DNA of 64,000 nt, taken from assembly GCF_028826105.1 (NCBI RefSeq), contig NZ_JAQGPL010000001.1, positions 187,501 through 251,500 on the forward strand. The letters run 5' to 3'. The notes beneath the pieces were generated by a model that worked only from the letters and a program-made list of their open reading frames with translations, was not told where the DNA came from and searched no databases. Each line of letters begins with the position of its first letter. The stretch's first letter is position 1. Below, in pieces: positions 1-64,000 of the stretch. The DNA comes from Paenibacillus humicola (GTDB lineage: Bacteria; Bacillota; Bacilli; Paenibacillales; Paenibacillaceae). The translations under genes were made by a program, and so were the position numbers.

Positions 1-2597
<2,597 letters not shown>

Positions 2598-2789
2598 ATC
2601 GGTGTTCACGGACACGTGAACGCCGCTTCGGAAGACCAGCTAAAGAATTGATCGGATGTTCGTATCCAGTTTTCAGGGTGTAAGGTCTTTTTGTCTTCCG
2701 ACAAGCGCGGAGACATCGGTGATCATTACGCGCAGCGTTTGGCGACGCTGTGTACCTGAATATCTGCCCGGATAACGGGCCAGTATTGT
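2598..2789 (+). other. 23S-to-tRNA spacer without a 5S gene
   Basis: This stretch of about 190 bases holds a short hairpin (GTTCAC ... GTGAAC near 2604-2621) and the block ATCCAGTTTTCAGGG, which resembles spacer sequence often seen around rRNA genes of Bacillales. No sequence resembling a 5S rRNA is present here, although 5S normally follows 23S in this group. Confidence 0.7.
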
Positions 2790-2866
2790 GGCGGCATAGC
2801 TCAGCTGGCTAGAGCGTACGGTTCATACCCGTGAGGTCGGGGGTTCGATCCCCTCTGCCGCTACCA
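2790..2866 (+). tRNA. tRNA-Met (anticodon CAT), elongator type
   Basis: A 77-nt cloverleaf with encoded CCA. The acceptor GGCGGCA pairs with TGCCGCT (one G-T pair), and the anticodon loop is TTCATAC. The body closely matches the elongator tRNA-Met of Bacillus. It is the first gene of a six-tRNA cluster directly behind the rRNA operon and is probably cotranscribed with it. Confidence 0.95.
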
Positions 2867-2875
2867 TTTACATAT

Positions 2876-2951
2876 GGAGGCTTAGCTCAGCTGGGAGAGC
2901 ATCTGCCTTACAAGCAGAGGGTCGGGGGTTCGATCCCCTCAGCCTCCACCA
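2876..2951 (+). tRNA. tRNA-Val (anticodon TAC)
   Basis: A 76-nt cloverleaf with encoded CCA. The acceptor GGAGGCT pairs with AGCCTCC, and the anticodon loop is CTTACAA. Nine bases separate it from tRNA-Met. Confidence 0.96.
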
Positions 2952-2963
2952 TATTGCAAACGC

Positions 2964-3040
2964 GGAGCCGTGGTGTAGAGGCCTAACATGCCTGCCTGTC
3001 ACGCAGGAGACCGCGGGTTCGAATCCCGTCGGCTCCGCCA
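2964..3040 (+). tRNA. tRNA-Asp (anticodon GTC)
   Basis: A 77-nt cloverleaf with encoded CCA and discriminator G. The acceptor GGAGCCG pairs with CGGCTCC, and the anticodon loop is CTGTCAC. Confidence 0.96.
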
Positions 3041-3076
3041 TTTGCCTTGATAAACATTGGGAATCCAAACAAACGT

Positions 3077-3152
<76 letters not shown>

Positions 3153-3172
3153 TTTTTTTGTTTTTTTTTCGT

Positions 3173-3258
3173 GGAGGGCTAGCGAAGTGGCCAAACGCAG
3201 CAGACTGTAAATCTGTTCTCTGACGAGTTCGGTGGTTCGAATCCATCGCCCTCCACCA
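3173..3258 (+). tRNA. tRNA-Tyr (anticodon GTA)
   Basis: An 86-nt tRNA with a long variable arm, as expected for bacterial tRNA-Tyr. The anticodon is GTA, the acceptor GGAGGGC pairs with GCCCTCC, and CCA is encoded. It follows a run of T in the tRNA spacer. Confidence 0.96.
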
Positions 3259-3272
3259 TTTCCTACAAGTTA

Positions 3273-3348
3273 GAGCCATTAGCTCAGTTGGTAGAGCACC
3301 TGACTTTTAATCAGGGTGTCGTAGGTTCGAGTCCTACATGGCTCACCA
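3273..3348 (+). tRNA. tRNA-Lys (anticodon TTT)
   Basis: A 76-nt cloverleaf with encoded CCA. The acceptor GAGCCAT pairs with ATGGCTC, and the anticodon loop is CTTTTAA. It is the last gene of the cluster and is followed by an intrinsic terminator. Confidence 0.96.
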
Positions 3349-3362
3349 TATCTTAAAGCAGC

Positions 3363-3390
3363 GCCTGCGGCATTCCGCAGGCTTTTTTTT
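3363..3390 (+). terminator. Terminator of the rRNA-tRNA transcript
   Basis: A perfect 8-bp stem GCCTGCGG/CCGCAGGC with a four-base loop, followed by eight T residues. Confidence 0.93.
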
Positions 3391-3468
3391 GTTTTACAGG
3401 AAAGTTGACGTTTCCACTTACCTTTTGTTTCGCGATTTCAAGTAAAGAAACTTGTTCGGTTGTCGAGA

Positions 3469-3523
3469 GACGGTGTCACCCGTTCACCTGGCTTTGTCGA
3501 CAGCCTGGACGGTGTCAACCGTT
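3469..3523 (+). promoter_or_regulatory. Pair of operator-like dyads
   Basis: Two 16-bp direct repeats (3469-3484 and 3508-3523, 15 of 16 identical, 39 bp apart). The second contains a perfect dyad ACGGT-GTCA-ACCGT; the first has one mismatch. They lie 55-110 bp upstream of the likely -10 of the next gene, a placement typical of regulator binding sites. Which protein binds is unknown. Confidence 0.4.
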
Positions 3524-3553
3524 TCTACTTCTTTCCCGCCATGCCGTCTTAGG

Positions 3554-3582
3554 CTGAATTTCGGCGTTATGTATGTTACAAT
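3554..3582 (+). promoter_or_regulatory. Probable promoter (extended -10) of the PucR-type regulator
   Basis: A TGT-TACAAT extended -10 ends at 3582; the -35 region (3554-3559) is weak. A cre-like half site (AAAGCGCTT) follows at once near 3590-3600, so catabolite control is possible but not established. Confidence 0.5.
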
Positions 3583-3628
3583 GGCCTAAAAAAGCGCTTC
3601 ATGTGCGTTAACCGATAGGGGCCAAGGG

Positions 3629-4765
3629 ATGATCGATAAGAAATGGATCGAACAGCTGCAGGCGATTTTGGAAAGCCCGGTCCGGCACCTGCGCATTTCC
3701 TTCGATGAGTGGCATGAGCATCAAATGAACGGCCGGAACGGCGGCGGGCAGCGGAAAGCGAAAGTCACTCCGGGAGACTCCATCCAGCGCGAGGATGGAC
3801 AGCTGATGTTTGCGATACGAAGCGACCAGCAGGAAGTGGAAGCTGTCGCTATACCGTCGGAAGCGGTCAGTAAACAAACCGCCCGTCTGATCGGCTGGGC
3901 CTTGGACCAGCTGCGCGGACATGCGGTTAAGGGCCAGGAGAGCATATCGGAAACCGAACGGCATGCGAAGGAGCTGGGGGATTGGATCGCGGAGCAGCTC
4001 GATCTAAGCGAGCCGCAGACGACAATTCCCGACCGGTACGCGGCGAAGGGCCGGCTTTTTTCCGAGATGATTCCTTTCCTGCTGGTTTGCGTGCAAAGCG
4101 AGACGGGGCGATCCAGCTACAGCGAGCTGGAAAAGCTGCTGCGCACCTTTTTGTCCGAAGAGGCGATGCTGATTCCGCTGAAGGAACAGGAGTGGCTGAT
4201 TCTCGGGCCGATCACGCTGATCCAGGATGCGCAGTCTGAAGATAAGGACGAGGAAAGCGAAGAATCGCTTGAGGAAAGTCTCGGACAGATTGCGTCCGGC
4301 CTTCATGACATGCTGGCCAGCGAGTGGATCGGCGAGTGCCATCTGGCGGTCTCCTATCCGATCTCGCCTGCAAGCTCGCTTATCGCAACAGCTCAGCTGC
4401 TTCGAGAGACGATCAATTTGGGGCGGACGTTCCATGTCGGAACGAACATTCACCTCCCGTGGCTACTTCATCTAGAACGGCTGCTCAGCGCCATTCCGGA
4501 GACGCAGCGCATTAAATTCGTCGAACAGGCGTTGAAGCGGACGGATGTCTTTTTAGAGCCCGAAATATTAACCACATTAGAAACCTTCTTTTCGCTCGAC
4601 TGCAACGTAAGCGAGACGGCCAAAAAACTGTACATTCACCGTAATACGCTGCTGTACCGGCTGGACAAGCTAAAGCAGGAAACAGAGCTCGACGTCAGGC
4701 AATTTCGCGATGCGGTCCTTGTCAAAATTATTTTATTATTGTACAAAGTGACGAAAAGGAAGTAG
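3629..4765 (+). CDS. PucR/CdaR-type transcriptional regulator
   Basis: A 378-residue protein whose last 60 residues form the helix-turn-helix typical of the PucR/CdaR family (region CNVSETAKKLYIHRNTLLYR, about residues 330-350, followed by a helical tail). The first 320 residues show no motif I can name and probably form the sensory region. The start is supported by GATAGGGG 8 bases upstream. It lies 91 bp upstream of the sugar-importer ATPase gene, so a role in carbohydrate or diacid use is a reasonable guess, but the effector is unknown. Two upstream dyads may be its own operators. Confidence 0.75.
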   Translation: MIDKKWIEQLQAILESPVRHLRISFDEWHEHQMNGRNGGGQRKAKVTPGDSIQREDGQLMFAIRSDQQEVEAVAIPSEAVSKQTARLIGWALDQLRGHAVKGQESISETERHAKELGDWIAEQLDLSEPQTTIPDRYAAKGRLFSEMIPFLLVCVQSETGRSSYSELEKLLRTFLSEEAMLIPLKEQEWLILGPITLIQDAQSEDKDEESEESLEESLGQIASGLHDMLASEWIGECHLAVSYPISPASSLIATAQLLRETINLGRTFHVGTNIHLPWLLHLERLLSAIPETQRIKFVEQALKRTDVFLEPEILTTLETFFSLDCNVSETAKKLYIHRNTLLYRLDKLKQETELDVRQFRDAVLVKIILLLYKVTKRK

Positions 4766-4856
4766 TTTTTTTGTAGAGTTTGTGCATAGTCACAGGACGG
4801 GTGCTGATATAAGATAGTTGTAGTGATCAACAAATTTCCGTTAGGGGGAAAATCTC

Positions 4857-5978
4857 ATGGCAGGTGTACGCTTAGAGCACATCTACAAAAAATACGCTGG
4901 TTCTGATGCCGCTTCCGTAAAAGATGTTAATCTCGATATTAAAGATAAGGAGTTTCTCGTTCTGGTCGGTCCTTCCGGCTGCGGCAAATCGACGACGCTG
5001 CGGATGATCGCCGGCCTCGAGGAAATTTCCGAAGGCAAATTGTTCATCGGCGACCGTCTGGTGAACGACGTCGCTCCGAAAGACCGCGACATCGCGATGG
5101 TGTTCCAGTCCTACGCGCTGTATCCGCACATGAACGTGTACCAAAACATGGCGTTTGGTCTTAAGCTTCGCAAATTCAAAAAGGCGGAAATCGACAAGCG
5201 TGTTCGCGAAGCCGCCAAAATTCTCGATATCGAGCATCTGCTCGACCGTAAGCCGAAGGCATTGTCCGGCGGTCAACGCCAGCGTGTCGCTTTGGGACGC
5301 GCAATCGTCCGTGAACCCCAAGTGTTCCTGATGGACGAACCGCTCTCCAACCTTGACGCAAAGCTGCGCGGTCAAATGCGCGCGGAAATTACGAAGCTGG
5401 CCAAGCGTTTGGAAACGACCGTTATTTACGTTACCCACGACCAGATCGAAGCCATGACGATGGGCGACCGGATTGTGGTTATGAAAGACGGCGTTATCCA
5501 GCAAGCGGCTTCCCCGGAGGAGCTGTACAACCATCCGGTTAACATTTTCGTAGCCGGCTTTATCGGTTCGCCGACGATGAACTTCATCAACGGCACGCTC
5601 TCCGAGCAGGGCGGCGCTCTTCATTTCAAAACGACCGGCATCGATGTTGTCGTTCCGGAAGGCAAAGCGCAGCTGCTGCGCGACAAGGGTTATCTCGGCA
5701 AAGAAATCATCATCGGTATTCGTCCGGAGGACATCCACGAAGAGCCGGTATTCCTGGAAGCTTCGCCGAACACGATCGTGAGTGCGCATGTGGAAGTGGC
5801 GGAGAACCTCGGTCACGAAAGCCTGCTGTACTTGGCCGGTCTGGGCAAAGACAACGTTATCGCTCGCGTTGACGGCCGTTCGGGCACGAAAGAAGGCGCG
5901 AACGTGAAGCTTGCGCTGGATATGAACAAGGTTCATGTCTTCGATAAAGACAGCGAACTGAACGTATTCGAAATCTAA
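4857..5978 (+). CDS. msmX: Multi-sugar ABC importer ATPase, MsmX/UgpC family
   Basis: A 373-residue cytoplasmic ATPase that would energise several CUT1-type sugar importers lacking their own ATPase. Walker A GPSGCGKST is near residues 38-46, the signature LSGGQRQR near 135, Walker B VFLMDEPLSNLDA near 155, and the switch histidine in THDQIEAM. The C-terminal region (about 240-373) is the OB-fold/TOBE regulatory domain found in MalK/MsmX. No permease or binding-protein gene lies beside it, which fits a shared ATPase. The RBS is AGGGGGAA. An intrinsic terminator follows, so it forms its own unit. msmX and ugpC are used for the same group; msmX is chosen by analogy with Bacillus. Confidence 0.9.
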   Translation: MAGVRLEHIYKKYAGSDAASVKDVNLDIKDKEFLVLVGPSGCGKSTTLRMIAGLEEISEGKLFIGDRLVNDVAPKDRDIAMVFQSYALYPHMNVYQNMAFGLKLRKFKKAEIDKRVREAAKILDIEHLLDRKPKALSGGQRQRVALGRAIVREPQVFLMDEPLSNLDAKLRGQMRAEITKLAKRLETTVIYVTHDQIEAMTMGDRIVVMKDGVIQQAASPEELYNHPVNIFVAGFIGSPTMNFINGTLSEQGGALHFKTTGIDVVVPEGKAQLLRDKGYLGKEIIIGIRPEDIHEEPVFLEASPNTIVSAHVEVAENLGHESLLYLAGLGKDNVIARVDGRSGTKEGANVKLALDMNKVHVFDKDSELNVFEI

Positions 5979-6003
5979 GATTCGGCTTTTGCCGCTAAAC
6001 CAA

Positions 6004-6040
6004 GCAGTCGTTCGATTTTAAATCGGGCGGCTGCTTTTTT
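6004..6040 (+). terminator. Terminator behind the MsmX-type gene
   Basis: An imperfect stem of about 14 bp (GCAGTCGTTCGATTT against AAATCGGGCGGCTGC) followed by six T residues. Confidence 0.85.
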
Positions 6041-6173
6041 ATGGCCGGTTGACCGAAAATGGGGCGGGACGTTGCGTTTGACGCTTTTTTCTTATACGAT
6101 GTGAATGAGTAAATTGGAACTAGCAACCTGGGTCAGAGCAGAATGAGCTGCTGCAACTTGAGGAGGACTGGCA

Positions 6174-7112
6174 ATGCCTAAAAAAGTAAAAGTATCCGAG
6201 CTGGTCAGCCAGTTTCAGCTGGAAATCGTAAGCGGAGAAGACGGCCTGCGCCGAAATATTACCGTTGACGATTTGTCCCGGCCTGGACTGGAGATGGCGG
6301 GCTATTTTCATTATTACCCGAATGAACGCGTGCAAATTCTCGGCCGTACCGAGCTAGCGTTTATGGAGACGCTCAGCGGCGAGGAACGAATTGACCGGAT
6401 CGAGCGGTTGTGCGATGACGAGACGCCGTGTTTTATCATAACGCGCGGGCTTGAAGCCCCGAAGGAATTGATCGAGGAATCCAACCGCAAACAAATTCCG
6501 GTGCTGCGCAGTCATGTGGCGACGACGATTCTGATCAGCCGCATTACCAACTTTTTGGAACGCAGGCTGGCTCCGTCGGCCACGATTCACGGCGTGCTCG
6601 TCGACATCTATGGCGTCGGCATGCTCATTACGGGCGGAAGCGGAATCGGCAAAAGCGAAACGGCGCTTGAGCTGGTAAAACGGGGCCATCGCCTGGTCGC
6701 CGACGACGCGGTGGAAATCCGGCAAACGTCCGACGGGCAGCTGCACGGCAGCGCACCGGAGCTGATCCGGCACCTGCTGGAGATTCGCGGCCTTGGCATT
6801 ATCAATGTCATGACGCTGTTCGGGGCCGGAGCCGTCCGTTCGATGAAACGGATCAGCGTCGTCATCAAGCTGGAGAACTGGCAGCCCGACAAGCAGTACG
6901 ACCGTCTCGGTCTTGACGAGGAATTAACGCGCATCATCGATACGGACATCCCTCTTGTAACCGTCCCGGTCCAGCCGGGACGAAACCTTGCCGTTATCAT
7001 CGAAGTGGCGGCGATGAATTTCCGACTCAAACGGATGGGCTATAATGCCGCGCTGCAATTCACGAACAAGCTGACCGAAACGATTGCCGACGATTCCGAC
7101 GATTTCGATTAA
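6174..7112 (+). CDS. hprK: HPr kinase/phosphorylase
   Basis: A 312-residue bifunctional enzyme that phosphorylates HPr on Ser46 and reverses this by phosphorolysis, setting carbon-catabolite control. The P-loop GGSGIGKSE lies near residue 153, VADDAVEI (capping/general acid-base region) follows near 180, and the HprK signature [10 protein letters not shown] near 205. Length and order match the Bacillus enzyme. The RBS GAGGAGG precedes the ATG. A weak promoter (TTGCGT 17 bp before TACGAT, about 6072-6100) is possible. The gene starts the conserved series hprK-ppaX-yvoF-his; lgt, which follows hprK in Bacillus subtilis, is absent here. Its substrate HPr is encoded at 26.5 kb. Confidence 0.96.
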
Positions 7113-7232
7113 ACGGGAGGCGCGGCTGGCGCGATACGCTCCGCCCTCCGGACTGGATCCTCAATGAAATGACGTGGAGGGCGTATTTCACCATCGCCTG
7201 GTAAGATTCCATCCCATCACAAGGAGCTTTCC

Positions 7233-7880
7233 ATGAAAACTGCGATTCGAACGATGCTGTTCGATTTGGACGGCACGATTCTCGATACGAACGAGCTCAT
7301 TATCGAAACGTTCCTGCAGGTGTTAAAAGACATTGTGCCGCCCGAGTTCGGACGCGAGCATATTATTCCCGGCATGGGGCTGCCGCTGACCGACCAAATG
7401 CAGCGGTTCTCCGGCCTCGAAGACGTCACCGGCCTGATCGCCGCTTATCGGGATGTGAATTTGCGGCTGCATGACGACTATGTGAAGCCGTTCGGCGATG
7501 TGGCGGAAGTGTTGGCCAAGCTTCGCAAGGCGGGAGTCGGGCTCGGCATCGTCACGACCAAGATGGAGCTCACGACGCTGCGCGGCTTGAAGTTTACCGG
7601 GCTCGACGGTTTTTTCGAGCGCGCTGCGATTGTGACGCTGGACGATGTCGAGCGGCTGAAGCCGCATCCCGAGCCGGTGCTGAAGGCGATGCAGGCGCTT
7701 GGCGCCGAGCCGGATTCGACGATGATGATCGGGGACAGCCCCGTCGATATGGAGGCTGCTGAGGCTGCCGGCGTCATACCGGTCGGCGTCGCATGGTCGC
7801 TGAAGGGCGAGCAGAAGCTGCGGGAAAGCGGGGCGCGCCATATCCTATACGAAATGCGCGACTTGTACTCGTTTATTTAG
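7233..7880 (+). CDS. ppaX: Pyrophosphatase PpaX (HAD family)
   Basis: A 215-residue HAD hydrolase expected to remove the pyrophosphate released when HprK dephosphorylates HPr. Motif I is DLDGTILDT (residues 11-19), motif II the IVTTK region near 106, and motif IV GDSPVDMEAA near 167. The family assignment rests mainly on position, 120 bp behind hprK as in Bacillus. Other HAD phosphatases (phosphoglycolate type) look much the same in sequence. The RBS is AAGGAG. Confidence 0.88.
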   Translation: MKTAIRTMLFDLDGTILDTNELIIETFLQVLKDIVPPEFGREHIIPGMGLPLTDQMQRFSGLEDVTGLIAAYRDVNLRLHDDYVKPFGDVAEVLAKLRKAGVGLGIVTTKMELTTLRGLKFTGLDGFFERAAIVTLDDVERLKPHPEPVLKAMQALGAEPDSTMMIGDSPVDMEAAEAAGVIPVGVAWSLKGEQKLRESGARHILYEMRDLYSFI

Positions 7881-7894
7881 AGGAGCGTCGGATT

Positions 7895-8389
7895 GTGCGG
7901 AAATTGGAGCGTTACCCGGTCGAGGGGGCGAACGCCCTGTGGCAAGTTTACCGGACCGTCAGCCCGCTGAAGGCGGTGCGAAATTTCATCTGCATCCAAA
8001 TTGCGCGGTACTGCCCGTTGCTGCCGGTGAAGAACTGGATATACCGCCGCCTGCTCGGAATGAAGGTGGGCCGGCAAACCGCTTTTGCGCTGATGGTGAT
8101 GGTCGATGTCTTTTTTCCGGAACGGATTCGGGTCGGGGATAACTCGATCATCGGATACAATACGACGATTTTAACGCATGAATATTTAATCCACGAGTAT
8201 CGGCTTGGCGACGTGACGATCGGCTCCAATGTGATGATCGGCGCGAATTCGACCCTGCTTCCCGGCGTGACGATCGGGGACGGGGCCGTCATCGCCGCGG
8301 GCTCTGTCGTGCACAAGGACGTTCCGGCAGGCGCGTTCATGGGAGGTAATCCGCTGCGGGAAATTGCAAGGCGCGGAAGCGATGATTAA
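7895..8389 (+). CDS. yvoF: YvoF-type hexapeptide-repeat acetyltransferase
   Basis: A 164-residue left-handed beta-helix acyltransferase with isoleucine-patch hexapeptide repeats (IGSNVMIGANSTLLPGV, residues about 109-130). The acceptor substrate is not known for the Bacillus homologue either. The GTG at 7895 is chosen because AGGAG lies nine bases upstream and the N-terminus (VRKLERYPVEGAN) lines up with Bacillus YvoF; the open frame continues upstream into ppaX but has no better start. It begins 14 bp after ppaX and is probably cotranscribed with it. A terminator follows, separating it from the lyase gene. Confidence 0.85.
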   Translation: MRKLERYPVEGANALWQVYRTVSPLKAVRNFICIQIARYCPLLPVKNWIYRRLLGMKVGRQTAFALMVMVDVFFPERIRVGDNSIIGYNTTILTHEYLIHEYRLGDVTIGSNVMIGANSTLLPGVTIGDGAVIAAGSVVHKDVPAGAFMGGNPLREIARRGSDD

Positions 8390-8491
8390 CGAAGACGTCC
8401 TGCGAGGGTGGAGCATGCTGCGTGCGTTCTGGAGCTTCCGAAGAGCGAGGAAATTTTGCGTTGCGAAAAATTTTATTCCGTTAATTGAGGA

Positions 8492-8518
8492 GTCGTGCCT
8501 TGTGGCACGGCTTTTTTT
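8492..8518 (+). terminator. Terminator of the hprK-ppaX-yvoF unit
   Basis: An 8-bp stem GTCGTGCC/GGCACGGC (one G-T pair) with a four-base loop, then seven T residues. Confidence 0.9.
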
Positions 8519-8868
8519 CATGATAGGAACAGGCGGAGAATGAACCGGTTTCATGAAAAGAGCCTCGCGGGACCAATACATCGGTTCAGCCCTGTTTTGC
8601 AAAATTGTCCAACTGCCGCCAAAAAATGAAAGTCTCTGCTCGCTTGCGGAGAAAAAAGTCCAATTGCAGGAAAAAGAGCGGGCTGGTTACGATGATAAAG
8701 CCGGCTCCGGTCATTTAAGCGGACGAGCCGGCGGAATATGGAGATCCCAAAAGGGCAAAATGCCGGGTCGTGTAAAAACGGAGGTGAGAAGCACAAAGGA
8801 CAGGCATCAAGATCGACGCTTGACGTGTAACAGGTTCATTCCAAGGAAGGTCAGAGAGGAGAAAAGTA
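8519..8868 (+). promoter_or_regulatory. Upstream region of the rhamnogalacturonan lyase gene
   Basis: 350 bases without a convincing gene. A possible promoter is TTGCAG (8664-8669), 18 bp, TACGAT (8688-8693). Directly downstream is an inverted repeat, GCCGGCT ... AGCCGGC, at about 8701-8733. The short open frame across this stretch has no RBS and no recognisable sequence. Confidence 0.4.
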
Positions 8869-10818
8869 ATGGCCACAACATGGAAGTCGACGTTTAAAAA
8901 GGTAAGCGCATTCATGCTCGGCGCCGCAATGCTTTACAGCACGGTGGCGTTTTCACCCGCCGTTAAACCGGCCAATGCGGCCGCGCCGGCCGATGCCGCT
9001 GCGCTTGCAGGAACCGCACCGAAACGGCAAATGGAATTTCTGGACCGCGGGCTGGTTGCGGTGAAAACCGATGCGGGCGTCTTTGTCAGCTGGCGCCTGC
9101 TGGGAACGGAGCCGGAAAGCACAACGTTCAATCTGTACCGGGACGGCGTCAAGGTGAACTCGGATCCGATCGCAACGAGCACGAATTTCTCCGATCCTTC
9201 GGGAACGCCGAATTCGACGTACGCGGTTCGCGCGATTGTCGCGGGCAAAGAACTGTCCCCGTCGGCTCCGGCGCATGTGTGGGGCACGAACCATTTGACG
9301 GTTCCGCTTCAAAAGCCGGCGGACGGAACGAATCCCGACGGGTCGGTCTACACTTACAGCGCCAATGATGCGAGCGTAGGGGATTTGGACGGGGACGGCA
9401 AATATGAAATCGTGCTGAAATGGGACCCGTCCAACTCGAAAGACAATTCGCAGGACGGCGTAACCGGTCCGGTTTTCGTGGATGCATATAAGCTGGACGG
9501 GACGCTGATGTGGCGGATCAGCCTTGGCAAAAACATTCGCGCCGGCGCGCATTACACGCAGTTTATGGTGTATGATTTGGACGGCGACGGCAAAGCCGAG
9601 GTCGCGATGAAGACCGCGGACGGCACGACGGACGGAACCGGCAAGGTGATCGGCGATCCGAACGCGGACTGGCGCGACCTGACGAGCAGCAGACCCGGGC
9701 GCGTGCTTGCCGGACCGGAATATTTGACGATTTTCAGCGGCTTGAACGGCAAGGCGCTGGTTACGACGGATTACGACCCGCCGCGGGGCAACGTTTCGGA
9801 TTGGGGCGACAGCTACGGCAATCGCGTGGACCGCTTCCTCGCCTGCATCGCGTATTTGGACGGCGTCCGTCCGAGCCTCGTCATGGCGCGGGGGTATTAT
9901 ACCCGGACGGTGCTTGTCGCCTACAATTGGCGGGACGGCAAGCTGACCAAGCTGTGGAAGTTCGATACGAACAACGAAGGATACGGGAGCTGGACGGACC
10001 AGGGCAATCATAACTTGAGCGTCGCGGATGTGGACGGGGACGGCAAGGACGAGATCATTTACGGGGCGATGACGATCGACGATAACGGGCAAGGCTTGTA
10101 CAACACCGGGCTCGGCCACGGCGACGCGCTGCACGTTGGGGACCTCGACCCGACCCGGCCGGGGGACGAAGTGTTTAAAGTGCTGGAAAACAGTCCTTAC
10201 GGCGCCGCCGTCTGGGATGCCGCTACCGGCCAGGTGCTGTGGCGGGTGACGGGCACGAACGATACGGGACGCGGCGTCGCCGCCGACATCGATCCGAACT
10301 ATCCCGGCGAAGAAGTATGGGCGGCCGCAGGCGTCGGACTGTATACGATTAAAGGGCAGAAAATCGGCACCGCCACGCCTTCCATGAACTTCGCCATCTG
10401 GTGGGACGGCGATTTGCTGCGCGAGCTGCTCGACGGCAATCATATCGACAAATGGGATTACACCAATCAGAAAATGGTGAATCTGCTGACGGCGGACGGC
10501 CACGCTTCGAATAACGGCACGAAAGCGACGCCTACCCTGCAGGCCGATTTGTTCGGCGACTGGCGGGAAGAAGCGGTATGGCGCACGGACGACAGCACCG
10601 CGCTCGATATTTATACGACGACGGATCCTACGAACTACCGGTTTTACACGCTGATGCACGATCCGGTGTATCGGCTCGGTATCGCTTGGCAGAACGTGGC
10701 TTATAATCAGCCGCCGCATACGAGTTATTTTCTCGGGGACGGCATGTCGACGCCGCCCGCACCGAGCCTGTATACGGTCGTGTTCGGCAACTATCGGGCT
10801 TGGGCCGAACGCGCTTAA
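8869..10818 (+). CDS. Secreted rhamnogalacturonan lyase (PL11-type), C-terminally frameshifted
   Basis: A 649-residue exported enzyme resembling the YesW/YesX rhamnogalacturonan endolyases, which cut the backbone of pectin type I. A signal peptide (lysines, hydrophobic stretch, ANA-AA cleavage site near residue 37) is followed by an immunoglobulin-like N-terminal part and the beta-propeller. The propeller carries repeated calcium-binding loops DLDGDGKYE, DLDGDGKAE and DVDGDGKDE, and HVGDLDPTRPGDE. The frame stops at 10818 after an atypical ending (VVFGNYRAWAERA), while matching sequence continues in another frame to 11131. The RBS AGAGGAG supports the start. It is an insertion between yvoF and hisZ, which are adjacent in Bacillus. 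Confidence 0.85.
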   Translation: MATTWKSTFKKVSAFMLGAAMLYSTVAFSPAVKPANAAAPADAAALAGTAPKRQMEFLDRGLVAVKTDAGVFVSWRLLGTEPESTTFNLYRDGVKVNSDPIATSTNFSDPSGTPNSTYAVRAIVAGKELSPSAPAHVWGTNHLTVPLQKPADGTNPDGSVYTYSANDASVGDLDGDGKYEIVLKWDPSNSKDNSQDGVTGPVFVDAYKLDGTLMWRISLGKNIRAGAHYTQFMVYDLDGDGKAEVAMKTADGTTDGTGKVIGDPNADWRDLTSSRPGRVLAGPEYLTIFSGLNGKALVTTDYDPPRGNVSDWGDSYGNRVDRFLACIAYLDGVRPSLVMARGYYTRTVLVAYNWRDGKLTKLWKFDTNNEGYGSWTDQGNHNLSVADVDGDGKDEIIYGAMTIDDNGQGLYNTGLGHGDALHVGDLDPTRPGDEVFKVLENSPYGAAVWDAATGQVLWRVTGTNDTGRGVAADIDPNYPGEEVWAAAGVGLYTIKGQKIGTATPSMNFAIWWDGDLLRELLDGNHIDKWDYTNQKMVNLLTADGHASNNGTKATPTLQADLFGDWREEAVWRTDDSTALDIYTTTDPTNYRFYTLMHDPVYRLGIAWQNVAYNQPPHTSYFLGDGMSTPPAPSLYTVVFGNYRAWAERA

Positions 10819-10858
10819 CGTAAAAAGCAGCGGGGGCGAAAATTCGTTTACCGCCATC

Positions 10859-11131
10859 GTGGAGCTGCCGGCGTCGGTCGACCCGGCCCTCATCGGCGCT
10901 CCCGGCACAACGCTGACGATCAACGGCAATACGGCAGCCGCTCAGCCGCAGCAGGTCGCCATCGGCGACGCGAACGGAAACGGCATCCCCGATGCGGTGA
11001 TCAAGTTTGACCGGCAGCAGGTCATTCAGGCGGCCGGTAACGCCAGCGGCGCGGTTCCGGTCCTTGTACAAGGACCGCTGTCGGACGGCAACCGTTTCTC
11101 CGGAACGGGAACGATTCAAGTGATCCAATAA
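10859..11131 (+). pseudogene. Detached C-terminal part of the rhamnogalacturonan lyase (other frame)
   Basis: About 90 residues, open from upstream of 10800 and in a different frame from the lyase gene. It begins around LNVKSSGGENSFTAIVELP and contains an EF-hand-like loop GDANGNGIPDAVIKFD, typical of a C-terminal module of secreted pectinolytic enzymes. It has no RBS and no start of its own except a GTG. The simplest reading is one gene of about 750 codons with a single frameshift between about 10770 and 10815, either a real mutation or a sequencing error. Confidence 0.65.
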
Positions 11132-11161
11132 ACGTCTTTAGCGTCGGAAGTTGGTTTCGGA

Positions 11162-11195
11162 CTGACGGGCTCAGAACTGAGCTCGTCAGTTTTTT
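11162..11195 (+). terminator. Terminator behind the lyase gene
   Basis: An 11-bp stem CTGACGGGCTC/GAGCTCGTCAG (one G-T pair) with loop AGAACT, then six T residues. Confidence 0.93.
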
Positions 11196-11280
11196 GTTGT
11201 AGGGAAGGTCAGCTTTCGGCCTTACTTCCATGCTGGGATGAATGGGAGTTCCGTTCGGGGAGGAATAAAAGTTTGCCGCC

Positions 11281-11309
11281 TTGACGAACGTTATGCGGCA
11301 TGGTACTAT
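11281..11309 (+). promoter_or_regulatory. Promoter of the his operon
   Basis: TTGACG, exactly 17 bp, then TACTAT preceded by TGG: a good SigA-type promoter 80 bp upstream of hisZ. The leader is too short for a T-box, and no attenuator is visible. Confidence 0.8.
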
Positions 11310-11388
11310 TACGACTAAACTCTTTATTTTGGCAGTATGGTAACATGGTAGCACGTTAATAAACTAAAGTGCTGTAGGTGAATAATGA

Positions 11389-12633
11389 ATGTCCAAACCG
11401 AAGGTGTTTGAGAAACCGACCGGCGTCAAGGATTATTTGCCGCACGCCGTCGCCCGGCTGCGCCAGATTGAGCGCCAAGCGCTGGACTGCATGCAATCGT
11501 GGGGCTATGAGCAAATTATAACACCAACGATGGAATACTACGATACGGTAGGCGTGGCCAGCTCGACGTCGGACCAGAAGCTGTTCAAGCTGCTGAACAA
11601 CCGCGGCACGACGCTTGTGCTGCGTTCCGACATGACGGCGCCGATTGCGCGCGTCGTATCCTCCCTGCTGAAGGATGCGCCGTTCCCCTTAAGGCTGTCC
11701 TACCATGCGAACGTATTTCGCGCAATCGAGGAAGAAGCGGGACGGGAGGCGGAGTTTTATCAGACCGGCGTCGAGCTGGTGGGCGACGCCTCGCCCGAGG
11801 CGGATGCCGAGGTGGTTGCGCTGGCGATCGCGTCGCTGAAGGCCGCTGGCGTGAACCGGTTTAAAATCGCCATCGGCCACGTCGGCTTTCTGAACGGCCT
11901 GTTCGAGGGCACGCTCGGAGGGCGCGAGGAAGCGCAGGAGGAGCTGAAGGCGTGTCTGCTCGGCCGCGACTATGTCGGCTACCGGGACCTGCTGCGCAGG
12001 CTGTCGCTCTCCGGGCCGGTCCAGCGCGAACTGGAAGGCATCCTGCGGCTGCGCGGCGGGCAGGAAATTTGCGATCAGGCGCTGTCGCTCAGCAGCAACC
12101 CGACGGCGCAGGCTTCGATCCGCCATTTGTGCGCGATGTGGGACGTGCTGAAGGCGTACGGCGTATGCGGGGACGTGCTGATCGATCTGACGATGATCGG
12201 CGACTTCTCTTACTATACGGGCATGACGTTCGAAGGCTATGCGGCCGATCTCGGATTCCCCGTTGCCAGCGGGGGCCGTTACGACAATTTGCTGAGGCAG
12301 TTCGGGAGGCCGGCGCCGGCGACCGGCTTTGCGCTGAAGACGACGCGCATCCTGGAGCTGATCGGCGACCGGCTGCCGGAAGAAGCGGCCTGCCCGGTGC
12401 TGATCGGCTATGACGAAGCCGGCCGGGCGGACGCGCTGGCCGAAGCGCAGCGGCTGCGGGAGGCGGGTACCGCCGCCGTCACGGAGCGTATGACGCCGCA
12501 GTCGAGAATTGAAGCGGCCGAGGCGGCTGCCGGAGGCGCGAACGCTTTTGCATTCAGGGGCAGGACGTTCGCGAAGTTTGTGCCCTTCTTCTTGAACGAA
12601 GCCGAGGCCGCGCAGGGAGGGTTAAAAGAATGA
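11389..12633 (+). CDS. hisZ: ATP phosphoribosyltransferase regulatory subunit HisZ
   Basis: A 414-residue histidyl-tRNA-synthetase paralogue that forms a hetero-octamer with short-form HisG and confers histidine feedback. The class II synthetase core is visible: TPTMEYYD, the motif-2 region [29 protein letters not shown], and the motif-3-like [12 protein letters not shown] near 305. The full anticodon-binding domain of HisS is missing, which marks HisZ. It overlaps hisG by four bases (ATGA). Confidence 0.95.
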
Positions 12634-13286
12634 GCGCTGCGAATGACGGGCGCGATCTGCTGAAGGTCGCGATGCCGAAAGGGCGGATCTACAAGCAGGC
12701 CTCGAAGCTGTTTCGGGAGGCGGGACTGCCGATTCCGAGCGACTTCGACGATACGCGCAAGCTGATTATCGAAGTGCCCGAGGCGGGCATGTCGTTCATT
12801 ATGGCAAAGCCGGTCGATGTGCCGACCTATGTGGAATACGGCGTCGCCGATATCGGGGTTGTGGGCAAGGACGTGCTGATGGAGGAAAACAAGGACGTCT
12901 ACGAGCTGCTCGATCTCGGTATCGCCAAGTGCCGCATGTCGGTCATCGGGCTGCCGGATTGGAAGCCAGTGATCCATCCGCGCGTCGCGACGAAATATCC
13001 GAATGTCGCCTCGCAATATTTTCGCGAGCTGGGCCAGCAGGTCGAGGTGATCAAGCTGAACGGCTCGATCGAGCTTGCGCCGCTGATCGGCCTTGCGGAC
13101 CGGATCGTCGATATGGTCGAAACCGGACAGACGCTGCGCGAGAACGGGCTCGTCGAGCAGGAGACGATCTTCGGCATTACGAGCCGGCTGATTGCGAACC
13201 GCGTGAGCTACCGCATGAAAAACGATGCGATCCAAAGCCTGTGCGACAAGCTGCAGGCGACGGTCGCGGCGAAAAGCGGCGTTTGA
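12630..13286 (+). CDS. hisG: ATP phosphoribosyltransferase, catalytic subunit (short form)
   Basis: A 218-residue enzyme that joins ATP and PRPP in the first step of histidine synthesis. It is the short HisG that depends on HisZ. It has [12 protein letters not shown] at the N-terminus and the PRPP-binding stretch [18 protein letters not shown] near residue 155. Its start overlaps the hisZ stop, which implies translational coupling. A 270-bp GC-rich gap separates it from hisD. Confidence 0.96.
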
Positions 13287-13556
13287 ACGCGGTGCCCGGA
13301 GGCGGAACGCGGCCAGGCGAGAGCTAGGCGCCGGGACGGCCGCGGCCGGAGCGGATGCGGCGACTGCGGCGTTCGGCGCGGTCGGGCGGTGCGGCGGCGC
13401 GAAGGCGAAGCCGCGCCGAAGAAGCGGGATGCCGGTTAGCGGGAGTGGCCGCGCCGGCATCAGGGTTGTAATGAGCGGCAGCCGCATGTGAAAGCGGCGG
13501 CTCGACATAGAAGGCTGCCGGGGCGTTGTCCGGCAGCGGCGAAGGGAGCGGAGCGC
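13287..13556 (+). other. GC-rich gap between hisG and hisD
   Basis: 270 bp of very GC-rich sequence without a supportable gene, where Bacillus his genes are nearly contiguous. It ends in a hairpin GCTGCCGG ... CCGGCAGC (about 13513-13537) with no T-run. Short open frames across it have low-complexity Ala/Gly/Arg content and no RBS. Confidence 0.5.
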
Positions 13557-14843
13557 ATGCGAGTGCTGCGTGCGGAGCAGTTTGGGTTGACGCGCGAGGT
13601 GGACTATGGGACACCGGAGCAGAATGAAGCGGTCCGGGAGATCGTCGAGGCGGTCCGGACCGAAGGGGATGCGGCCGTGCTGCGCTATACGGAGCGGCAC
13701 GACCGGGTGAAGCTGGACGCCGCGGCGCTGCGCGTGGCGGAAAGCGAGATTGCGGCGGCCTACGACAAGGTGGACGCCGAATTCCTCGCCGCCATCCGCG
13801 CGGCGGCGGCGAATATCCGTACCTTCCACGAACGGCAGTCGCGCCAGTCGTGGGTGGACGTGCAGCCGGACGGCACCATGCTCGGCCAGATTTTACGGCC
13901 GCTGCGGCGCGTCGGCGTCTATGTGCCGGGCGGGAAGGCGGCTTACCCGTCTTCGGTGCTGATGAACGTCATTCCGGCGCAGGTGGCCGGCGTGCCGGAA
14001 ATCGTCATGGTGACGCCGCCGGCGACGGGCGGCACGGAAGGCATCGACCCGTACATTCTCGTCGCCGCCGCCGAAGCGGGCGTGAAGGAGATGTACCGGG
14101 TCGGCGGGGCGCAGGCCGTCGCTGCGCTGGCCTACGGCACGGCGACAATCCCGCCGGTCGATAAAATTTGCGGCCCGGGCAATATTTACGTCGCGCTCGC
14201 CAAGCGCGCCGTGTTCGGCGCCGTGAGCATCGACAGCATTGCCGGCCCGAGCGAGATCGTCGTGCTGGCCGACGAAACGGCCGATCCGGCCTACGTGGCG
14301 GCCGACCTGCTGTCACAGGCGGAGCACGATGAAATGGCGTCGGCCATTCTCGTGACGACGTCACAGGCGCTCGGCGAAGCGGTCGACGCGGAAGTGGAGC
14401 GGCAGCTCGCCGCGCTGCCGAGGGCGGCTATCGCCCGCGCGTCGATTGACTCGAACGGCGCGGTACTGCTGGCCGAATCGCTGGACGAGGCGATCGCGGC
14501 CGTGAATCGGATCGCCCCGGAGCATCTCGAGGTGATGACCGCCGATCCGATGATCGTGCTCGGCCGGATCGAGAATGCCGGCGCGATTTTCATCGGGCCG
14601 TACAGCTCGGAGCCGGTGGGCGATTATTTCGCCGGCCCGAACCACATTTTGCCGACGAACGGCACGGCCCGCTTCTCGTCGCCGGTGAACGTCGACGACT
14701 TCCTGAAGAAGTCCAGCCTGATTCATTACAGCAAAGACGCGCTGCTGGCAAACGGCCGGCAAATTATGACGCTCGCCCGGCACGAGGGGCTGGAGGCGCA
14801 TGCGCGGGCCATCGAAATCCGGCTGGAGCGGGAAGGCAAATAA
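13557..14843 (+). CDS. hisD: Histidinol dehydrogenase
   Basis: A 428-residue zinc enzyme that oxidises L-histidinol to histidine in two NAD-dependent steps. Recognisable blocks are [24 protein letters not shown] sequence near 125, [13 protein letters not shown] near 207, [11 protein letters not shown] near 228, [11 protein letters not shown] with zinc ligands near 253, and the C-terminal [14 protein letters not shown]. The ATG at 13557 is preferred over the longer frame because of GAAGGGAGCGG just upstream and the family-typical length. Confidence 0.95.
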
Positions 14844-15045
14844 AAAGCGGCCGGGAGCGCCGCAGCTGTACGAAGCGCGCGGTTCATACCGCCGGCTGCC
14901 GCTTGGGCGGATGTGATCCGGGCTGCAAACGCCGTTTGAACGGCAGCTGCGAGGAACGTGCGGCCGCCGCTCCGTGCTCATTGCTCCCGGGGCGGGTATG
15001 CCGGGACAATCCGATAACGACTTCATTAGGAAAGAAGGGCGATTC

Positions 15046-15645
15046 ATGGCGGACACCGTCATCCGCGCCGCCGAAGTGGCGCGCAAAACGAACGAAACGG
15101 ATATCAAGCTGAGCTTTGCCGTCGACGGCACGGGCAGCGCCGAGCTCGAGACGGACGTGCCTTTTCTGAACCATATGCTCGACCTGTTCACGAAGCACGG
15201 CCATTTCGACCTGAAGGTCAAGGCGGTCGGCGACGTCGATATCGACGACCACCACACGGTGGAGGACATCGGCATCTGCCTCGGGCAGGCGCTGCGCGAA
15301 GCGTTGGGCGACAAACGGGGGATCAGACGTTATGCGTCGGTGTTCGTGCCCATGGACGATGCGCTCGCCCAAGTCGTCATCGACCTGAGCAACCGGCCGC
15401 ATTTCGAATACCGGGCGCAGTACCCGTCTTCGCAGGTCGGAAGCTTCACCACGGAGCTGGTGCACGAATTTTTGTGGAAGCTGGCCATCGAAGCGCGGAT
15501 GAACCTGCACGTCATCGTCCATTACGGACTTAATACGCATCATATGATCGAAGCGGTGTTTAAGGCGCTCGGACGGGCGCTGGACGAAGCGACAAGCATC
15601 GACCCGCGCGTGCAAGGAGTGCCTTCGACGAAGGGAGTGCTGTAG
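15046..15645 (+). CDS. hisB: Imidazoleglycerol-phosphate dehydratase
   Basis: A 199-residue monofunctional dehydratase of the histidine pathway. The paired metal-binding motifs DDHHTVED (near residue 67) and NTHHMIEA (near 165) are intact. The start at 15046 (MADTVIRAAEVARK) has AGGAAAGAAGGG upstream; the longer open frame has no family-like N-terminus. It follows hisD after a 202-bp spacer and abuts hisH without a gap. Confidence 0.95.
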   Translation: MADTVIRAAEVARKTNETDIKLSFAVDGTGSAELETDVPFLNHMLDLFTKHGHFDLKVKAVGDVDIDDHHTVEDIGICLGQALREALGDKRGIRRYASVFVPMDDALAQVVIDLSNRPHFEYRAQYPSSQVGSFTTELVHEFLWKLAIEARMNLHVIVHYGLNTHHMIEAVFKALGRALDEATSIDPRVQGVPSTKGVL

Positions 15646-16266
15646 ATGATCGCGATCATCGATTACGGCATGGGCAATTTGCACAGCGTCGGCAAAGCGG
15701 TCGGCCGTCTCGGTTACGACGCGGTCGTGACGGCGGACGCCGGGGAGATTATGAAGGCGGACGGCGCGATTTTGCCCGGTGTCGGCGCTTTTGGCGATGC
15801 GATGCAAAATCTGCGGAATACCGGGCTGGACCAAACGGCCCGCGATTACGCGGCTTCCGGCAGGCCGCTGCTCGGCATTTGCCTCGGCATGCAGCTGCTG
15901 TTCGCCGAAAGCGAGGAGTACGGGCGGCATGAAGGGCTGTCGCTGCTGCCGGGCAGGGTGGTTCGCTTCCGCGGCGGCTACAAGGTGCCGCACATGGGCT
16001 GGAACCGGCTCGAGTTCCGGCGGCCGGACCCGATTTTCGAAGGCCTCGCGGAAGGGCACGTTTACTTCGTGCACTCGTTCCATGCGAAGCCGGAGCACGA
16101 AACGGACCTGCTCGCCACGACCGACTATTACCAGCAGGTGACGGCGATCGTAGGGCGGGACAACGTGTACGGCATGCAGTTTCATCCGGAAAAAAGCGGC
16201 GAGCTCGGCATGTCGCTGCTCGGCAATTTCCTGGCGCTCACGGCCTCCCGGGCCAAGGTGCGCTAA
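15646..16266 (+). CDS. hisH: Imidazole glycerol phosphate synthase, glutaminase subunit
   Basis: A 206-residue class-I glutamine amidotransferase that delivers ammonia to HisF. The nucleophile cysteine sits in GICLGMQLL (near residue 80), and the His/Glu pair in MQFHPEKSGE (near 185). The start codon follows directly on the hisB stop, with the RBS inside hisB (AAGGGAGTG). Its expected downstream neighbour hisA is absent. Confidence 0.96.
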   Translation: MIAIIDYGMGNLHSVGKAVGRLGYDAVVTADAGEIMKADGAILPGVGAFGDAMQNLRNTGLDQTARDYAASGRPLLGICLGMQLLFAESEEYGRHEGLSLLPGRVVRFRGGYKVPHMGWNRLEFRRPDPIFEGLAEGHVYFVHSFHAKPEHETDLLATTDYYQQVTAIVGRDNVYGMQFHPEKSGELGMSLLGNFLALTASRAKVR

Positions 16267-16560
16267 TCCTTTGCGGTCCGGCCGGGATTCGGCGCGTACC
16301 GGTGCATCCGCCGGGATTCTGCACGAACCAGAGCCAGAGCCTCCGCCCGGGATTCTGCGCGTACAGGTACATCCACCCGGGGCTTTCCGGGGGATCCCGC
16401 CGCTGCTGCAGTCAAAATCGGCTGGCCGCGCGGCGGAGCGCGGCGCAAAACCCTGCGCCAAAACGGCCCCAAGGCGGCGCGTCGCTGCCCGGTCCTTGCA
16501 GGCGGCGACGTATTTAGATCACGGATAGTTTCTATTACTTAGAGGAGGCGGCATCCCACT
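16267..16560 (+). repeat. hisH-hisF gap with imperfect direct repeats, in place of hisA
   Basis: 294 bp with no gene where hisA (about 720 bp) sits in Bacillus. Between about 16283 and 16378 there are three imperfect repeats of 30-36 bp, each starting CGGGATTC and containing GCGCGTAC or a variant, then CATCC. I find no HisA-like peptide in any frame. The 3' end holds the strong SD of hisF (AGAGGAGG). Confidence 0.55.
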
Positions 16561-17319
16561 ATGCTGGCCAAACGGATCATCCCCTGTCTCGACGTCAAGG
16601 AAGGCCGGGTCGTCAAAGGCGTCAATTTCGTCAATCTGCGCGATGCAGGCGATCCGGTAGAGCTCGCGGCCACTTATGACCGGGAAGGCGCGGACGAGCT
16701 GGTGTTTCTCGATATTTCGGCCTCGGTTGAAGGGCGCGCCACGATGGTCGAGGTCGTCAAGCGGACGGCCGGCGAAATCACGATTCCCTTCACGGTCGGC
16801 GGCGGCATCTCGCAGGTTGACGACATGAAAAGGCTGCTGCGCGCAGGCGCCGACAAAATCGGCATCAATACGGCTGCGGTCGTCAATCCGCCGCTCATCT
16901 CGGAGGGCGCCCGCAAATTCGGCTCCCAATGCGTCGTCGTTGCCATTGACGCCAGGTACAACGAAGGCTGGGGCGAATGGGAAGTGTATACCCACGGCGG
17001 GCGCAAGCCGACCGGCATTAGAGCGCTGGAATGGGCGAAGGAAGCGGAGCGGCTCGGCGCCGGCGAAATTTTGCTGACAAGCATGGACGCGGACGGCACG
17101 AAGGACGGCTTCGATCTGAAGCTGACGCGGGCCGTTTCGGACGCGCTCGGCATTCCGGTCATCGCCTCCGGCGGGGCCGGGAAGGTCGGCGATTTTTACG
17201 ATGTGTTCGAGCAGGGCCGTGCGGACGCGGGGCTTGCGGCCACCATTTTTCACTATAAAGAGATGACGATCCGCGAAGTGAAGGACGATTTGCGGCAGAA
17301 AGGAGTCGAGGTTCGATGA
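16561..17319 (+). CDS. hisF: Imidazole glycerol phosphate synthase, cyclase subunit
   Basis: A 252-residue TIM-barrel enzyme that makes IGP and AICAR from PRFAR and ammonia. The N-terminus [18 protein letters not shown] carries catalytic Asp11, and the phosphate-binding sites FTVGGGI (near 80) and VIASGGAGK (near 200) and the second catalytic Asp in [12 protein letters not shown] (near 130) are all present. AGGAGG lies 12 bases upstream. Its last codon overlaps the hisIE start (ATGA). Confidence 0.96.
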
Positions 17320-17984
17320 GCGGCAACGCATTGGAAACGGCCTTCGAGTCGATCAAATGGAATGAGGCGGGCCTGGTCCCCGCCATCGTGCAGGACGCAG
17401 TCAGCAAAGAAGTGCTCATGCTGGCCTACATGAACCGCCAGTCGCTGGCGAAGTCGGTTGAGTCGGGCGAAACATGGTTCTGGAGCCGTTCGCGCGGCGA
17501 GCTGTGGCATAAAGGAGCGACGAGCGGCCATATCCAGCGTATCGTCTCGATGCAGTACGATTGCGACGGAGATACGCTGCTGGTGCGCGTGGAGCAGCAG
17601 GGGCCGGCCTGCCATACGGGAGCTTATTCCTGCTTCCATCACACGATTGCAGGCGACGCGGAAAGCGCCGCCGGGTCCGACCGGTTCGCCATGCTGAGCC
17701 GGCTGGAGACGATCATTTCGCAGCGGTATGCGGAGCGGCCGGAAGGCGCGTATACGACCTATCTGTTCGAGAAAGGCGTCGACAAAATTTTGAAAAAGGT
17801 CGGCGAGGAAACGGCGGAGGTCATCATTGCGGCCAAAAACAAGGACAACGACGAGCTCCGCTGCGAGACGAGCGACCTGATTTTCCACCTGATGGTGCTG
17901 CTTCGCGATCGCGGGCTGTCGCTGGACGAAGTGATGGCCGAGCTCGGCAAACGCCACGCTCAAAAGTCGCAGGCGTCCTCCTAA
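17316..17984 (+). CDS. hisIE: Bifunctional phosphoribosyl-AMP cyclohydrolase / phosphoribosyl-ATP pyrophosphatase
   Basis: A 222-residue fusion that performs steps 2 and 3 of histidine synthesis. The HisI half (about 1-115) has [17 protein letters not shown] and [13 protein letters not shown] with the zinc cysteine CHTGAYSCF. The HisE half (about 125-222) has [20 protein letters not shown] and [12 protein letters not shown]. It is the last gene of the operon. Behind it, hairpins at about 18011-18050 and 18085-18105 lack a clear T-run. Confidence 0.95.
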
Positions 17985-18193
17985 CCGGGGGGCGGCAACT
18001 GGAAATTGCCCGGGCGTTCGGGGCCGGATGGCCGTTCCCTAAGGGAGCGCCCAAGGTCCCTTAAAGGCTAAGCTGAATAACCGGGCCGCCTATGCGGCGG
18101 CTTTCGCGCTGTACAAGACCGGGAGCGTCAGGATAATGCCGCTTTCGCCCGCCGGACGGCCTGCAGGCGCCGCAGGCGGACAACAGACGGTTT

Positions 18194-18221
18194 TTGAAAT
18201 ATCGCCCTTTCGATGTATAAT
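18194..18221 (+). promoter_or_regulatory. Promoter of the PRPP synthetase gene
   Basis: TTGAAA, 16 bp, TATAAT: a strong SigA-type promoter about 53 bp upstream of the start codon, so this gene does not depend on the his promoter. Confidence 0.8.
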
Positions 18222-18273
18222 GAAAGTTGTCAAAACAAGCAAATCTAGTGGTCTAATCGCTCAGGAGGGTATC

Positions 18274-19224
18274 ATGTTTAGCGACAAGCTGCGTATTTTC
18301 TCGGGTTCCTCGAATCCGAAGCTGGCTGAGCGCATCTGCGCCGAACTCGGACTGCCGCTCGGCCGAATCAAAGTGTCCCGTTTCAAAAGCGGCGAAATTT
18401 ACGTGCATTACGAGGAAACGATCCGCAATTGCGACGTGTTTCTCGTACAATCGTTTTCGCACCCGATCAACGACCATTTTGTCGAGCTGCTCGTCATGAT
18501 CGACGCCGCTAAACGCGCCTCGGCCCGAACGATCAACATCATCGTCCCTTACTACGGTTATGCGCGGCAGGAACGCAAAGCGGCGCCCCGCGAACCGATT
18601 TCGGCGAAAATGGTGGCGGACGTCCTGACGACGGTCGGCGCGACGCGCGTGATTACGATCGATCTGCATGCGCCTGCGATTCAAGGCTTCTTCAACATTC
18701 CGGTGGACCACCTGACCGGTCTCGATTTGATCGAGGACTACTTGAAGACCAAGAAGATTACGAATCCGGTCGTCGTATCGCCGGACGCCGGACGCGCTTC
18801 GACCGCCGAGAAGCTGGCCAACTACCTGGATGCCCCGTTCGCGATCATGATCAAGAAACGGCCGGCGCATAACGAGTCGGTCATCACGCACGTGATCGGG
18901 GAAGTGGAAGGCGCGACGCCGATCATCATCGAGGACCTCATCGATACGGGCACGACGATTGTCAATGTCGTGGAAAGCCTGAAAGAACGCGGCTCCGAGG
19001 ATGTCTATGTATGTGCCACGCATCCGCTGTTTTCCGGACCCGCTTTGCAGCGATTGGACCACCCCAATATAAAAGAAGTTGTCGTCACCGACTCGATCTC
19101 GCTCCCGGACAACCGGTCCGAGCGGTTCAAGGTGCTGTCGGTCGCACCGATTTTGGCGGAGACGATCCGCATCATTATCGAAGGCGGTTCCATCAGCACG
19201 CTGTTCAAAAACGCAGGCGTTTAG
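18274..19224 (+). CDS. Ribose-phosphate pyrophosphokinase (PRPP synthetase) paralogue
   Basis: A 316-residue class-I-like PRPP synthetase; PRPP is the substrate of HisG encoded just upstream. Conserved parts are YYGYARQERK with the flexible catalytic loop (near residue 95), DLHAPAIQGFFNIPVDHLTG (near 130), and the PRPP-binding loop IIIEDLIDTGTTI (near 220). The ribose-5-phosphate loop normally read as PDHGGVTRAR is here PDAGRASTAEK, a marked change. The housekeeping prs usually sits beside glmU, so this is probably a second, specialised copy. CAGGAGGG precedes the ATG; the longer open frame upstream runs through the promoter and is not coding. Confidence 0.85.
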   Translation: MFSDKLRIFSGSSNPKLAERICAELGLPLGRIKVSRFKSGEIYVHYEETIRNCDVFLVQSFSHPINDHFVELLVMIDAAKRASARTINIIVPYYGYARQERKAAPREPISAKMVADVLTTVGATRVITIDLHAPAIQGFFNIPVDHLTGLDLIEDYLKTKKITNPVVVSPDAGRASTAEKLANYLDAPFAIMIKKRPAHNESVITHVIGEVEGATPIIIEDLIDTGTTIVNVVESLKERGSEDVYVCATHPLFSGPALQRLDHPNIKEVVVTDSISLPDNRSERFKVLSVAPILAETIRIIIEGGSISTLFKNAGV

Positions 19225-19513
19225 CTTGCGCTTCATGCCCCGCGCCTGCCCCTCCGCCGGAGGGGCGTTCCCGCTGCGCGCAGCCGGAATAACTCACTCG
19301 GCCTTCGGCGGGTGAACGGCGGCAGTAACGGATCGGATGCGCCTGCACGTAGAAGAGCGCCGCTCGGCCTATGAGGCCGGCGGCCGTTGGCGTGGGGTCA
19401 GCGCCGCCGCTCATGCAAATGGCCCGCGTTCGGCTCATAATCCTGCGTGTATGGATAGGCCGCGCTGTGGTATAATCGTAGCGACTTTGATGAACCGGGG
19501 AGGTGCCTTGCGG
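19225..19513 (+). promoter_or_regulatory. Spacer with hairpin and promoter of the TPR protein gene
   Basis: A perfect 8-bp hairpin GCCCCTCC/GGAGGGGC (19248-19266) without a T-run follows the PRPP synthetase gene. The extended -10 TGG-TATAAT at 19468-19476, with a weak -35, lies 38 bp upstream of the next start codon. Nothing else is recognisable. Confidence 0.6.
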
Positions 19514-21259
19514 ATGAAAGAGAAGAAACGTGCGGCCGCCGGCCGTAAAACGAACGTCATTCCGGTTCAATGGGATGCCACGTTCTTTTTCGAGCGAGCC
19601 GTTCAGTCGCTGGATCGTTATCATTACGACAAGGCACTGAAATATTTCCGGCGGGCCGTGGAATACGAGCCTGACAATCCCGTCAACCACTGCAATATGG
19701 CCGGCATCCTGTCGGAAATGGGGGATTACGGGGAATCGAACCGCATCCTTCGCATGATCGTCGAAGAGCTGGACCCGACGATGACAGAATGCCATTTTTA
19801 TATGGCGAACAATTACGCCAACCTGGAGCAGTACGAGGCTGCGGAAGAAGCGCTGATCCGGTATTTGGAAGAGGACGAGGAAGGGCAGTTTTTGGACGAG
19901 GCCGAAGAAATGATGGAGCTGCTTCATTTCGAGCTGGAGCGCCCGCCCCGCCTCGGTTTCATTAAAGCGCGGGAAGGCTTTTACGAGCACGACCGCGCGC
20001 GTTCGATGCTCGAGGAAGGGAAATTTGTCGAGGCCGTCCGCCTGCTGGAGAGCATCGTCGAGAAGAACGGAGACTTCCTCGCGGCGCGCAACAACCTGGC
20101 GCTGGCCTATTATTATATGGGCAGATTTGAGCAAGCGATGGCCACGATCAAGGAAGTGCTCGGGATGGAACCGGGCAATTTGCATGCCATGTGCAACCTC
20201 GCGATTTTTCACCAGCATGCCGGCGACCGGGAAGAGCTGGATCCGCTCGTCGCGCTTCTCCGCAAGACGGTTCCTTTCCACCAGGAGCATGTATTCAAGC
20301 TCGCCACGACGATGGGCATTCTCGGCGAACACGGCGATGCGTACCGCCATTTCGTCCGTCTGCTGAAGGACGGCTCGCTGAGGTACGACCCCTGCCTGTA
20401 TCATTATACGGCGGTCGCCGCCTGCAACATCGGCAGGCTCGACGAAGCGCAGCGGATGTGGCAGCAGGCGGCGAAGCTCGATCCCGACTCGAATGTGCCC
20501 GGCTATTACCTGGAGCAGCTGACACGCTTCCGCAGCGGCGATGACCCGGTGCCGACGAGCTACCATTACCATCTGCCGTTCGAGGAGCAGTTCAAGCTGT
20601 GGGAAAAAACGAGCGACACGATGCCCGATCATTTGAAGCGGGACCCGCTGGTCCGCTCCTCTTTCTTCTGGGCGCTGCGGCACGGCGACCGCCAGACCAA
20701 GCTTCAGGTCATCCAGGCGCTCGGCATGATCGCCGACGGCGAGGTGAAGGACGCGCTGAAGGCCTTTATTTTGGAGCCTCAAGAGGAAGACTATTTGAAG
20801 CGGATGGCGATTTTCGTTCTGCGTTCGATCGGCGTGCACGAGTCGCTGCCCGCCATGCTCGAAGGACGGGAGACCGTAATTGAGCACAGCCGGATGCCAT
20901 CGCGTCTTCCCGTATGGGACGACAAGTGGCAGGCGGTGCTGGAAGCGGCGCTGCTGCGAATGAACAAGCATTACGATCTCGTGCAGCAGCATGACCTGCT
21001 GACGCTCTGGATCGAGTTTCTGTCCCGCGTCTATCCCGATGTGCCGAGGCTCGGCAAGGTCGAGGGCTGGGCGGCTGCGCTCGAATACTTAACGGCGAAA
21101 ATGCACCGCAGGGCGATCTCGTATCACGAGGTATCCGTACGATACGGGACGTCGATCGCTACGGTGAGCAAATGCGCCAAGCGCATTGACGAGATATGCG
21201 GCATTAAAGAGAAAATGAAGCTTATTTTTCCCGCGCTTGCGGACCGGCACCGCGATTAG
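19514..21259 (+). CDS. Tetratricopeptide-repeat protein (YvcD-like position) with C-terminal HTH-like segment
   Basis: A 581-residue soluble protein rich in TPR units: LDRYHYDKALKYFRRAVEYEPDN-type repeats near residues 30-60, NPVNHCNMAGILSEMGDYGES, then further units through about 330. The last 60 residues contain a helix-turn-helix-like stretch (SYHEVSVRYGTSIATVSKCAKRI, about 540-562). TPR proteins mediate protein contacts; the partner is unknown. Position between the his region and trxB parallels yvcD in Bacillus. The ATG at 19514 follows GGGAGGTG at nine bases and the promoter at 19468; the longer open frame crosses that promoter. Confidence 0.75.
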   Translation: MKEKKRAAAGRKTNVIPVQWDATFFFERAVQSLDRYHYDKALKYFRRAVEYEPDNPVNHCNMAGILSEMGDYGESNRILRMIVEELDPTMTECHFYMANNYANLEQYEAAEEALIRYLEEDEEGQFLDEAEEMMELLHFELERPPRLGFIKAREGFYEHDRARSMLEEGKFVEAVRLLESIVEKNGDFLAARNNLALAYYYMGRFEQAMATIKEVLGMEPGNLHAMCNLAIFHQHAGDREELDPLVALLRKTVPFHQEHVFKLATTMGILGEHGDAYRHFVRLLKDGSLRYDPCLYHYTAVAACNIGRLDEAQRMWQQAAKLDPDSNVPGYYLEQLTRFRSGDDPVPTSYHYHLPFEEQFKLWEKTSDTMPDHLKRDPLVRSSFFWALRHGDRQTKLQVIQALGMIADGEVKDALKAFILEPQEEDYLKRMAIFVLRSIGVHESLPAMLEGRETVIEHSRMPSRLPVWDDKWQAVLEAALLRMNKHYDLVQQHDLLTLWIEFLSRVYPDVPRLGKVEGWAAALEYLTAKMHRRAISYHEVSVRYGTSIATVSKCAKRIDEICGIKEKMKLIFPALADRHRD

Positions 21260-21310
21260 AGAGGGCCGTTTCCCGGAGCGCCGCAATTTGCAAAGGAGGC
21301 TGAATTCCCA

Positions 21311-22258
21311 ATGTACAAATCGATTATAATCGGAACGGGCCCTGCCGGGCTCACGGCGGCCATTTATCTGGCGCGCGCCAATATGAATCCGCTGGTGATC
21401 GAAGGTCCCGAGCCGGGCGGACAGCTGACGACGACGACCGATGTCGAGAACTTCCCGGGCTTCCCGGAAGGCATCATGGGTCCGGATCTGATGGCCAACA
21501 TGCGCAAGCAAGCCGAGCGGTTCGGCGCGGAATTCCGCACCGGCTGGGTCAACTCGGTCGATACCTCGAAGCGTCCGTTTACGCTGCAGGTGGAAGGCCA
21601 GGGCGAGCTTCAGGCCGAATCGCTTATTATTTCTACCGGCGCATCGGCGAAATACCTCGGCATTCCGAACGAGCGGGAAAATGTCGGCCGGGGCGTCAGC
21701 ACCTGCGCAACGTGCGACGGCTTCTTTTTCCGCGGTAAAAAAATTATCGTGGTCGGCGGGGGCGACTCGGCGATGGAAGAAGCGAGCTTCCTGACGAAGT
21801 TCGCGACCGAGGTCGTCGTCGTGCACCGGCGCGAAGAGATGCGCGCCTCGAAAATCATGCAGGACCGCGCGCGGGAGAACGAAAAAATCAGCTGGGCGCT
21901 TAACCGTACGCCGCTCGAGGTCATTGCGGGCGAGCAGGGCGTGACGGGCCTGAAGGTGAAAAACAACGAGACCGGCGAAGATGAGGTTATTGAAACGAAC
22001 GGGATTTTCGTCGCGATCGGCCATACGCCGAATACCAAATTTCTCGGCGGACAGCTTGAGACGGACGAGACCGGTTATCTGATCGTCAAGCCGGGCACGG
22101 CGGAGACGAATATTCCCGGCATTTTCGCCTGCGGCGACGTGCAGGATCACAAGTACCGCCAGGCGATCACGGCGGCCGGGAGCGGCTGCATGGCGGCGCT
22201 CGATTGCGAGAAGTTCATCGAAGGGAATCCGGTCCACGATTGGAGCCAAGCGCTCTAA
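21311..22258 (+). CDS. trxB: Thioredoxin reductase
   Basis: A 315-residue FAD/NADPH enzyme that keeps thioredoxin reduced. The FAD-binding GTGPAGLTAAIYLARA is at residues 8-23, the redox-active CATC followed by DGFFF is near 134, the NADPH-binding GGGDSAMEEA near 152, and the C-terminal FAD motif GIFACGDVQDHKYRQA near 275. AAAGGAGG lies 11 bases upstream. It is the usual gene upstream of the rapZ-yvcK-whiA cluster. Confidence 0.97.
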   Translation: MYKSIIIGTGPAGLTAAIYLARANMNPLVIEGPEPGGQLTTTTDVENFPGFPEGIMGPDLMANMRKQAERFGAEFRTGWVNSVDTSKRPFTLQVEGQGELQAESLIISTGASAKYLGIPNERENVGRGVSTCATCDGFFFRGKKIIVVGGGDSAMEEASFLTKFATEVVVVHRREEMRASKIMQDRARENEKISWALNRTPLEVIAGEQGVTGLKVKNNETGEDEVIETNGIFVAIGHTPNTKFLGGQLETDETGYLIVKPGTAETNIPGIFACGDVQDHKYRQAITAAGSGCMAALDCEKFIEGNPVHDWSQAL

Positions 22259-22432
22259 GCCGGGCGGAAAACCGATAGCATTCCTGTGACGCTGTTCCCC
22301 TGCGGACAGCGTCGCTTCGCGTCAGGCGGCCGGGCAGCTGCACTGCGCGGACCGCCCGGATGTGCGATCCGGCTGCTCCGGACGGCGGCGCTTGTGCCGC
22401 CCGATCCGCGCCGCTGCGGCTTTCGGCCGCGC

Positions 22433-22461
22433 TTGACCAGTCTTATAGCGTTCGTTATAGT
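22433..22461 (+). promoter_or_regulatory. Promoter of the glucokinase gene
   Basis: TTGACC, 17 bp, TATAGT, 51 bp upstream of the start codon: a good SigA-type promoter. Confidence 0.8.
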
Positions 22462-22512
22462 GGGAACAGAAGAAACCCTAACCTAACCTTAATGATCGAG
22501 GTGGCCTAATTC

Positions 22513-23463
22513 ATGTCTGATAAAATCGTTGTTGGCGTCGATATCGGCGGAACGACCATTAAAGTCGGCCTTTGCAGCGCCGAAGGCGAGCTCCTGAGAA
22601 CGTACGAAGGACCGACCGAGGTCGATAAGGGCTCGGTTCAGGTGTGCCAAAATATTGCGGATTACGCCCGCCTCATCGTGGAGGAGTCCGATTTCGAATG
22701 GGAGCAGGTGGAAGGGGTCGGCGTCGGCATCGCCGGCTTCCTGGATATCCCGAACGGCATCGTCAAGTTCTCGCCGAACCTGCATTTCAAAGACGTGCAC
22801 CTGAAGGATTTCCTGGAGGAGAAGCTGCAGAAAAAAGTATTGGTCAACAACGACGCCAACGTGGCCGCGCTGGGCGAAGCGTGGGCGGGCGCCGGCCGCG
22901 GGGTGATGCACTGCGTCTGCTATACGCTCGGCACGGGCGTCGGCGGCGGCATCATCATCGGCGGCAAAATCGTGGAGGGCTATGCCGGGATGGCGGGCGA
23001 GCTCGGGCATATGTCGGTCGTGCCGGACCTGGAAGCGATCCAATGCGGCTGCGGCAAAATGGGCTGCCTTGAGTCCGTTTCCTCGGCGACGGGCATCATT
23101 CGCATGGCGAAAGACGCCGTGGAACGCGGCGACCGGACGTCGCTCTCGTTCGTCGAGCAGATTATGGCCAAGGACGTGTTCGACGCGGCGAAAGCCGGCG
23201 ATGAAGTGGCGGCGCGCATTGTGACCCGCGCGGCATTCTATCTCGGCAAGTCGATGGCAACCGTCGCAGTCGTGCTGAACCCGCAGCGGTTCATCATCGG
23301 AGGCGGCGTGTCCCGAGCCGGCGAATTCCTGTTCGAGCAGATCCGCGAGGTGTTCCACAAGTTCACGCCGGAAAACACGCAGGAAGGCGTTGAGATCGTT
23401 CCGGCGATTCTCGGCAACAATGCCGGCGTCGTCGGTGCAGCCGGCCTGATCATTCGGGCCTGA
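22513..23463 (+). CDS. glcK: ROK-family glucokinase
   Basis: A 316-residue sugar kinase that should convert glucose to glucose-6-phosphate. The ATP-binding DIGGTTIKVGL is at residues 10-20, the catalytic aspartate in VNNDANVAALGEAW near 115, and the ROK zinc motif CGCGKMGCLE near 178 with the histidine in GELGHMSV. It occupies the slot where Bacillus has yvcI (a Nudix hydrolase). Other ROK kinases cannot be excluded, but the length and motifs fit GlcK best. Confidence 0.88.
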   Translation: MSDKIVVGVDIGGTTIKVGLCSAEGELLRTYEGPTEVDKGSVQVCQNIADYARLIVEESDFEWEQVEGVGVGIAGFLDIPNGIVKFSPNLHFKDVHLKDFLEEKLQKKVLVNNDANVAALGEAWAGAGRGVMHCVCYTLGTGVGGGIIIGGKIVEGYAGMAGELGHMSVVPDLEAIQCGCGKMGCLESVSSATGIIRMAKDAVERGDRTSLSFVEQIMAKDVFDAAKAGDEVAARIVTRAAFYLGKSMATVAVVLNPQRFIIGGGVSRAGEFLFEQIREVFHKFTPENTQEGVEIVPAILGNNAGVVGAAGLIIRA

Positions 23464-23607
23464 ACCGCCCGCGGGCTCTGCCGCGCAGGGCAAGGCAGGC
23501 GCACAAGGGAATGGAAGCGGCTTAAGCGACCGTCATCATGCGGCAACGATCGCTCGCCGGAAGCGGGATTTCCCGCCGCGGCCGTTTGACAGGGGAGGGG
23601 AAACAGG

Positions 23608-24495
23608 ATGGATACAGGTATGGCGGTGGCAAAGCTGGTCATCATAACTGGTATGTCGGGTGCGGGAAAAACGATCGCCGTGCAGAGCCTCGAGGACCTG
23701 GGGTATTTCTGTGTCGATAATTTGCCCCCGGTGCTGATTCCGAAATTTGCCGAGCTGATCGAGCAGTCGAACGGTAAAATCGGCAAGGTGGCGCTGGTGA
23801 TCGATCTGCGGGGGCGCGAGTTTTTCACCGCGCTGTCGGAATCGCTCAGCTATGTGAAGGGGCATTTCACGATCGGCTACGAAATCCTGTTTCTCGACGC
23901 CACCGACAGTGTGCTCGTGCAGCGCTACAAGGAAAGCCGCCGCCGTCATCCGCTTGCGCCCGAAGGGCTTCCGCTCGAAGGCATCCGGATGGAGCGGCGC
24001 ATGCTGGAGGATTTGAAGGGCTGGGCGACGCAGGTGATCGATACGAGCAGCTTGAAGCCGGCACAGCTGAAGGAGCGGATTATCGGCCGCTTCGCTCATA
24101 CCGACCTGAGCACCATCTCGGTCAACATCATCTCCTTCGGCTTCAAGTACGGCATTCCGATCGATGCGGATCTCATCTATGATGTCCGGTTTCTGCCGAA
24201 TCCCCATTACGTCGAACAGCTGCGTCCGCATACCGGCCAGAACCCGGACGTATACGAATACGTCATGAAATGGCCGGAAACGCAAGCCTTTCTCGCAAAG
24301 CTGGTCGATATGCTGCAGTTTCTCATTCCGCTATACCGTAAAGAAGGCAAGAGCCAGGTTGTGATCGGCATCGGCTGCACGGGCGGCAAGCACCGGTCGG
24401 TGGCGATCGCCGAATATTTGGGACGCACGCTCGGCAGCAGCGATACGGAGCTCGTCCGCGTGAGCCATCGCGATGCCGATCGCGATCGCCATTAG
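23608..24495 (+). CDS. rapZ: RNase adapter / nucleotide-binding protein RapZ
   Basis: A 295-residue P-loop protein (YvcJ in Bacillus). Walker A is GMSGAGKT at about residues 15-22, the conserved YFCVDNLPP at about 33-41, and the C-terminal domain ends in [18 protein letters not shown] (about 255-272), which binds phosphorylated metabolites in studied homologues. In Firmicutes the role is linked to competence and to cell-envelope sugar metabolism. It is followed after nine bases by yvcK. Confidence 0.95.
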
Positions 24496-24504
24496 AGGTG
24501 AACG

Positions 24505-25491
24505 ATGGCCGCTAAACGAAAGAAAGAAAGACTTCCCCGGATCGTCGTGATCGGCGGCGGCACGGGACTGTCCGTCATGCTGCGCGGGCTGAAGGAGAAG
24601 CCGCTCGACATTACCGCCATCGTGACGGTGGCGGACGACGGCGGCAGCTCCGGCATTTTGCGCAGCGAGCTGCAGATGCCCCCGCCGGGCGATATCCGAA
24701 ACGTGCTGATCGCCCTCGCCGACGTGGAGCCGCTGCTTGCCAACGTGCTGCAGTACCGGTTCAACAACGGCACGGGACTTGCCGGCCACAGCCTCGGAAA
24801 CCTGATGCTGGCGGCCATGACCGACATCGCCGGCGATTTTGTCACCGGAATCCGCCAGCTGAGCCGCGTGCTTGCCGTGCGCGGGCGCGTGCTGCCCGCG
24901 GCCGGTCAGGCGATCATCCTGCATGCCGAGATGGCCGACGGGACGATTGTGACCGGCGAATCGAACATTCCGAAGGCCGGCCAGGCGATCAAGCGGGTCT
25001 TCATCGAGCCGGAGAACGTCGAGCCGCTGGAGGAGGCGGTGGAGGCGATCCGGGAGGCCGACGCGATTCTGATCGGACCCGGAAGCCTGTATACGAGCAT
25101 AATCCCCAACCTGCTCGTACCGAAGCTGGCGCAAAGCATCGTCGAATCGGATGCGGTGAAGCTGTTCATCTGCAATGTGATGACGCAGCCCGGGGAGACG
25201 GACGATTATTCGGTCGGCGATCACCTGAAGGCGGTTCACGCGCATGTCGGGCATCATTTATTCGATTATATCATCGTCAATAACGGTGAAATTCCGCCGC
25301 AGGTGCAGCTGAAATACGCCGAGAAAGGCGCCAAAGCCGTCCATCTCGATCTTGAGGAGGTGGAAAGCAGGGGTTACAAGGTCATCGCCGACCGGCTCGT
25401 GCTGTTCCGCACCTATTTGCGCCATGACGCCGAAAGACTGAGCCACCATATTTACCAGCTGGTCGAAAAATGGATGGAACGAAAGAGGTGA
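24505..25491 (+). CDS. yvcK: Gluconeogenesis factor YvcK (CofD-like)
   Basis: A 328-residue protein of the CofD/YvcK family, needed in Bacillus for growth on gluconeogenic carbon sources and for cell-shape control, binding UDP-sugars. The N-terminal [16 protein letters not shown] and [12 protein letters not shown] are hallmark motifs, followed by PPPGDIRN and [15 protein letters not shown]. It has the RBS AGAGGTG and is part of a tight rapZ-yvcK-whiA operon. Confidence 0.95.
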
Positions 25492-25498
25492 GAGGGCG

Positions 25499-26428
25499 AT
25501 GTCTTTTGCGGCCCAAACCAAAAAAGAGCTGACGCTCATCGAGGCCGACGCCTGCTGCGAGAAAGCCGAGCTGTCCGCGCTGATCCGCATGAACGGCTCC
25601 GTTCAGCTTTCAAGCCGCAAAGTCGTGCTGGACATCTCGACCGAGAACGCCGCGATCGCGCGCCGCATCTATTCGCTCCTGAAGAAGCTGTTTGCCGTGC
25701 ACACCGAGCTGCTCGTCCGCAAAAAAATGCGGCTGAAGAAAAACAATGTGTATATCGTACGCATACCGTCCAAGGTTCAGGAAATACTGAGCGAGTTGCG
25801 TATCGTATCCGAAGGATTTGTTTTCAACAAAGGGATCGACAAGGAGATCATCCGCAAAGGCTGCTGCAAGCGCTCCTATTTGCGCGGGGCGTTTCTGGCC
25901 GGCGGGTCGGTCAACAATCCGGAGGGCTCGTCGTATCACCTCGAAATCGCCACCATGTACGAGGAACACTGTCAAGCGCTCGTGGAGCTGGCCAACAAAT
26001 TCGGGCTGAACGCTCGCTGCATCGAACGCAAGAAAGGGTTCATTTTTTACATGAAAGAAGGCGAGAAGATCATCGAGCTGCTGAACATTATCGGCGCTCA
26101 CCAGGCTTTGTTCAAGTTTGAGGATGTGCGGATTATGCGCGACATGCGCAATTCCGTTAACCGGATCGTCAACTGTGAAACGGCGAATTTGAATAAAACG
26201 ATCGGCGCCGCCGTGCGCCAAATCGATAATATAAAGCTGCTCCAGAAGGAAATCGGACTCGAGAACCTGCCGGAGAAGCTCCGCGAGGTCGCGGAAATCC
26301 GCTTGCTGCACCCCGATATGAACCTGAAGGAAGTCGGCGAAATGCTGAAAAGCAAAGTAAGCAAATCCGGCGTTAATCACCGGCTCCGAAAAATTGACGA
26401 ACTTGCGGAAAAATTACGAAATGGGTAG
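25499..26428 (+). CDS. whiA: Sporulation/cell-division regulator WhiA
   Basis: A 309-residue DNA-binding protein with an N-terminal LAGLIDADG-like domain ([20 protein letters not shown], about 125-144) that has lost nuclease residues, and a C-terminal HTH ([20 protein letters not shown], about 278-297). Bacillus WhiA affects division and chromosome segregation. Seven bases separate it from yvcK. It is followed by an HPr gene with its own promoter. Confidence 0.96.
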
Positions 26429-26456
26429 CATTAGGCTAGTGCTGGTATTCAAAAAG

Positions 26457-26465
26457 TGGTATAAT
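26457..26465 (+). promoter_or_regulatory. Extended -10 promoter of the HPr gene
   Basis: TGG-TATAAT with a weak -35, 56 bp upstream of the start codon. A short inverted repeat TATTC ... GAATA flanks it (about 26446-26474). Confidence 0.65.
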
Positions 26466-26521
26466 GGTGAATATATTGGCTTTGATCGTTCGAATGAATT
26501 TTATATAGGGGGTAAGGTTCC

Positions 26522-26791
26522 ATGACAAGGCATCCGGTGGTTGTTCGCCTGAAAACGGGTCTCCATGCAAGACCGGCAGCACTTTTCGTTCAGGAAGCGA
26601 ACAAGTTTTCTTCCGAAGTGTTCGTTGAGAAAGACGACAAAAAAGTGAACGCAAAATCCATTATGGGGATTATGAGCCTTGCAATCAGTTCGGGTACGGA
26701 GGTTACGATAAGCGCGGAAGGTTCGGATGCCGACCAGGCTGTAACCGCTTTAGTCAACCTCGTCAGCAAGGAAGAATTGGAAAACCAATAA
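26522..26791 (+). CDS. HPr-family phosphocarrier (crh locus, but with His15)
   Basis: An 89-residue HPr-fold protein. TGLHARPAA places the PTS-phosphorylated histidine at residue 15, and AKSIMGIM places the HprK target serine at residue 46. At the same chromosomal site (behind whiA) Bacillus has crh, whose product carries Gln at 15. This protein therefore has all residues for phosphoryl transfer as well as for catabolite control through CcpA, and may be the HPr of the cell (ptsH) rather than a Crh. HprK is encoded at 6.2 kb. RBS is weakly AGGGGGTAAGG. Confidence 0.92.
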   Translation: MTRHPVVVRLKTGLHARPAALFVQEANKFSSEVFVEKDDKKVNAKSIMGIMSLAISSGTEVTISAEGSDADQAVTALVNLVSKEELENQ

Positions 26792-26804
26792 GAGGCGGCG
26801 AAGG

Positions 26805-26827
26805 AGCTCCCGGGCGGGGGCTTTTTT
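26805..26827 (+). terminator. Terminator behind the HPr gene
   Basis: A 7-bp stem AGCTCCC/GGGGGCT with loop GGGC, then a run of T. Confidence 0.8.
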
Positions 26828-26920
26828 CTGTTTTCGGGGCATTTCGCTTATCGGCTCTGCAACAAATCAAAGCGGACATCCGTTTAAGAAGACAAACGGA
26901 CACAAGAGGAGATGACGCAT

Positions 26921-27700
26921 GTGGTGAAAATGACAAAAGGCCTGCGGGCGCTGGTGCTGGTGCCGGCGCTTGCCGTGGCGGTGGGAGTGGGCGCGATGAT
27001 CGGAGCAAGCGGAGGAAAGGCGGATGTATTCGCCGCGCAGGGCGACACGGCGGGAAGCGGCGCGCCGTCGACGATTACGGTTTCCGGCAGCGGCGATGTC
27101 AAGGTAACGCCCGATGTAGCTTATGTCTCGGTAGCGGTCGACTCGCGCGCTGCGTCGGCCAAGGAAGCGCAAGCCGCCAATGCGAAGCAGTTCGGAGCCC
27201 TGGAGAATGTGCTCTATACCAAGCACAACATGGATCCGAAGGACGTTCAGACGACAGGCTTCGTCGTGCAGCCGGTCTATACGTACAACGACAAGGACGG
27301 CACGAATAAAATTACCGGCTACACGGCGACCCACAGCATTCAAATTACGATGCGCGACCTGGCCGGGATCGGACAGCTGCTTGACGAGCTGTCGTCCGCA
27401 GGCGCGAACCGCGTGGACGGCGTCCGCTTCGATACGGAGAAGCAGGACCAGTACGAGCTCCAGGCGCTGGATGATGCGATGAACCATGCAAAAGCGAAAG
27501 CGGATGCACTGGCCAAAGCGGCGGGACGCCAGGTGAAAGGGGTCGTCTCGATTACGCAGAACGGCGAGAGCAGCCCGCCGGTCGTCTTTAATGCCGCGGC
27601 AAAATCGCTCGCGGCGGCCGACAGCGGCGGCTCCACGTCCGTGCAGGCCGGCCAGATCGACGTAACCGCCGACATTACGGTCGTCTATGAGATGCAGTAA
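26921..27700 (+). CDS. Secreted or membrane-anchored SIMPL-domain (DUF541) protein
   Basis: A protein of about 259 residues with an N-terminal hydrophobic export segment (LRALVLVPALAVAVGVGAMIG, ending near the AA-rich FAAQG) and one SIMPL/DUF541 domain. The domain has ITVSGSGDVKVTPDVAYVS at its start, VQTTGFVVQPVYTY in the middle, and the closing DVTADITVVYEM. The biochemical function of the family is unknown; members are periplasmic or surface proteins, some linked to oxidative stress. The GTG at 26921 is chosen because AGAGGAG lies nine bases upstream; the ATG at 26912 touches the SD and is unlikely. Confidence 0.8.
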   Translation: MVKMTKGLRALVLVPALAVAVGVGAMIGASGGKADVFAAQGDTAGSGAPSTITVSGSGDVKVTPDVAYVSVAVDSRAASAKEAQAANAKQFGALENVLYTKHNMDPKDVQTTGFVVQPVYTYNDKDGTNKITGYTATHSIQITMRDLAGIGQLLDELSSAGANRVDGVRFDTEKQDQYELQALDDAMNHAKAKADALAKAAGRQVKGVVSITQNGESSPPVVFNAAAKSLAAADSGGSTSVQAGQIDVTADITVVYEMQ

Positions 27701-27729
27701 GCCTCTGCTCCGACCGGGTAAAACAACAG

Positions 27730-27751
27730 CCGCCTTCATCCGAAGGCGGCT
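27730..27751. terminator. Hairpin between convergent genes
   Basis: A perfect 9-bp stem GCCGCCTTC/GAAGGCGGC with loop ATCC, between a plus-strand and a minus-strand gene. The T-tract is poor (TTCATG), so termination is plausible but weakly supported. Confidence 0.5.
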
Positions 27752-27831
27752 TCATGCTGCTCATGGAAACGACAAAAAGCCGGGGCTGCAGCCGCGGCTT
27801 TATCGACGTTCAATCGGTGGACGTACCCGAA

Positions 27832-28140
27832 TTATTCTTTCATTTGTTCAACGGGTTCATGCAGGCCGCGCTGCTCGATCGCCTGCCGAATCATCGAAAT
27901 AAATTCTTCCGACAACCGCATGGCCTTGGCTTCCTGATACACTTCGAGCAGGTGCGTATCGCTGAGGGGACGAAGAAGCAGCGATTTGTCCTGCAGGGGA
28001 AGAAACAGGTTATGCGTTTCCTGTACAGCCTGCGGCTGGCTCGGCCGTTCGTAAGCGGGCGGGAAGTGTGCATAAACGCGCCCGGATTCGTTCGATCGGA
28101 TAAAATTGCGCACGCCGGCGAATGGATTGGATAATTTCAT
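27832..28140 (-). CDS. Sda-like sporulation kinase inhibitor with N-terminal extension
   Basis: A 102-residue protein whose C-terminal part (about residues 57-94, LSDTHLLEVYQEAKAMRLS onward) aligns over its length with Bacillus Sda, a small helical-hairpin inhibitor of KinA autophosphorylation that blocks sporulation when replication is disturbed. Sda is normally under 55 residues; here about 55 extra residues without recognisable motif precede it. The ATG at 28140 is favoured by GGAG nine bases upstream, and there is no usable start just before the Sda part. No DnaA box is evident upstream. The gene lies behind clpP on the same strand but after the clpP terminator. Confidence 0.7.
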   Translation of the reverse strand: MKLSNPFAGVRNFIRSNESGRVYAHFPPAYERPSQPQAVQETHNLFLPLQDKSLLLRPLSDTHLLEVYQEAKAMRLSEEFISMIRQAIEQRGLHEPVEQMKE

Positions 28141-28325
28141 GAGCTTGCACTCCGTTAAGTTAGATTTCGTCTTCAAAAGCACTAAGTGACGGTTCAATTG
28201 GAATCATTTAGTATATCTTAACATGAATTCAAGCCTTCGTCCCTAGCGATTCAGTGCTCTGAATTTTTATTGACAGAACGGAGGAAGTGTGGTAGAGGAA
28301 AACGGTCAGGAGAGCTTGAACAAGC

Positions 28326-28366
28326 AAAAAAGCGCGAACGCATCTGATTTCCAGACGGTTGGCGCT
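28326..28366 (-). terminator. Terminator of clpP
   Basis: On the minus strand AGCGCC ... GGCGCT-type stem with interior mismatches (28331-28366), followed by TTTTT. Confidence 0.75.
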
Positions 28367-28392
28367 TTTGTTATTTCCGGGTGATCAATCGA

Positions 28393-28974
28393 TTACAGCT
28401 TCTCGATGACTTTGTCGACAAGGCCGTAAGCCGCAGCTTGATCGGCCGACATGAAGTTGTCGCGGTCCGTGTCGCGTTCGATTTTGTCGAGCGGCTGACC
28501 GGTCCGTTCCGAGAGGATGCGGTTCAGCGTATCGCGTGTTTTCAAAATATGCCGGGCGCGGATTTCGATGTCGCTGGCCTGGCCTTGTGCGCCGCCGAGC
28601 GGCTGGTGAATCATCACTTCGCTGTTCGGAAGCGCGTACCGTTTGCCTTTGGCGCCTGCGGCAAGCAGGAAAGCGCCCATGGAGGCGGCCATGCCGACGC
28701 AGATCGTCGAAACGTCGGGCTTGATGAAATTCATCGTATCGAAAATGGCGAGACCTGCGGAAACCGATCCGCCCGGGCTGTTAATGTAGAGCGAGATATC
28801 CTTCTCCGGGTCGTCCGCGGCAAGGAACAGCATTTGGGCAATAATGGAATTGGCCACAAGGTCGTTCACCGGCGTGCCGAGGAATACGATTCGGTCCTTC
28901 AGCAAACGGGAATAGATGTCGTAAGCGCGCTCGCCCCGATTGTTTTGCTCAATAACCATAGGTACGAAATTCAT
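28393..28974 (-). CDS. clpP: ATP-dependent Clp protease proteolytic subunit
   Basis: A 193-residue serine protease that forms the tetradecameric barrel used with ClpX/ClpC. The catalytic Ser lies in [11 protein letters not shown], His in MIHQPLGG and Asp in [10 protein letters not shown]. The start [19 protein letters not shown] is supported by GGGAGGG upstream and matches family length; the longer open frame is not coding. ClpP degrades tmRNA-tagged proteins (ssrA at 46.4 kb). It closes the conserved whiA-HPr-clpP neighbourhood, inverted relative to whiA. Confidence 0.96.
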
Positions 28975-29146
28975 GTCCGTAAGTCCCTCCCAAAATGTGA
29001 TTTGCAATGCGGCTTGGCCGCAAGCACCGGCGAATAAGAGCCGCTTCGGATGATCGGCCAAGTATAAAGAAGCGTTATATGCGGTACCGATGTCAATATC
29101 ATAAATCATCGTCCGCCAAAAGTCAAAGATGGTCAAAGACCGGAGA

Positions 29147-29169
29147 TAAAAAAACCGGCAGATGCCGGT
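29147..29169 (-). terminator. Terminator behind tRNA-Arg
   Basis: On the minus strand a perfect 6-bp stem ACCGGC/GCCGGT with a four-base loop, followed by a run of seven T, 16 bases beyond the tRNA end. Confidence 0.85.
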
Positions 29170-29184
29170 ATCGTCGCTAATAAT

Positions 29185-29259
29185 TGGCGCGCCCGCGAGG
29201 GATCGAACCTCGATCTCAGGCTCCGGAGGCCTACGTCATATCCATTGGACCACGGGCGC
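29185..29259 (-). tRNA. tRNA-Arg (anticodon CCG)
   Basis: A 75-nt cloverleaf on the minus strand with encoded CCA. The acceptor GCGCCCG pairs with CGGGCGC, the discriminator is G, and the anticodon loop is CTCCGGA. Confidence 0.95.
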
Positions 29260-29371
29260 AAAAGCGTAGCGAAGATTAGTATATGACATCCGTAACGAAA
29301 AAGCAAGAGCTTGGCTCCACAAATTTTTGTGTAAATTGTGGCGGCAAACGGTTTCATGGGCAAAACCACGC

Positions 29372-29400
29372 TTGCGGCCGACAATCGTTTGCGCTAATAT
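29372..29400 (+). promoter_or_regulatory. Promoter of the cggR-gapA operon
   Basis: TTGCGG, 17 bp, TAATAT, directly upstream of the CggR operator repeats, the arrangement expected for autoregulation. Confidence 0.75.
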
Positions 29401-29405
29401 AGTGG

Positions 29406-29441
29406 TGGGACTTAAAAAGCGCACGCGGGACATTTTACGTC
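29406..29441 (+). promoter_or_regulatory. CggR operator
   Basis: Two direct repeats, TGGGAC at 29406-29411 and CGGGAC at 29426-29431, are spaced exactly 20 bp. The second is followed after six bases by CGTC. The Bacillus operator is CGGGAC-N6-TGTC repeated with 20-bp periodicity between promoter and cggR, so sequence, spacing and location all agree. Fructose-1,6-bisphosphate relieves repression in Bacillus. Confidence 0.8.
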
Positions 29442-29487
29442 CCCGAGTAATTTGAGTCCTTTCCACTGATGGAGTTGATGTCACGGG

Positions 29488-30525
29488 ATGCAGTCCCTTA
29501 TCGAAATTCAGCAGCAGCTTTTGCCGGATTTGCTCGTGGTGATGAAGAAACGGTACCTCATTCTCCGCCAGGTGATGCTCTCCGACACGATCGGCAGACG
29601 GACGCTTGCGGCGTCGCTCGACATGACCGAACGCGTGCTGCGCGCCGAGACGGATTTTCTGAAGGCGCAGGGGCTGCTGCAAATTGATGCGGGCGGCATG
29701 CGGATTACCGAATCGGGCGCGCGCCTCCTTGAGGATATGGAGCCCTTCTACAAAACGATGTTCGGCTTGTCCGATCTCGAGGAGCGCATCAGGAGCTATT
29801 TCGGCCTGAAGAGCGTCACGATCGTCCCGGGCGATTCGGATACGTCGCCGCATACGAAGCGGGAGCTTGGCAAAGCCGGCAGCTTGGCATTGCGCAGGGC
29901 GATGGGCAAGGACGACGTCGTCGCCGTAACCGGCGGCTCCACGCTGGCGCAGGTGGCCGCCCAGCTGTCGACGCAGACGCCGCTGAAGGGCAATTGGTTC
30001 GTGCCGGCGCGCGGCGGGCTCGGCGAGAGCCTCGATTACCAGGCGAACACGATCGCTTCGACGATGGCCAAGCGGACCGGGGCGCAGTACCGGCTGCTGC
30101 ACGTGCCCGACCATCTCGGCGACGAGGCGTACGCGACGCTGATGCAGGAGCCGAACATCCAGGAGATCGTGAACGTGATCCGCAGCGCGCGCATCGTCGT
30201 GCACGGCATCGGCGACGCGCTGGTGATGGCCCGCAGAAGGCGGGCGGACGAATCAGTCATCCGCGCGCTGAAAGCGGAAGGGGCGCTGGCCGAATCGTTC
30301 GGGTATTATTTTGACCAGAACGGAGCGGTTGTACACAAGATGCCGACGGCCGGACTTCTGCTCGAGGATATTATGGGCACGGAGGTCGTGATCGCGATCG
30401 CCGGCGGCCGCAGCAAGGGCGAAGCGATCGCCGCCATTATGCGCTTCGGGCACGACGACGTGCTGATTACCGACGAAGCTGCGGCGCTCGTGATTGCGAA
30501 GCAGATTGGGAAGGAAGACGTCTAA
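29488..30525 (+). CDS. cggR: Central glycolytic genes regulator
   Basis: A 345-residue SorC/DeoR-type repressor. The N-terminal winged HTH (IGRRTLAASLDMTERVLRAE, about 36-55) is followed by a sugar-phosphate-binding domain with TGGSTLAQVAAQL (near 153), GGLGESLDYQANTIA (near 178) and GIGDALVMARRRR (near 240). It leads the operon cggR-gapA-pgk-tpiA-gpmI-eno as in Bacillus. A GGAG lies 13 bases before the ATG, rather far, so the initiation signal is weak. Confidence 0.94.
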   Translation: MQSLIEIQQQLLPDLLVVMKKRYLILRQVMLSDTIGRRTLAASLDMTERVLRAETDFLKAQGLLQIDAGGMRITESGARLLEDMEPFYKTMFGLSDLEERIRSYFGLKSVTIVPGDSDTSPHTKRELGKAGSLALRRAMGKDDVVAVTGGSTLAQVAAQLSTQTPLKGNWFVPARGGLGESLDYQANTIASTMAKRTGAQYRLLHVPDHLGDEAYATLMQEPNIQEIVNVIRSARIVVHGIGDALVMARRRRADESVIRALKAEGALAESFGYYFDQNGAVVHKMPTAGLLLEDIMGTEVVIAIAGGRSKGEAIAAIMRFGHDDVLITDEAAALVIAKQIGKEDV

Positions 30526-30610
30526 ATGGTGATCTTGACGGATGAGCGGCGGCGGAATGACGCGGCCTGCGCTTTCGTCTTGAGATATATGATTTTCAAT
30601 TGAAGTCTAG

Positions 30611-31627
<1,017 letters not shown>

Positions 31628-31696
31628 TAAGGAAGGATGGCTCTGCCGCGCGGCAGGGCGGTCATTCCCCGAAGCCTGGCGATGAACGTCAAATAT

Positions 31697-31731
31697 CCGC
31701 GAAGGAGCTGCCTCAAGCAGCTCCTTCGCGG
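31697..31731 (+). other. Perfect 15-bp hairpin between gapA and pgk
   Basis: The arms at 31697-31711 and 31717-31731 (CCGCGAAGGAGCTGC and its complement) are separated by five bases. No T-run follows, so it is not a classical terminator. It may stabilise the 3' end of a processed gapA message or dampen readthrough into pgk. Confidence 0.75.
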
Positions 31732-31862
31732 CGGTTTGCGGCGTACTCGCGCGGCGAAAGCCACAAACATACTGACCGGTCCCCGGCGGCGGACGGCGGC
31801 CTGACCGCACGCCCGAACAAGGCGTCTGCTGCAGGCGGGGATTCGAAACGGAGGTTGACAGG

Positions 31863-33044
31863 ATGAACAAGAAAAGTGTCCGCGACGTCGATGTGAAAGG
31901 CAAGCGCGTATTCGTGCGCGTCGATTTTAACGTACCTTTGGAAAACGGCGCCATTACGGACGATACACGGATCCGAGAGACGCTGCCGACCATCAACTAT
32001 TTGATCGAAAACGGCGCGAAGGTAATCCTGGCCAGCCACCTCGGCCGCCCGAAGGGCGAAGTCGTCGAAGAAATGCGCCTGACGCCCGCCGCAGCCCGTC
32101 TGTCCGAGCTTCTCGGCAAGGCGGTGGCGAAGGCAAACGAGGCGGTCGGCGATGCCGTACAGGCTCAGGTTGCCGCGCTCAAAGAAGGCGACGTGCTGCT
32201 GCTTGAGAACGTCCGCTTCTATCCGGGCGAAGAGAAGAACGATCCGGAGCTGGCGAAGGCGTTCGCCGGGCTGGCCGACCTGTTCGTGAACGACGCGTTC
32301 GGCGCCGCTCACCGCGCGCACGCGTCGACGGAAGGCATTGCGCATCATCTGCCGGCCGTATCCGGCCTTCTGATGGAGAAAGAGCTCGACGTGCTCGGCA
32401 GGGCGCTGAACAACCCGGAACGCCCGTTCACCGCGATCGTAGGCGGCTCCAAGGTGAAGGACAAAATCGACGTTATCAATAAAATGATCGAAATCGCCGA
32501 CAACATCATCATCGGCGGCGGCTTGTCCTATACGTTTTTCAAGGCGCAGGGCTACGAAATCGGCAAGTCGCTTTGCGACGATTCGAAGCTCGATCTGGCG
32601 CTCGAATTTATCGAGAAGGCGAAGAAGCTCGGCAAGCGGTTTCTGCTTCCGGTCGATATCGTCGTAACCGACGAATTCAGCGCGAGCGCGAACACCAGGA
32701 TCGTCGATATCGACGGCATCCCGGCCGAATGGGAAGGCATCGACATCGGACCGAAGACGCGCGAGATTTATGCCGACGTCATTGGGAGCTCCAAGCTGGT
32801 CGTCTGGAACGGGCCGATGGGCGTGTTTGAAATCGAGCCGTTCTCTCACGGGACCCAAGCCGTTGCGCGGGCATGCGCGGAAACGGCGGCTTATACCGTC
32901 ATCGGCGGCGGCGATTCCGCCGCGGCGGCCGAGAAATTCCACCTTGCCGATCGAATGGACCATATTTCCACCGGCGGCGGCGCGTCGCTCGAGTTTATGG
33001 AAGGCAAGGCGCTTCCGGGCGTCGTTGCGCTGAACGACAAGTAG
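31863..33044 (+). CDS. pgk: Phosphoglycerate kinase
   Basis: A 393-residue kinase that makes ATP from 1,3-bisphosphoglycerate. Signature [15 protein letters not shown] lies near residue 15, substrate-binding ASHLGRPKG near 60, the hinge region [11 protein letters not shown] near 197, and nucleotide-binding [13 protein letters not shown] near 345. It lies 235 bp behind gapA and 18 bp before tpiA. Confidence 0.97.
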
Positions 33045-33815
<771 letters not shown>

Positions 33816-33816
33816 G

Positions 33817-35352
33817 ATGGCTCCGAAACCGGTTGCGCTTATTATTTTGGACGGATTCGGGCTTCGCGGCGACGTTACGGGCAATGCGGTGGCGCAGGCG
33901 AAAAAGCCGAATTACGACCGGTACTGGAACACATACCCGCATACGACGCTGACGGCATGCGGCGAAGCGGTCGGATTGCCGGAGGGGCAAATGGGCAACT
34001 CCGAGGTCGGCCACTTGAACATCGGCGCCGGACGGATCGTCTACCAGGACCTGACCCGGATCAGCAAATCGATCCGCGACGGCGAGTTTTTCGACAACGA
34101 GACGCTGATCGGAGCGGTGCGCCATGCCAAAGAGAACGGCAGGAAGCTGCACCTGTACGGCCTGCTGTCCGACGGCGGCGTTCACAGCCATATCGAGCAC
34201 CTGTTCGCGCTGCTTGACCTGGCCAAGAAAGAAGGCTTGAAAGACGTTTACATCCACGCATTCCTCGACGGCCGCGACGTAGCGCCGGACAGCGCGAAGG
34301 GCTACCTCGAACGTCTGCAGGCGAAAATCGCCGAAGTTGGCGTCGGTCAAGTCGCTACGGTGCAGGGCCGCTACTATGCGATGGACCGCGACAAGCGCTG
34401 GGAGCGGACGGAGAAATCGTACCGCGCGATGGTATACGGGGAAGGACCGCAGTATACCGACCCCGTCAAGGCGGTCGCCGAATCGTACGAGAAATCGGTA
34501 TTCGACGAATTCGTCATGCCGACGGTCATCGTGAAGGAAGACGGAACGCCGGCGGCAACGGTCGAATCCGGAGATTCCGTCGTATTCTTCAACTTCCGGC
34601 CGGACCGGGCGATTCAATTGTCGCAGGTGTTCACGAACTCGGACTTCCGCGGCTTCGACCGCGGGCCGAAATTTCCGCAGAACCTGTACTTCGTCTGCCT
34701 GACGCTGTTCAGCGAAAGTGTCGACGGTTATGTGGCGTACAAGCCCAAAAACCTCGACAACACGCTCGGCGAGGTGCTCGTCCAGCAAGGCAAGAAGCAG
34801 CTGCGGATCGCCGAAACCGAGAAGTATCCGCACGTCACGTTCTTCTTCAGCGGCGGCCGCGACGTCGAGCTTCCGGGCGAGACGCGCATTCTGATCAATT
34901 CGCCGAAGGTCGCGACCTACGACCTGAAGCCGGAGATGAGCGCCTATGAGGTAGCCGAAGCGGCGGTGAAGGAAATCGAAGCGGATAAGCACGACGCGAT
35001 TATTCTGAATTTCGCCAATCCCGACATGGTCGGGCACTCCGGCAAGCTGGAGCCGACGATCAAGGCGGTCGAGGCGACCGACGAGTGCCTCGGCAAAGTC
35101 GTCGAAGCGGTGCTTGCCAAAGGCGGCGTCTGCTTGATCACCGCCGACCACGGCAACGCCGATATGGTCATCGACGAGAACGGCCGCCCGTTTACGGCGC
35201 ATACGACCAACCCGGTGCCGTTCATTCTGACGAAGGCGGGCGTTTCGCTCCGCGAAGGCGGCATTCTGGCCGACCTCGCGCCGACGATGCTCTCGATGCT
35301 GGAGCTGCCACAGCCGGCCGAGATGACGGGCCGGTCGCTGGCCGAAGGCTGA
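33817..35352 (+). CDS. gpmI: 2,3-bisphosphoglycerate-independent phosphoglycerate mutase
   Basis: A 511-residue manganese-dependent mutase of the alkaline-phosphatase superfamily. [10 protein letters not shown] holds the first metal ligand (Asp near 11), the phosphoserine is in [15 protein letters not shown] (near 62), further metal ligands are in FLDGRDVAP and in [10 protein letters not shown] (near 445). Mn dependence makes the enzyme pH-sensitive in sporeforming bacteria. It follows tpiA almost without a gap. Confidence 0.96.
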
Positions 35353-35354
35353 GG

Positions 35355-35384
35355 TTGATTTTTACCGGACAAAGATTGTACAGT
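35355..35384 (+). promoter_or_regulatory. Possible internal promoter before eno
   Basis: TTGATT, 18 bp, TACAGT, 49 bp upstream of the eno start. It would give extra expression of enolase independent of CggR. Confidence 0.5.
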
Positions 35385-35393
35385 GTGTAGTAG

Positions 35394-36725
<1,332 letters not shown>

Positions 36726-36798
36726 GCTCACCATCGGATAGGCCAAAATGGCAAAAGAATGTCCCAAATGGCGAGGTAGTTTCCGCCCGGACGTTCGT

Positions 36799-36848
36799 TA
36801 TAATAAAGGGAGAGAACAAGCGGCTTCGGCCGCGTGCCTCTCCCTTTT
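36799..36848 (+). terminator. Terminator behind eno, preceded by a TATAAT box
   Basis: A long stem AAAGGGAGAG/CTCTCCCTTT with an inner GCGGC-TTCG-GCCGC hairpin, then TTTT. TATAAT at 36799-36804 lies just upstream with a poor -35. If that is a promoter, the hairpin sits in the leader of the next gene and could attenuate it. Confidence 0.8.
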
Positions 36849-36908
36849 GCGCTGATCGGCCCAAACCGGGCGGTATGACAAAATCATAGAATTTCGAGGT
36901 GAACCCAC

Positions 36909-37676
36909 TTGGCAAAACCGGTTGTAGGTTTGCAATTGTACACGCTTCGCGACCAGACGAAAAACGATTTTCTCGGCACGATCCGCAAGGTGGCCGAAAT
37001 GGGCTATCAGGCGGTTGAGTTCGCTGGTTATTTCGACACGCCGGCCAAGGAGCTGAAGTCGGTGCTCGACGGCGTCGGCCTGGAGGCGCCTTCCGCGCAC
37101 GTCGGCCTCAGCTTTAACGAGCCGGACAAGATCGAAGCCGATCTGGCGAAGCAAATCGAATACGCCCAGGAAATCGGCTTGAAATACATCATCACTCCTT
37201 GGGCGCCGCTGCCGCAAAATCCGACGGAGGAGGATGTGGCGAAGCTGGCGTCGATTCTGGAGGCATGCGGGCGGCAGGTGACGGCGGCAGGTCTGAAATA
37301 CGGCTACCATAACCACGATTTCGAATTCAAGCTGGTGAACGGCAAACCGATTATGGACCACCTGCTCGAACACGTGCCGGCCGAGCTGCTGGTCGCCGAG
37401 TTCGACCTTGGCTGGGTGCATATGGGCGGCCAAAGCCCGCTTGAGTACGTCAATCGCTATGCGGGCCGCGTGCCGCTGGCGCATTTCAAGGATTTCGGCA
37501 ACGGCCGCCGCGATACGGAAATCGGAAAGGGCGTGGTCGATCTGAAAAGCGTGCTCGACGTCGCCGAGAAGGTCGGCATTCAGTATTACATCGTCGAGCA
37601 GGAAGAGTTCGAGAAATCCTCGCTCGAAAGCGCGAAAATTTGCCTCGAGTTTTTCCGCGAGAACGGCGCGCTGTAA
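36909..37676 (+). CDS. Xylose-isomerase-like TIM-barrel protein
   Basis: A 255-residue protein of the sugar phosphate isomerase/epimerase (IolE/IolH-like) group. Metal-binding positions typical of the fold are seen in YHNHDFEF (near 136), AEFDLGWVHMGG (near 165), LAHFKDFGN (near 193) and YYIVEQEEF (near 227). The precise substrate cannot be told from sequence. Translation starts at TTG (36909) with GAGGTG seven bases upstream. It stands alone between terminators. Confidence 0.8.
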   Translation: MAKPVVGLQLYTLRDQTKNDFLGTIRKVAEMGYQAVEFAGYFDTPAKELKSVLDGVGLEAPSAHVGLSFNEPDKIEADLAKQIEYAQEIGLKYIITPWAPLPQNPTEEDVAKLASILEACGRQVTAAGLKYGYHNHDFEFKLVNGKPIMDHLLEHVPAELLVAEFDLGWVHMGGQSPLEYVNRYAGRVPLAHFKDFGNGRRDTEIGKGVVDLKSVLDVAEKVGIQYYIVEQEEFEKSSLESAKICLEFFRENGAL

Positions 37677-37698
37677 GCGGCGCAGACCGGCTTTCGAT

Positions 37699-37730
37699 CC
37701 CGCAGTCCCGTACAGGGCTGCGGGTTTTTT
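37699..37730 (+). terminator. Terminator behind the TIM-barrel gene
   Basis: Stem CCCGCAGTCCC ... GGGCTGCGGG, then six T residues. Confidence 0.9.
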
Positions 37731-37758
37731 GGCGTAACCGGTATGGGGGCGGCCGGAC

Positions 37759-37787
37759 TTGTATTCAAATGGGCCGAATGCTATAAT
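37759..37787 (+). promoter_or_regulatory. Promoter of secG
   Basis: TTGTAT, 17 bp, TATAAT preceded by TGC (extended -10). Confidence 0.8.
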
Positions 37788-37868
37788 AGGTGTGCTGTCT
37801 ATCTGGGTTCGGCACGGTAGTGACGGACCAGCGGCAAATGAAACGCTCCTAGCTTGGGAGGTGGAACT

Positions 37869-38105
37869 GTGGAAATCGCATTTAAAATACTGCTCATTAT
37901 TTTTTCGCTGGCTTTGATCACGGTCGTTCTCCTGCAGAAAGGGAAGAGCGCGGGGCTGTCCGGCGCCATCTCCGGCGGTGCGGAGCATCTGTTCGGCAAG
38001 ACGAAAGCGCGCGGCATGGATTTGTTTTTGCAGCGCATGACGATCGGAATTGCGGCCGGGTTCTTCATTACGGCGCTGATTGTCGCTTATTTGGTTAAAG
38101 TTTAA
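37869..38105 (+). CDS. secG: Preprotein translocase subunit SecG
   Basis: A 78-residue membrane protein of the SecYEG channel. Two membrane segments (about residues 4-22 and 55-76) flank the conserved [32 protein letters not shown] loop. The GTG at 37869 is preferred: GGGAGGTGG lies just upstream and the N-terminus then matches family length. It is a monocistronic unit with its own promoter and terminator; in Bacillus secG also sits upstream of rnr and smpB. Confidence 0.93.
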
Positions 38106-38123
38106 TGTGATGAAGATCGTGAA

Positions 38124-38148
38124 AGCGGGACGCCGGTCCCGCTTTTTT
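38124..38148 (+). terminator. Terminator of secG
   Basis: An 8-bp stem AGCGGGAC/GTCCCGCT with loop GCCG, then six T residues. Confidence 0.93.
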
Positions 38149-38409
38149 GTTTTTTAGATCTAGGCTGCAGAGCCAACAGCCGGCAACAGCCGATTCTTCT
38201 TGATGGTACCGGGTTACTTCTATCGTGCGAAGCCGTTAATGATGCAGGCCGCTAATGATTGATGCCGTTTAGTATCGGCGGTTAACGAAAGGATCCTCGG
38301 TCTGCAGACGGAGGGGAATTTCGGGCTGAGGCCGCTGTTTGGGGGTTGTCGTGCGGGTTTATAATGAGACAGGAATGAGCGAAACTTGAGTCAAGAGACT
38401 GCCAATGTC
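38149..38409 (+). other. Gap between secG and the YhbD-like gene
   Basis: About 260 bases without a gene. TATAAT at 38360-38365 has no good -35. Imperfect short repeats GCCGTTAATGAT, GCCGCTAATGAT and GATGCCGTTTAGTAT occur at about 38231-38275. Nothing else is recognised. Confidence 0.4.
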
Positions 38410-38438
38410 TTTACAACGTAACAGTGTTTTGTTACGAT
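38410..38438 (+). promoter_or_regulatory. Promoter with an operator dyad inside it (YhbD-like gene)
   Basis: TTTACA, 17 bp, TACGAT. A perfect inverted repeat CGTAACA-N6-TGTTACG (38417-38436) fills the spacer and overlaps the -10, the usual site for a repressor or a MerR-type activator. A partial copy (CGTAACA, three bases, TTTCG) recurs inside the coding region at 38744-38758. Confidence 0.65.
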
Positions 38439-38461
38439 GGAGGTGACGAGGTGATGTATAG

Positions 38462-39088
38462 ATGGATGAGCGCGAGCTGATCTCGAAGAAGGACCTGCTT
38501 GAAGCGACCGGTATTTCCTACGGCCAGCTGTATCGATGGAAACGAAAGCAGCTGATCCCCGAAGACTGGTTTATCCGCAAATCGACTTTTACGGGGCAGG
38601 AAACCTTTTTTCCGAAGACGCTGATTCTGCAGCGGATCGACCGCATTTTGAACATGAAGGACGATCTGTCGCTCGATGAACTCGCCGGTAAGCTTTCGCC
38701 GCTGCTTTACGACGTCGAGCTGCGCAAAGATGAGCTTATAAAACGTAACATTGTTTCGAAGGTGGTGCTGGACCGGTATGCGGCGAAAGACGCGCCGGAC
38801 GCCATTTACCCGTTCGAGAAGACGTTGTTTTTTTTCATTGTCGATAAAATGCTGCAGGGCGGCGGGATGAGCCTCGAGGAAGGGGTGAAGCTGCTGGAGA
38901 CGCTGCGGGAGCATTTTGCGAAATGCGAGAACGGGAACGGTGAGCTGCTGCTGATTCGGAAGATGGGCGTCTCCAGCTTCATCCTGACGACGGGAGCGGG
39001 CGGGATATTTTTCGAAAACGGGGTCAAGGTGGTCGAGCGGCTGTCGCTGTCCGATTGCGTGGAAGAGTTAAAAATGAAAATCGGTTAA
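38462..39088 (+). CDS. YhbD-like (DUF4004) protein, probable regulator
   Basis: A 208-residue protein resembling Bacillus YhbD. The N-terminus, KKDLLEATGISYGQLYRWKR (about 9-28), looks like a MerR-type helix-turn-helix, and the next helices (FFPKTLILQRIDRIL) fit the wing/recognition region of such proteins. The rest is unassigned. It precedes two bactofilin genes, the same order as yhbD-yhbE-yhbF in Bacillus. An operator-like dyad in its own promoter suggests autoregulation. RBS GAGGTG is eight bases from the ATG. Confidence 0.75.
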   Translation: MDERELISKKDLLEATGISYGQLYRWKRKQLIPEDWFIRKSTFTGQETFFPKTLILQRIDRILNMKDDLSLDELAGKLSPLLYDVELRKDELIKRNIVSKVVLDRYAAKDAPDAIYPFEKTLFFFIVDKMLQGGGMSLEEGVKLLETLREHFAKCENGNGELLLIRKMGVSSFILTTGAGGIFFENGVKVVERLSLSDCVEELKMKIG

Positions 39089-39103
39089 TGCGGGGTGAAC
39101 AAA

Positions 39104-39787
39104 ATGGAGGAGCGGGAACGAGCCGATCTGAACATAAACGGGCTCGGCAGCGCGTCCGGAGGCGATTTTCGCCATGTTAACATTGAAGGCGTCGGGCGGG
39201 TCGACGGCGATTTGAGCTGCGAGAGCTTCCGGCTGAACGGAATGGGTACGGTGAAAGGTACTATCCACACCGCCGGCCTGTTCGACATGAACGGCAAGCT
39301 GACCGGATACGGCGAAATCGAGGCGTCGAAGGTGCTGATGAACGGCCATGCGTCGCTGCACGGACGGCTGCGCGGCGAGGTCGTCGAGCTGATCGGCATT
39401 GTGAAAGTCCATGGCGATTGTGAGGCGGAACGATTTATCGGGGACGGCGGGTTTACGATCGGAGGTCTTCTGAATGCGGGAACCGTGGACATTCAGCTCT
39501 ACGGCCGGACGCAGATCGGTGAGATCGGCGGCGACCGGATATCGGTCCGCAAGTCGGAGCGCAAGGACTGGAGCCGGCTGCTGGCCTGGGTCGTGCCGAT
39601 TTTTCAGACGCAGCTGCGGGCTTCGGCGATCGAAGGCGATGCCGTGGAGCTCGAAATGACGACGGCGGGTATCGTGCGCGGCAACCGGGTCGTGATCGGC
39701 CCGGGCTGCAAAATCGGCCGCGTCGAATACCGTGACGAGCTGATCGTCCATCCGAACGCGGAGATCGGCGAACAGGCGAGACAATAA
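39104..39787 (+). CDS. Bactofilin-like polymer-forming protein (BacE/YhbE-like)
   Basis: A 227-residue beta-helical protein with successive short strands (VNIEGVGRVDGDL, CESFRLNGMGTVKG, VLMNGHASLHGRL, VELIGIVKVHGDC), the pattern of bactofilins, which self-assemble into filaments. Bacillus BacE and BacF, encoded by yhbE and yhbF, are needed for flagellar assembly. The ATG at 39104 has GGGGTG six bases upstream; a GTG nine bases earlier is possible. It follows the YhbD-like gene by 15 bp. Confidence 0.78.
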   Translation: MEERERADLNINGLGSASGGDFRHVNIEGVGRVDGDLSCESFRLNGMGTVKGTIHTAGLFDMNGKLTGYGEIEASKVLMNGHASLHGRLRGEVVELIGIVKVHGDCEAERFIGDGGFTIGGLLNAGTVDIQLYGRTQIGEIGGDRISVRKSERKDWSRLLAWVVPIFQTQLRASAIEGDAVELEMTTAGIVRGNRVVIGPGCKIGRVEYRDELIVHPNAEIGEQARQ

Positions 39788-39818
39788 AACAAACGTTAAA
39801 GCGAAGGGAGTTTTGCGC

Positions 39819-40481
39819 ATGCAGCCGAAAAGCGTAACCATTACCGGCACGGGCTCGGTGTCCGGCGGGCTGTATCAACGCGTAAACATACTGGGCGAAG
39901 CGGAGCTGTTCGGCGACATTCAGTGCGAGTCGTTCAAATGCACGGGGAACAGCCATTCGAAGGGCTCGATGACCGCCCGAAAATATCGGCTTCAGGGCGA
40001 AGCGAGCATCTCCGGCGATTTGAAGGCGGTAGAGCTGACCTCGCTCGGGCAGATCGACGTCGAAGGCGCCGTGCGCGGCGGGAAAATGACGGTCAGGGGA
40101 CAGCTCTCGGCCGGCGGGTCGTGCGAAGCCGATCGGCTGACGGTGAAGGGGGCGGTCAGCGTCGGCGGTCTGCTGAGCGCGGAGCAGCTGGACATCAGCC
40201 TGTACGGCCCGAGCGAAGCGAAGGAAATCGGCGTCGGGACGATCAGCGTCAAGCGCAAAGCCATTCAGACGATCAAGCAGTGGTTTACTCCCCAAGGTGC
40301 GGCGGAGCTGCGGGCGGGTACGATCGAGGGCGACACGATTTATTTGGAGCATACAACGGCCGACGTCGTCAGGGGCAATCGGGTCGAGCTCGGTCCCGGC
40401 TGCAAAATCGGGCTGGTCGAATACCGGGACGTCCTGAAAAAAAGCGGAAGCGCCGCAGTCGGCAGCGAGCTTAAAGTTTAG
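39819..40481 (+). CDS. Bactofilin-like polymer-forming protein (BacF/YhbF-like)
   Basis: A 220-residue paralogue of the preceding protein with the same beta-solenoid pattern and shared blocks (GxVxGxxxxxVNI, VRGNRVxxGPGCKIGxVEYRD near the C-terminus). Two bactofilins in tandem suggest a heteropolymer. The ATG at 39819 follows AAGGGAG by eight bases. It is 31 bp downstream of the first copy. Confidence 0.78.
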   Translation: MQPKSVTITGTGSVSGGLYQRVNILGEAELFGDIQCESFKCTGNSHSKGSMTARKYRLQGEASISGDLKAVELTSLGQIDVEGAVRGGKMTVRGQLSAGGSCEADRLTVKGAVSVGGLLSAEQLDISLYGPSEAKEIGVGTISVKRKAIQTIKQWFTPQGAAELRAGTIEGDTIYLEHTTADVVRGNRVELGPGCKIGLVEYRDVLKKSGSAAVGSELKV

Positions 40482-40526
40482 CGGCGTCGATCGGCAATAT
40501 TCATTTGGAAAGGAAGGAACAATACG

Positions 40527-42068
40527 ATGGCACCGCAATCCAGCAAGTTAGGGCTTGTCATTCTCGGTCTGCTGCTCGGCATTTTCGTAGCGGCGATCGA
40601 CAATACGATTGTGGCGACGGCGATGGGAACGATCGTCGCCGATCTTGGCGGTCTCGATAAATATGTATGGGTCACCTCGGCTTATCTCGTGACGGAGATG
40701 GCCGGCATGCCGATCTTCGGCAAGCTGTCGGATATGTATGGGCGTAAACGGTTTTTTGTGTTCGGCATCGGCATGTTTCTGCTCGGTTCGATCCTGTGCG
40801 GCACAGCGCATAATATCGTAGAGCTGAGCATCTACCGCGCCATCCAAGGAATCGGCGGCGGCGCGCTGATGCCGATCGCTTTTACAATCATGTTCGACGT
40901 CATTCCCCCGGAAAAAAGAGGCGGCATGGGCGGCCTGTTCAGCGCCGTATTCGGCACGTCGAGCCTTGCAGGCCCGCTGCTTGGCGCTTATATTACGGAC
41001 CATATCGATTGGCGGTGGATTTTCTACATCAATGTGCCGATCGGCATCGCCGCGCTTGCGCTGATCCTGTTCAACTACCGCGAATCGGTCCAGCACGCCG
41101 TGCAAAAAATCGACTGGTGGGGGGCGCTGACCCTTGTCGGCTCGGTCGTCAGCCTCATGTTCGCGCTGGAGCTGGGCGGACAGGAATATGCCTGGGACTC
41201 GGCGCAAATCATCGGATTGTTCGCCGCCGCGGCCGTGCTGCTGGCCATCTTCCTATACGTCGAGACGAAAGCGGCGGAGCCGATCATCTCTTACGGCATG
41301 TTCCGCAAGCGGCTGTTCGCCGCAAGTACAATTATCGGGCTGCTGTACGGGGCGGGGTTCATTACTTTCGCCATGTACATCCCGATCTACGTGCAGGGCG
41401 TGACGGGCGGCACCGCGACTAATTCCGGCCTCCTTCTGCTGCCGATGACGCTCGGGTCAGTCGCTGCCTCGCAGGTCGGGGGCGTGATGGCGTCAAAAAC
41501 GTCGTACCGGAATATTATGATTTTGTCCGGCGTCATTTTCCTGCTCGGCACGTATTTGCTCGGCACGCTTACGCCGGATACATCCAGATGGCTGCTAACG
41601 GTGTATATGATTATTGCCGGCTTCGGCGTCGGCTTTTCTTTCTCGGTGCTCGGCATGGCCGGCATTCACCATTTCGACGCCCGGCAGCGCGGCTCGGCGA
41701 ACTCGACGATGGCCTTCGTCCGCTCGCTCGGTATGACGGTCGGCCTTACCGTGTTCGGCATCCTGCAGCGGAATTTACTGACCGGCAAGCTGTCGGACGC
41801 CTTCGACGGCCAGACCGGGGCGGCGGCCGGCGGGCTGCTCGGCGATACGCGGGAGCTGCTCTCTCCCGAGAAGCGGGCGGCGATTCCAAAGGACGTCCTG
41901 GACAAAATCATCGGCGCGCTGTCCTCGTCGGTCTCCACGATGTTTCTGTGGGCGCTCATCCCGGCCGGACTCGCCTTTATCGCGATCCTGTACATGGGGA
42001 ACGCAAGGCTTGAAATCCCGGCGAAAGCGGAGCAGGGGAAACGGGCGGCCGGGTTCGGCGGGCATTGA
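40527..42068 (+). CDS. DHA2-family multidrug exporter (EmrB/QacA type), 14 membrane segments
   Basis: A 513-residue major facilitator. The N-terminal membrane segment contains the DHA2-type motif DNTIVATAMGTIV; motif A reads GKLSDMYGRKRFF (about 71-83), and motif C-like GPLLGAYITDHIDWRWIFYIN follows near 152. Hydrophobic stretches support about 14 transmembrane helices. The substrate is unknown. AAGGAAGGA precedes the ATG. A GC-rich hairpin at about 42087-42115 with a weak T-tract may terminate it. Confidence 0.88.
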   Translation: MAPQSSKLGLVILGLLLGIFVAAIDNTIVATAMGTIVADLGGLDKYVWVTSAYLVTEMAGMPIFGKLSDMYGRKRFFVFGIGMFLLGSILCGTAHNIVELSIYRAIQGIGGGALMPIAFTIMFDVIPPEKRGGMGGLFSAVFGTSSLAGPLLGAYITDHIDWRWIFYINVPIGIAALALILFNYRESVQHAVQKIDWWGALTLVGSVVSLMFALELGGQEYAWDSAQIIGLFAAAAVLLAIFLYVETKAAEPIISYGMFRKRLFAASTIIGLLYGAGFITFAMYIPIYVQGVTGGTATNSGLLLLPMTLGSVAASQVGGVMASKTSYRNIMILSGVIFLLGTYLLGTLTPDTSRWLLTVYMIIAGFGVGFSFSVLGMAGIHHFDARQRGSANSTMAFVRSLGMTVGLTVFGILQRNLLTGKLSDAFDGQTGAAAGGLLGDTRELLSPEKRAAIPKDVLDKIIGALSSSVSTMFLWALIPAGLAFIAILYMGNARLEIPAKAEQGKRAAGFGGH

Positions 42069-42354
42069 TCGTATTGCTTGAAAGGAGCCGTGCCTGGAAA
42101 ACACCGGGCGCGGCTTCTTGCGGCCGGCGGCGGGCGGGCATTGTTGCCGGTTGGAGTCGAAGTCCGCATTCGGGCGCGCTCAACGGTTCTCACTGCAGCA
42201 GGGGCGGACGGGATTTTATTTTCACAAAACGGGCTGGAACGGATGATGGAACCGGATTTCGTGTATACTATATGTTATATGAGAATCTATCAACCGACGA
42301 CTGCAGCATTTGCCAGAGGCGCCCGTCGCGGTACATGAGGTGGAATAACGGAAA
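42069..42354 (+). promoter_or_regulatory. Gap with possible rnr promoter
   Basis: 286 bases without a gene. TATACT at 42264-42269 is a good -10, but its -35 is poor. A GAGGTGG SD lies 13 bases upstream of rnr. Confidence 0.4.
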
Positions 42355-45297
42355 ATGGTGACGGAGCAGGAGCTGCTGGATTTCATGCGCGAGCAGGCCT
42401 ATAAGCCGATGACATACCAGGAGCTGCAGGAGCAGCTGGGAGGCGGGGACGCGGAATCGTTCAAGGCGTTTCTCGTTATGCTGAACGAATTGGAACACGA
42501 AGGGAAAATTATCCGGACGCGCAGCGACCGGTACGGCGTGCCGGAGCGGATGAATTTGCTGCGCGGCCGCGTGCAGGCGCATTCCAAGGGATTTGCGTTT
42601 CTGATTCCGGAGGAGAAGGGGCATCCGGACGTCTATTTGCATGCGAACGATTTGAAAACGGCGATGAACGGCGATACGGTGCTCGTCCGCGTCACGTCCA
42701 AAAGCGAAGGCGGCGGCCGGATGGAGGGCGAGGTCGTCCGCGTCGTGCAGCGGGCCGTGACTCAAGTGGTCGGCACGTTCGAAAATCACGAGACCTACGG
42801 CTTTGTGCTGCCCGACGATAAGCGGATCAACCGGGATATTTTCATCCCGCAGGACGGCTTCAAAGGGGCGGTAACGGGCCAAAAGGTCGTGGCGCGCATC
42901 GTCTCGTATCCGGAAGGGCGTTCGGCCGCCGAAGGGGAAATCGTTGAAATTCTCGGGCACAAGGACGATCCGGGCGTCGACATTCTGTCCATCATTCGCA
43001 AGCATCAGCTGCCGGAGAGCTTCCCGGAAGAGGTGACGGCGGAAGCGGAAGCCGCGCCCGATTCGATTGCCGAAGAGGAAATCGTCCGCCAGGGACGGCG
43101 CGATTTGCGAAATAAAGTGATCGTGACGATCGACGGCGAGGATGCGAAGGATCTTGACGACGCGGTCAACGTCGAGCGGCTGGAGAACGGCAACTACGTG
43201 CTTGGCGTGCATATCGCGGACGTGAGCTATTATGTGCGCGAGAACTCCGAGCTGGACCGGGAGGCGTACCGCCGCGGCTGCAGCGTGTATCTGGTCGACC
43301 GGGTCATCCCGATGCTGCCGCACCGGCTGTCGAACGGCATTTGCTCGCTGAATCCGAAGGTGGACCGGCTGACGATGTCGTGCGAGATGGAATTCGACGC
43401 AAAAACGCTGAAAAGGGTGCGACACGACGTCTTTACGAGCGTCATTCGCACAAAGGAGCGGATGACGTACACGAACGTCCGCAAAATTGTACAGGACGAG
43501 GATCCGGAAGTGACCGAGCGGTACGCCGATCTCGTCGATACGTTCAAGCTGATGGAAGAGCTGGCGATGCGGCTGCGCGACATGCGCATGAAGCGGGGCG
43601 CGATAGACTTCGATTTTGTCGAGGCGAAGGTGCTCGTGGATGCGGAAGGCAAGCCGGTCGATATCGTGAAACGCGAGCGCTCGGTGGCCGAGCAGATCAT
43701 CGAAGAATTTATGCTGGCGGCGAACGAGACGGTGGCGGAGCATTTCTACTGGCTGCGCGTGCCGTTTCTGTACCGGATTCACGAAAATCCGGATTCGGAG
43801 AAGCTGCTGCATTTCGTGCAGTTCGCGGCGAATTTCGGGTATAAAGTGAAAGGTAAAGGAAATGCGATCCATCCGCGTGCGCTGCAATCGCTGCTCGAGG
43901 AAATTCGCGGGACGAAGGAGCAGACGGTTATCTCGACCGTGATGCTGCGCTCGATGAAGCAGGCGCGCTACGAGGCGGAGAGCCTGGGCCATTTCGGCCT
44001 GGCGGCGGAGTTTTATTCGCATTTCACGTCGCCGATCCGGCGGTACCCGGACCTTATCATCCACCGTGTCATCCGCGAGGTGCTGGAGAACGGCGGTTTT
44101 CTGCCGGACGCGCGCCTCGAGGCGATGACTGCGAAAATGCCGGACATCGCGCAGCAGTCTTCGGAGCGGGAGCGCGTCGCCGTTGAGGCGGAGCGCGATA
44201 CGGAGAAGCTGAAAAAAGCGGAATTCATGCTGGACAAGATCGGCGAGGAATACGACGGCATCATCAGCAGCGTGACGAGCTTCGGCATCTTCGTCGAGCT
44301 TGACAATACGGTGGAGGGCTTGATCCGGCTCAGCTACTTGGCCGACGATTATTATCATTTTGACGAGCAGCATATGCTGCTGATCGGCGAGCGCACGTCG
44401 AAAATATTCCGCATCGGCGATGAGGTGCGCATTCGCGTCGAGAATGTCAATATGAGCGAATACACCATCGATTTCACGATGGTGGAAGCGCGCAGCGCGA
44501 GGCGCGGCGATAGAGCCGCGTTTGGCGCCGGCAAGAGCGGCGGCGGCCGCGGGCGCGGCAAGGCGCAGGGCGGGCCGCGCGAACGCGAAGCGGCCGGCGG
44601 CCGCAGCGCGGAAGGCGCGCCGGGGCGAAGCGGGCGCGGCTCGCGCGAGAACGCGCCGGGCGGGCGGAGCCGCGAAGCGGGCCGCACAGGCGGCGCCGCC
44701 GCCGGTTCCGCCGCAGCGGGCGAGCGAAGCGGCCGCCGCGGCAGCGGTGCGGCCGGGGGCGGCGGGATGATCCCCGCCCGGAGACGCAGCGCGGACGAGG
44801 AGCGCGGCTGGAAGCCCGAGGACGATTACAATCTCGACCGGATTCTCGGCATCGAGGACAATAGTGCTGATACGGGGTCTGCCCGGCCCGGGCTCAGCGG
44901 CGATTCACCGAACGGCGAAGCGCGTAAAGGCGCGGTGCGCACCGACATGTGGGGGCTCCCGATCCTGGGAACCGACAGCGGCACTATCGACGGCGGCGAA
45001 GACGACGATTATTACACGGGCGGCCGGGATAACCGCGGCGGCAGACGTTCGGGCGGAAATCGCGCAGCAGGTACGGGATCGAGAGGAGCGGCGGCAGGCG
45101 AACGCGGCGGGCGACGCGGCGGCTCGGCCCGCAAGAATGGGGCTTCGGCTCCGGACGGGTCTTCCAAGCGCAAGAAAACGCCGGGCAGCGGCATTATTAA
45201 CGCTTCGGGACAAGAAGCCCCCGCTTCGGCCAAGCCGCACAAGAAGAAAAGCGGTGGCAACGCTACAGCGGCCTTTGTTAGGAAGAAACGGAAGTAG
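42355..45297 (+). CDS. rnr: Ribonuclease R with a long basic glycine/arginine-rich C-terminal tail
   Basis: A 980-residue 3'-5' exoribonuclease. In order: an N-terminal winged helix (about 1-65), cold-shock domains (about 70-220), the RNB domain (about 245-590) with [12 protein letters not shown] and [11 protein letters not shown] metal-binding aspartates and [16 protein letters not shown], and the S1 domain (about 628-711). Usual RNase R ends soon after S1 (770-820 residues); here about 268 more residues follow, rich in Gly, Arg, Ala and Ser with RGG/RG repeats, an acidic patch ([11 protein letters not shown]) and a lysine-rich end. Such tails bind RNA or ribosomes. It sits upstream of smpB and ssrA, as in many bacteria, consistent with trans-translation. 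Confidence 0.95.
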
Positions 45298-45638
45298 TAT
45301 GCCGAAGTGCTTCCCGCTCAGCTTGGCGGGTCGTTAGCCTTCGGAGGTGCGGTGACGGTTGGCGGCCGCCCATTAGGCCCTCCGGAGCTCGTGTACATGA
45401 CGAGCGATCCGGAGGCCCGCCTGCTTGCTGAGATGTCCGAATTGCACGTAGTACCTTCAATGGCGCTTGCGTCCCGCTTCACCCTCGCGGTAACGTACGG
45501 CTATAACGGTTTTGGCGTCTTGCGTTCGCTCGTTAAAGTTGTTACAATGGATTCCTAGATCAGCCTGTCAGGAGACCGAATCCATTGGTTTCGGCGGATT
45601 TGCGGAGCTGGAATCCGGATTACCGCGAGGTGAAGGAC
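45298..45638 (+). promoter_or_regulatory. rnr-smpB spacer with hairpin and smpB promoter
   Basis: 341 bases. A strong imperfect hairpin at about 45375-45416 (GGCC-TCCGGA-CTCGT arms) has no T-run. The smpB promoter is TTGCGT (45520-45525), 17 bp, TACAAT (45543-45548) with TGT before it. An 83-codon open frame across the stretch has no RBS and runs through the promoter. Confidence 0.65.
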
Positions 45639-46118
45639 ATGGGTAAGAAGAGCGACGGAAAACAGCTCGCCCAGAACAAAAAAGCTTCCCATGACTATTT
45701 CATCGAGGAAACGTACGAAGCGGGCATCGTGCTCATGGGAACGGAGATCAAGTCGCTGCGGACGGGGAAAGCGAACATTAACGATGCGTTCGCAACCATT
45801 CGCAATGGCGAGCTGTTTATTCATAACATGCACATCAGCCCGTTCGAGCAGGGCAACCGCTACAACCCGAGCGATCCGACGCGGGCGCGCAAGCTGCTGC
45901 TGCACAAGTCGCAGATCCACAAGCTGCTTGGGCAATCGAAGCAGGAAGGCTACACGATCGTACCGCTCAAGATTTACGTGCGCAACGGGTATGCGAAGCT
46001 TTTGATCGGCCTTGGCAAAGGCAAGAAGCAGTACGACAAGCGCGAAAGCGCGGCCAAGCGCGACGCGCAGCGCGAAATCCAGCGTGTCCTGAAGGAGAAG
46101 CAGAAGGTATTGAGGTAA
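45639..46118 (+). CDS. smpB: SsrA-binding protein SmpB
   Basis: A 159-residue tmRNA partner that delivers tmRNA to stalled ribosomes. [33 protein letters not shown] and [13 protein letters not shown] are hallmark stretches, and the basic C-terminal tail [20 protein letters not shown] enters the mRNA channel. The ATG at 45639 follows GAGGTG; the longer open frame is not conserved. It lies 238 bp upstream of its RNA partner ssrA. Confidence 0.95.
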
Positions 46119-46220
46119 GCATGGCGGGAACACGCAGAGGCATCACTCGGGGCATTTTCCGAAAGTGGTTCTCGAGACCATGCCTGCCAGCAAGACACCG
46201 GCCCGCCGGGCCTGTAAATG

Positions 46221-46229
46221 TGTTATACT
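46221..46229 (+). promoter_or_regulatory. Probable ssrA promoter (extended -10)
   Basis: TGT-TATACT with no clear -35, about 128 bases upstream of mature tmRNA. The intervening leader would be removed by RNase P. No better promoter is visible closer to the gene. Confidence 0.45.
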
Positions 46230-46356
46230 AAGGAAGCAGCAGCATGCTGCACGACTTATGCTCGAAGCGAAGCTGCCGGCCGGCATGGCCGCACCGCGAA
46301 TGAGCGCTTGACCCGCTAAACGGAACGCGGAAGCAGCGAGGCCGTTTATGCAGCTT

Positions 46357-46723
46357 GGGGGCGTTTATGGATTCGACGGGGATAGTTCGAGCATGGGTTG
46401 CGGGTAGCGGGGACGCGTCCGCTTCATCAACGCTAAAGCCAATTAACTGGCAAACAACAACAATCCTACGCTTTAGCAGCTTAACAACCTGTTAGCGTGC
46501 TCCTCTCCTGCATCGCCCATGTGCCGGATGTAGGGGCTCAACTTTAGTGGGATACGCCGATTCGGTCTCCGCCTGGGGTCGACGGAAGAAGACAATCAGG
46601 CTGACCTTCTCGATAGCCGGTTACGGGGCGCTTGAGTCGGTGACATCAAAACCGTGACTACACCCGTAGAAGCCTGTGTGGCGTTATTTTCGGACAGGGG
46701 TTCAAATCCCCTCGCCTCCACCA
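46357..46723 (+). ncRNA. ssrA: Transfer-messenger RNA (tmRNA)
   Basis: A 367-nt one-piece tmRNA. The 5' end GGGGGCGTTTATGGATTCGAC and the 3' end, with T-loop GGTTCAAATCCC and encoded CCA, form the tRNA-like acceptor (GGGGGCG with CGCCTCC). The tag frame reads GKQQQSYALAA and stop at 46449-46484, probably preceded by a resume codon at 46446. The ALAA end is the usual ClpXP degron. Pseudoknot-forming segments surround it. A terminator follows. Confidence 0.95.
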
Positions 46724-46725
46724 TC

Positions 46726-46755
46726 AAAAACCCGACCGCGAGAGGTCGGGTTTTT
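46726..46755. terminator. Bidirectional terminator (ssrA / dehydrogenase gene)
   Basis: A symmetric stem AAAAACCCGACC/GGTCGGGTTTTT with loop GCGAGA; T-runs exist on both strands, serving ssrA on plus and the dehydrogenase gene on minus. Confidence 0.92.
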
Positions 46756-46843
46756 GCTATGCATTTTTATCGATGCATTGTTCTTGGATGGCCGAAAAGA
46801 ATTTTATACAAGAGGGTTTTCATAATTATGACGCGGCTACCGG

Positions 46844-47824
46844 TCAAATTAACGGCTCGACCCCGAATTCGGCTGCCGTATCCAGCAGCAGCTGGCGGTT
46901 GTGCAGGCTGAGCGGAATGCCCTCGGCGCTCCAGGCTTGCATGCGCTGCAGCTCGAGGACGCCGGGCAGCGTCGCTTTTTCGTACCCCGGCATGGGCTTC
47001 ATTTGGCTGGTTACCCGCATGTAGACATCCATTTCGCTTTTGAACGCGTCCGCCGGGATGAAGCGGTTGATGTCCAGCGCGATGATCAGCGATCCCTGAT
47101 TGGAGCCGGAATAACGACGTACCGCTCGTTCTTCTTCCACCGGGACGCCTGCGAGGAAGCCCCCGAGCGCCTGGCACATATAACCGATCCCCATGCTGCG
47201 GAACACCAGCCCCGGCGCCAGGTTGAACAGCTCCGGCACGTGCGGGGAATCCGGGTACAAATCGTGCATGGCGCCGAAATCGAGGACCATCGGTACGGCT
47301 TCTCCAGCCGGAACGGCAAAGGACATGGGCGAACCGCCCGCCGCCTGCATGATGGAATCCTCCGGTTTCAGGGTCAGCTGGTGACCGGACGTGACATACC
47401 CGATCAGACCGTTCTCCGCCAGAAAACGGGAATAAATGCCCGCCGCTCCGATGTGGCCGTGGTTCCTGGTGACCGCCGCTGCAATGCCGTGCGTGCGGCA
47501 GCGCTCGACCAGGATCTCCGCAGCCGAAGAAGCGGGGAAATAGCCGAGTCCCCCGTCGCCGTCGACGACGATTGTGCTTCCATGATCACTCGTTATACTC
47601 ACCGCGGGATTCGGATTAATCAGGCCGTCACGCATGATTTGCGCATAGCGGACGATCTGGATCGAGCCGTGACTGAAATTTCCGCGAAGGTCGTTTTTAA
47701 CTAAAAGCCCCGCAAGCAAGTCCGCTTTTTCTTCCGGCATCCCGGCTTGCTGCGCCAGGCGCAGGACGAGCTGCTTCAGCTTGTCCGGCTTCGTTCGGAC
47801 AAACTCTTTCGGTTCTGTGTTCAT
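46844..47824 (-). CDS. Malate/L-lactate dehydrogenase-family (LDH2) oxidoreductase
   Basis: A 326-residue NAD(P)-dependent enzyme of the malate/L-lactate/ureidoglycolate dehydrogenase family, which is unrelated to classical Rossmann LDH. Characteristic parts are DLRGNFSHGSIQ (near 45), the cofactor-binding VTRNHGHIGAAGIYSRF (near 118) and GSNQGSLIIALD (near 245). The 2-oxoacid or hydroxyacid substrate cannot be assigned. GGGAGG lies upstream of the ATG. It is separated from the sortase locus by a hairpin, so it is probably an independent unit. Confidence 0.82.
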   Translation of the reverse strand: MNTEPKEFVRTKPDKLKQLVLRLAQQAGMPEEKADLLAGLLVKNDLRGNFSHGSIQIVRYAQIMRDGLINPNPAVSITSDHGSTIVVDGDGGLGYFPASSAAEILVERCRTHGIAAAVTRNHGHIGAAGIYSRFLAENGLIGYVTSGHQLTLKPEDSIMQAAGGSPMSFAVPAGEAVPMVLDFGAMHDLYPDSPHVPELFNLAPGLVFRSMGIGYMCQALGGFLAGVPVEEERAVRRYSGSNQGSLIIALDINRFIPADAFKSEMDVYMRVTSQMKPMPGYEKATLPGVLELQRMQAWSAEGIPLSLHNRQLLLDTAAEFGVEPLI

Positions 47825-47978
47825 TCCTTCGTTCCTCCCGTTCGATGGCGGCAGCTTGATCTCGTATCGCCTGATACTGCCATCAAATCCGCACGGATAT
47901 AAGATAAAAATACTACGGCCGTCATTTTAAGAACGATAAAAGAGGTTTGCCGCGAAGGTCCTTCGCTGGGAGTACCCG

Positions 47979-48020
47979 AAAACATAACGGCAGCCCGGGA
48001 CAAGCCCGGCTGCCGTTATG
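47979..48020 (-). terminator. Terminator behind the LPXTG adhesin gene
   Basis: A very strong hairpin with 13-bp outer arms CATAACGGCAGCC/GGCTGCCGTTATG and further inner pairing, followed on the minus strand by TTTT, 19 bases beyond the stop codon. Confidence 0.8.
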
Positions 48021-48038
48021 GGATGGGAAACGGAAAGG

Positions 48039-51000
48039 TTACCCTTTAGCGAACCACTTTTTTCTCCATAAAACGATACCCAGCAAAACGGCCGCCAGCC
48101 CCGCCGCTTGAACGGGCAGGTGACTGGTTTCTCCGGTTTTGGGAAGCTCGTCCGTGCCTTGCGGCGGCTTGCCAGAAATGCCTCCAAGCGGAACACCGCT
48201 GTCGCCGTCAATTGTCGTACCCTGACCTGACGGCGGGGTTACCGGTTTGACCGGAGGTGTCACCGGCTTGACCGGAGGAGCCGTCGGAACAGTCGGCGGC
48301 GTCCCCGTAATGATCGGCGGCGTCGTCGGATTGCCCGGAGGTGTCGTCGGCCCACCTGGAGGTGTCGTCGGTCCACCTGGAGGTGTCGTCGGTCCACCCG
48401 GAGGATTCGTCGGCCCACCTGGAGGTGTCGTCGGACCACCTGGAGGTGTCGTCGGTCCACCTGGCGGATTCGTCGGACCACCTGGAGGATTCGTCGGTCC
48501 ACCTGGAGGATTCGTCGGACCACCTGGCGGCGTCGTCATCGGATTGTTCGGAATATCCAGCTCAACGCCTGCGGTGGAATTGATCGTGACCGCGTGGTCG
48601 CTGTCGTCCAGCTGATATCCGGCCGGTGCCGCCGTTTCTCTAACGACATAGTCGCCTGCCGGCAAATTGTTGAATACGATTGAGCCGGTCGAATCCGTCG
48701 TCAGCGTATTCAACAGCGTAAGGTCATCGCCCGATTTCTTATAAAGCTCGAAGGTGGCTCCGCTAAGCAGCACGGTATCGTCGTCAGCGTCCACTTTCTT
48801 AATCGTGAGCGAGCCTCTTTCCCCGCTGCCGGTGCCCGATCCGCTCGAAACACCGACAACAACGTCCGTGGTCGTTTCCTTGGTGACCGTGGTTACGTTA
48901 TTGCCGCTCAGGCTGGCGGTATTCGATACGGTGTCATAATTTTTGGCGGTAATCATGGATTGATATTCCAAAATATACGCCGATGTGATCGGGTGCAGGA
49001 AGCTCAGCTCGAAGGATTGCTTTCCGCTGTTATCGGTTTGAATATCCAGCGTGTAGTCGGTATCCTTCGTTAATTCGACGCCTTTGGCAAGACTTCCGTT
49101 CGCTGCGACCGTCGTGGCGTACAGATGGAACGAGTCCGGCAGCAGAATCTGGTTGTCCGTTGGCGTATCGGTCAGCTTCGCATCGTTGACCGTCGACTGA
49201 CTGCTGTTGATATTGACGGTCCAGTTGATTTTGTCGCCGCTTTGTACGCCGGTTTTATTGACGTATTCGCCCCCGTGGGGGATGGTGACATAAGCCATCA
49301 GGTTCTTCGATACCTGGTCGGAGCCGTCGAACAGCTTCGCCGTATTGGTAACGGTGCTGTCGATCAGCTGGCCCGCGAGACTCGTCTTGAACTTCACGAA
49401 GTACGGAGACGAAATCGGTTTATCGAAAATAACCCTAAGCGTATTGCTGTTATCGACCGAATAATGATAGTAGGTGTCGTCCACGACCGTACCTGGAATT
49501 GCGTTTCCGTTGGCCGGAATCGTCATGTTATACACAGCCAGCGAAACCGGAACGAGCTGCTGGCCCGATTCCAGCGGGTCCACCAGAACGGCGTTCTCAA
49601 GCGTTTTGCCGTTATAGTTGATCCCGATGTTCCAGGAAAGTTCCTTTGAAATTGCGTTGTAGGAACCCGACTTGAACCCGTTGTTTTTCACTTCGCTGCG
49701 CGGCACGAACGAATTGTAGACCGTTTTCGTCTGCGACGAACCGTAAACGTCGGTCCACGTGACCGTCGTCAGGTTGTCGAAGTTGCTGGTGCCGCTGGCA
49801 GGATCGATCCCATCGTAGTTGAACTTGGTCGTGTAGTAGATCGAGACAGCCGCGGACAGCGGGTGCGTGAACGTCACTTTAAAGCCCGCATCGCCGGAAA
49901 CCGCGCTGTCGACCGTATAATCCGTGCCTTCGACCAGCGCCGTGCTTCCCTGCTTGATCAGCAGCGATCCCGGTACGAGTTGAAGGCCTTTGTGGTAAAA
50001 ACGATCTGTCACGACAACATTGCTCATCGGCTGTTTGTCTTTGTTAAGATCGATTTTCCAGCTGACCGTCTTGGCTTGATAATCGATAGCGCCGACGCCT
50101 TTGGCCAGAACCGACTGCGTAAGACGATGCGTAACCGAATAGCTGGCTCCGCTGCCGACCGTAACGTCGTTCCGGACCGTAGTGTCGTTGATGACCCGGT
50201 CAACGGCCTTTGTTCGATACACGATTTGATAAGCGGAAGTAATGCCGCTGTTGAACTGCACCTTGAAGCCGTTCTTCCCGGTCGCTGTCACGGGCGTTAC
50301 CGTAAATTGTCCGGTCGCTTCATGCCCGAGTATTTCCTTGCCGCTGGAATCCAGCGTAACGGGAAAGACATGGACGGAGCCCGGAACAAGCGCCAGCTCA
50401 TCGTCGAACAAGTCGGTTACCGAAGCGTCGGACTGCGCAATCGACTGCCCGTCATAGTTGTATTTGATGGCCCAATCAATGGTCTGCGCAATCGGATCGT
50501 ACTTGATCACCGACTTGCTCAGAGGGCCGCCGCGTTGAACTTCAACGGTTGCGGATGCTTCAACGGACGGCAGGTTGCTTCCTTCGAATGCAGCCGTATT
50601 GGTATACGAGTTTCCATTGGCGCTGCCGTTAATCGGGGTCGTATACTGAATGCGGTAAGCCGAATGGATCGGGCTGTCCGTGAAGTTGACTTTAAGCACA
50701 TTGCCGTCCGTATGTACCGTGTACTTGCTGCTGTCGACAGGCGCTCCTTGGCTGACCGTTCCGTCCAGATTGACGTTCAAGTCATAGACGGATACGGTGA
50801 CCGGAACACCCAAGCCTGCAGGGATCGAATCGGTCACGACGGCATTTTCCACAGTATCAAGCGCCTTGTTCACATCGACGGTCCAATTGATGTTTTGCGC
50901 GTTGAAGCCTGCGGCCGTACCGCTTTTCTCAATGGTCGAGCTTACGTCCGGTCTGAAATGAAGCGTAAAAACCTGTTCGCCGGATCGAATCGGAATGCTG

Positions 51001-51476
51001 ACCGTCTGCGTCGTGCTTCCAGTCATATGGGAAACATCGAATTGCGTATTAAAGGAAAGCGTTCCATGAATATTGAAATGCGATTCAATAAAATCGTTGA
51101 ACGTAATGACGACCTGGTGCGTCGTATGGTCGGCGCTGAAAGTCCCTACATTCTCGTCGCCTGATACAAGAGGCCCATGGATATCGTTATATAGTAAAAA
51201 GGCCTGGGGAAGCGTGAAGGTGAATTCATCCCCGGCATGATAACCATGGCCATCCGGCAGCGACCAGTTATAGTCGAGCTTCACCCTGGAATTCTGGTCA
51301 TAAACCGTGTCGGTTACCGGATGTCCGGCGGAATCGTAAACCGACATCGTTACACTATCGATGATGTTGTCCGGGATGGCCGCCGCACTTGCTTGCGTCA
51401 GGAAGCCGAACCCGTAGTTGCACTGCAGAAGCATCATGAACATGACGAGCAGCGCGCTGACCTTTCTCTTTACCAT
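48039..51476 (-). CDS. LPXTG-anchored surface adhesin with repeated Ig-like domains
   Basis: A 1145-residue cell-wall protein. The signal peptide (MVKRKVSALLVMFMMLL, cleavage near QASAAA, residue 32) is followed by a collagen-binding-like N-terminal domain (about 33-180). Then come about five repeats of 125-140 residues (180-873), each with a W(T/A/K)(V/I)-containing strand, a (L/V)VPGS-type turn and an (S/P)(I/L)(S/T)SAY-type ending. A SpaA/Cna-B domain (about 886-978; LTIKKVDADDD, YVVRETAAPAGY, consistent with a Lys-Asn isopeptide bond) follows, then a TTPPGGP repeat stalk (980-1050), LPKTG at 1111-1115, a membrane segment and a basic tail. The class-D-like sortase encoded at 53.2 kb is the likely anchoring enzyme. 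Ligand unknown. Confidence 0.85.
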   Translation of the reverse strand: MVKRKVSALLVMFMMLLQCNYGFGFLTQASAAAIPDNIIDSVTMSVYDSAGHPVTDTVYDQNSRVKLDYNWSLPDGHGYHAGDEFTFTLPQAFLLYNDIHGPLVSGDENVGTFSADHTTHQVVITFNDFIESHFNIHGTLSFNTQFDVSHMTGSTTQTVSIPIRSGEQVFTLHFRPDVSSTIEKSGTAAGFNAQNINWTVDVNKALDTVENAVVTDSIPAGLGVPVTVSVYDLNVNLDGTVSQGAPVDSSKYTVHTDGNVLKVNFTDSPIHSAYRIQYTTPINGSANGNSYTNTAAFEGSNLPSVEASATVEVQRGGPLSKSVIKYDPIAQTIDWAIKYNYDGQSIAQSDASVTDLFDDELALVPGSVHVFPVTLDSSGKEILGHEATGQFTVTPVTATGKNGFKVQFNSGITSAYQIVYRTKAVDRVINDTTVRNDVTVGSGASYSVTHRLTQSVLAKGVGAIDYQAKTVSWKIDLNKDKQPMSNVVVTDRFYHKGLQLVPGSLLIKQGSTALVEGTDYTVDSAVSGDAGFKVTFTHPLSAAVSIYYTTKFNYDGIDPASGTSNFDNLTTVTWTDVYGSSQTKTVYNSFVPRSEVKNNGFKSGSYNAISKELSWNIGINYNGKTLENAVLVDPLESGQQLVPVSLAVYNMTIPANGNAIPGTVVDDTYYHYSVDNSNTLRVIFDKPISSPYFVKFKTSLAGQLIDSTVTNTAKLFDGSDQVSKNLMAYVTIPHGGEYVNKTGVQSGDKINWTVNINSSQSTVNDAKLTDTPTDNQILLPDSFHLYATTVAANGSLAKGVELTKDTDYTLDIQTDNSGKQSFELSFLHPITSAYILEYQSMITAKNYDTVSNTASLSGNNVTTVTKETTTDVVVGVSSGSGTGSGERGSLTIKKVDADDDTVLLSGATFELYKKSGDDLTLLNTLTTDSTGSIVFNNLPAGDYVVRETAAPAGYQLDDSDHAVTINSTAGVELDIPNNPMTTPPGGPTNPPGGPTNPPGGPTNPPGGPTTPPGGPTTPPGGPTNPPGGPTTPPGGPTTPPGGPTTPPGNPTTPPIITGTPPTVPTAPPVKPVTPPVKPVTPPSGQGTTIDGDSGVPLGGISGKPPQGTDELPKTGETSHLPVQAAGLAAVLLGIVLWRKKWFAKG
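48329..48537 (-). repeat. 21-bp tandem repeats encoding a proline-rich stalk
   Basis: Nine to ten copies of a 21-bp unit encode TTPPGGP or TNPPGGP (last copy TTPPGNP). It spaces the adhesin domains from the cell wall. High identity between copies makes copy number prone to change by slippage. Confidence 0.9.
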
Positions 51477-51550
51477 TTTCTGTATGTTGCCTCCATTTCT
51501 GCTAGCAACGAAGTTGCTAACTTGAGTCCAAAGAAGGTGTTATCGTTCAA
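51470..51550 (-). CDS. Possible 26-codon leader peptide overlapping the adhesin start
   Basis: TTG at 51550 is preceded at ten bases by a near-perfect SD, AGGAGGGAGG (51561-51570). The frame (beginning MNDNTFFGLK) runs 26 codons, and its TGG-TAA overlaps the adhesin ATGGTAA. The adhesin itself has only a GGAGG 13 bases upstream. The arrangement suggests translational coupling. No homologue is recognised, so coding is an inference from signals. Confidence 0.45.
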   Translation of the reverse strand: MNDNTFFGLKLATSLLAEMEATYRKW

Positions 51551-51671
51551 ATAAGCGGTTCCTCCCTCCTATCAATTTTCTATCATACTTTCCTGTCTCT
51601 GTTATATACAGGATATTGATTCATCCTTCATTATATATCGGAGGTCCGATCAAATCTATATCCGCAGGGAA

Positions 51672-51702
51672 AATAAGAAATACGCACCATAGGTGCGTAT
51701 TT
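51672..51702 (-). terminator. Terminator behind the transglutaminase-like gene
   Basis: A perfect 11-bp stem AAATACGCACC/GGTGCGTATTT with a three-base loop, T-rich afterwards on the minus strand, 39 bases after the stop codon. A TATAAT box (minus strand, about 51624-51629) beyond it may belong to an adhesin promoter. Confidence 0.75.
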
Positions 51703-51740
51703 AACAATCATTTGCTATTTTAAACTATAATAAACCATTA

Positions 51741-52547
51741 CTAGTAGAATTTAGTTGATTTATAGCTGGATTCATTTTTATACATGGCAGCAGCTTGTCC
51801 GCTTTGGATCAGGGCTGAGTCGTAGGTCGTATCGATCGTGACCCATTTCTTCAGGTCTTTGAGGTACACTTGATTCCATGCGTGATAGATAGCGGGGTTA
51901 TGCGCTTCATATCCCATGACCAGCTTGGTGGGAATGCCCTGGCTTCTGGCCATCGCGGCGAAGAGCGCAGCATAATCATAACAGATTCCTCGGTACGAAG
52001 CGTAAATCTTATCGAGGTTCGGGACGTAGTTCCCTTCAACCGTCTGCGCTTTTTTGAGGTCATATTTGTAGTTCTTCGTTATGTAGGTATAAATGGCCGC
52101 AACTTTATCCTTATCCGACTTGAGGTTTGCGGTTAGACGTTTGGCTTTCAGTACGGCTTTGGTTGTTGGCGTCCAATCGATGATCGGGATGGATTGCAGG
52201 AAAACGGCGTATTCGTTCTGCATATTCAGCGAAACGGTTTGCTGCGCGACGACTTTATATTTGTTTCCGCCGATTGCGGCCCCGACGATCACGGTGTAAT
52301 CGCCGTTTCCCATTTGCAGCGGGTAATTGGCCCCTTGCTCAAACGGATAATCATACTTGACGTTACCTTTGCTGATGCGTACGATTCCGGCCTGGCCGGT
52401 TTGGAGCGGATAGTCGAGTCGGATGATTCCGTCGGCTAAGGAGCTTGTGTCAACGAAGGAAGGGTTAGAGTCGGCATATGCGGCTAAAGGAGCAGATAAC
52501 AACATAAAAACGACAAAAAACGACAAAAAGAGCGCGTTTTTAGACAC
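51741..52547 (-). CDS. Secreted transglutaminase-like (papain-fold) protein
   Basis: A 268-residue exported protein (signal peptide of about 25 residues ending AAYA-DS). The C-terminal transglutaminase-core domain has the full triad: Cys in RGICYDYAALFAAM (about 189), His in IYHAWNQVY (about 223), Asp in TIDTTYD (about 239). The N-terminal half (about 30-125) is beta-rich without name. The family includes cross-linkers and cysteine proteases. It starts at GTG with AAGGGAGAG seven bases upstream, and that SD lies in the 3' arm of a riboswitch. Placed between sortase and adhesin genes, it may process or cross-link surface proteins. Confidence 0.82.
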   Translation of the reverse strand: MSKNALFLSFFVVFMLLSAPLAAYADSNPSFVDTSSLADGIIRLDYPLQTGQAGIVRISKGNVKYDYPFEQGANYPLQMGNGDYTVIVGAAIGGNKYKVVAQQTVSLNMQNEYAVFLQSIPIIDWTPTTKAVLKAKRLTANLKSDKDKVAAIYTYITKNYKYDLKKAQTVEGNYVPNLDKIYASYRGICYDYAALFAAMARSQGIPTKLVMGYEAHNPAIYHAWNQVYLKDLKKWVTIDTTYDSALIQSGQAAAMYKNESSYKSTKFY

Positions 52548-52661
52548 AAAAAATACTCTCCCTTCGGTATCTGGCTGCCATCTTAAGGAAATTTAAGGAA
52601 GGCCCTTTAGTTTTGCGTCTCCAGCTTTCGCGGGATTTGCCTTTATCGGTAGAAAGTACCG
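52548..52661 (-). promoter_or_regulatory. Cyclic-di-GMP-I (GEMM) type riboswitch, copy 1
   Basis: On the minus strand: GGCAAATCC, CGCGAAAGC with a GAAA tetraloop, GGAGACGCAAAACTA, a GGGCCTTCC arm with a variable hairpin, then GATGGCAGCCAGATACC. This order (GCAAA..., GAAA tetraloop, GACGCAAA, GG-C-CU, AUGGCAGCCAG) is the GEMM-I aptamer. The 5' ACTTTCT can pair with GGGAGAGT just before a T-run and the GTG start; this arm contains the SD. Whether the ligand turns expression on or off is not evident from sequence. A small hairpin CGGTA-TACCG at the 5' edge may compete with this pairing. Confidence 0.85.
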
Positions 52662-53049
52662 AAATATATGTACTTATACCTAGTACTATAGCATAGGTTT
52701 TTTTGGTTTGCTAGAGAAAATTACAAATTTTCTACAAAATTCCCCTTTTGGTGAGACTTCCGGTCGAAAAGAGGCGGGTCTCGTTATAACGACTATTTTG
52801 CTAGATTGTGTGGGGAGAAAGATCCATTCGGCGGGAGCGCGTCCGGGCACCGGATTCAATGATTTGTCCCGATGGGGGAGGTTAAAAGGCCGGATCGGTC
52901 ATGCGAACCATGCCGGGAGAAGCGGTTGGATTCGAAGGATGTAGGATGTGTTATTTTATCGCTTCGCTGGGCTTTTTCGAGGGCGGAAGGAGGGCGCTTG
53001 AATATGCGACAAGCTATTCCGGAATAAGGAATTCATGCGGCACCATACT
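52662..53049. other. Region between the two riboswitches, no gene found
   Basis: About 390 bases, AT-rich near 52680-52740 and mixed beyond. A minus-strand TATAGT at about 52685-52690 could serve copy 1, but the -35 is weak. No open frame with an RBS follows copy 2; minus-strand frames contain stops within a few codons. It may be the remains of a second riboswitch-controlled gene. Confidence 0.45.
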
Positions 53050-53170
53050 TTATGGAGACACAAAAAAACTTTCCCTTCGGTAACTGGCTGCCATCTTAGG
53101 CTGTGCTAAGGAAGGCCCTTTAGTTTTGCGTCTCCGGCTTTCGCAGGATTTGCTTTTTTCGTGGAAAGTA
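53050..53170 (-). promoter_or_regulatory. Cyclic-di-GMP-I (GEMM) type riboswitch, copy 2, leading to a three-codon frame
   Basis: Nearly identical to copy 1 through the aptamer (AGCAAATCC, GAAA loop, GGAGACGCAAAACTAAAGGGC, GATGGCAGCCAGTTACC). The arms ACTTTCC/GGAAAGT are followed by seven T. The frame GTG-TCT-CCA-TAA starts where copy 1 has its gene. It begins about 24 bases after the sortase stop without a visible promoter, so it lies in the 3' end of the sortase transcript and could gate readthrough. Confidence 0.85.
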
Positions 53171-53193
53171 TCGATCACGTTCGTATTCCGCTC

Positions 53194-53880
53194 TTACAGC
53201 GTGCTATCTTTCGTTTCTACAAGCTTTCCTTTTACAATGAGACGGTGAGTCGGGTGTCCCATCGGATGGCAGGTGACAAGCGTAATTTCCCGGTCTTTGC
53301 CGTTGCCTTCCAATACCCAGACGTCCGTCGGTTTTACATATAACTTCTGATCCACTTTATAGATGAATTGCTTGGTTCCCGTGTCCACTTTAATCAAGTC
53401 GCCGACCTTCATTTCGTCGAGTCGGTTGAAGTTTTTCCCGTAGGTTAGATTCCGATGGCCGGCGATTGCATAATTGCCCACTTCGCCCGGCTTGCCCGTA
53501 TGTGCGATGCTGGCAACGGAAACCAGCATATGCGCCTTCGTCGCGCCGGTCAAAATCGGCAGCTTTAAATTGATTTTATCGATGGTCAGTACGCCTTCGG
53601 GCTTGTACTGGGGCGGGATTTTCTTCAATGCCGGCTCCGTTTGCGGCTGCTGCGGCTGGGTTTCGTCCGAGACCGGAACCGTATTGACCGCCTGCTCGCG
53701 GGCAGCATCCGGCTCGGAATCAATCTGCGGGTCGGGCTGTTCGAGCTCCTTCAAATTGTCCTGCCACTCGGACAATATTTTTTGCTGCTCGTGGGTTTCA
53801 TAGCGGTCCTTAACCGTCGGATAGAGAAAGATGCCTATGCCGAGGATCATGCAGGACAGCGCCACTAATCGTCTTGCCAT
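53194..53880 (-). CDS. Sortase (class D-like)
   Basis: A 228-residue membrane-anchored transpeptidase. One N-terminal membrane segment (about 5-22), a Glu/Gln/Pro-rich linker (to about 90), then the sortase barrel with catalytic His in IAGHRNLTYG (about 143), Cys in TLVTCHPMG (about 205) and Arg in THRLIVKG (about 214). The TLVTC pattern fits class D/E-type enzymes. The LPKTG adhesin encoded 1.7 kb downstream is the obvious substrate. The ATG at 53880 has AAGAAGGG upstream; the longer open frame is unsupported. Confidence 0.87.
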   Translation of the reverse strand: MARRLVALSCMILGIGIFLYPTVKDRYETHEQQKILSEWQDNLKELEQPDPQIDSEPDAAREQAVNTVPVSDETQPQQPQTEPALKKIPPQYKPEGVLTIDKINLKLPILTGATKAHMLVSVASIAHTGKPGEVGNYAIAGHRNLTYGKNFNRLDEMKVGDLIKVDTGTKQFIYKVDQKLYVKPTDVWVLEGNGKDREITLVTCHPMGHPTHRLIVKGKLVETKDSTL

Positions 53881-54122
53881 CGAATTCCCTTCTTTGCCTC
53901 TATTTTTGTTATCCTCTATTATACCCTTCCATTCCGGCACATGCCAGCAGAGAGAAAGCTTGCCGGGACGGCATCGACAAAACGGAATCTATTTCTTTAT
54001 CTAGGAAAAAGGGGTAAGATCATATTATGGATGCCGCACTACATAATCGTATGCTTGCCGGGTTTGACAAGCGAACAGCATCAAGCGGTACAAATTCCAA
54101 AACAAAAGGAGAGATCACCCAC

Positions 54123-54620
54123 ATGTACAACAGCTTGAACGGTTTTCTGGAGGACTGGAAGCTGGAAGCATCCCTGACGCTGAAGGTGCTGGATGCGCTT
54201 ACCGACGCCTCGCTGACGCAGGCGGTATCGGAGGCGCAGCCGCGCACGCTTGGCGACCTGGCTTGGCACGTGACCGGATCCGTCGGTTTTTTTCTTGGCA
54301 CGGTCGGCCTGGAGTTAAACGCGCCCAAAGAGCGGCCATCCACAGCCGCTGCCATCGCGGATGCGTACCGCAGCGTGAGCGGCGAGGCCGTTTCGGCCAT
54401 ATCCGGGCAGTGGTCGGATGCTAAGCTGCAGGAAACGCTGGATCTGTTCGGCAGAAAGATGACCTACGGCCAGCTGCTGTCCATGATGGTCCGCCACCAG
54501 ATTCATCACCGCGGCCAAATGACGATCCTGATGCGCCAGGCGGGGATCGCCTCGCCCGGCATTTACGGTCCGAACGAAGAGGAGACGGCGGCCATGCGGG
54601 CAGCCCGCGAACAAAAATAG
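54123..54620 (+). CDS. DinB-family protein
   Basis: A 165-residue four-helix-bundle protein of the DinB/YfiT type. The metal-binding histidines are in LAWHVTGSVGFF (about 44) and in MVRHQIHHRGQMTILMR (about 122-138). Family members include thiol S-transferases such as bacillithiol-dependent enzymes, but many are uncharacterised. The ATG at 54123 follows AAAGGAGAG by nine bases. It is divergent from the sortase gene and convergent with the SLH hydrolase gene. Confidence 0.85.
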   Translation: MYNSLNGFLEDWKLEASLTLKVLDALTDASLTQAVSEAQPRTLGDLAWHVTGSVGFFLGTVGLELNAPKERPSTAAAIADAYRSVSGEAVSAISGQWSDAKLQETLDLFGRKMTYGQLLSMMVRHQIHHRGQMTILMRQAGIASPGIYGPNEEETAAMRAAREQK

Positions 54621-54684
54621 TCTGTCGAGGCCAGGCAGAACCGCAGACGTTTGACAATCGACACTTCGGTAATCGGCAGCAGCC

Positions 54685-54715
54685 GCAAAAAGACCGCGAT
54701 TAGCGGTCTTTTTGC
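54685..54715. terminator. Bidirectional terminator (DinB / SLH hydrolase)
   Basis: A perfect 13-bp stem GCAAAAAGACCGC/GCGGTCTTTTTGC with loop GATTA, T-rich on both strands, between convergent genes. Confidence 0.92.
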
Positions 54716-54755
54716 GTGCAGCGTGCCGAATGCTTCTTTGGCTCTGCGGTATCCG

Positions 54756-57700
54756 TTATTTTTGGCTGAAATCGTAATAGAACTTCGGCTGTTCCCCAAG
54801 CAGCACCTTATAAATATCGTCATTCGACTGCATGACGCCGGTAAGGAACGCCTTGTACGGACGGTCCGCGACGTTCAGAACGCCCGAATTGTAGCGCTCC
54901 GCCCAGGAGCCGATGCCTTGCCAATACCGGCCCAGAGGAGCCTGGTCCACGTAGTTGAACCAATGGGCGCCTACGACATAGCCGAGACTGGCGACGCCCT
55001 CCACGTAGTTGCGGTAGCGCATGCCCCGCTGGAACTGGTTCACGGCCGCATTCGGCAGGAGCGGCTGCAGCCCTTGCTCCCCGGTGCCGTAGCCGAATTC
55101 GCTCATCAGAATCGGTCTGCCGCCCGATTTCGAATAAACATCCTTCAGCAGGTCGGATTCGATTTTATACGAATAATAGTTGATGCTGATGACATCCGAA
55201 TATTTGCCTTCGACCTCCGCCAGCACGTCGCGGAATTTCGCGTTGTGGAAGGCGGTCGTAATCCAGCGGTCCCCGAGCAGGAGATGGTTCGGATCGTATT
55301 TGTGGTAAATCCGCGAAACCGACCCGTAGAACGTATCGAGGTAATACCGGAAAAACATATCCATGTCCGCCCATGATTGCGAAGTGCTAACCGGAAGGTC
55401 CGCGTCGCCCAGCTGGCTGAAGGAGGTAAAGCTTGTCCCCCAGTTCCGGTTGAACGAATCGATCGTCTGGTATTTATCCTTCAGCATTTGGACGAGACGG
55501 CCTTTAATGGCGGCGGAGCTGGCTTTCAGCTTCGGCACGTTGGAATAAAATTTCTGGTAATCGAATTCGTTGCCGATGAAGTACCCGATCAGATACGGAT
55601 CGTTTTTGTTCGGCGGCAGCGCTTTGGCGAACGCCTCATCGATCTTCTGTTCGGCTCCCGGCGCGAAAATATCGAAGATCGAAATGCCGTCCAGCTTGTT
55701 CCAGTTCAAATCCAGCGGCAGCATGCGCGTATAAGGAAACTTGTTCGCGCTGCCGTACTTTTCGGGCGAGTAGCCGCCGGCGCTGTTAAAGCCCCATTTC
55801 TTCAGCCGGCCGACCGCTTCCTTATAGAAGGATGCGTCTGTCGGAAACGCTCCCGTTTTCTTGAATTTATTCGCCATATAGAACGAGTAGCCGTCATGAT
55901 CCGATCCGATAAAGGCCGGCTTGTACTGCCCGTCGGAGGAAGGAATCGATTCGAATTCCTGCTCCCGGCCTTTGATCATCGTATACGTTTCATCGGTCGT
56001 GATGCCGTTCATCCCCAGGCTGAAGAAAACGTCGCCGTTTGGCGTTTTCAACACCCTTCGGCTGCCGAGCTGCTGAACCGCGAAAAACCCGGTGCCTTTA
56101 ATGCCGTATTTGGCCGCGCTGCCGGATAACCCTCCGTAGCTGTCAAGATCCGTAGGGGGCTGCAGGCTGCCGTAATAGGAGGCGTCCGCCGATGCGTCGG
56201 CTTTCAGCTGCTGATCGCTGGTCACCTTCTCCGGAAAATTCGCTGCGGCGATTTGGCCGAACGTATCGACCTCGTAATCGCTGCTCCCGTTCAGCTTATA
56301 TTTGCGGATCGGACTCGGCTCCTTGCCGTCCTTGACGGCATACGTTTCGAGCACGCTGTAGCCGGTCAGGTTCAGCGGTCCCGAGTAGGCTTTGAACGAA
56401 GACGCGTTGTCCCAGCGGTAATAGATCCGCGCCCCCTGGCTGGCCGAAGACAGCGTAACCTGAAGCGCTCCTGCGCTGCGGGCCGTCTTGACGCCGACGG
56501 AAGCGGTGATTCGATTGATCGATACCCTGGAAAGCTGCGGAGACCAGGCTTTGGCGGCCCCGTTCAGCTGGATTTTCAAATAGCGCGTTCCCGCCGGAAA
56601 CGAATTGGCCTCGACGGCATACTGCTGCCAGTTGCCCGAAGCGCTGCCGACCGGGAACGAATTGGCCGCGACCTCCTTGTAGGTCTTGCCGTCCGCCGAA
56701 GCGAAAATCCGGTTTTTCTCCATGTCGATCCCGGTGAAAAAGTAGCTGTAAAAGAGCACGGACGTGATATCGGTGTTCGTATGATACACAATGCTTCCCG
56801 GTGCGGTCGACGTACGCGCCATCCGTTTCGCGTCGCTGCCGAAATAACCGGGGTGATCCGTCGCGATATAAATATTCGTCCGGTCGGCCAGCCGCTTAAA
56901 ATTGTCGAGCGAATCGTACAGCCCGGCAGCCGGCGCCGGCGGCGTTCCTACCGGCACATAATCGTAAAGGGATACGGCGCTTACTTCCGTTTTGCCGGAA
57001 TCCGGATGATAGACCGCGCTTGTTTTCAAATGCAGCCTGCCCAGCACCGGAATCGGCGCCGTATAATGCTTGCGCTTGAGCGATGTCCGGGGATCGCTGC
57101 CGTCCGTCGTGTAGTAGATGGCGGCTTCCGGTTTGGCGCTCAAGACCACCATGCTTCCGTAAGGGACGCTGCCCGAAGGCAAGCCGGATGCTACGCCGTT
57201 GCCGGGCGGCTTTACGGGAGCGGTCGTCGTCTTCACCGCCGTTGTGAACGCCGCGGGCGATAACGTCACGGGCTCGGATGCCGGCGGAGCGGTGACTGTC
57301 GGCTCCGGCGATGACGGAGCGGAAGCCGATGGAGCCGGCGCAGACGCTGCCGGAGCGGTTGCCGGCGGAGCGGACACCGCGGGCGCAGGCGCTGCCGGAG
57401 CATACGTCTGCGGAGCAGGCTCCACAGGCGCAGGTGCTGCCGGAACGGACGCTGACGGATCGGGCGCCGCCGTCAAACTGCCGGGAACCTCCTTCATCGA
57501 CAGATCGATTAAGGCGGCCGCTTCCTCGCGGGTCATGGCGGCTTGCGGCCGGTACGACCAAACGTCGTCCTGTTGGGCGACGTCTTTACTGTACCAGCCA
57601 TGGGCAATAATACCGCTGATTCCTTCCGCCGCCCAGGAATCCGGCTGTTCGCTGAACTTCAGCGCGGCGCCGGAAGAGAGCCCCTGCTTCTGCGCATACC

Positions 57701-58103
57701 GCCAGATCATGGCGGAGGCTTCTTCCCGTTTGACCGGCTCATTCGGCGAGAAGGTCGTATCGGACGTGCCGTTTACAATACCGGCCTGATAAGCGGCTCG
57801 TATGCTGGAGGCAGCCCAGTGGCCCCGGATATCCGTGAAAGGCGCAGGGCTTCCCGAATCCTTCAGCTGAAAAGCGGTCGCGGCCAATTTAGCGAACTGA
57901 GCGCGGGTCAGCGTTTGCTGCGGAGCGAATTCGCCTCCGGTAATGCCATTCACTACGCCGAGTGCCTGCAGGTCGCGAATATAAGTGAAATAAGGGCTTG
58001 TTTCCGGAACATCTTTAAAAACCGCCGTCGTTGCACTGATGCCCGTACCGGTAAGCGAAGTACAGGCGATCATGACTGCGGCTGCAATCGATAATTTTTT
58101 CAT
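54756..58103 (-). CDS. S-layer-anchored glycoside hydrolase (SLH domains plus agarase-like TIM barrel)
   Basis: A 1115-residue exported protein. A signal peptide (1-24) is followed by three SLH domains (about 28-205; FKDVPETSPYFTYIRDLQALGVVNG, FTDIRGHWAASSIRAAYQAGIVNG and a third), which bind pyruvylated wall polymer. Then an Ala/Pro/Ser linker (about 210-300), a chitobiase-like beta segment (IYYTTDGSDPRT, near 335), a discoidin-like part, another IYYRWDN segment (near 555) and a C-terminal TIM barrel (about 640-1110). Candidate catalytic glutamates lie in FIGNEFDYQ (about 844) and LMSEFGYG (about 1002), a clan GH-A pattern most like GH50/agarase-type enzymes. Substrate unproven. AAAGGAG precedes the ATG. 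Confidence 0.8.
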   Translation of the reverse strand: MKKLSIAAAVMIACTSLTGTGISATTAVFKDVPETSPYFTYIRDLQALGVVNGITGGEFAPQQTLTRAQFAKLAATAFQLKDSGSPAPFTDIRGHWAASSIRAAYQAGIVNGTSDTTFSPNEPVKREEASAMIWRYAQKQGLSSGAALKFSEQPDSWAAEGISGIIAHGWYSKDVAQQDDVWSYRPQAAMTREEAAALIDLSMKEVPGSLTAAPDPSASVPAAPAPVEPAPQTYAPAAPAPAVSAPPATAPAASAPAPSASAPSSPEPTVTAPPASEPVTLSPAAFTTAVKTTTAPVKPPGNGVASGLPSGSVPYGSMVVLSAKPEAAIYYTTDGSDPRTSLKRKHYTAPIPVLGRLHLKTSAVYHPDSGKTEVSAVSLYDYVPVGTPPAPAAGLYDSLDNFKRLADRTNIYIATDHPGYFGSDAKRMARTSTAPGSIVYHTNTDITSVLFYSYFFTGIDMEKNRIFASADGKTYKEVAANSFPVGSASGNWQQYAVEANSFPAGTRYLKIQLNGAAKAWSPQLSRVSINRITASVGVKTARSAGALQVTLSSASQGARIYYRWDNASSFKAYSGPLNLTGYSVLETYAVKDGKEPSPIRKYKLNGSSDYEVDTFGQIAAANFPEKVTSDQQLKADASADASYYGSLQPPTDLDSYGGLSGSAAKYGIKGTGFFAVQQLGSRRVLKTPNGDVFFSLGMNGITTDETYTMIKGREQEFESIPSSDGQYKPAFIGSDHDGYSFYMANKFKKTGAFPTDASFYKEAVGRLKKWGFNSAGGYSPEKYGSANKFPYTRMLPLDLNWNKLDGISIFDIFAPGAEQKIDEAFAKALPPNKNDPYLIGYFIGNEFDYQKFYSNVPKLKASSAAIKGRLVQMLKDKYQTIDSFNRNWGTSFTSFSQLGDADLPVSTSQSWADMDMFFRYYLDTFYGSVSRIYHKYDPNHLLLGDRWITTAFHNAKFRDVLAEVEGKYSDVISINYYSYKIESDLLKDVYSKSGGRPILMSEFGYGTGEQGLQPLLPNAAVNQFQRGMRYRNYVEGVASLGYVVGAHWFNYVDQAPLGRYWQGIGSWAERYNSGVLNVADRPYKAFLTGVMQSNDDIYKVLLGEQPKFYYDFSQK

Positions 58104-58460
58104 TCCGGCTCCTTTCTTCCTAAATAATTCCTCTCCCTATAAAGGATCGAAGCTGTCCCGAATTATAAGGGGGGGCGAAAAATGATAATTCACTCAGAAA
58201 ATTTCCTGCCTTATTCCAGTTTCGCCCGCGGCGTATGTGAAAAAAAGCGGCAATCGTTGGGGCGGCCTTAAAGACTTGGCGGCGATGAGCCGGCACGTAA
58301 CATCACCGCCAAGCCGCAGGAGACGGCCTGAGTCGCTGCTCTTATCCCGCAAGAAAGCGGATACAGATGCGGATGGCTATGGTAAGGTTAAGGGAGCGCT
58401 ATATTTTTTATTCTTCTGGTGATAGATTTTCGCGGCGGCCGGCATCTGGAGTATGGGGGG
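58104..58460. other. Divergent promoter region (SLH hydrolase / ECF sigma)
   Basis: 357 bases. A minus-strand TATAAT (58162-58167) is the best -10 for the SLH hydrolase gene, with a poorly spaced -35. A 12-bp interrupted inverted repeat, CTTGGCGG-N-GATG ... CATC-N-CCGCCAAG, lies at 58275-58313 and could be an operator or hairpin. No gene is supported. Confidence 0.45.
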
Positions 58461-59225
58461 ATGAATGTGAAGCCGGAGGCGGCGCTTACGACGTATGCAC
58501 GACAGGAACAGGACGGAAGCCCGGAGAGCGAGCTTGTGGAACGGGCCCGCTCGGGCGATCGCGAGGCGTTCGGGGAGCTGGTGCGGAGGCATCGCGCACA
58601 GGCGCTCGGACTCGCGGGAGGACTGACGAAGGACGCGCATCTGGCGGAGGATATCGTGCAGGAGGCGCTGATCCGGGCTTTCCTGCATCTCGGCACATTG
58701 GCGGATACAAGCCGGTTTCGGCCCTGGTTTCACCGCATCGTGCGCAACCAGGCAAACATGAAGCTGAGGCGCGGCGGGCCGTTCGGCCGGGAACGCCCGT
58801 TTACCAGCTTCGCCCCGGCGAACGCGGCGGAGGATGAGGACCGGTCCGCCGGTCATGTGGACTGGAGCGATGTCGACAGCATTTTGTTCCATCTGGCTCG
58901 CCACGCTTCGGAGGAAGCCGGACACAGCTTGAATCCGGAGGAGCATCTGATGCGCCGGGAGCTGCTCGAAAATATCCGGCTGATCCTGCACTGCCTGAGC
59001 GGGCGGGAGCGGGCCATCTTCGAAGCGCGTTTCTTCGGCGAGCTGCAGCCAGCCGAAATCGCGGCAATGTTCCAGACGACGAGTGCAGGCGTCTATAATT
59101 CGCTGTCCCGCTCCCGTGCGAAGCTGCAGAAGGAGCGTATTCGCCAAACCATCTCGCTGTACGTGCAAAGACGCTCCGAGCTCGGTTTGCCGCGGCGTAA
59201 GGTGCTCTCTCCCCCTCATTTATAA
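58461..59225 (+). CDS. ECF-type RNA polymerase sigma factor
   Basis: A 254-residue sigma-70 family protein with region 2 (GDREAFGELVRRHRAQALGLA through AEDIVQEALIRAFLHL, about 34-77) and region 4 (LSGRERAIFEARFFGELQPAEIAAMF, about 178-205, continuing SAGVYNSLSRSRAKL). It is longer than most ECF factors because of an inserted linker between regions 2 and 4. No anti-sigma gene with a membrane segment is adjacent; the next gene is a soluble protein. The ATG at 58461 has GGAG ten bases upstream. Confidence 0.85.
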   Translation: MNVKPEAALTTYARQEQDGSPESELVERARSGDREAFGELVRRHRAQALGLAGGLTKDAHLAEDIVQEALIRAFLHLGTLADTSRFRPWFHRIVRNQANMKLRRGGPFGRERPFTSFAPANAAEDEDRSAGHVDWSDVDSILFHLARHASEEAGHSLNPEEHLMRRELLENIRLILHCLSGRERAIFEARFFGELQPAEIAAMFQTTSAGVYNSLSRSRAKLQKERIRQTISLYVQRRSELGLPRRKVLSPPHL

Positions 59226-59247
59226 GGCTGAAGGAGGCCGAATTCGT

Positions 59248-60246
59248 TTGCCTGACGACAAGGATTGGACGCGCACATGGACGTCTGCGGCCGCAGCCAT
59301 ATACGGCGCGGTCAGCTATACGGACAAGAAATACCTCTCGTTATCGGAAGTGATGGGCTACACCGGGCACGCGTTCCGGATGAACATCGACCCGGTCAGC
59401 ATTAACATTGCAGGCCCGACCTCGTTTCCCGGCGGGTATATTCTGAGGCGCAATCTGTGCAATCTCGGTTTTACCGGCTGTCTGGCCGATCCGGTATGTC
59501 CTGTCCCTCCGGACAAGGTCGAGAAAACGATCGCGCTGGTGCAGGCATCGATCGACCGGGGCGTTCCCGCCATCACATTCGACCTGTTTACTCCGGAATT
59601 CGGACTTATTTACGGTTATGACGACGAGCGCCGTCTTTTCTACGGGAAGGATAATGCCAAGGACGGGACGATCACGTACGAGGAATTCGCCCATCCGAAA
59701 ATCGATCTGCTGTTCGTGACCACAATCGTGGAAAGCCTGCCGCATTCCAAATACGAGATGCTGCGCATGGCGCTCGACATGATCGTCGATCACGAGCGGG
59801 GACGGGAATGGACGCATATTTTTGAAAACCGCTTTGCCATCGGTCTTGCGGGGTATGACGCCTGGATTGGGGCCATGGAGCGTCGAGCCGCGGATGAGCA
59901 GGGCAACGCCTATAATACGGCGGTCGTCGCGGATGCAAGGGAGCATGCGGTCCGCTTTCTGGAGCTGCTGGCGAGGCAGTGGAACGGCTCCAACGTGGTG
60001 GAACGCACGGTGCAGGGCAGGGCGGCGGAAGCGGGCCGGCATTTTGCCGCCGCGGCTGAGGCTTTCAATGAGCTGCGCCGGATGTTTCCTTTTCCGCAAG
60101 GGGGCTCGCCGAAGGATCCGGCGGAAGCGGATAAGGCGATCCATCTGCTGCAAACGGCGAAAGAAGCGGAGACGGCAGGCGTCGAGGTGCTCGAGAAGCT
60201 GCTCGATTTTATGAAAGCGTATCATACGGAAACCTGGATTCACTAA
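59248..60246 (+). CDS. Uncharacterised protein, weak resemblance to BtrH-type peptidase-like proteins
   Basis: A 332-residue soluble protein. The N-terminal part has VMGYTGHAFRMNI (about 40-52) and a middle block AITFDLFTPEFGLIYGYDDERR, a layout that recalls proteins with a BtrH N-terminal-like papain fold; this is a weak match by eye. The C-terminal third is helical. TTG at 59248 follows AAGGAGG by ten bases, 22 bp after the sigma factor gene, so the two are probably cotranscribed. It may be an output or a sensor of the sigma factor. Function not assigned. Confidence 0.6.
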   Translation: MPDDKDWTRTWTSAAAAIYGAVSYTDKKYLSLSEVMGYTGHAFRMNIDPVSINIAGPTSFPGGYILRRNLCNLGFTGCLADPVCPVPPDKVEKTIALVQASIDRGVPAITFDLFTPEFGLIYGYDDERRLFYGKDNAKDGTITYEEFAHPKIDLLFVTTIVESLPHSKYEMLRMALDMIVDHERGREWTHIFENRFAIGLAGYDAWIGAMERRAADEQGNAYNTAVVADAREHAVRFLELLARQWNGSNVVERTVQGRAAEAGRHFAAAAEAFNELRRMFPFPQGGSPKDPAEADKAIHLLQTAKEAETAGVEVLEKLLDFMKAYHTETWIH

Positions 60247-60339
60247 AGGGGCTGCTCCTGTGGATGAAAAATTGCGGCCTGGCCGACCCGGAATCCGAAG
60301 GATGACGCCAAAAAAAATTATGCGAAAAGGGTGATGAAC

Positions 60340-60831
60340 ATGTTTGCAGAACCTGCCGTGGTTAAGAGAGATTCGTTCATGGTGGCGGGTGTTGCTTATG
60401 AGGCGACGCTGCCGCAGATCGAGGAACAAGAGCTGGGCAAGAAGGCGTATGACCGCGTATTGGCTTGCCGGGACACGCTATCGCATCGGGTATCGGACGC
60501 GGTCCTGCTTATCCAGGTTTATCCGATGAAGCCGGGATTTAATCCGCATACGGTTGCCTTTACCCAGCTGATCGGGTACCAGGTTGCGGAGCATTCGACA
60601 TTGCCGGAAGGCCTCACGTTACGGTCGTTCCCGGCCAGCGATTATTTGGCGTATACGCACAGGGGCCCTGAATCCCAGCTTGGCACGTCTTACGATAAGC
60701 TGTACGGGGAATGGATGCGGCAGCAGGCGCGGCGGCCGGCCGGTTTCGATATCGAAGTCTGGGACGAGCGCTACCGGCCGGAGGAGCCGGACAACGAAAT
60801 CGACTTGTTCGTCGCTTTGGCGGAAACGTAA
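60340..60831 (+). CDS. GyrI-like / effector-binding-domain protein
   Basis: A 163-residue protein formed by a single GyrI-like small-molecule-binding fold (also found fused to AraC and MerR regulators). Matching blocks are LAYTHRGPESQLGTSYDKLYGEWM (about 105-128) and FDIEVWDERYRPEEPDNEIDLFVAL at the C-terminus. No DNA-binding domain is present. The ATG at 60340 is preferred (AAAAGGG eight bases upstream). It is third in the ECF sigma gene group. Confidence 0.8.
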   Translation: MFAEPAVVKRDSFMVAGVAYEATLPQIEEQELGKKAYDRVLACRDTLSHRVSDAVLLIQVYPMKPGFNPHTVAFTQLIGYQVAEHSTLPEGLTLRSFPASDYLAYTHRGPESQLGTSYDKLYGEWMRQQARRPAGFDIEVWDERYRPEEPDNEIDLFVALAET

Positions 60832-60910
60832 GGAGCGGCAGGGGAGGAACGGTTTTCTGGAGACGATTCAATTTGATGGGGTCGGATACCAAGGCTGTTC
60901 CAAAATTCGG

Positions 60911-60953
60911 CCAAAACAAAAGCAACCTCCGTCTTCACAGACGGGAGGTTGCT
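60911..60953 (-). terminator. Terminator behind the aldo/keto reductase gene
   Basis: On the minus strand a stem AGCAACCTCC ... GGAGGTTGCT with inner GTCT/AGAC pairing, followed by TTTGTTTTGG. It may also weakly serve the plus-strand gene. Confidence 0.8.
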
Positions 60954-61022
60954 CAGCTTTGCTGCGTTTAAGGCGCGCCTGCCGGCTAAGCCTAAGAGCG
61001 TTTACCGGCCGCGGCGCGAAGC

Positions 61023-61940
61023 TTACGGCAGCACGTTGCCCGCAGCGCGGTAAATTTCGTACCATTCTTCGCGGGTCAGGCGAATGTCGGCCGCTTTGCA
61101 GCAGTCCTTCAGACGCTCGAGGTTCATCGTGCCGGTGACCGGCTGCATTTGGGCCGGATGGCGCAGAAGCCACGCGATTGCGATCGTCGTGTTGGTCACG
61201 CTGTATTTCTCCGCCACTTCGTTGATCTTCTTGTTAAGCTCCGGGAATTTCGGATTGTCGAGGAACACGCCCTCGAAGAAGCCGAACTGGAACGGCGACC
61301 ACGGCTGGATCGTAATATCGTTCAGGCGGCAGTAATCGAGCACGCTGCCGTCCCGGCCTACGGCCGAGGCGTTCTCCATATTCACGTTAATGCCGCTTGA
61401 GATCATCGTGGCATTCGTGATGCTGAGCTGCAGCTGATTGGCGACGATCGGCTGCTTCACCGATTTCTTCAGAAGCTCCATCTGCATCGGGTTTTGGTTG
61501 GACACGCCGAAATGGCGCACCTTGCCCGAGCTGTGCAGGGTGTCGAACGCTTCCGCCACTTCGTCGGGCTCGACGAGCGCATCCGGACGGTGCAGCAGCA
61601 GAATATCGAGGTAATCGGTTTTCAGCCGCTTCAGGATGCCGTCGACCGACGACAGGATATGGTCCTTGGAAAAATCGAACATCCCTTTGCGTATGCCGCA
61701 TTTGGACTGCAAAATAATGTTCTCGCGGATATCCGCGTTCATATGAATAGCATCCGCAAAAATTTCCTCGCAGGTGCCGCCGCCGTAAATATCGGCATGA
61801 TCGAAAAAGTTCGCGCCCTGCTCCAGTGACGTCTGCACAAAGCGTTCCGCCCCGGCCTTATCGAGCGAATTAATACGCATGCAGCCGACCGCGATCACCG
61901 GAACCTCCAGTTCGCTGACTCCGAGCTTGATCGTTCTCAA
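61023..61940 (-). CDS. Aldo/keto reductase
   Basis: A 305-residue NADPH-dependent TIM-barrel reductase, close to the YcsN/YdhF branch. The catalytic tetrad is visible: Asp and Tyr in FFDHADIYGGG (about 47-53), Lys in ILQSKCGI (near 79), His in LLHRPDAL (near 116). Cofactor-contact segment ending VTGTMNLERLKDC is near 268. Physiological substrate unknown. The TTG at 61940 is the start in frame, eight bases behind GAGGAGGA; the nearby ATG is out of frame. Confidence 0.9.
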   Translation of the reverse strand: MRTIKLGVSELEVPVIAVGCMRINSLDKAGAERFVQTSLEQGANFFDHADIYGGGTCEEIFADAIHMNADIRENIILQSKCGIRKGMFDFSKDHILSSVDGILKRLKTDYLDILLLHRPDALVEPDEVAEAFDTLHSSGKVRHFGVSNQNPMQMELLKKSVKQPIVANQLQLSITNATMISSGINVNMENASAVGRDGSVLDYCRLNDITIQPWSPFQFGFFEGVFLDNPKFPELNKKINEVAEKYSVTNTTIAIAWLLRHPAQMQPVTGTMNLERLKDCCKAADIRLTREEWYEIYRAAGNVLP

Positions 61941-61963
61941 GATTCATGTCCTCCTCGTTTTGG

Positions 61964-61980
61964 AATCGATTCTATCGATT
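61964..61980 (-). promoter_or_regulatory. Operator-like dyad upstream of the aldo/keto reductase gene
   Basis: A perfect inverted repeat AATCGAT-N3-ATCGATT, 24-40 bp upstream of the start codon and overlapping a possible -10 (TAGAAT on the minus strand). It is a likely repressor site; the regulator is unknown. Confidence 0.45.
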
Positions 61981-62117
61981 GCGTTGTCTAGTTCGTCCCT
62001 CATTGATTGTGACATAGCAGGCCGGTAGTTTTCAAGATGAGCCGAGAACTTATTTTGAGCGCTTGAATTCCAGCAAGCGGGACCTTGATAATTCTAGTAT
62101 GATCACCTATCATTTGA

Positions 62118-62131
62118 GTAAAGCGGTTACA
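62118..62131 (+). promoter_or_regulatory. cre-like site upstream of the GH43 gene
   Basis: GTAAAGCGGTTACA matches the CcpA consensus TGWAANCGNTNWCA at 12 of 14 positions, 24 bp before the start codon. A TATGAT lies at 62098-62103. Catabolite repression of a xylosidase would be expected. Confidence 0.5.
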
Positions 62132-62154
62132 CTGCGGAAAAGGGGCTGTTTACG

Positions 62155-63765
62155 ATGTCCAGCATTATGAATCCGATTTTGCGCGGATTTAATCCCGACC
62201 CGTCCATCCTTCGGGTGGGAGACGACTATTATATCGCAACCTCGACGTTCGAGTGGTTTCCCGGCGTGCAGATCCATCATTCGAGGGATCTGCGGAATTG
62301 GCGGCTGCTCACCCATCCGTTAACGCGCACGAGCCAGCTGAATATGGTCGGCGATCCCGATTCCGGCGGCGTGTGGGCGCCGTGCTTAACCTATGCGGAC
62401 GGCATGTTTTACTTGATTTACACCGACGTGAAAAGCCACCTGGGCCCGTTCAAGGACGCGCATAACTATCTGGTCACCGCCGATTCGATCGAAGGCCCGT
62501 GGTCCGACCCGGTTTATTTGAACAGCAGCGGCTTCGACCCGTCCCTGTTCCACGACGACGACGGCCGCAAGTGGCTGCTCAATATGGTATGGGATCACCG
62601 GAAAGGGAAAAATCATTTCGGCGGCATCCTGATGCAGGAATATTCCGTACCGGAACGGCGGCTGACGGGACCGGTCTATAATCTATTCCGCGGAACGCCG
62701 CTCGGGCTGACCGAAGGTCCGCACCTGTATAAGCATAACGGCTTCTATTACCTGATGACCGCCGAGGGGGGCACCCGCGCCGGACACGCCGTCACCGTCG
62801 CGCGCTCGCTATCGCTGTTCGGCCCTTACGAGGTCGACCCGGAGGGTCCGGTGCTGACGTCGGCCGGAAAGCCGGAGCTTGAGCTTCAGCGGGCCGGTCA
62901 CGCCAGTCTGGTCGAAACGCAGGGAGGCGAGCTGTACATCGCCCATCTGTGCGGGCGGCCGCTGCGGCCGTCGATGAACTGCAACCTCGGCCGGGAAACG
63001 GCGCTGCAGCGCATGGAGTGGATGGCGGACGGCTGGCTCCGGCTGGCCGGCGGCGGCAACAGCCCGCATGCGGAGGTGCAGGCCCCCGACCTGCCGGAGC
63101 ATCCGTTTGCGCCGGAGCAGGAAACGGACCATTTCGACGGCGATACGCTTGGCATCCACCTGAATTCCCTGCGGGAGCCGGTCGGCGATGACTGGGCGAC
63201 GCTCAAGGAGCGCCCGGGCTATCTGCGGCTGAAGGGGAGGGAGTCGCTCTATTCGACGCAGCGGCAGAGCCTGATCGCCCGCAGGCAGCAGGCGTTCGCC
63301 GCCGAAGCGGAGACGGCCGTGGAATTTGAGCCGGAGACGTACCAGCAATTGGCCGGGCTCGTTTATTATTACAATACGAAAAATTATTATTACCTGTATA
63401 TCAGCCGCGACGAAGAACGGGGAAAATGCCTCGGCATCATGTCGAGCGACCGCGGCAAATACGACGAGCCGCTGGAAGCTCCGGTCTCGGTGGAAGGCTG
63501 GGAGCGCGTCTATCTGAAGGCGTCGCTGGATCATGAGCGGCTGCAGTTTCATTACTCTCCCGACGGCAAAAGCTGGACGGCCGTCGGTCCGGTGCTCGAC
63601 GCGAGCAAAATTTCCGACGAGCACGCCGAATCGGTGACGGCCGGCTTCCGCTTCGACCAGGGCTTCACCGGAGCCTTTATCGGGGTTTGCGCGCAGGACC
63701 TGAGCGGCCGCAGAACGCACGCGGATTTCGATTATTTTACGTATCGCGAGACGGACTCCCGATAG
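62155..63765 (+). CDS. Beta-xylosidase, glycoside hydrolase family 43
   Basis: A 536-residue enzyme of nearly the same length as Bacillus XynB. The five-bladed propeller carries the catalytic base Asp in FNPDPSILRVGDDYYI (about 14), the pKa-modulating Asp in SGFDPSLFHDDDG (about 125) and the acid Glu in LTEGPHLYKHNGFYYL (about 183). The C-terminal part (about 320-536) is the jelly-roll domain common in xylosidases (FDGDTLGIHLNSLREP, YYLYISRDEERGK). No signal peptide: it acts on imported xylo-oligosaccharides. [12 protein letters not shown]. It stands alone downstream of a cre-like site. Confidence 0.9.
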   Translation: MSSIMNPILRGFNPDPSILRVGDDYYIATSTFEWFPGVQIHHSRDLRNWRLLTHPLTRTSQLNMVGDPDSGGVWAPCLTYADGMFYLIYTDVKSHLGPFKDAHNYLVTADSIEGPWSDPVYLNSSGFDPSLFHDDDGRKWLLNMVWDHRKGKNHFGGILMQEYSVPERRLTGPVYNLFRGTPLGLTEGPHLYKHNGFYYLMTAEGGTRAGHAVTVARSLSLFGPYEVDPEGPVLTSAGKPELELQRAGHASLVETQGGELYIAHLCGRPLRPSMNCNLGRETALQRMEWMADGWLRLAGGGNSPHAEVQAPDLPEHPFAPEQETDHFDGDTLGIHLNSLREPVGDDWATLKERPGYLRLKGRESLYSTQRQSLIARRQQAFAAEAETAVEFEPETYQQLAGLVYYYNTKNYYYLYISRDEERGKCLGIMSSDRGKYDEPLEAPVSVEGWERVYLKASLDHERLQFHYSPDGKSWTAVGPVLDASKISDEHAESVTAGFRFDQGFTGAFIGVCAQDLSGRRTHADFDYFTYRETDSR

Positions 63766-63787
63766 GAAGCTTGCCGTAAATGCGGGG

Positions 63788-64000
63788 TCAGATACTCTCG
63801 TTTTTCATTTTGAATCGTTTAATGTAGCCGAAGCCCATCAGCTTCTTCCGGTTCTCATCCCAAATCCGGTAACGAATCGATCGAAAACTGGACCGCAAGG
63901 TGATGGGATACGCGCTTTGGAGCATCGTATTCTCCTCGTGAGCCCGTTCCAGATAGTAGTTCGGGACGCGGGGGCTGAGGTGATGAATATGATGATAGCC
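63788..64000 (-). CDS. Fatty-acid desaturase (C-terminal part only)
   Basis: The last 70 codons of a gene entering from beyond the window end. The peptide begins GYHHIHHLSPRVPNYYLERA; HHIHH followed by L-S-P-R-(I/V)-P-N-Y is the third histidine box of acyl-lipid desaturases such as Bacillus Des. The tail IRYRIWDENRKKLMGFGY is basic, as in these membrane enzymes. The stop TGA is at 63790-63788. The N-terminal membrane segments and first two histidine boxes lie outside the window. Confidence 0.82.
   Translation of the reverse strand, partial: GYHHIHHLSPRVPNYYLERAHEENTMLQSAYPITLRSSFRSIRYRIWDENRKKLMGFGYIKRFKMKNESI

Follow-up and report, generated by a model that had tools for sequence, protein, structure and literature searches.

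Why should a secreted transglutaminase-like protein (TG) be encoded directly behind a c-di-GMP-type riboswitch, between a sortase and an LPXTG adhesin, and what might it do to that adhesin? The question is raised by the minus strand of the 64-kb stretch of DNA analysed here (the window), which carries a sortase, two GEMM-I aptamers, TG and an adhesin with an LPKTG sorting motif; all of these elements, including the intact Cys-His-Asp triad of TG, had been named in an earlier sequence-only reading and all are present.

Gene set and its conservation

The sortase (53194–53880, minus strand) matches PF04203 (E 1.6e-31), and a genome-wide search at E ≤ 0.001 turned up no second sortase. It is taken here as 228 aa from the ATG at 53880, which has the SD-like sequence AAAGAAGGGA ahead of it and agrees with the coordinate given earlier (the ORF caller picks a GTG at 53940). 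Its best NCBIfam sortase match is class C at 126.8 bits, below that model's cut-off of 160. TG (51741–52547, minus strand, 268 aa) begins with what by eye is a signal-peptide-like segment and matches PF01841 (Transglut_core, E 7.1e-25), PF04473 and PF13471 but no other Pfam model at E ≤ 0.001, the LapG/BTLCP (DUF920) model giving no match in that scan. The triad (C189-H222-D239) is invariant across 24 aligned homologues and the structure model has a pLDDT of 91.5. Identity to Streptococcus pyogenes TglA (structure 9crn), on which a literature search found no paper, is 18%; the secreted TG-like family has 2166 matches at E ≤ 0.001, which are not necessarily all of one kind. The adhesin (48039–51476, minus strand, 1145 aa) contains Big_8, five Collagen_bind stretches, SpaA and Pro-rich repeats, followed by an anchor signal with the hydrophobic tail of a sortase substrate (LPKTG at 48132–48146, minus strand; TIGR01167 23.2 bits, cut-off 15.9); no other protein of the genome matched an LPXTG anchor at E ≤ 0.1. 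A search of the 5.93-Mb genome thus places its one sortase, one LPXTG protein, one TG and only GEMM-I aptamers together within 6 kb, with no further GEMM-I, sortase or LPXTG protein found elsewhere, which makes it a clean test setting.

The gene set had been expected to be conserved together with the riboswitch in relatives, and this is borne out. Among the best 80 of 555 TG loci, ranked by TG similarity alone, GEMM-I lies directly 5' of TG at 77/80 and the sortase directly upstream at 60/79, and 40 of the 48 loci with full flanks have an LPXTG protein or a homologue of the adhesin nearby (the other eight have no LPXTG neighbour). The 77 aptamer-bearing loci carry one aptamer in 50 cases and two or more in 27. 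The order and strand of the adhesin differ between loci, and despite such rearrangement the TG/sortase/adhesin/GEMM-I set persists from Paenibacillus to Clostridia.

Aptamers and the TG leader

A covariance search of the window with the c-di-GMP-I model (RF01051, gathering score 35), which the sequence-only reading had proposed as a check, returned both aptamers on the minus strand above the cut-off: aptamer 1 (53076–53164, 29 bases past the sortase stop, between the sortase and TG) at 69.6 bits (E 1.4e-11) and aptamer 2 (52563–52651, directly 5' of TG) at 67.6 bits (E 4.3e-11). Aptamer 1 is a local duplicate of aptamer 2 (112 of 141 alignment columns identical), and its platform, as read from the sequence, is just the 3' strand of P1, a run of seven T and a four-codon stub, GTG TCT CCA TAA (53050–53075, minus strand). 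A G at position 20 of Vc2 indicates c-di-GMP rather than cGAMP; the position that we take to be this base is G in aptamer 2, A in aptamer 1 and G in 71 of 79 sites. We infer that the aptamers of the window bind c-di-GMP.

The 3' end of aptamer 2 falls in the TG ribosome-binding site: as the sequence and comparison with relatives indicate, the Shine-Dalgarno AAGGGAG (SD) lies within the 3' strand of P1 and is followed by a T run and the GTG start codon (52548–52564, minus strand). P1 runs into the TG SD in all 78 sites (77 relatives with an aptamer and the window), and TG is therefore predicted to be under a c-di-GMP OFF switch; an SD built into P1 makes a compact switch whose probable polarity is readable from sequence. 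A terminator as the universal platform was rejected, as T runs after P1 occur in many loci but are missing in L048, L056 and L065 among others, which leaves SD hiding as the common denominator. With a 7-base definition of the SD there was no difference in accessibility (0.47 free vs 0.45 with P1); the calculation was repeated with a 5-base core after the outer bases had been seen to be unpaired in both states, and with this core accessibility was lower without P1 in 14 of the 78 sites, contrary to the OFF prediction.

Ahead of the window's adhesin the Rfam search of the window found no riboswitch above cut-off, so that the idea of riboswitch control over both adhesin and enzyme fails here; both genes are under GEMM-I in a few relatives only. 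The adhesins of L082, L085, L100 and L110 have their own GEMM-I with an anti-terminator layout, a predicted ON switch. The L082-type adhesin was found in 3/295 genomes across the family, and reciprocal control of this kind is therefore rare. No type II c-di-GMP switch above cut-off was found on the adhesins of 15 loci, mostly clostridial.

Proposed adhesin processing and alternative readings

A VPLGG sequence ahead of the anchor (48180–48194, minus strand) is a hypothetical processing site, and the P-x-G motif to which it belongs is a weak candidate for the site at which TG acts, with counts both for and against. The general form, [DE].{0,3}[VIT]P[^P]G at most 100 residues from LPXTG, occurs in 40 of 50 tails from TG loci (drawn from 47 of the best 80 loci) and in 24/29 LPXTG proteins encoded by TG-positive genomes, a set that overlaps with the first, against 1/23 Bacilli controls (L163, whose genome is TG-negative) and 6/22 Clostridia control tails. 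The corresponding figures for a stricter form are 43/50, 16/29, 1/23 and 1/22, the Bacilli control match (L165) being in the sole TG-positive genome of 33. Both expressions were drafted after inspection of the TG set, and the controls are the best-scoring anchors of each search rather than a random draw, with 7/30 Bacilli and 8/29 Clostridia control loci having no tail under the filter. In Clostridia the motif does not track TG (1/7 tails in TG-positive genomes, 5/15 in TG-negative ones); some of the clostridial matches look like the VPxGY of CnaB domains, and all were kept in the counts. As a TG-specific site P-x-G is thus weakened, being common in partner adhesins but showing no tie to TG in the Clostridia counts.

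The reading that we favour, with a probability of about one half (0.52), is an adhesin module of Bacillota wired to c-di-GMP. Here the sortase would anchor the collagen-binding-type adhesin to the wall; at high c-di-GMP the aptamer would close P1 and hide the TG SD, and where a T run comes after P1 its closure may also terminate transcription. At low c-di-GMP, when TG would mainly be made and secreted, it would process the anchored adhesin, most likely by a wall-proximal cut, and the cell would let go of the surface. The original proposal, that TG may process, release or cross-link the adhesin according to the level of c-di-GMP, is partly supported: the SD inside P1 favours TG at low c-di-GMP and hence release rather than cross-linking in a biofilm, while we infer both the cutting and the adhesin as substrate. 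If this is right, the secreted TG-like family gains a function and a substrate.

In comparisons of TG, LapG and true transglutaminases obtain similar scores, and TG might be a genuine transglutaminase which, rather than cutting the anchored adhesin, cross-links it to other copies of itself, to peptidoglycan or to a surface. We think this unlikely, as the predicted OFF polarity would put a cross-linker at low c-di-GMP, which runs counter to the logic usual in biofilms. The polarity itself could be reversed or blunted in the window, where whole-leader folds contain an anti-aptamer helix covering the TG start codon; a possible anti-P1 hairpin (CGGTA-CTTTC-TACCG, 52647–52661, minus strand) with the 5' strand of P1 in its loop can also be read, appears in one window fold and has similar sequences in many relatives. 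Among the 77 sites scored the window copies of the anti-aptamer helix are the two strongest (−18.9 and −12.1 kcal/mol, median −5.5). If this helix masked the start codon until c-di-GMP set it free, the window's switch would be ON or near-constant, but we regard this as improbable, since most relatives have only a weak helix, the strong form being confined to the window and a few others, whereas the SD in P1 is common to all 78 sites, and a ligand-bound P1 would hide the SD even with the helix. It is more doubtful still that TG, under c-di-GMP, does some other job at the surface or in the wall and adjoins sortase and adhesin only because surface genes cluster. The variable placing of the adhesin, the loci lacking an LPXTG neighbour and the clostridial P-x-G counts would suit such a view, as would the many other targets of GEMM-I (the longest downstream ORF matches TG in 0/30 of the strongest GEMM-I loci); against it stand the retention of the gene set through rearrangement and the fact that the only sortase and LPXTG protein found in this genome adjoin TG.

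Relation to known systems

In Clostridioides difficile, according to published reports, the adhesins CD2831 and CD3246 and the protease ZmpI/PPEP-1 are under c-di-GMP riboswitches (PMC4591827, PMC6200980, PMC6366702). CD2831/PPEP-1 and the present module share a sortase-anchored adhesin of collagen-binding type adjoining a secreted-enzyme gene under a type I aptamer; at high c-di-GMP the enzyme is OFF and the adhesin ON, the layout here likewise predicting TG to be OFF, and the cleavage sites lie near the wall anchor, as does our candidate site. PPEP-1, however, is a zinc metalloprotease controlled by termination, whereas TG has a transglutaminase fold and the SD in P1, and the C. difficile adhesins have type II aptamers, whereas the window's adhesin has none and a few relatives use type I for both genes. 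The LapA/LapG/LapD system of Pseudomonas fluorescens (PMC3032545) also pairs a large adhesin with a neighbouring Cys-His-Asp enzyme of the transglutaminase-like type, and LapA is lost at low c-di-GMP. TG has the same triad and fold as LapG, but LapG is of the DUF920/BTLCP family, cuts near the adhesin N terminus and is governed by the protein LapD, whereas control of TG is predicted to be through RNA. The Bacillus cereus group cbpA/cap, an LPXTG collagen-binding protein turned on by c-di-GMP through the Bc2 GEMM-I, resembles the four adhesins with a predicted ON switch, and the available text mentions no TG partner (PMC7423583).

The earlier reading knew of no description of this gene combination as a system. 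This holds for the whole module, of which we found no published description in the literature searched, but the association of tandem GEMM-I with TG-like genes is already in print as a row of a statistical table (c-di-GMP-I ahead of COG1305 in Bacillota, p 1.08e-34; PMC12452182), in a paper whose main text, as available, contains neither 'sortase' nor any word starting 'adhes'. That row lists double (94%) and triple (6%) aptamers, compared with the single aptamer in most of our TG loci. In our best reading the module is the RNA-wired counterpart of LapA/LapG and CD2831/PPEP-1, in which TG frees the adhesin at low c-di-GMP or, with lower likelihood, cross-links it. We hold only tentatively, and would sooner doubt than believe, a stronger version in which it is a widespread Gram-positive equivalent of LapA/LapG, controlled by RNA and not by protein, with a cysteine protease of transglutaminase fold that cuts sortase-anchored adhesins just before LPXTG and whose translation the SD in P1 restricts to low c-di-GMP, and with some lineages adding a same-class ON switch to the adhesin and so achieving reciprocal control from one RNA family. 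If the module does work by release, c-di-GMP-controlled adhesin release would be wired in no fewer than three ways (LapD/LapG, PPEP-1 and GEMM-I/TG), and two of these would use an enzyme of transglutaminase fold.

Anatomy of the module and its place in the genome

A covariance search with RF01051 gave 69.6 bits for aptamer 1, between the sortase and transglutaminase-like genes (53164–53076, minus strand), and 67.6 bits for aptamer 2, directly before the latter gene (52651–52563, minus strand), against a cut-off of 35, so the two GEMM-I (c-di-GMP-I) aptamers proposed in the sequence-only reading are real. The sortase (PF04203), the secreted transglutaminase-like protein (TG, 52547–51741, minus strand; Transglut_core) and the LPKTG adhesin (51476–48039, minus strand; Big_8, Collagen_bind, SpaA and LPXTG) were matched on the same strand as that reading had them. 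Its intact Cys-His-Asp triad was borne out by Cys189, His222 and Asp239, invariant in 24 aligned homologues, and the ATG at 53880 that it chose as sortase start is likelier than the mechanically called GTG at 53940. We regard this anatomy as certain. The spacer of about 350 bases between the aptamers (52700–53060, minus strand) has no ORF reaching 80 aa on either strand. Beside the module lies a second surface protein that does without sortase anchoring (54756–58103, minus strand; 1115 aa), with SLH domains, C-terminal domains of chitobiase type and a weak match to glycosyl hydrolase 42.

The module's 6 kb contains the two GEMM-I aptamers found in the 5.93 Mb genome, its one sortase (E ≤ 0.001), its one LPXTG-anchor protein (E ≤ 0.1) and its one close TG (E ≤ 1e-40), and the seven GGDEF domains all lie outside it. 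As the sole sortase adjoins the sole recognised substrate the two are likely to be functionally linked, although substrates with other signals could escape such a search.

Conservation of the aptamer and neighbouring genes in relatives

The gene trio and riboswitch are co-conserved in relatives, and the module is conserved. Relatives were taken as the best 80 of 555 TG loci, found by a scan with the TG alignment and ranked by TG similarity alone. With a model built on 29 GEMM-I sites, an aptamer was found immediately 5′ of TG at 77 of these 80 loci and was not found there at three (L063, L111 and L112); going by record titles, Cohnella, Brevibacillus, Syntrophomonas, Tissierella and Alkaliphilus are among the genera represented. 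A sortase lies on the same strand immediately 5′ of TG in 60/79 loci with enough sequence, and an LPXTG ORF or adhesin homologue lies near TG in 40/48 loci flanked by 5 kb or more in both directions, with neither nearby in the other eight; of the 29 loci nearest to the window, 26 have both sortase and adhesin. The adhesin may be 3′ of TG (as in the window), 5′ of the sortase or divergent, and in much of the tandem-aptamer group (L079–L106) many contigs stop a few hundred bases past TG, which hides the downstream neighbour. LPXTG matches number one to three per genome in 22 TG-positive genomes.

In a survey of 295 family genomes sampled from a larger group, TG occurred in 120 and GEMM-I in 251, the latter in 120/120 TG-positive vs 131/175 other genomes (counts uncorrected for relatedness). 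An aptamer accompanied all 30 best-scoring TG loci, one of which (L115) is the window itself, and the longest downstream ORF matched TG at none of the family's 30 strongest GEMM-I loci. GEMM-I thus has many targets and the TG family is nearly always found with GEMM-I. By eye, the strongest sites (L003–L032) precede GGDEF-, chemoreceptor- and response-regulator-like ORFs among others. Two loci (L147 and L100) carry three consecutive GEMM-I aptamers before TG and one more before an LPXTG gene. In two others an extra GEMM-I (L038:1376–1463 and L039:1318–1405) stands before a gene for a secreted protein of 275 aa, roughly 8 kb away from TG; the stretch in between holds a minus-strand ORF of 273 aa, whose C-terminal end resembles a sortase, and a large VPKTG protein.

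Switch layout and predicted polarity

The window shares with the 77 loci an aptamer whose 3′ end is a purine run serving as the TG Shine-Dalgarno sequence (SD), with the start codon shortly after, and at least three of the five SD core bases are paired in the closing helix P1 at 77/78 sites. Mean P1 pairing energy was −8.7 kcal/mol for own strands, −6.9 for strands swapped between loci and −4.8 for shuffled strands, the own value lying under the cross-locus median at 60/78 sites. The predicted mean unpaired probability of the SD core was 0.30 unconstrained vs 0.09 with P1 formed; leaving out P1 raised accessibility at 59 of the 78 sites, made no difference at 5 and reduced it at 14, and a wider SD definition gave no difference between the two folds. 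Ligand binding stabilises P1 in this aptamer class, and with the SD built into that helix the aptamer is likely to be an OFF switch for TG. Aptamer class alone cannot settle polarity, since confirmed class I switches in C. difficile are OFF, one gene 3′ of a class I aptamer nevertheless rising in the same study (PMC6200980), whereas one GEMM-I switch in the B. cereus group is ON (PMC7423583).

The polarity of the window's own switches is less sure than that of the family because each of the two copies is able to fold into an anti-aptamer helix (53050–53164 and 52545–52651, minus strand), in which GGAGACGCAAAA pairs with a downstream T run and GTGTCT(CC) at −18.9 and −12.1 kcal/mol respectively vs a median of −5.5 (77 sites). 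Aptamer 1 with the stub GTGTCTCCATAA is a diverged copy of aptamer 2 with the TG start (112/141 alignment columns identical). It lies 29 bases 3′ of the sortase stop, and its P1 with T7 could halt read-through from the sortase in a ligand-dependent manner. Ahead of GCAAA it has A where most sites have G, at what we take to be Vc2 base 20, as do 7/78 other TG-linked sites. A G-to-A change at this presumed position is associated with cGAMP recognition, and a G20A class I RNA has been crystallised with 3′,3′-cGAMP (PMC6274999).

Proposed adhesin release and comparison with C. difficile

Release of the adhesin by TG is the best reading of the module, at odds barely better than even. A candidate processing site is suggested by a motif of acidic residues followed by [VIT]-P-x-G (VPLGG in the window) a short way ahead of LPXTG in the majority of partner adhesins: it occurs in 40/50 tails in TG loci and 24/29 in TG-positive genomes, and in 1/23 tails of Bacilli controls. 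The motif is a lead only, because its pattern was fitted to the TG set and some of the partner adhesins are relatives of one another. In a Clostridia set it did not go along with TG (1/7 tails in TG-positive vs 5/15 in TG-negative genomes), and with that support gone the odds of the full reading are slightly lower.

The GEMM-I/COG1305 association has already been tabulated (PMC12452182), and 'c-di-GMP riboswitch' and transglutaminase co-occur in published full texts. Full-text searches joining c-di-GMP, riboswitch, sortase and Paenibacillus, or cyclic di-GMP, transglutaminase-like and sortase, returned nothing, and none of the publications listed by a broader search, judged by title or start of abstract, was about the module; subscription literature lay mostly outside their scope and an earlier description is possible.

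Four relatives (L082, L085, L100 and L110) carry a further GEMM-I in front of an LPXTG gene close to TG. The 3′ strand of this additional aptamer also forms part of a terminator stem, which a T run follows; on visual inspection and a single energy fold per locus, an ON switch is predicted. In L100 the LPXTG frame starts in a second, downstream ORF. The L082-type protein occurs in three of the 295 family genomes, preceded by GEMM-I in all three, which are not all new species, L145 being a 100% match to L082. In C. difficile adhesins are turned on through switches of type II, and one of type I shuts off the protease ZmpI/PPEP-1 (PMC4591827, PMC6366702); the relatives with GEMM-I on both adhesin and TG would mirror this reciprocal control of adhesin and PPEP-1.
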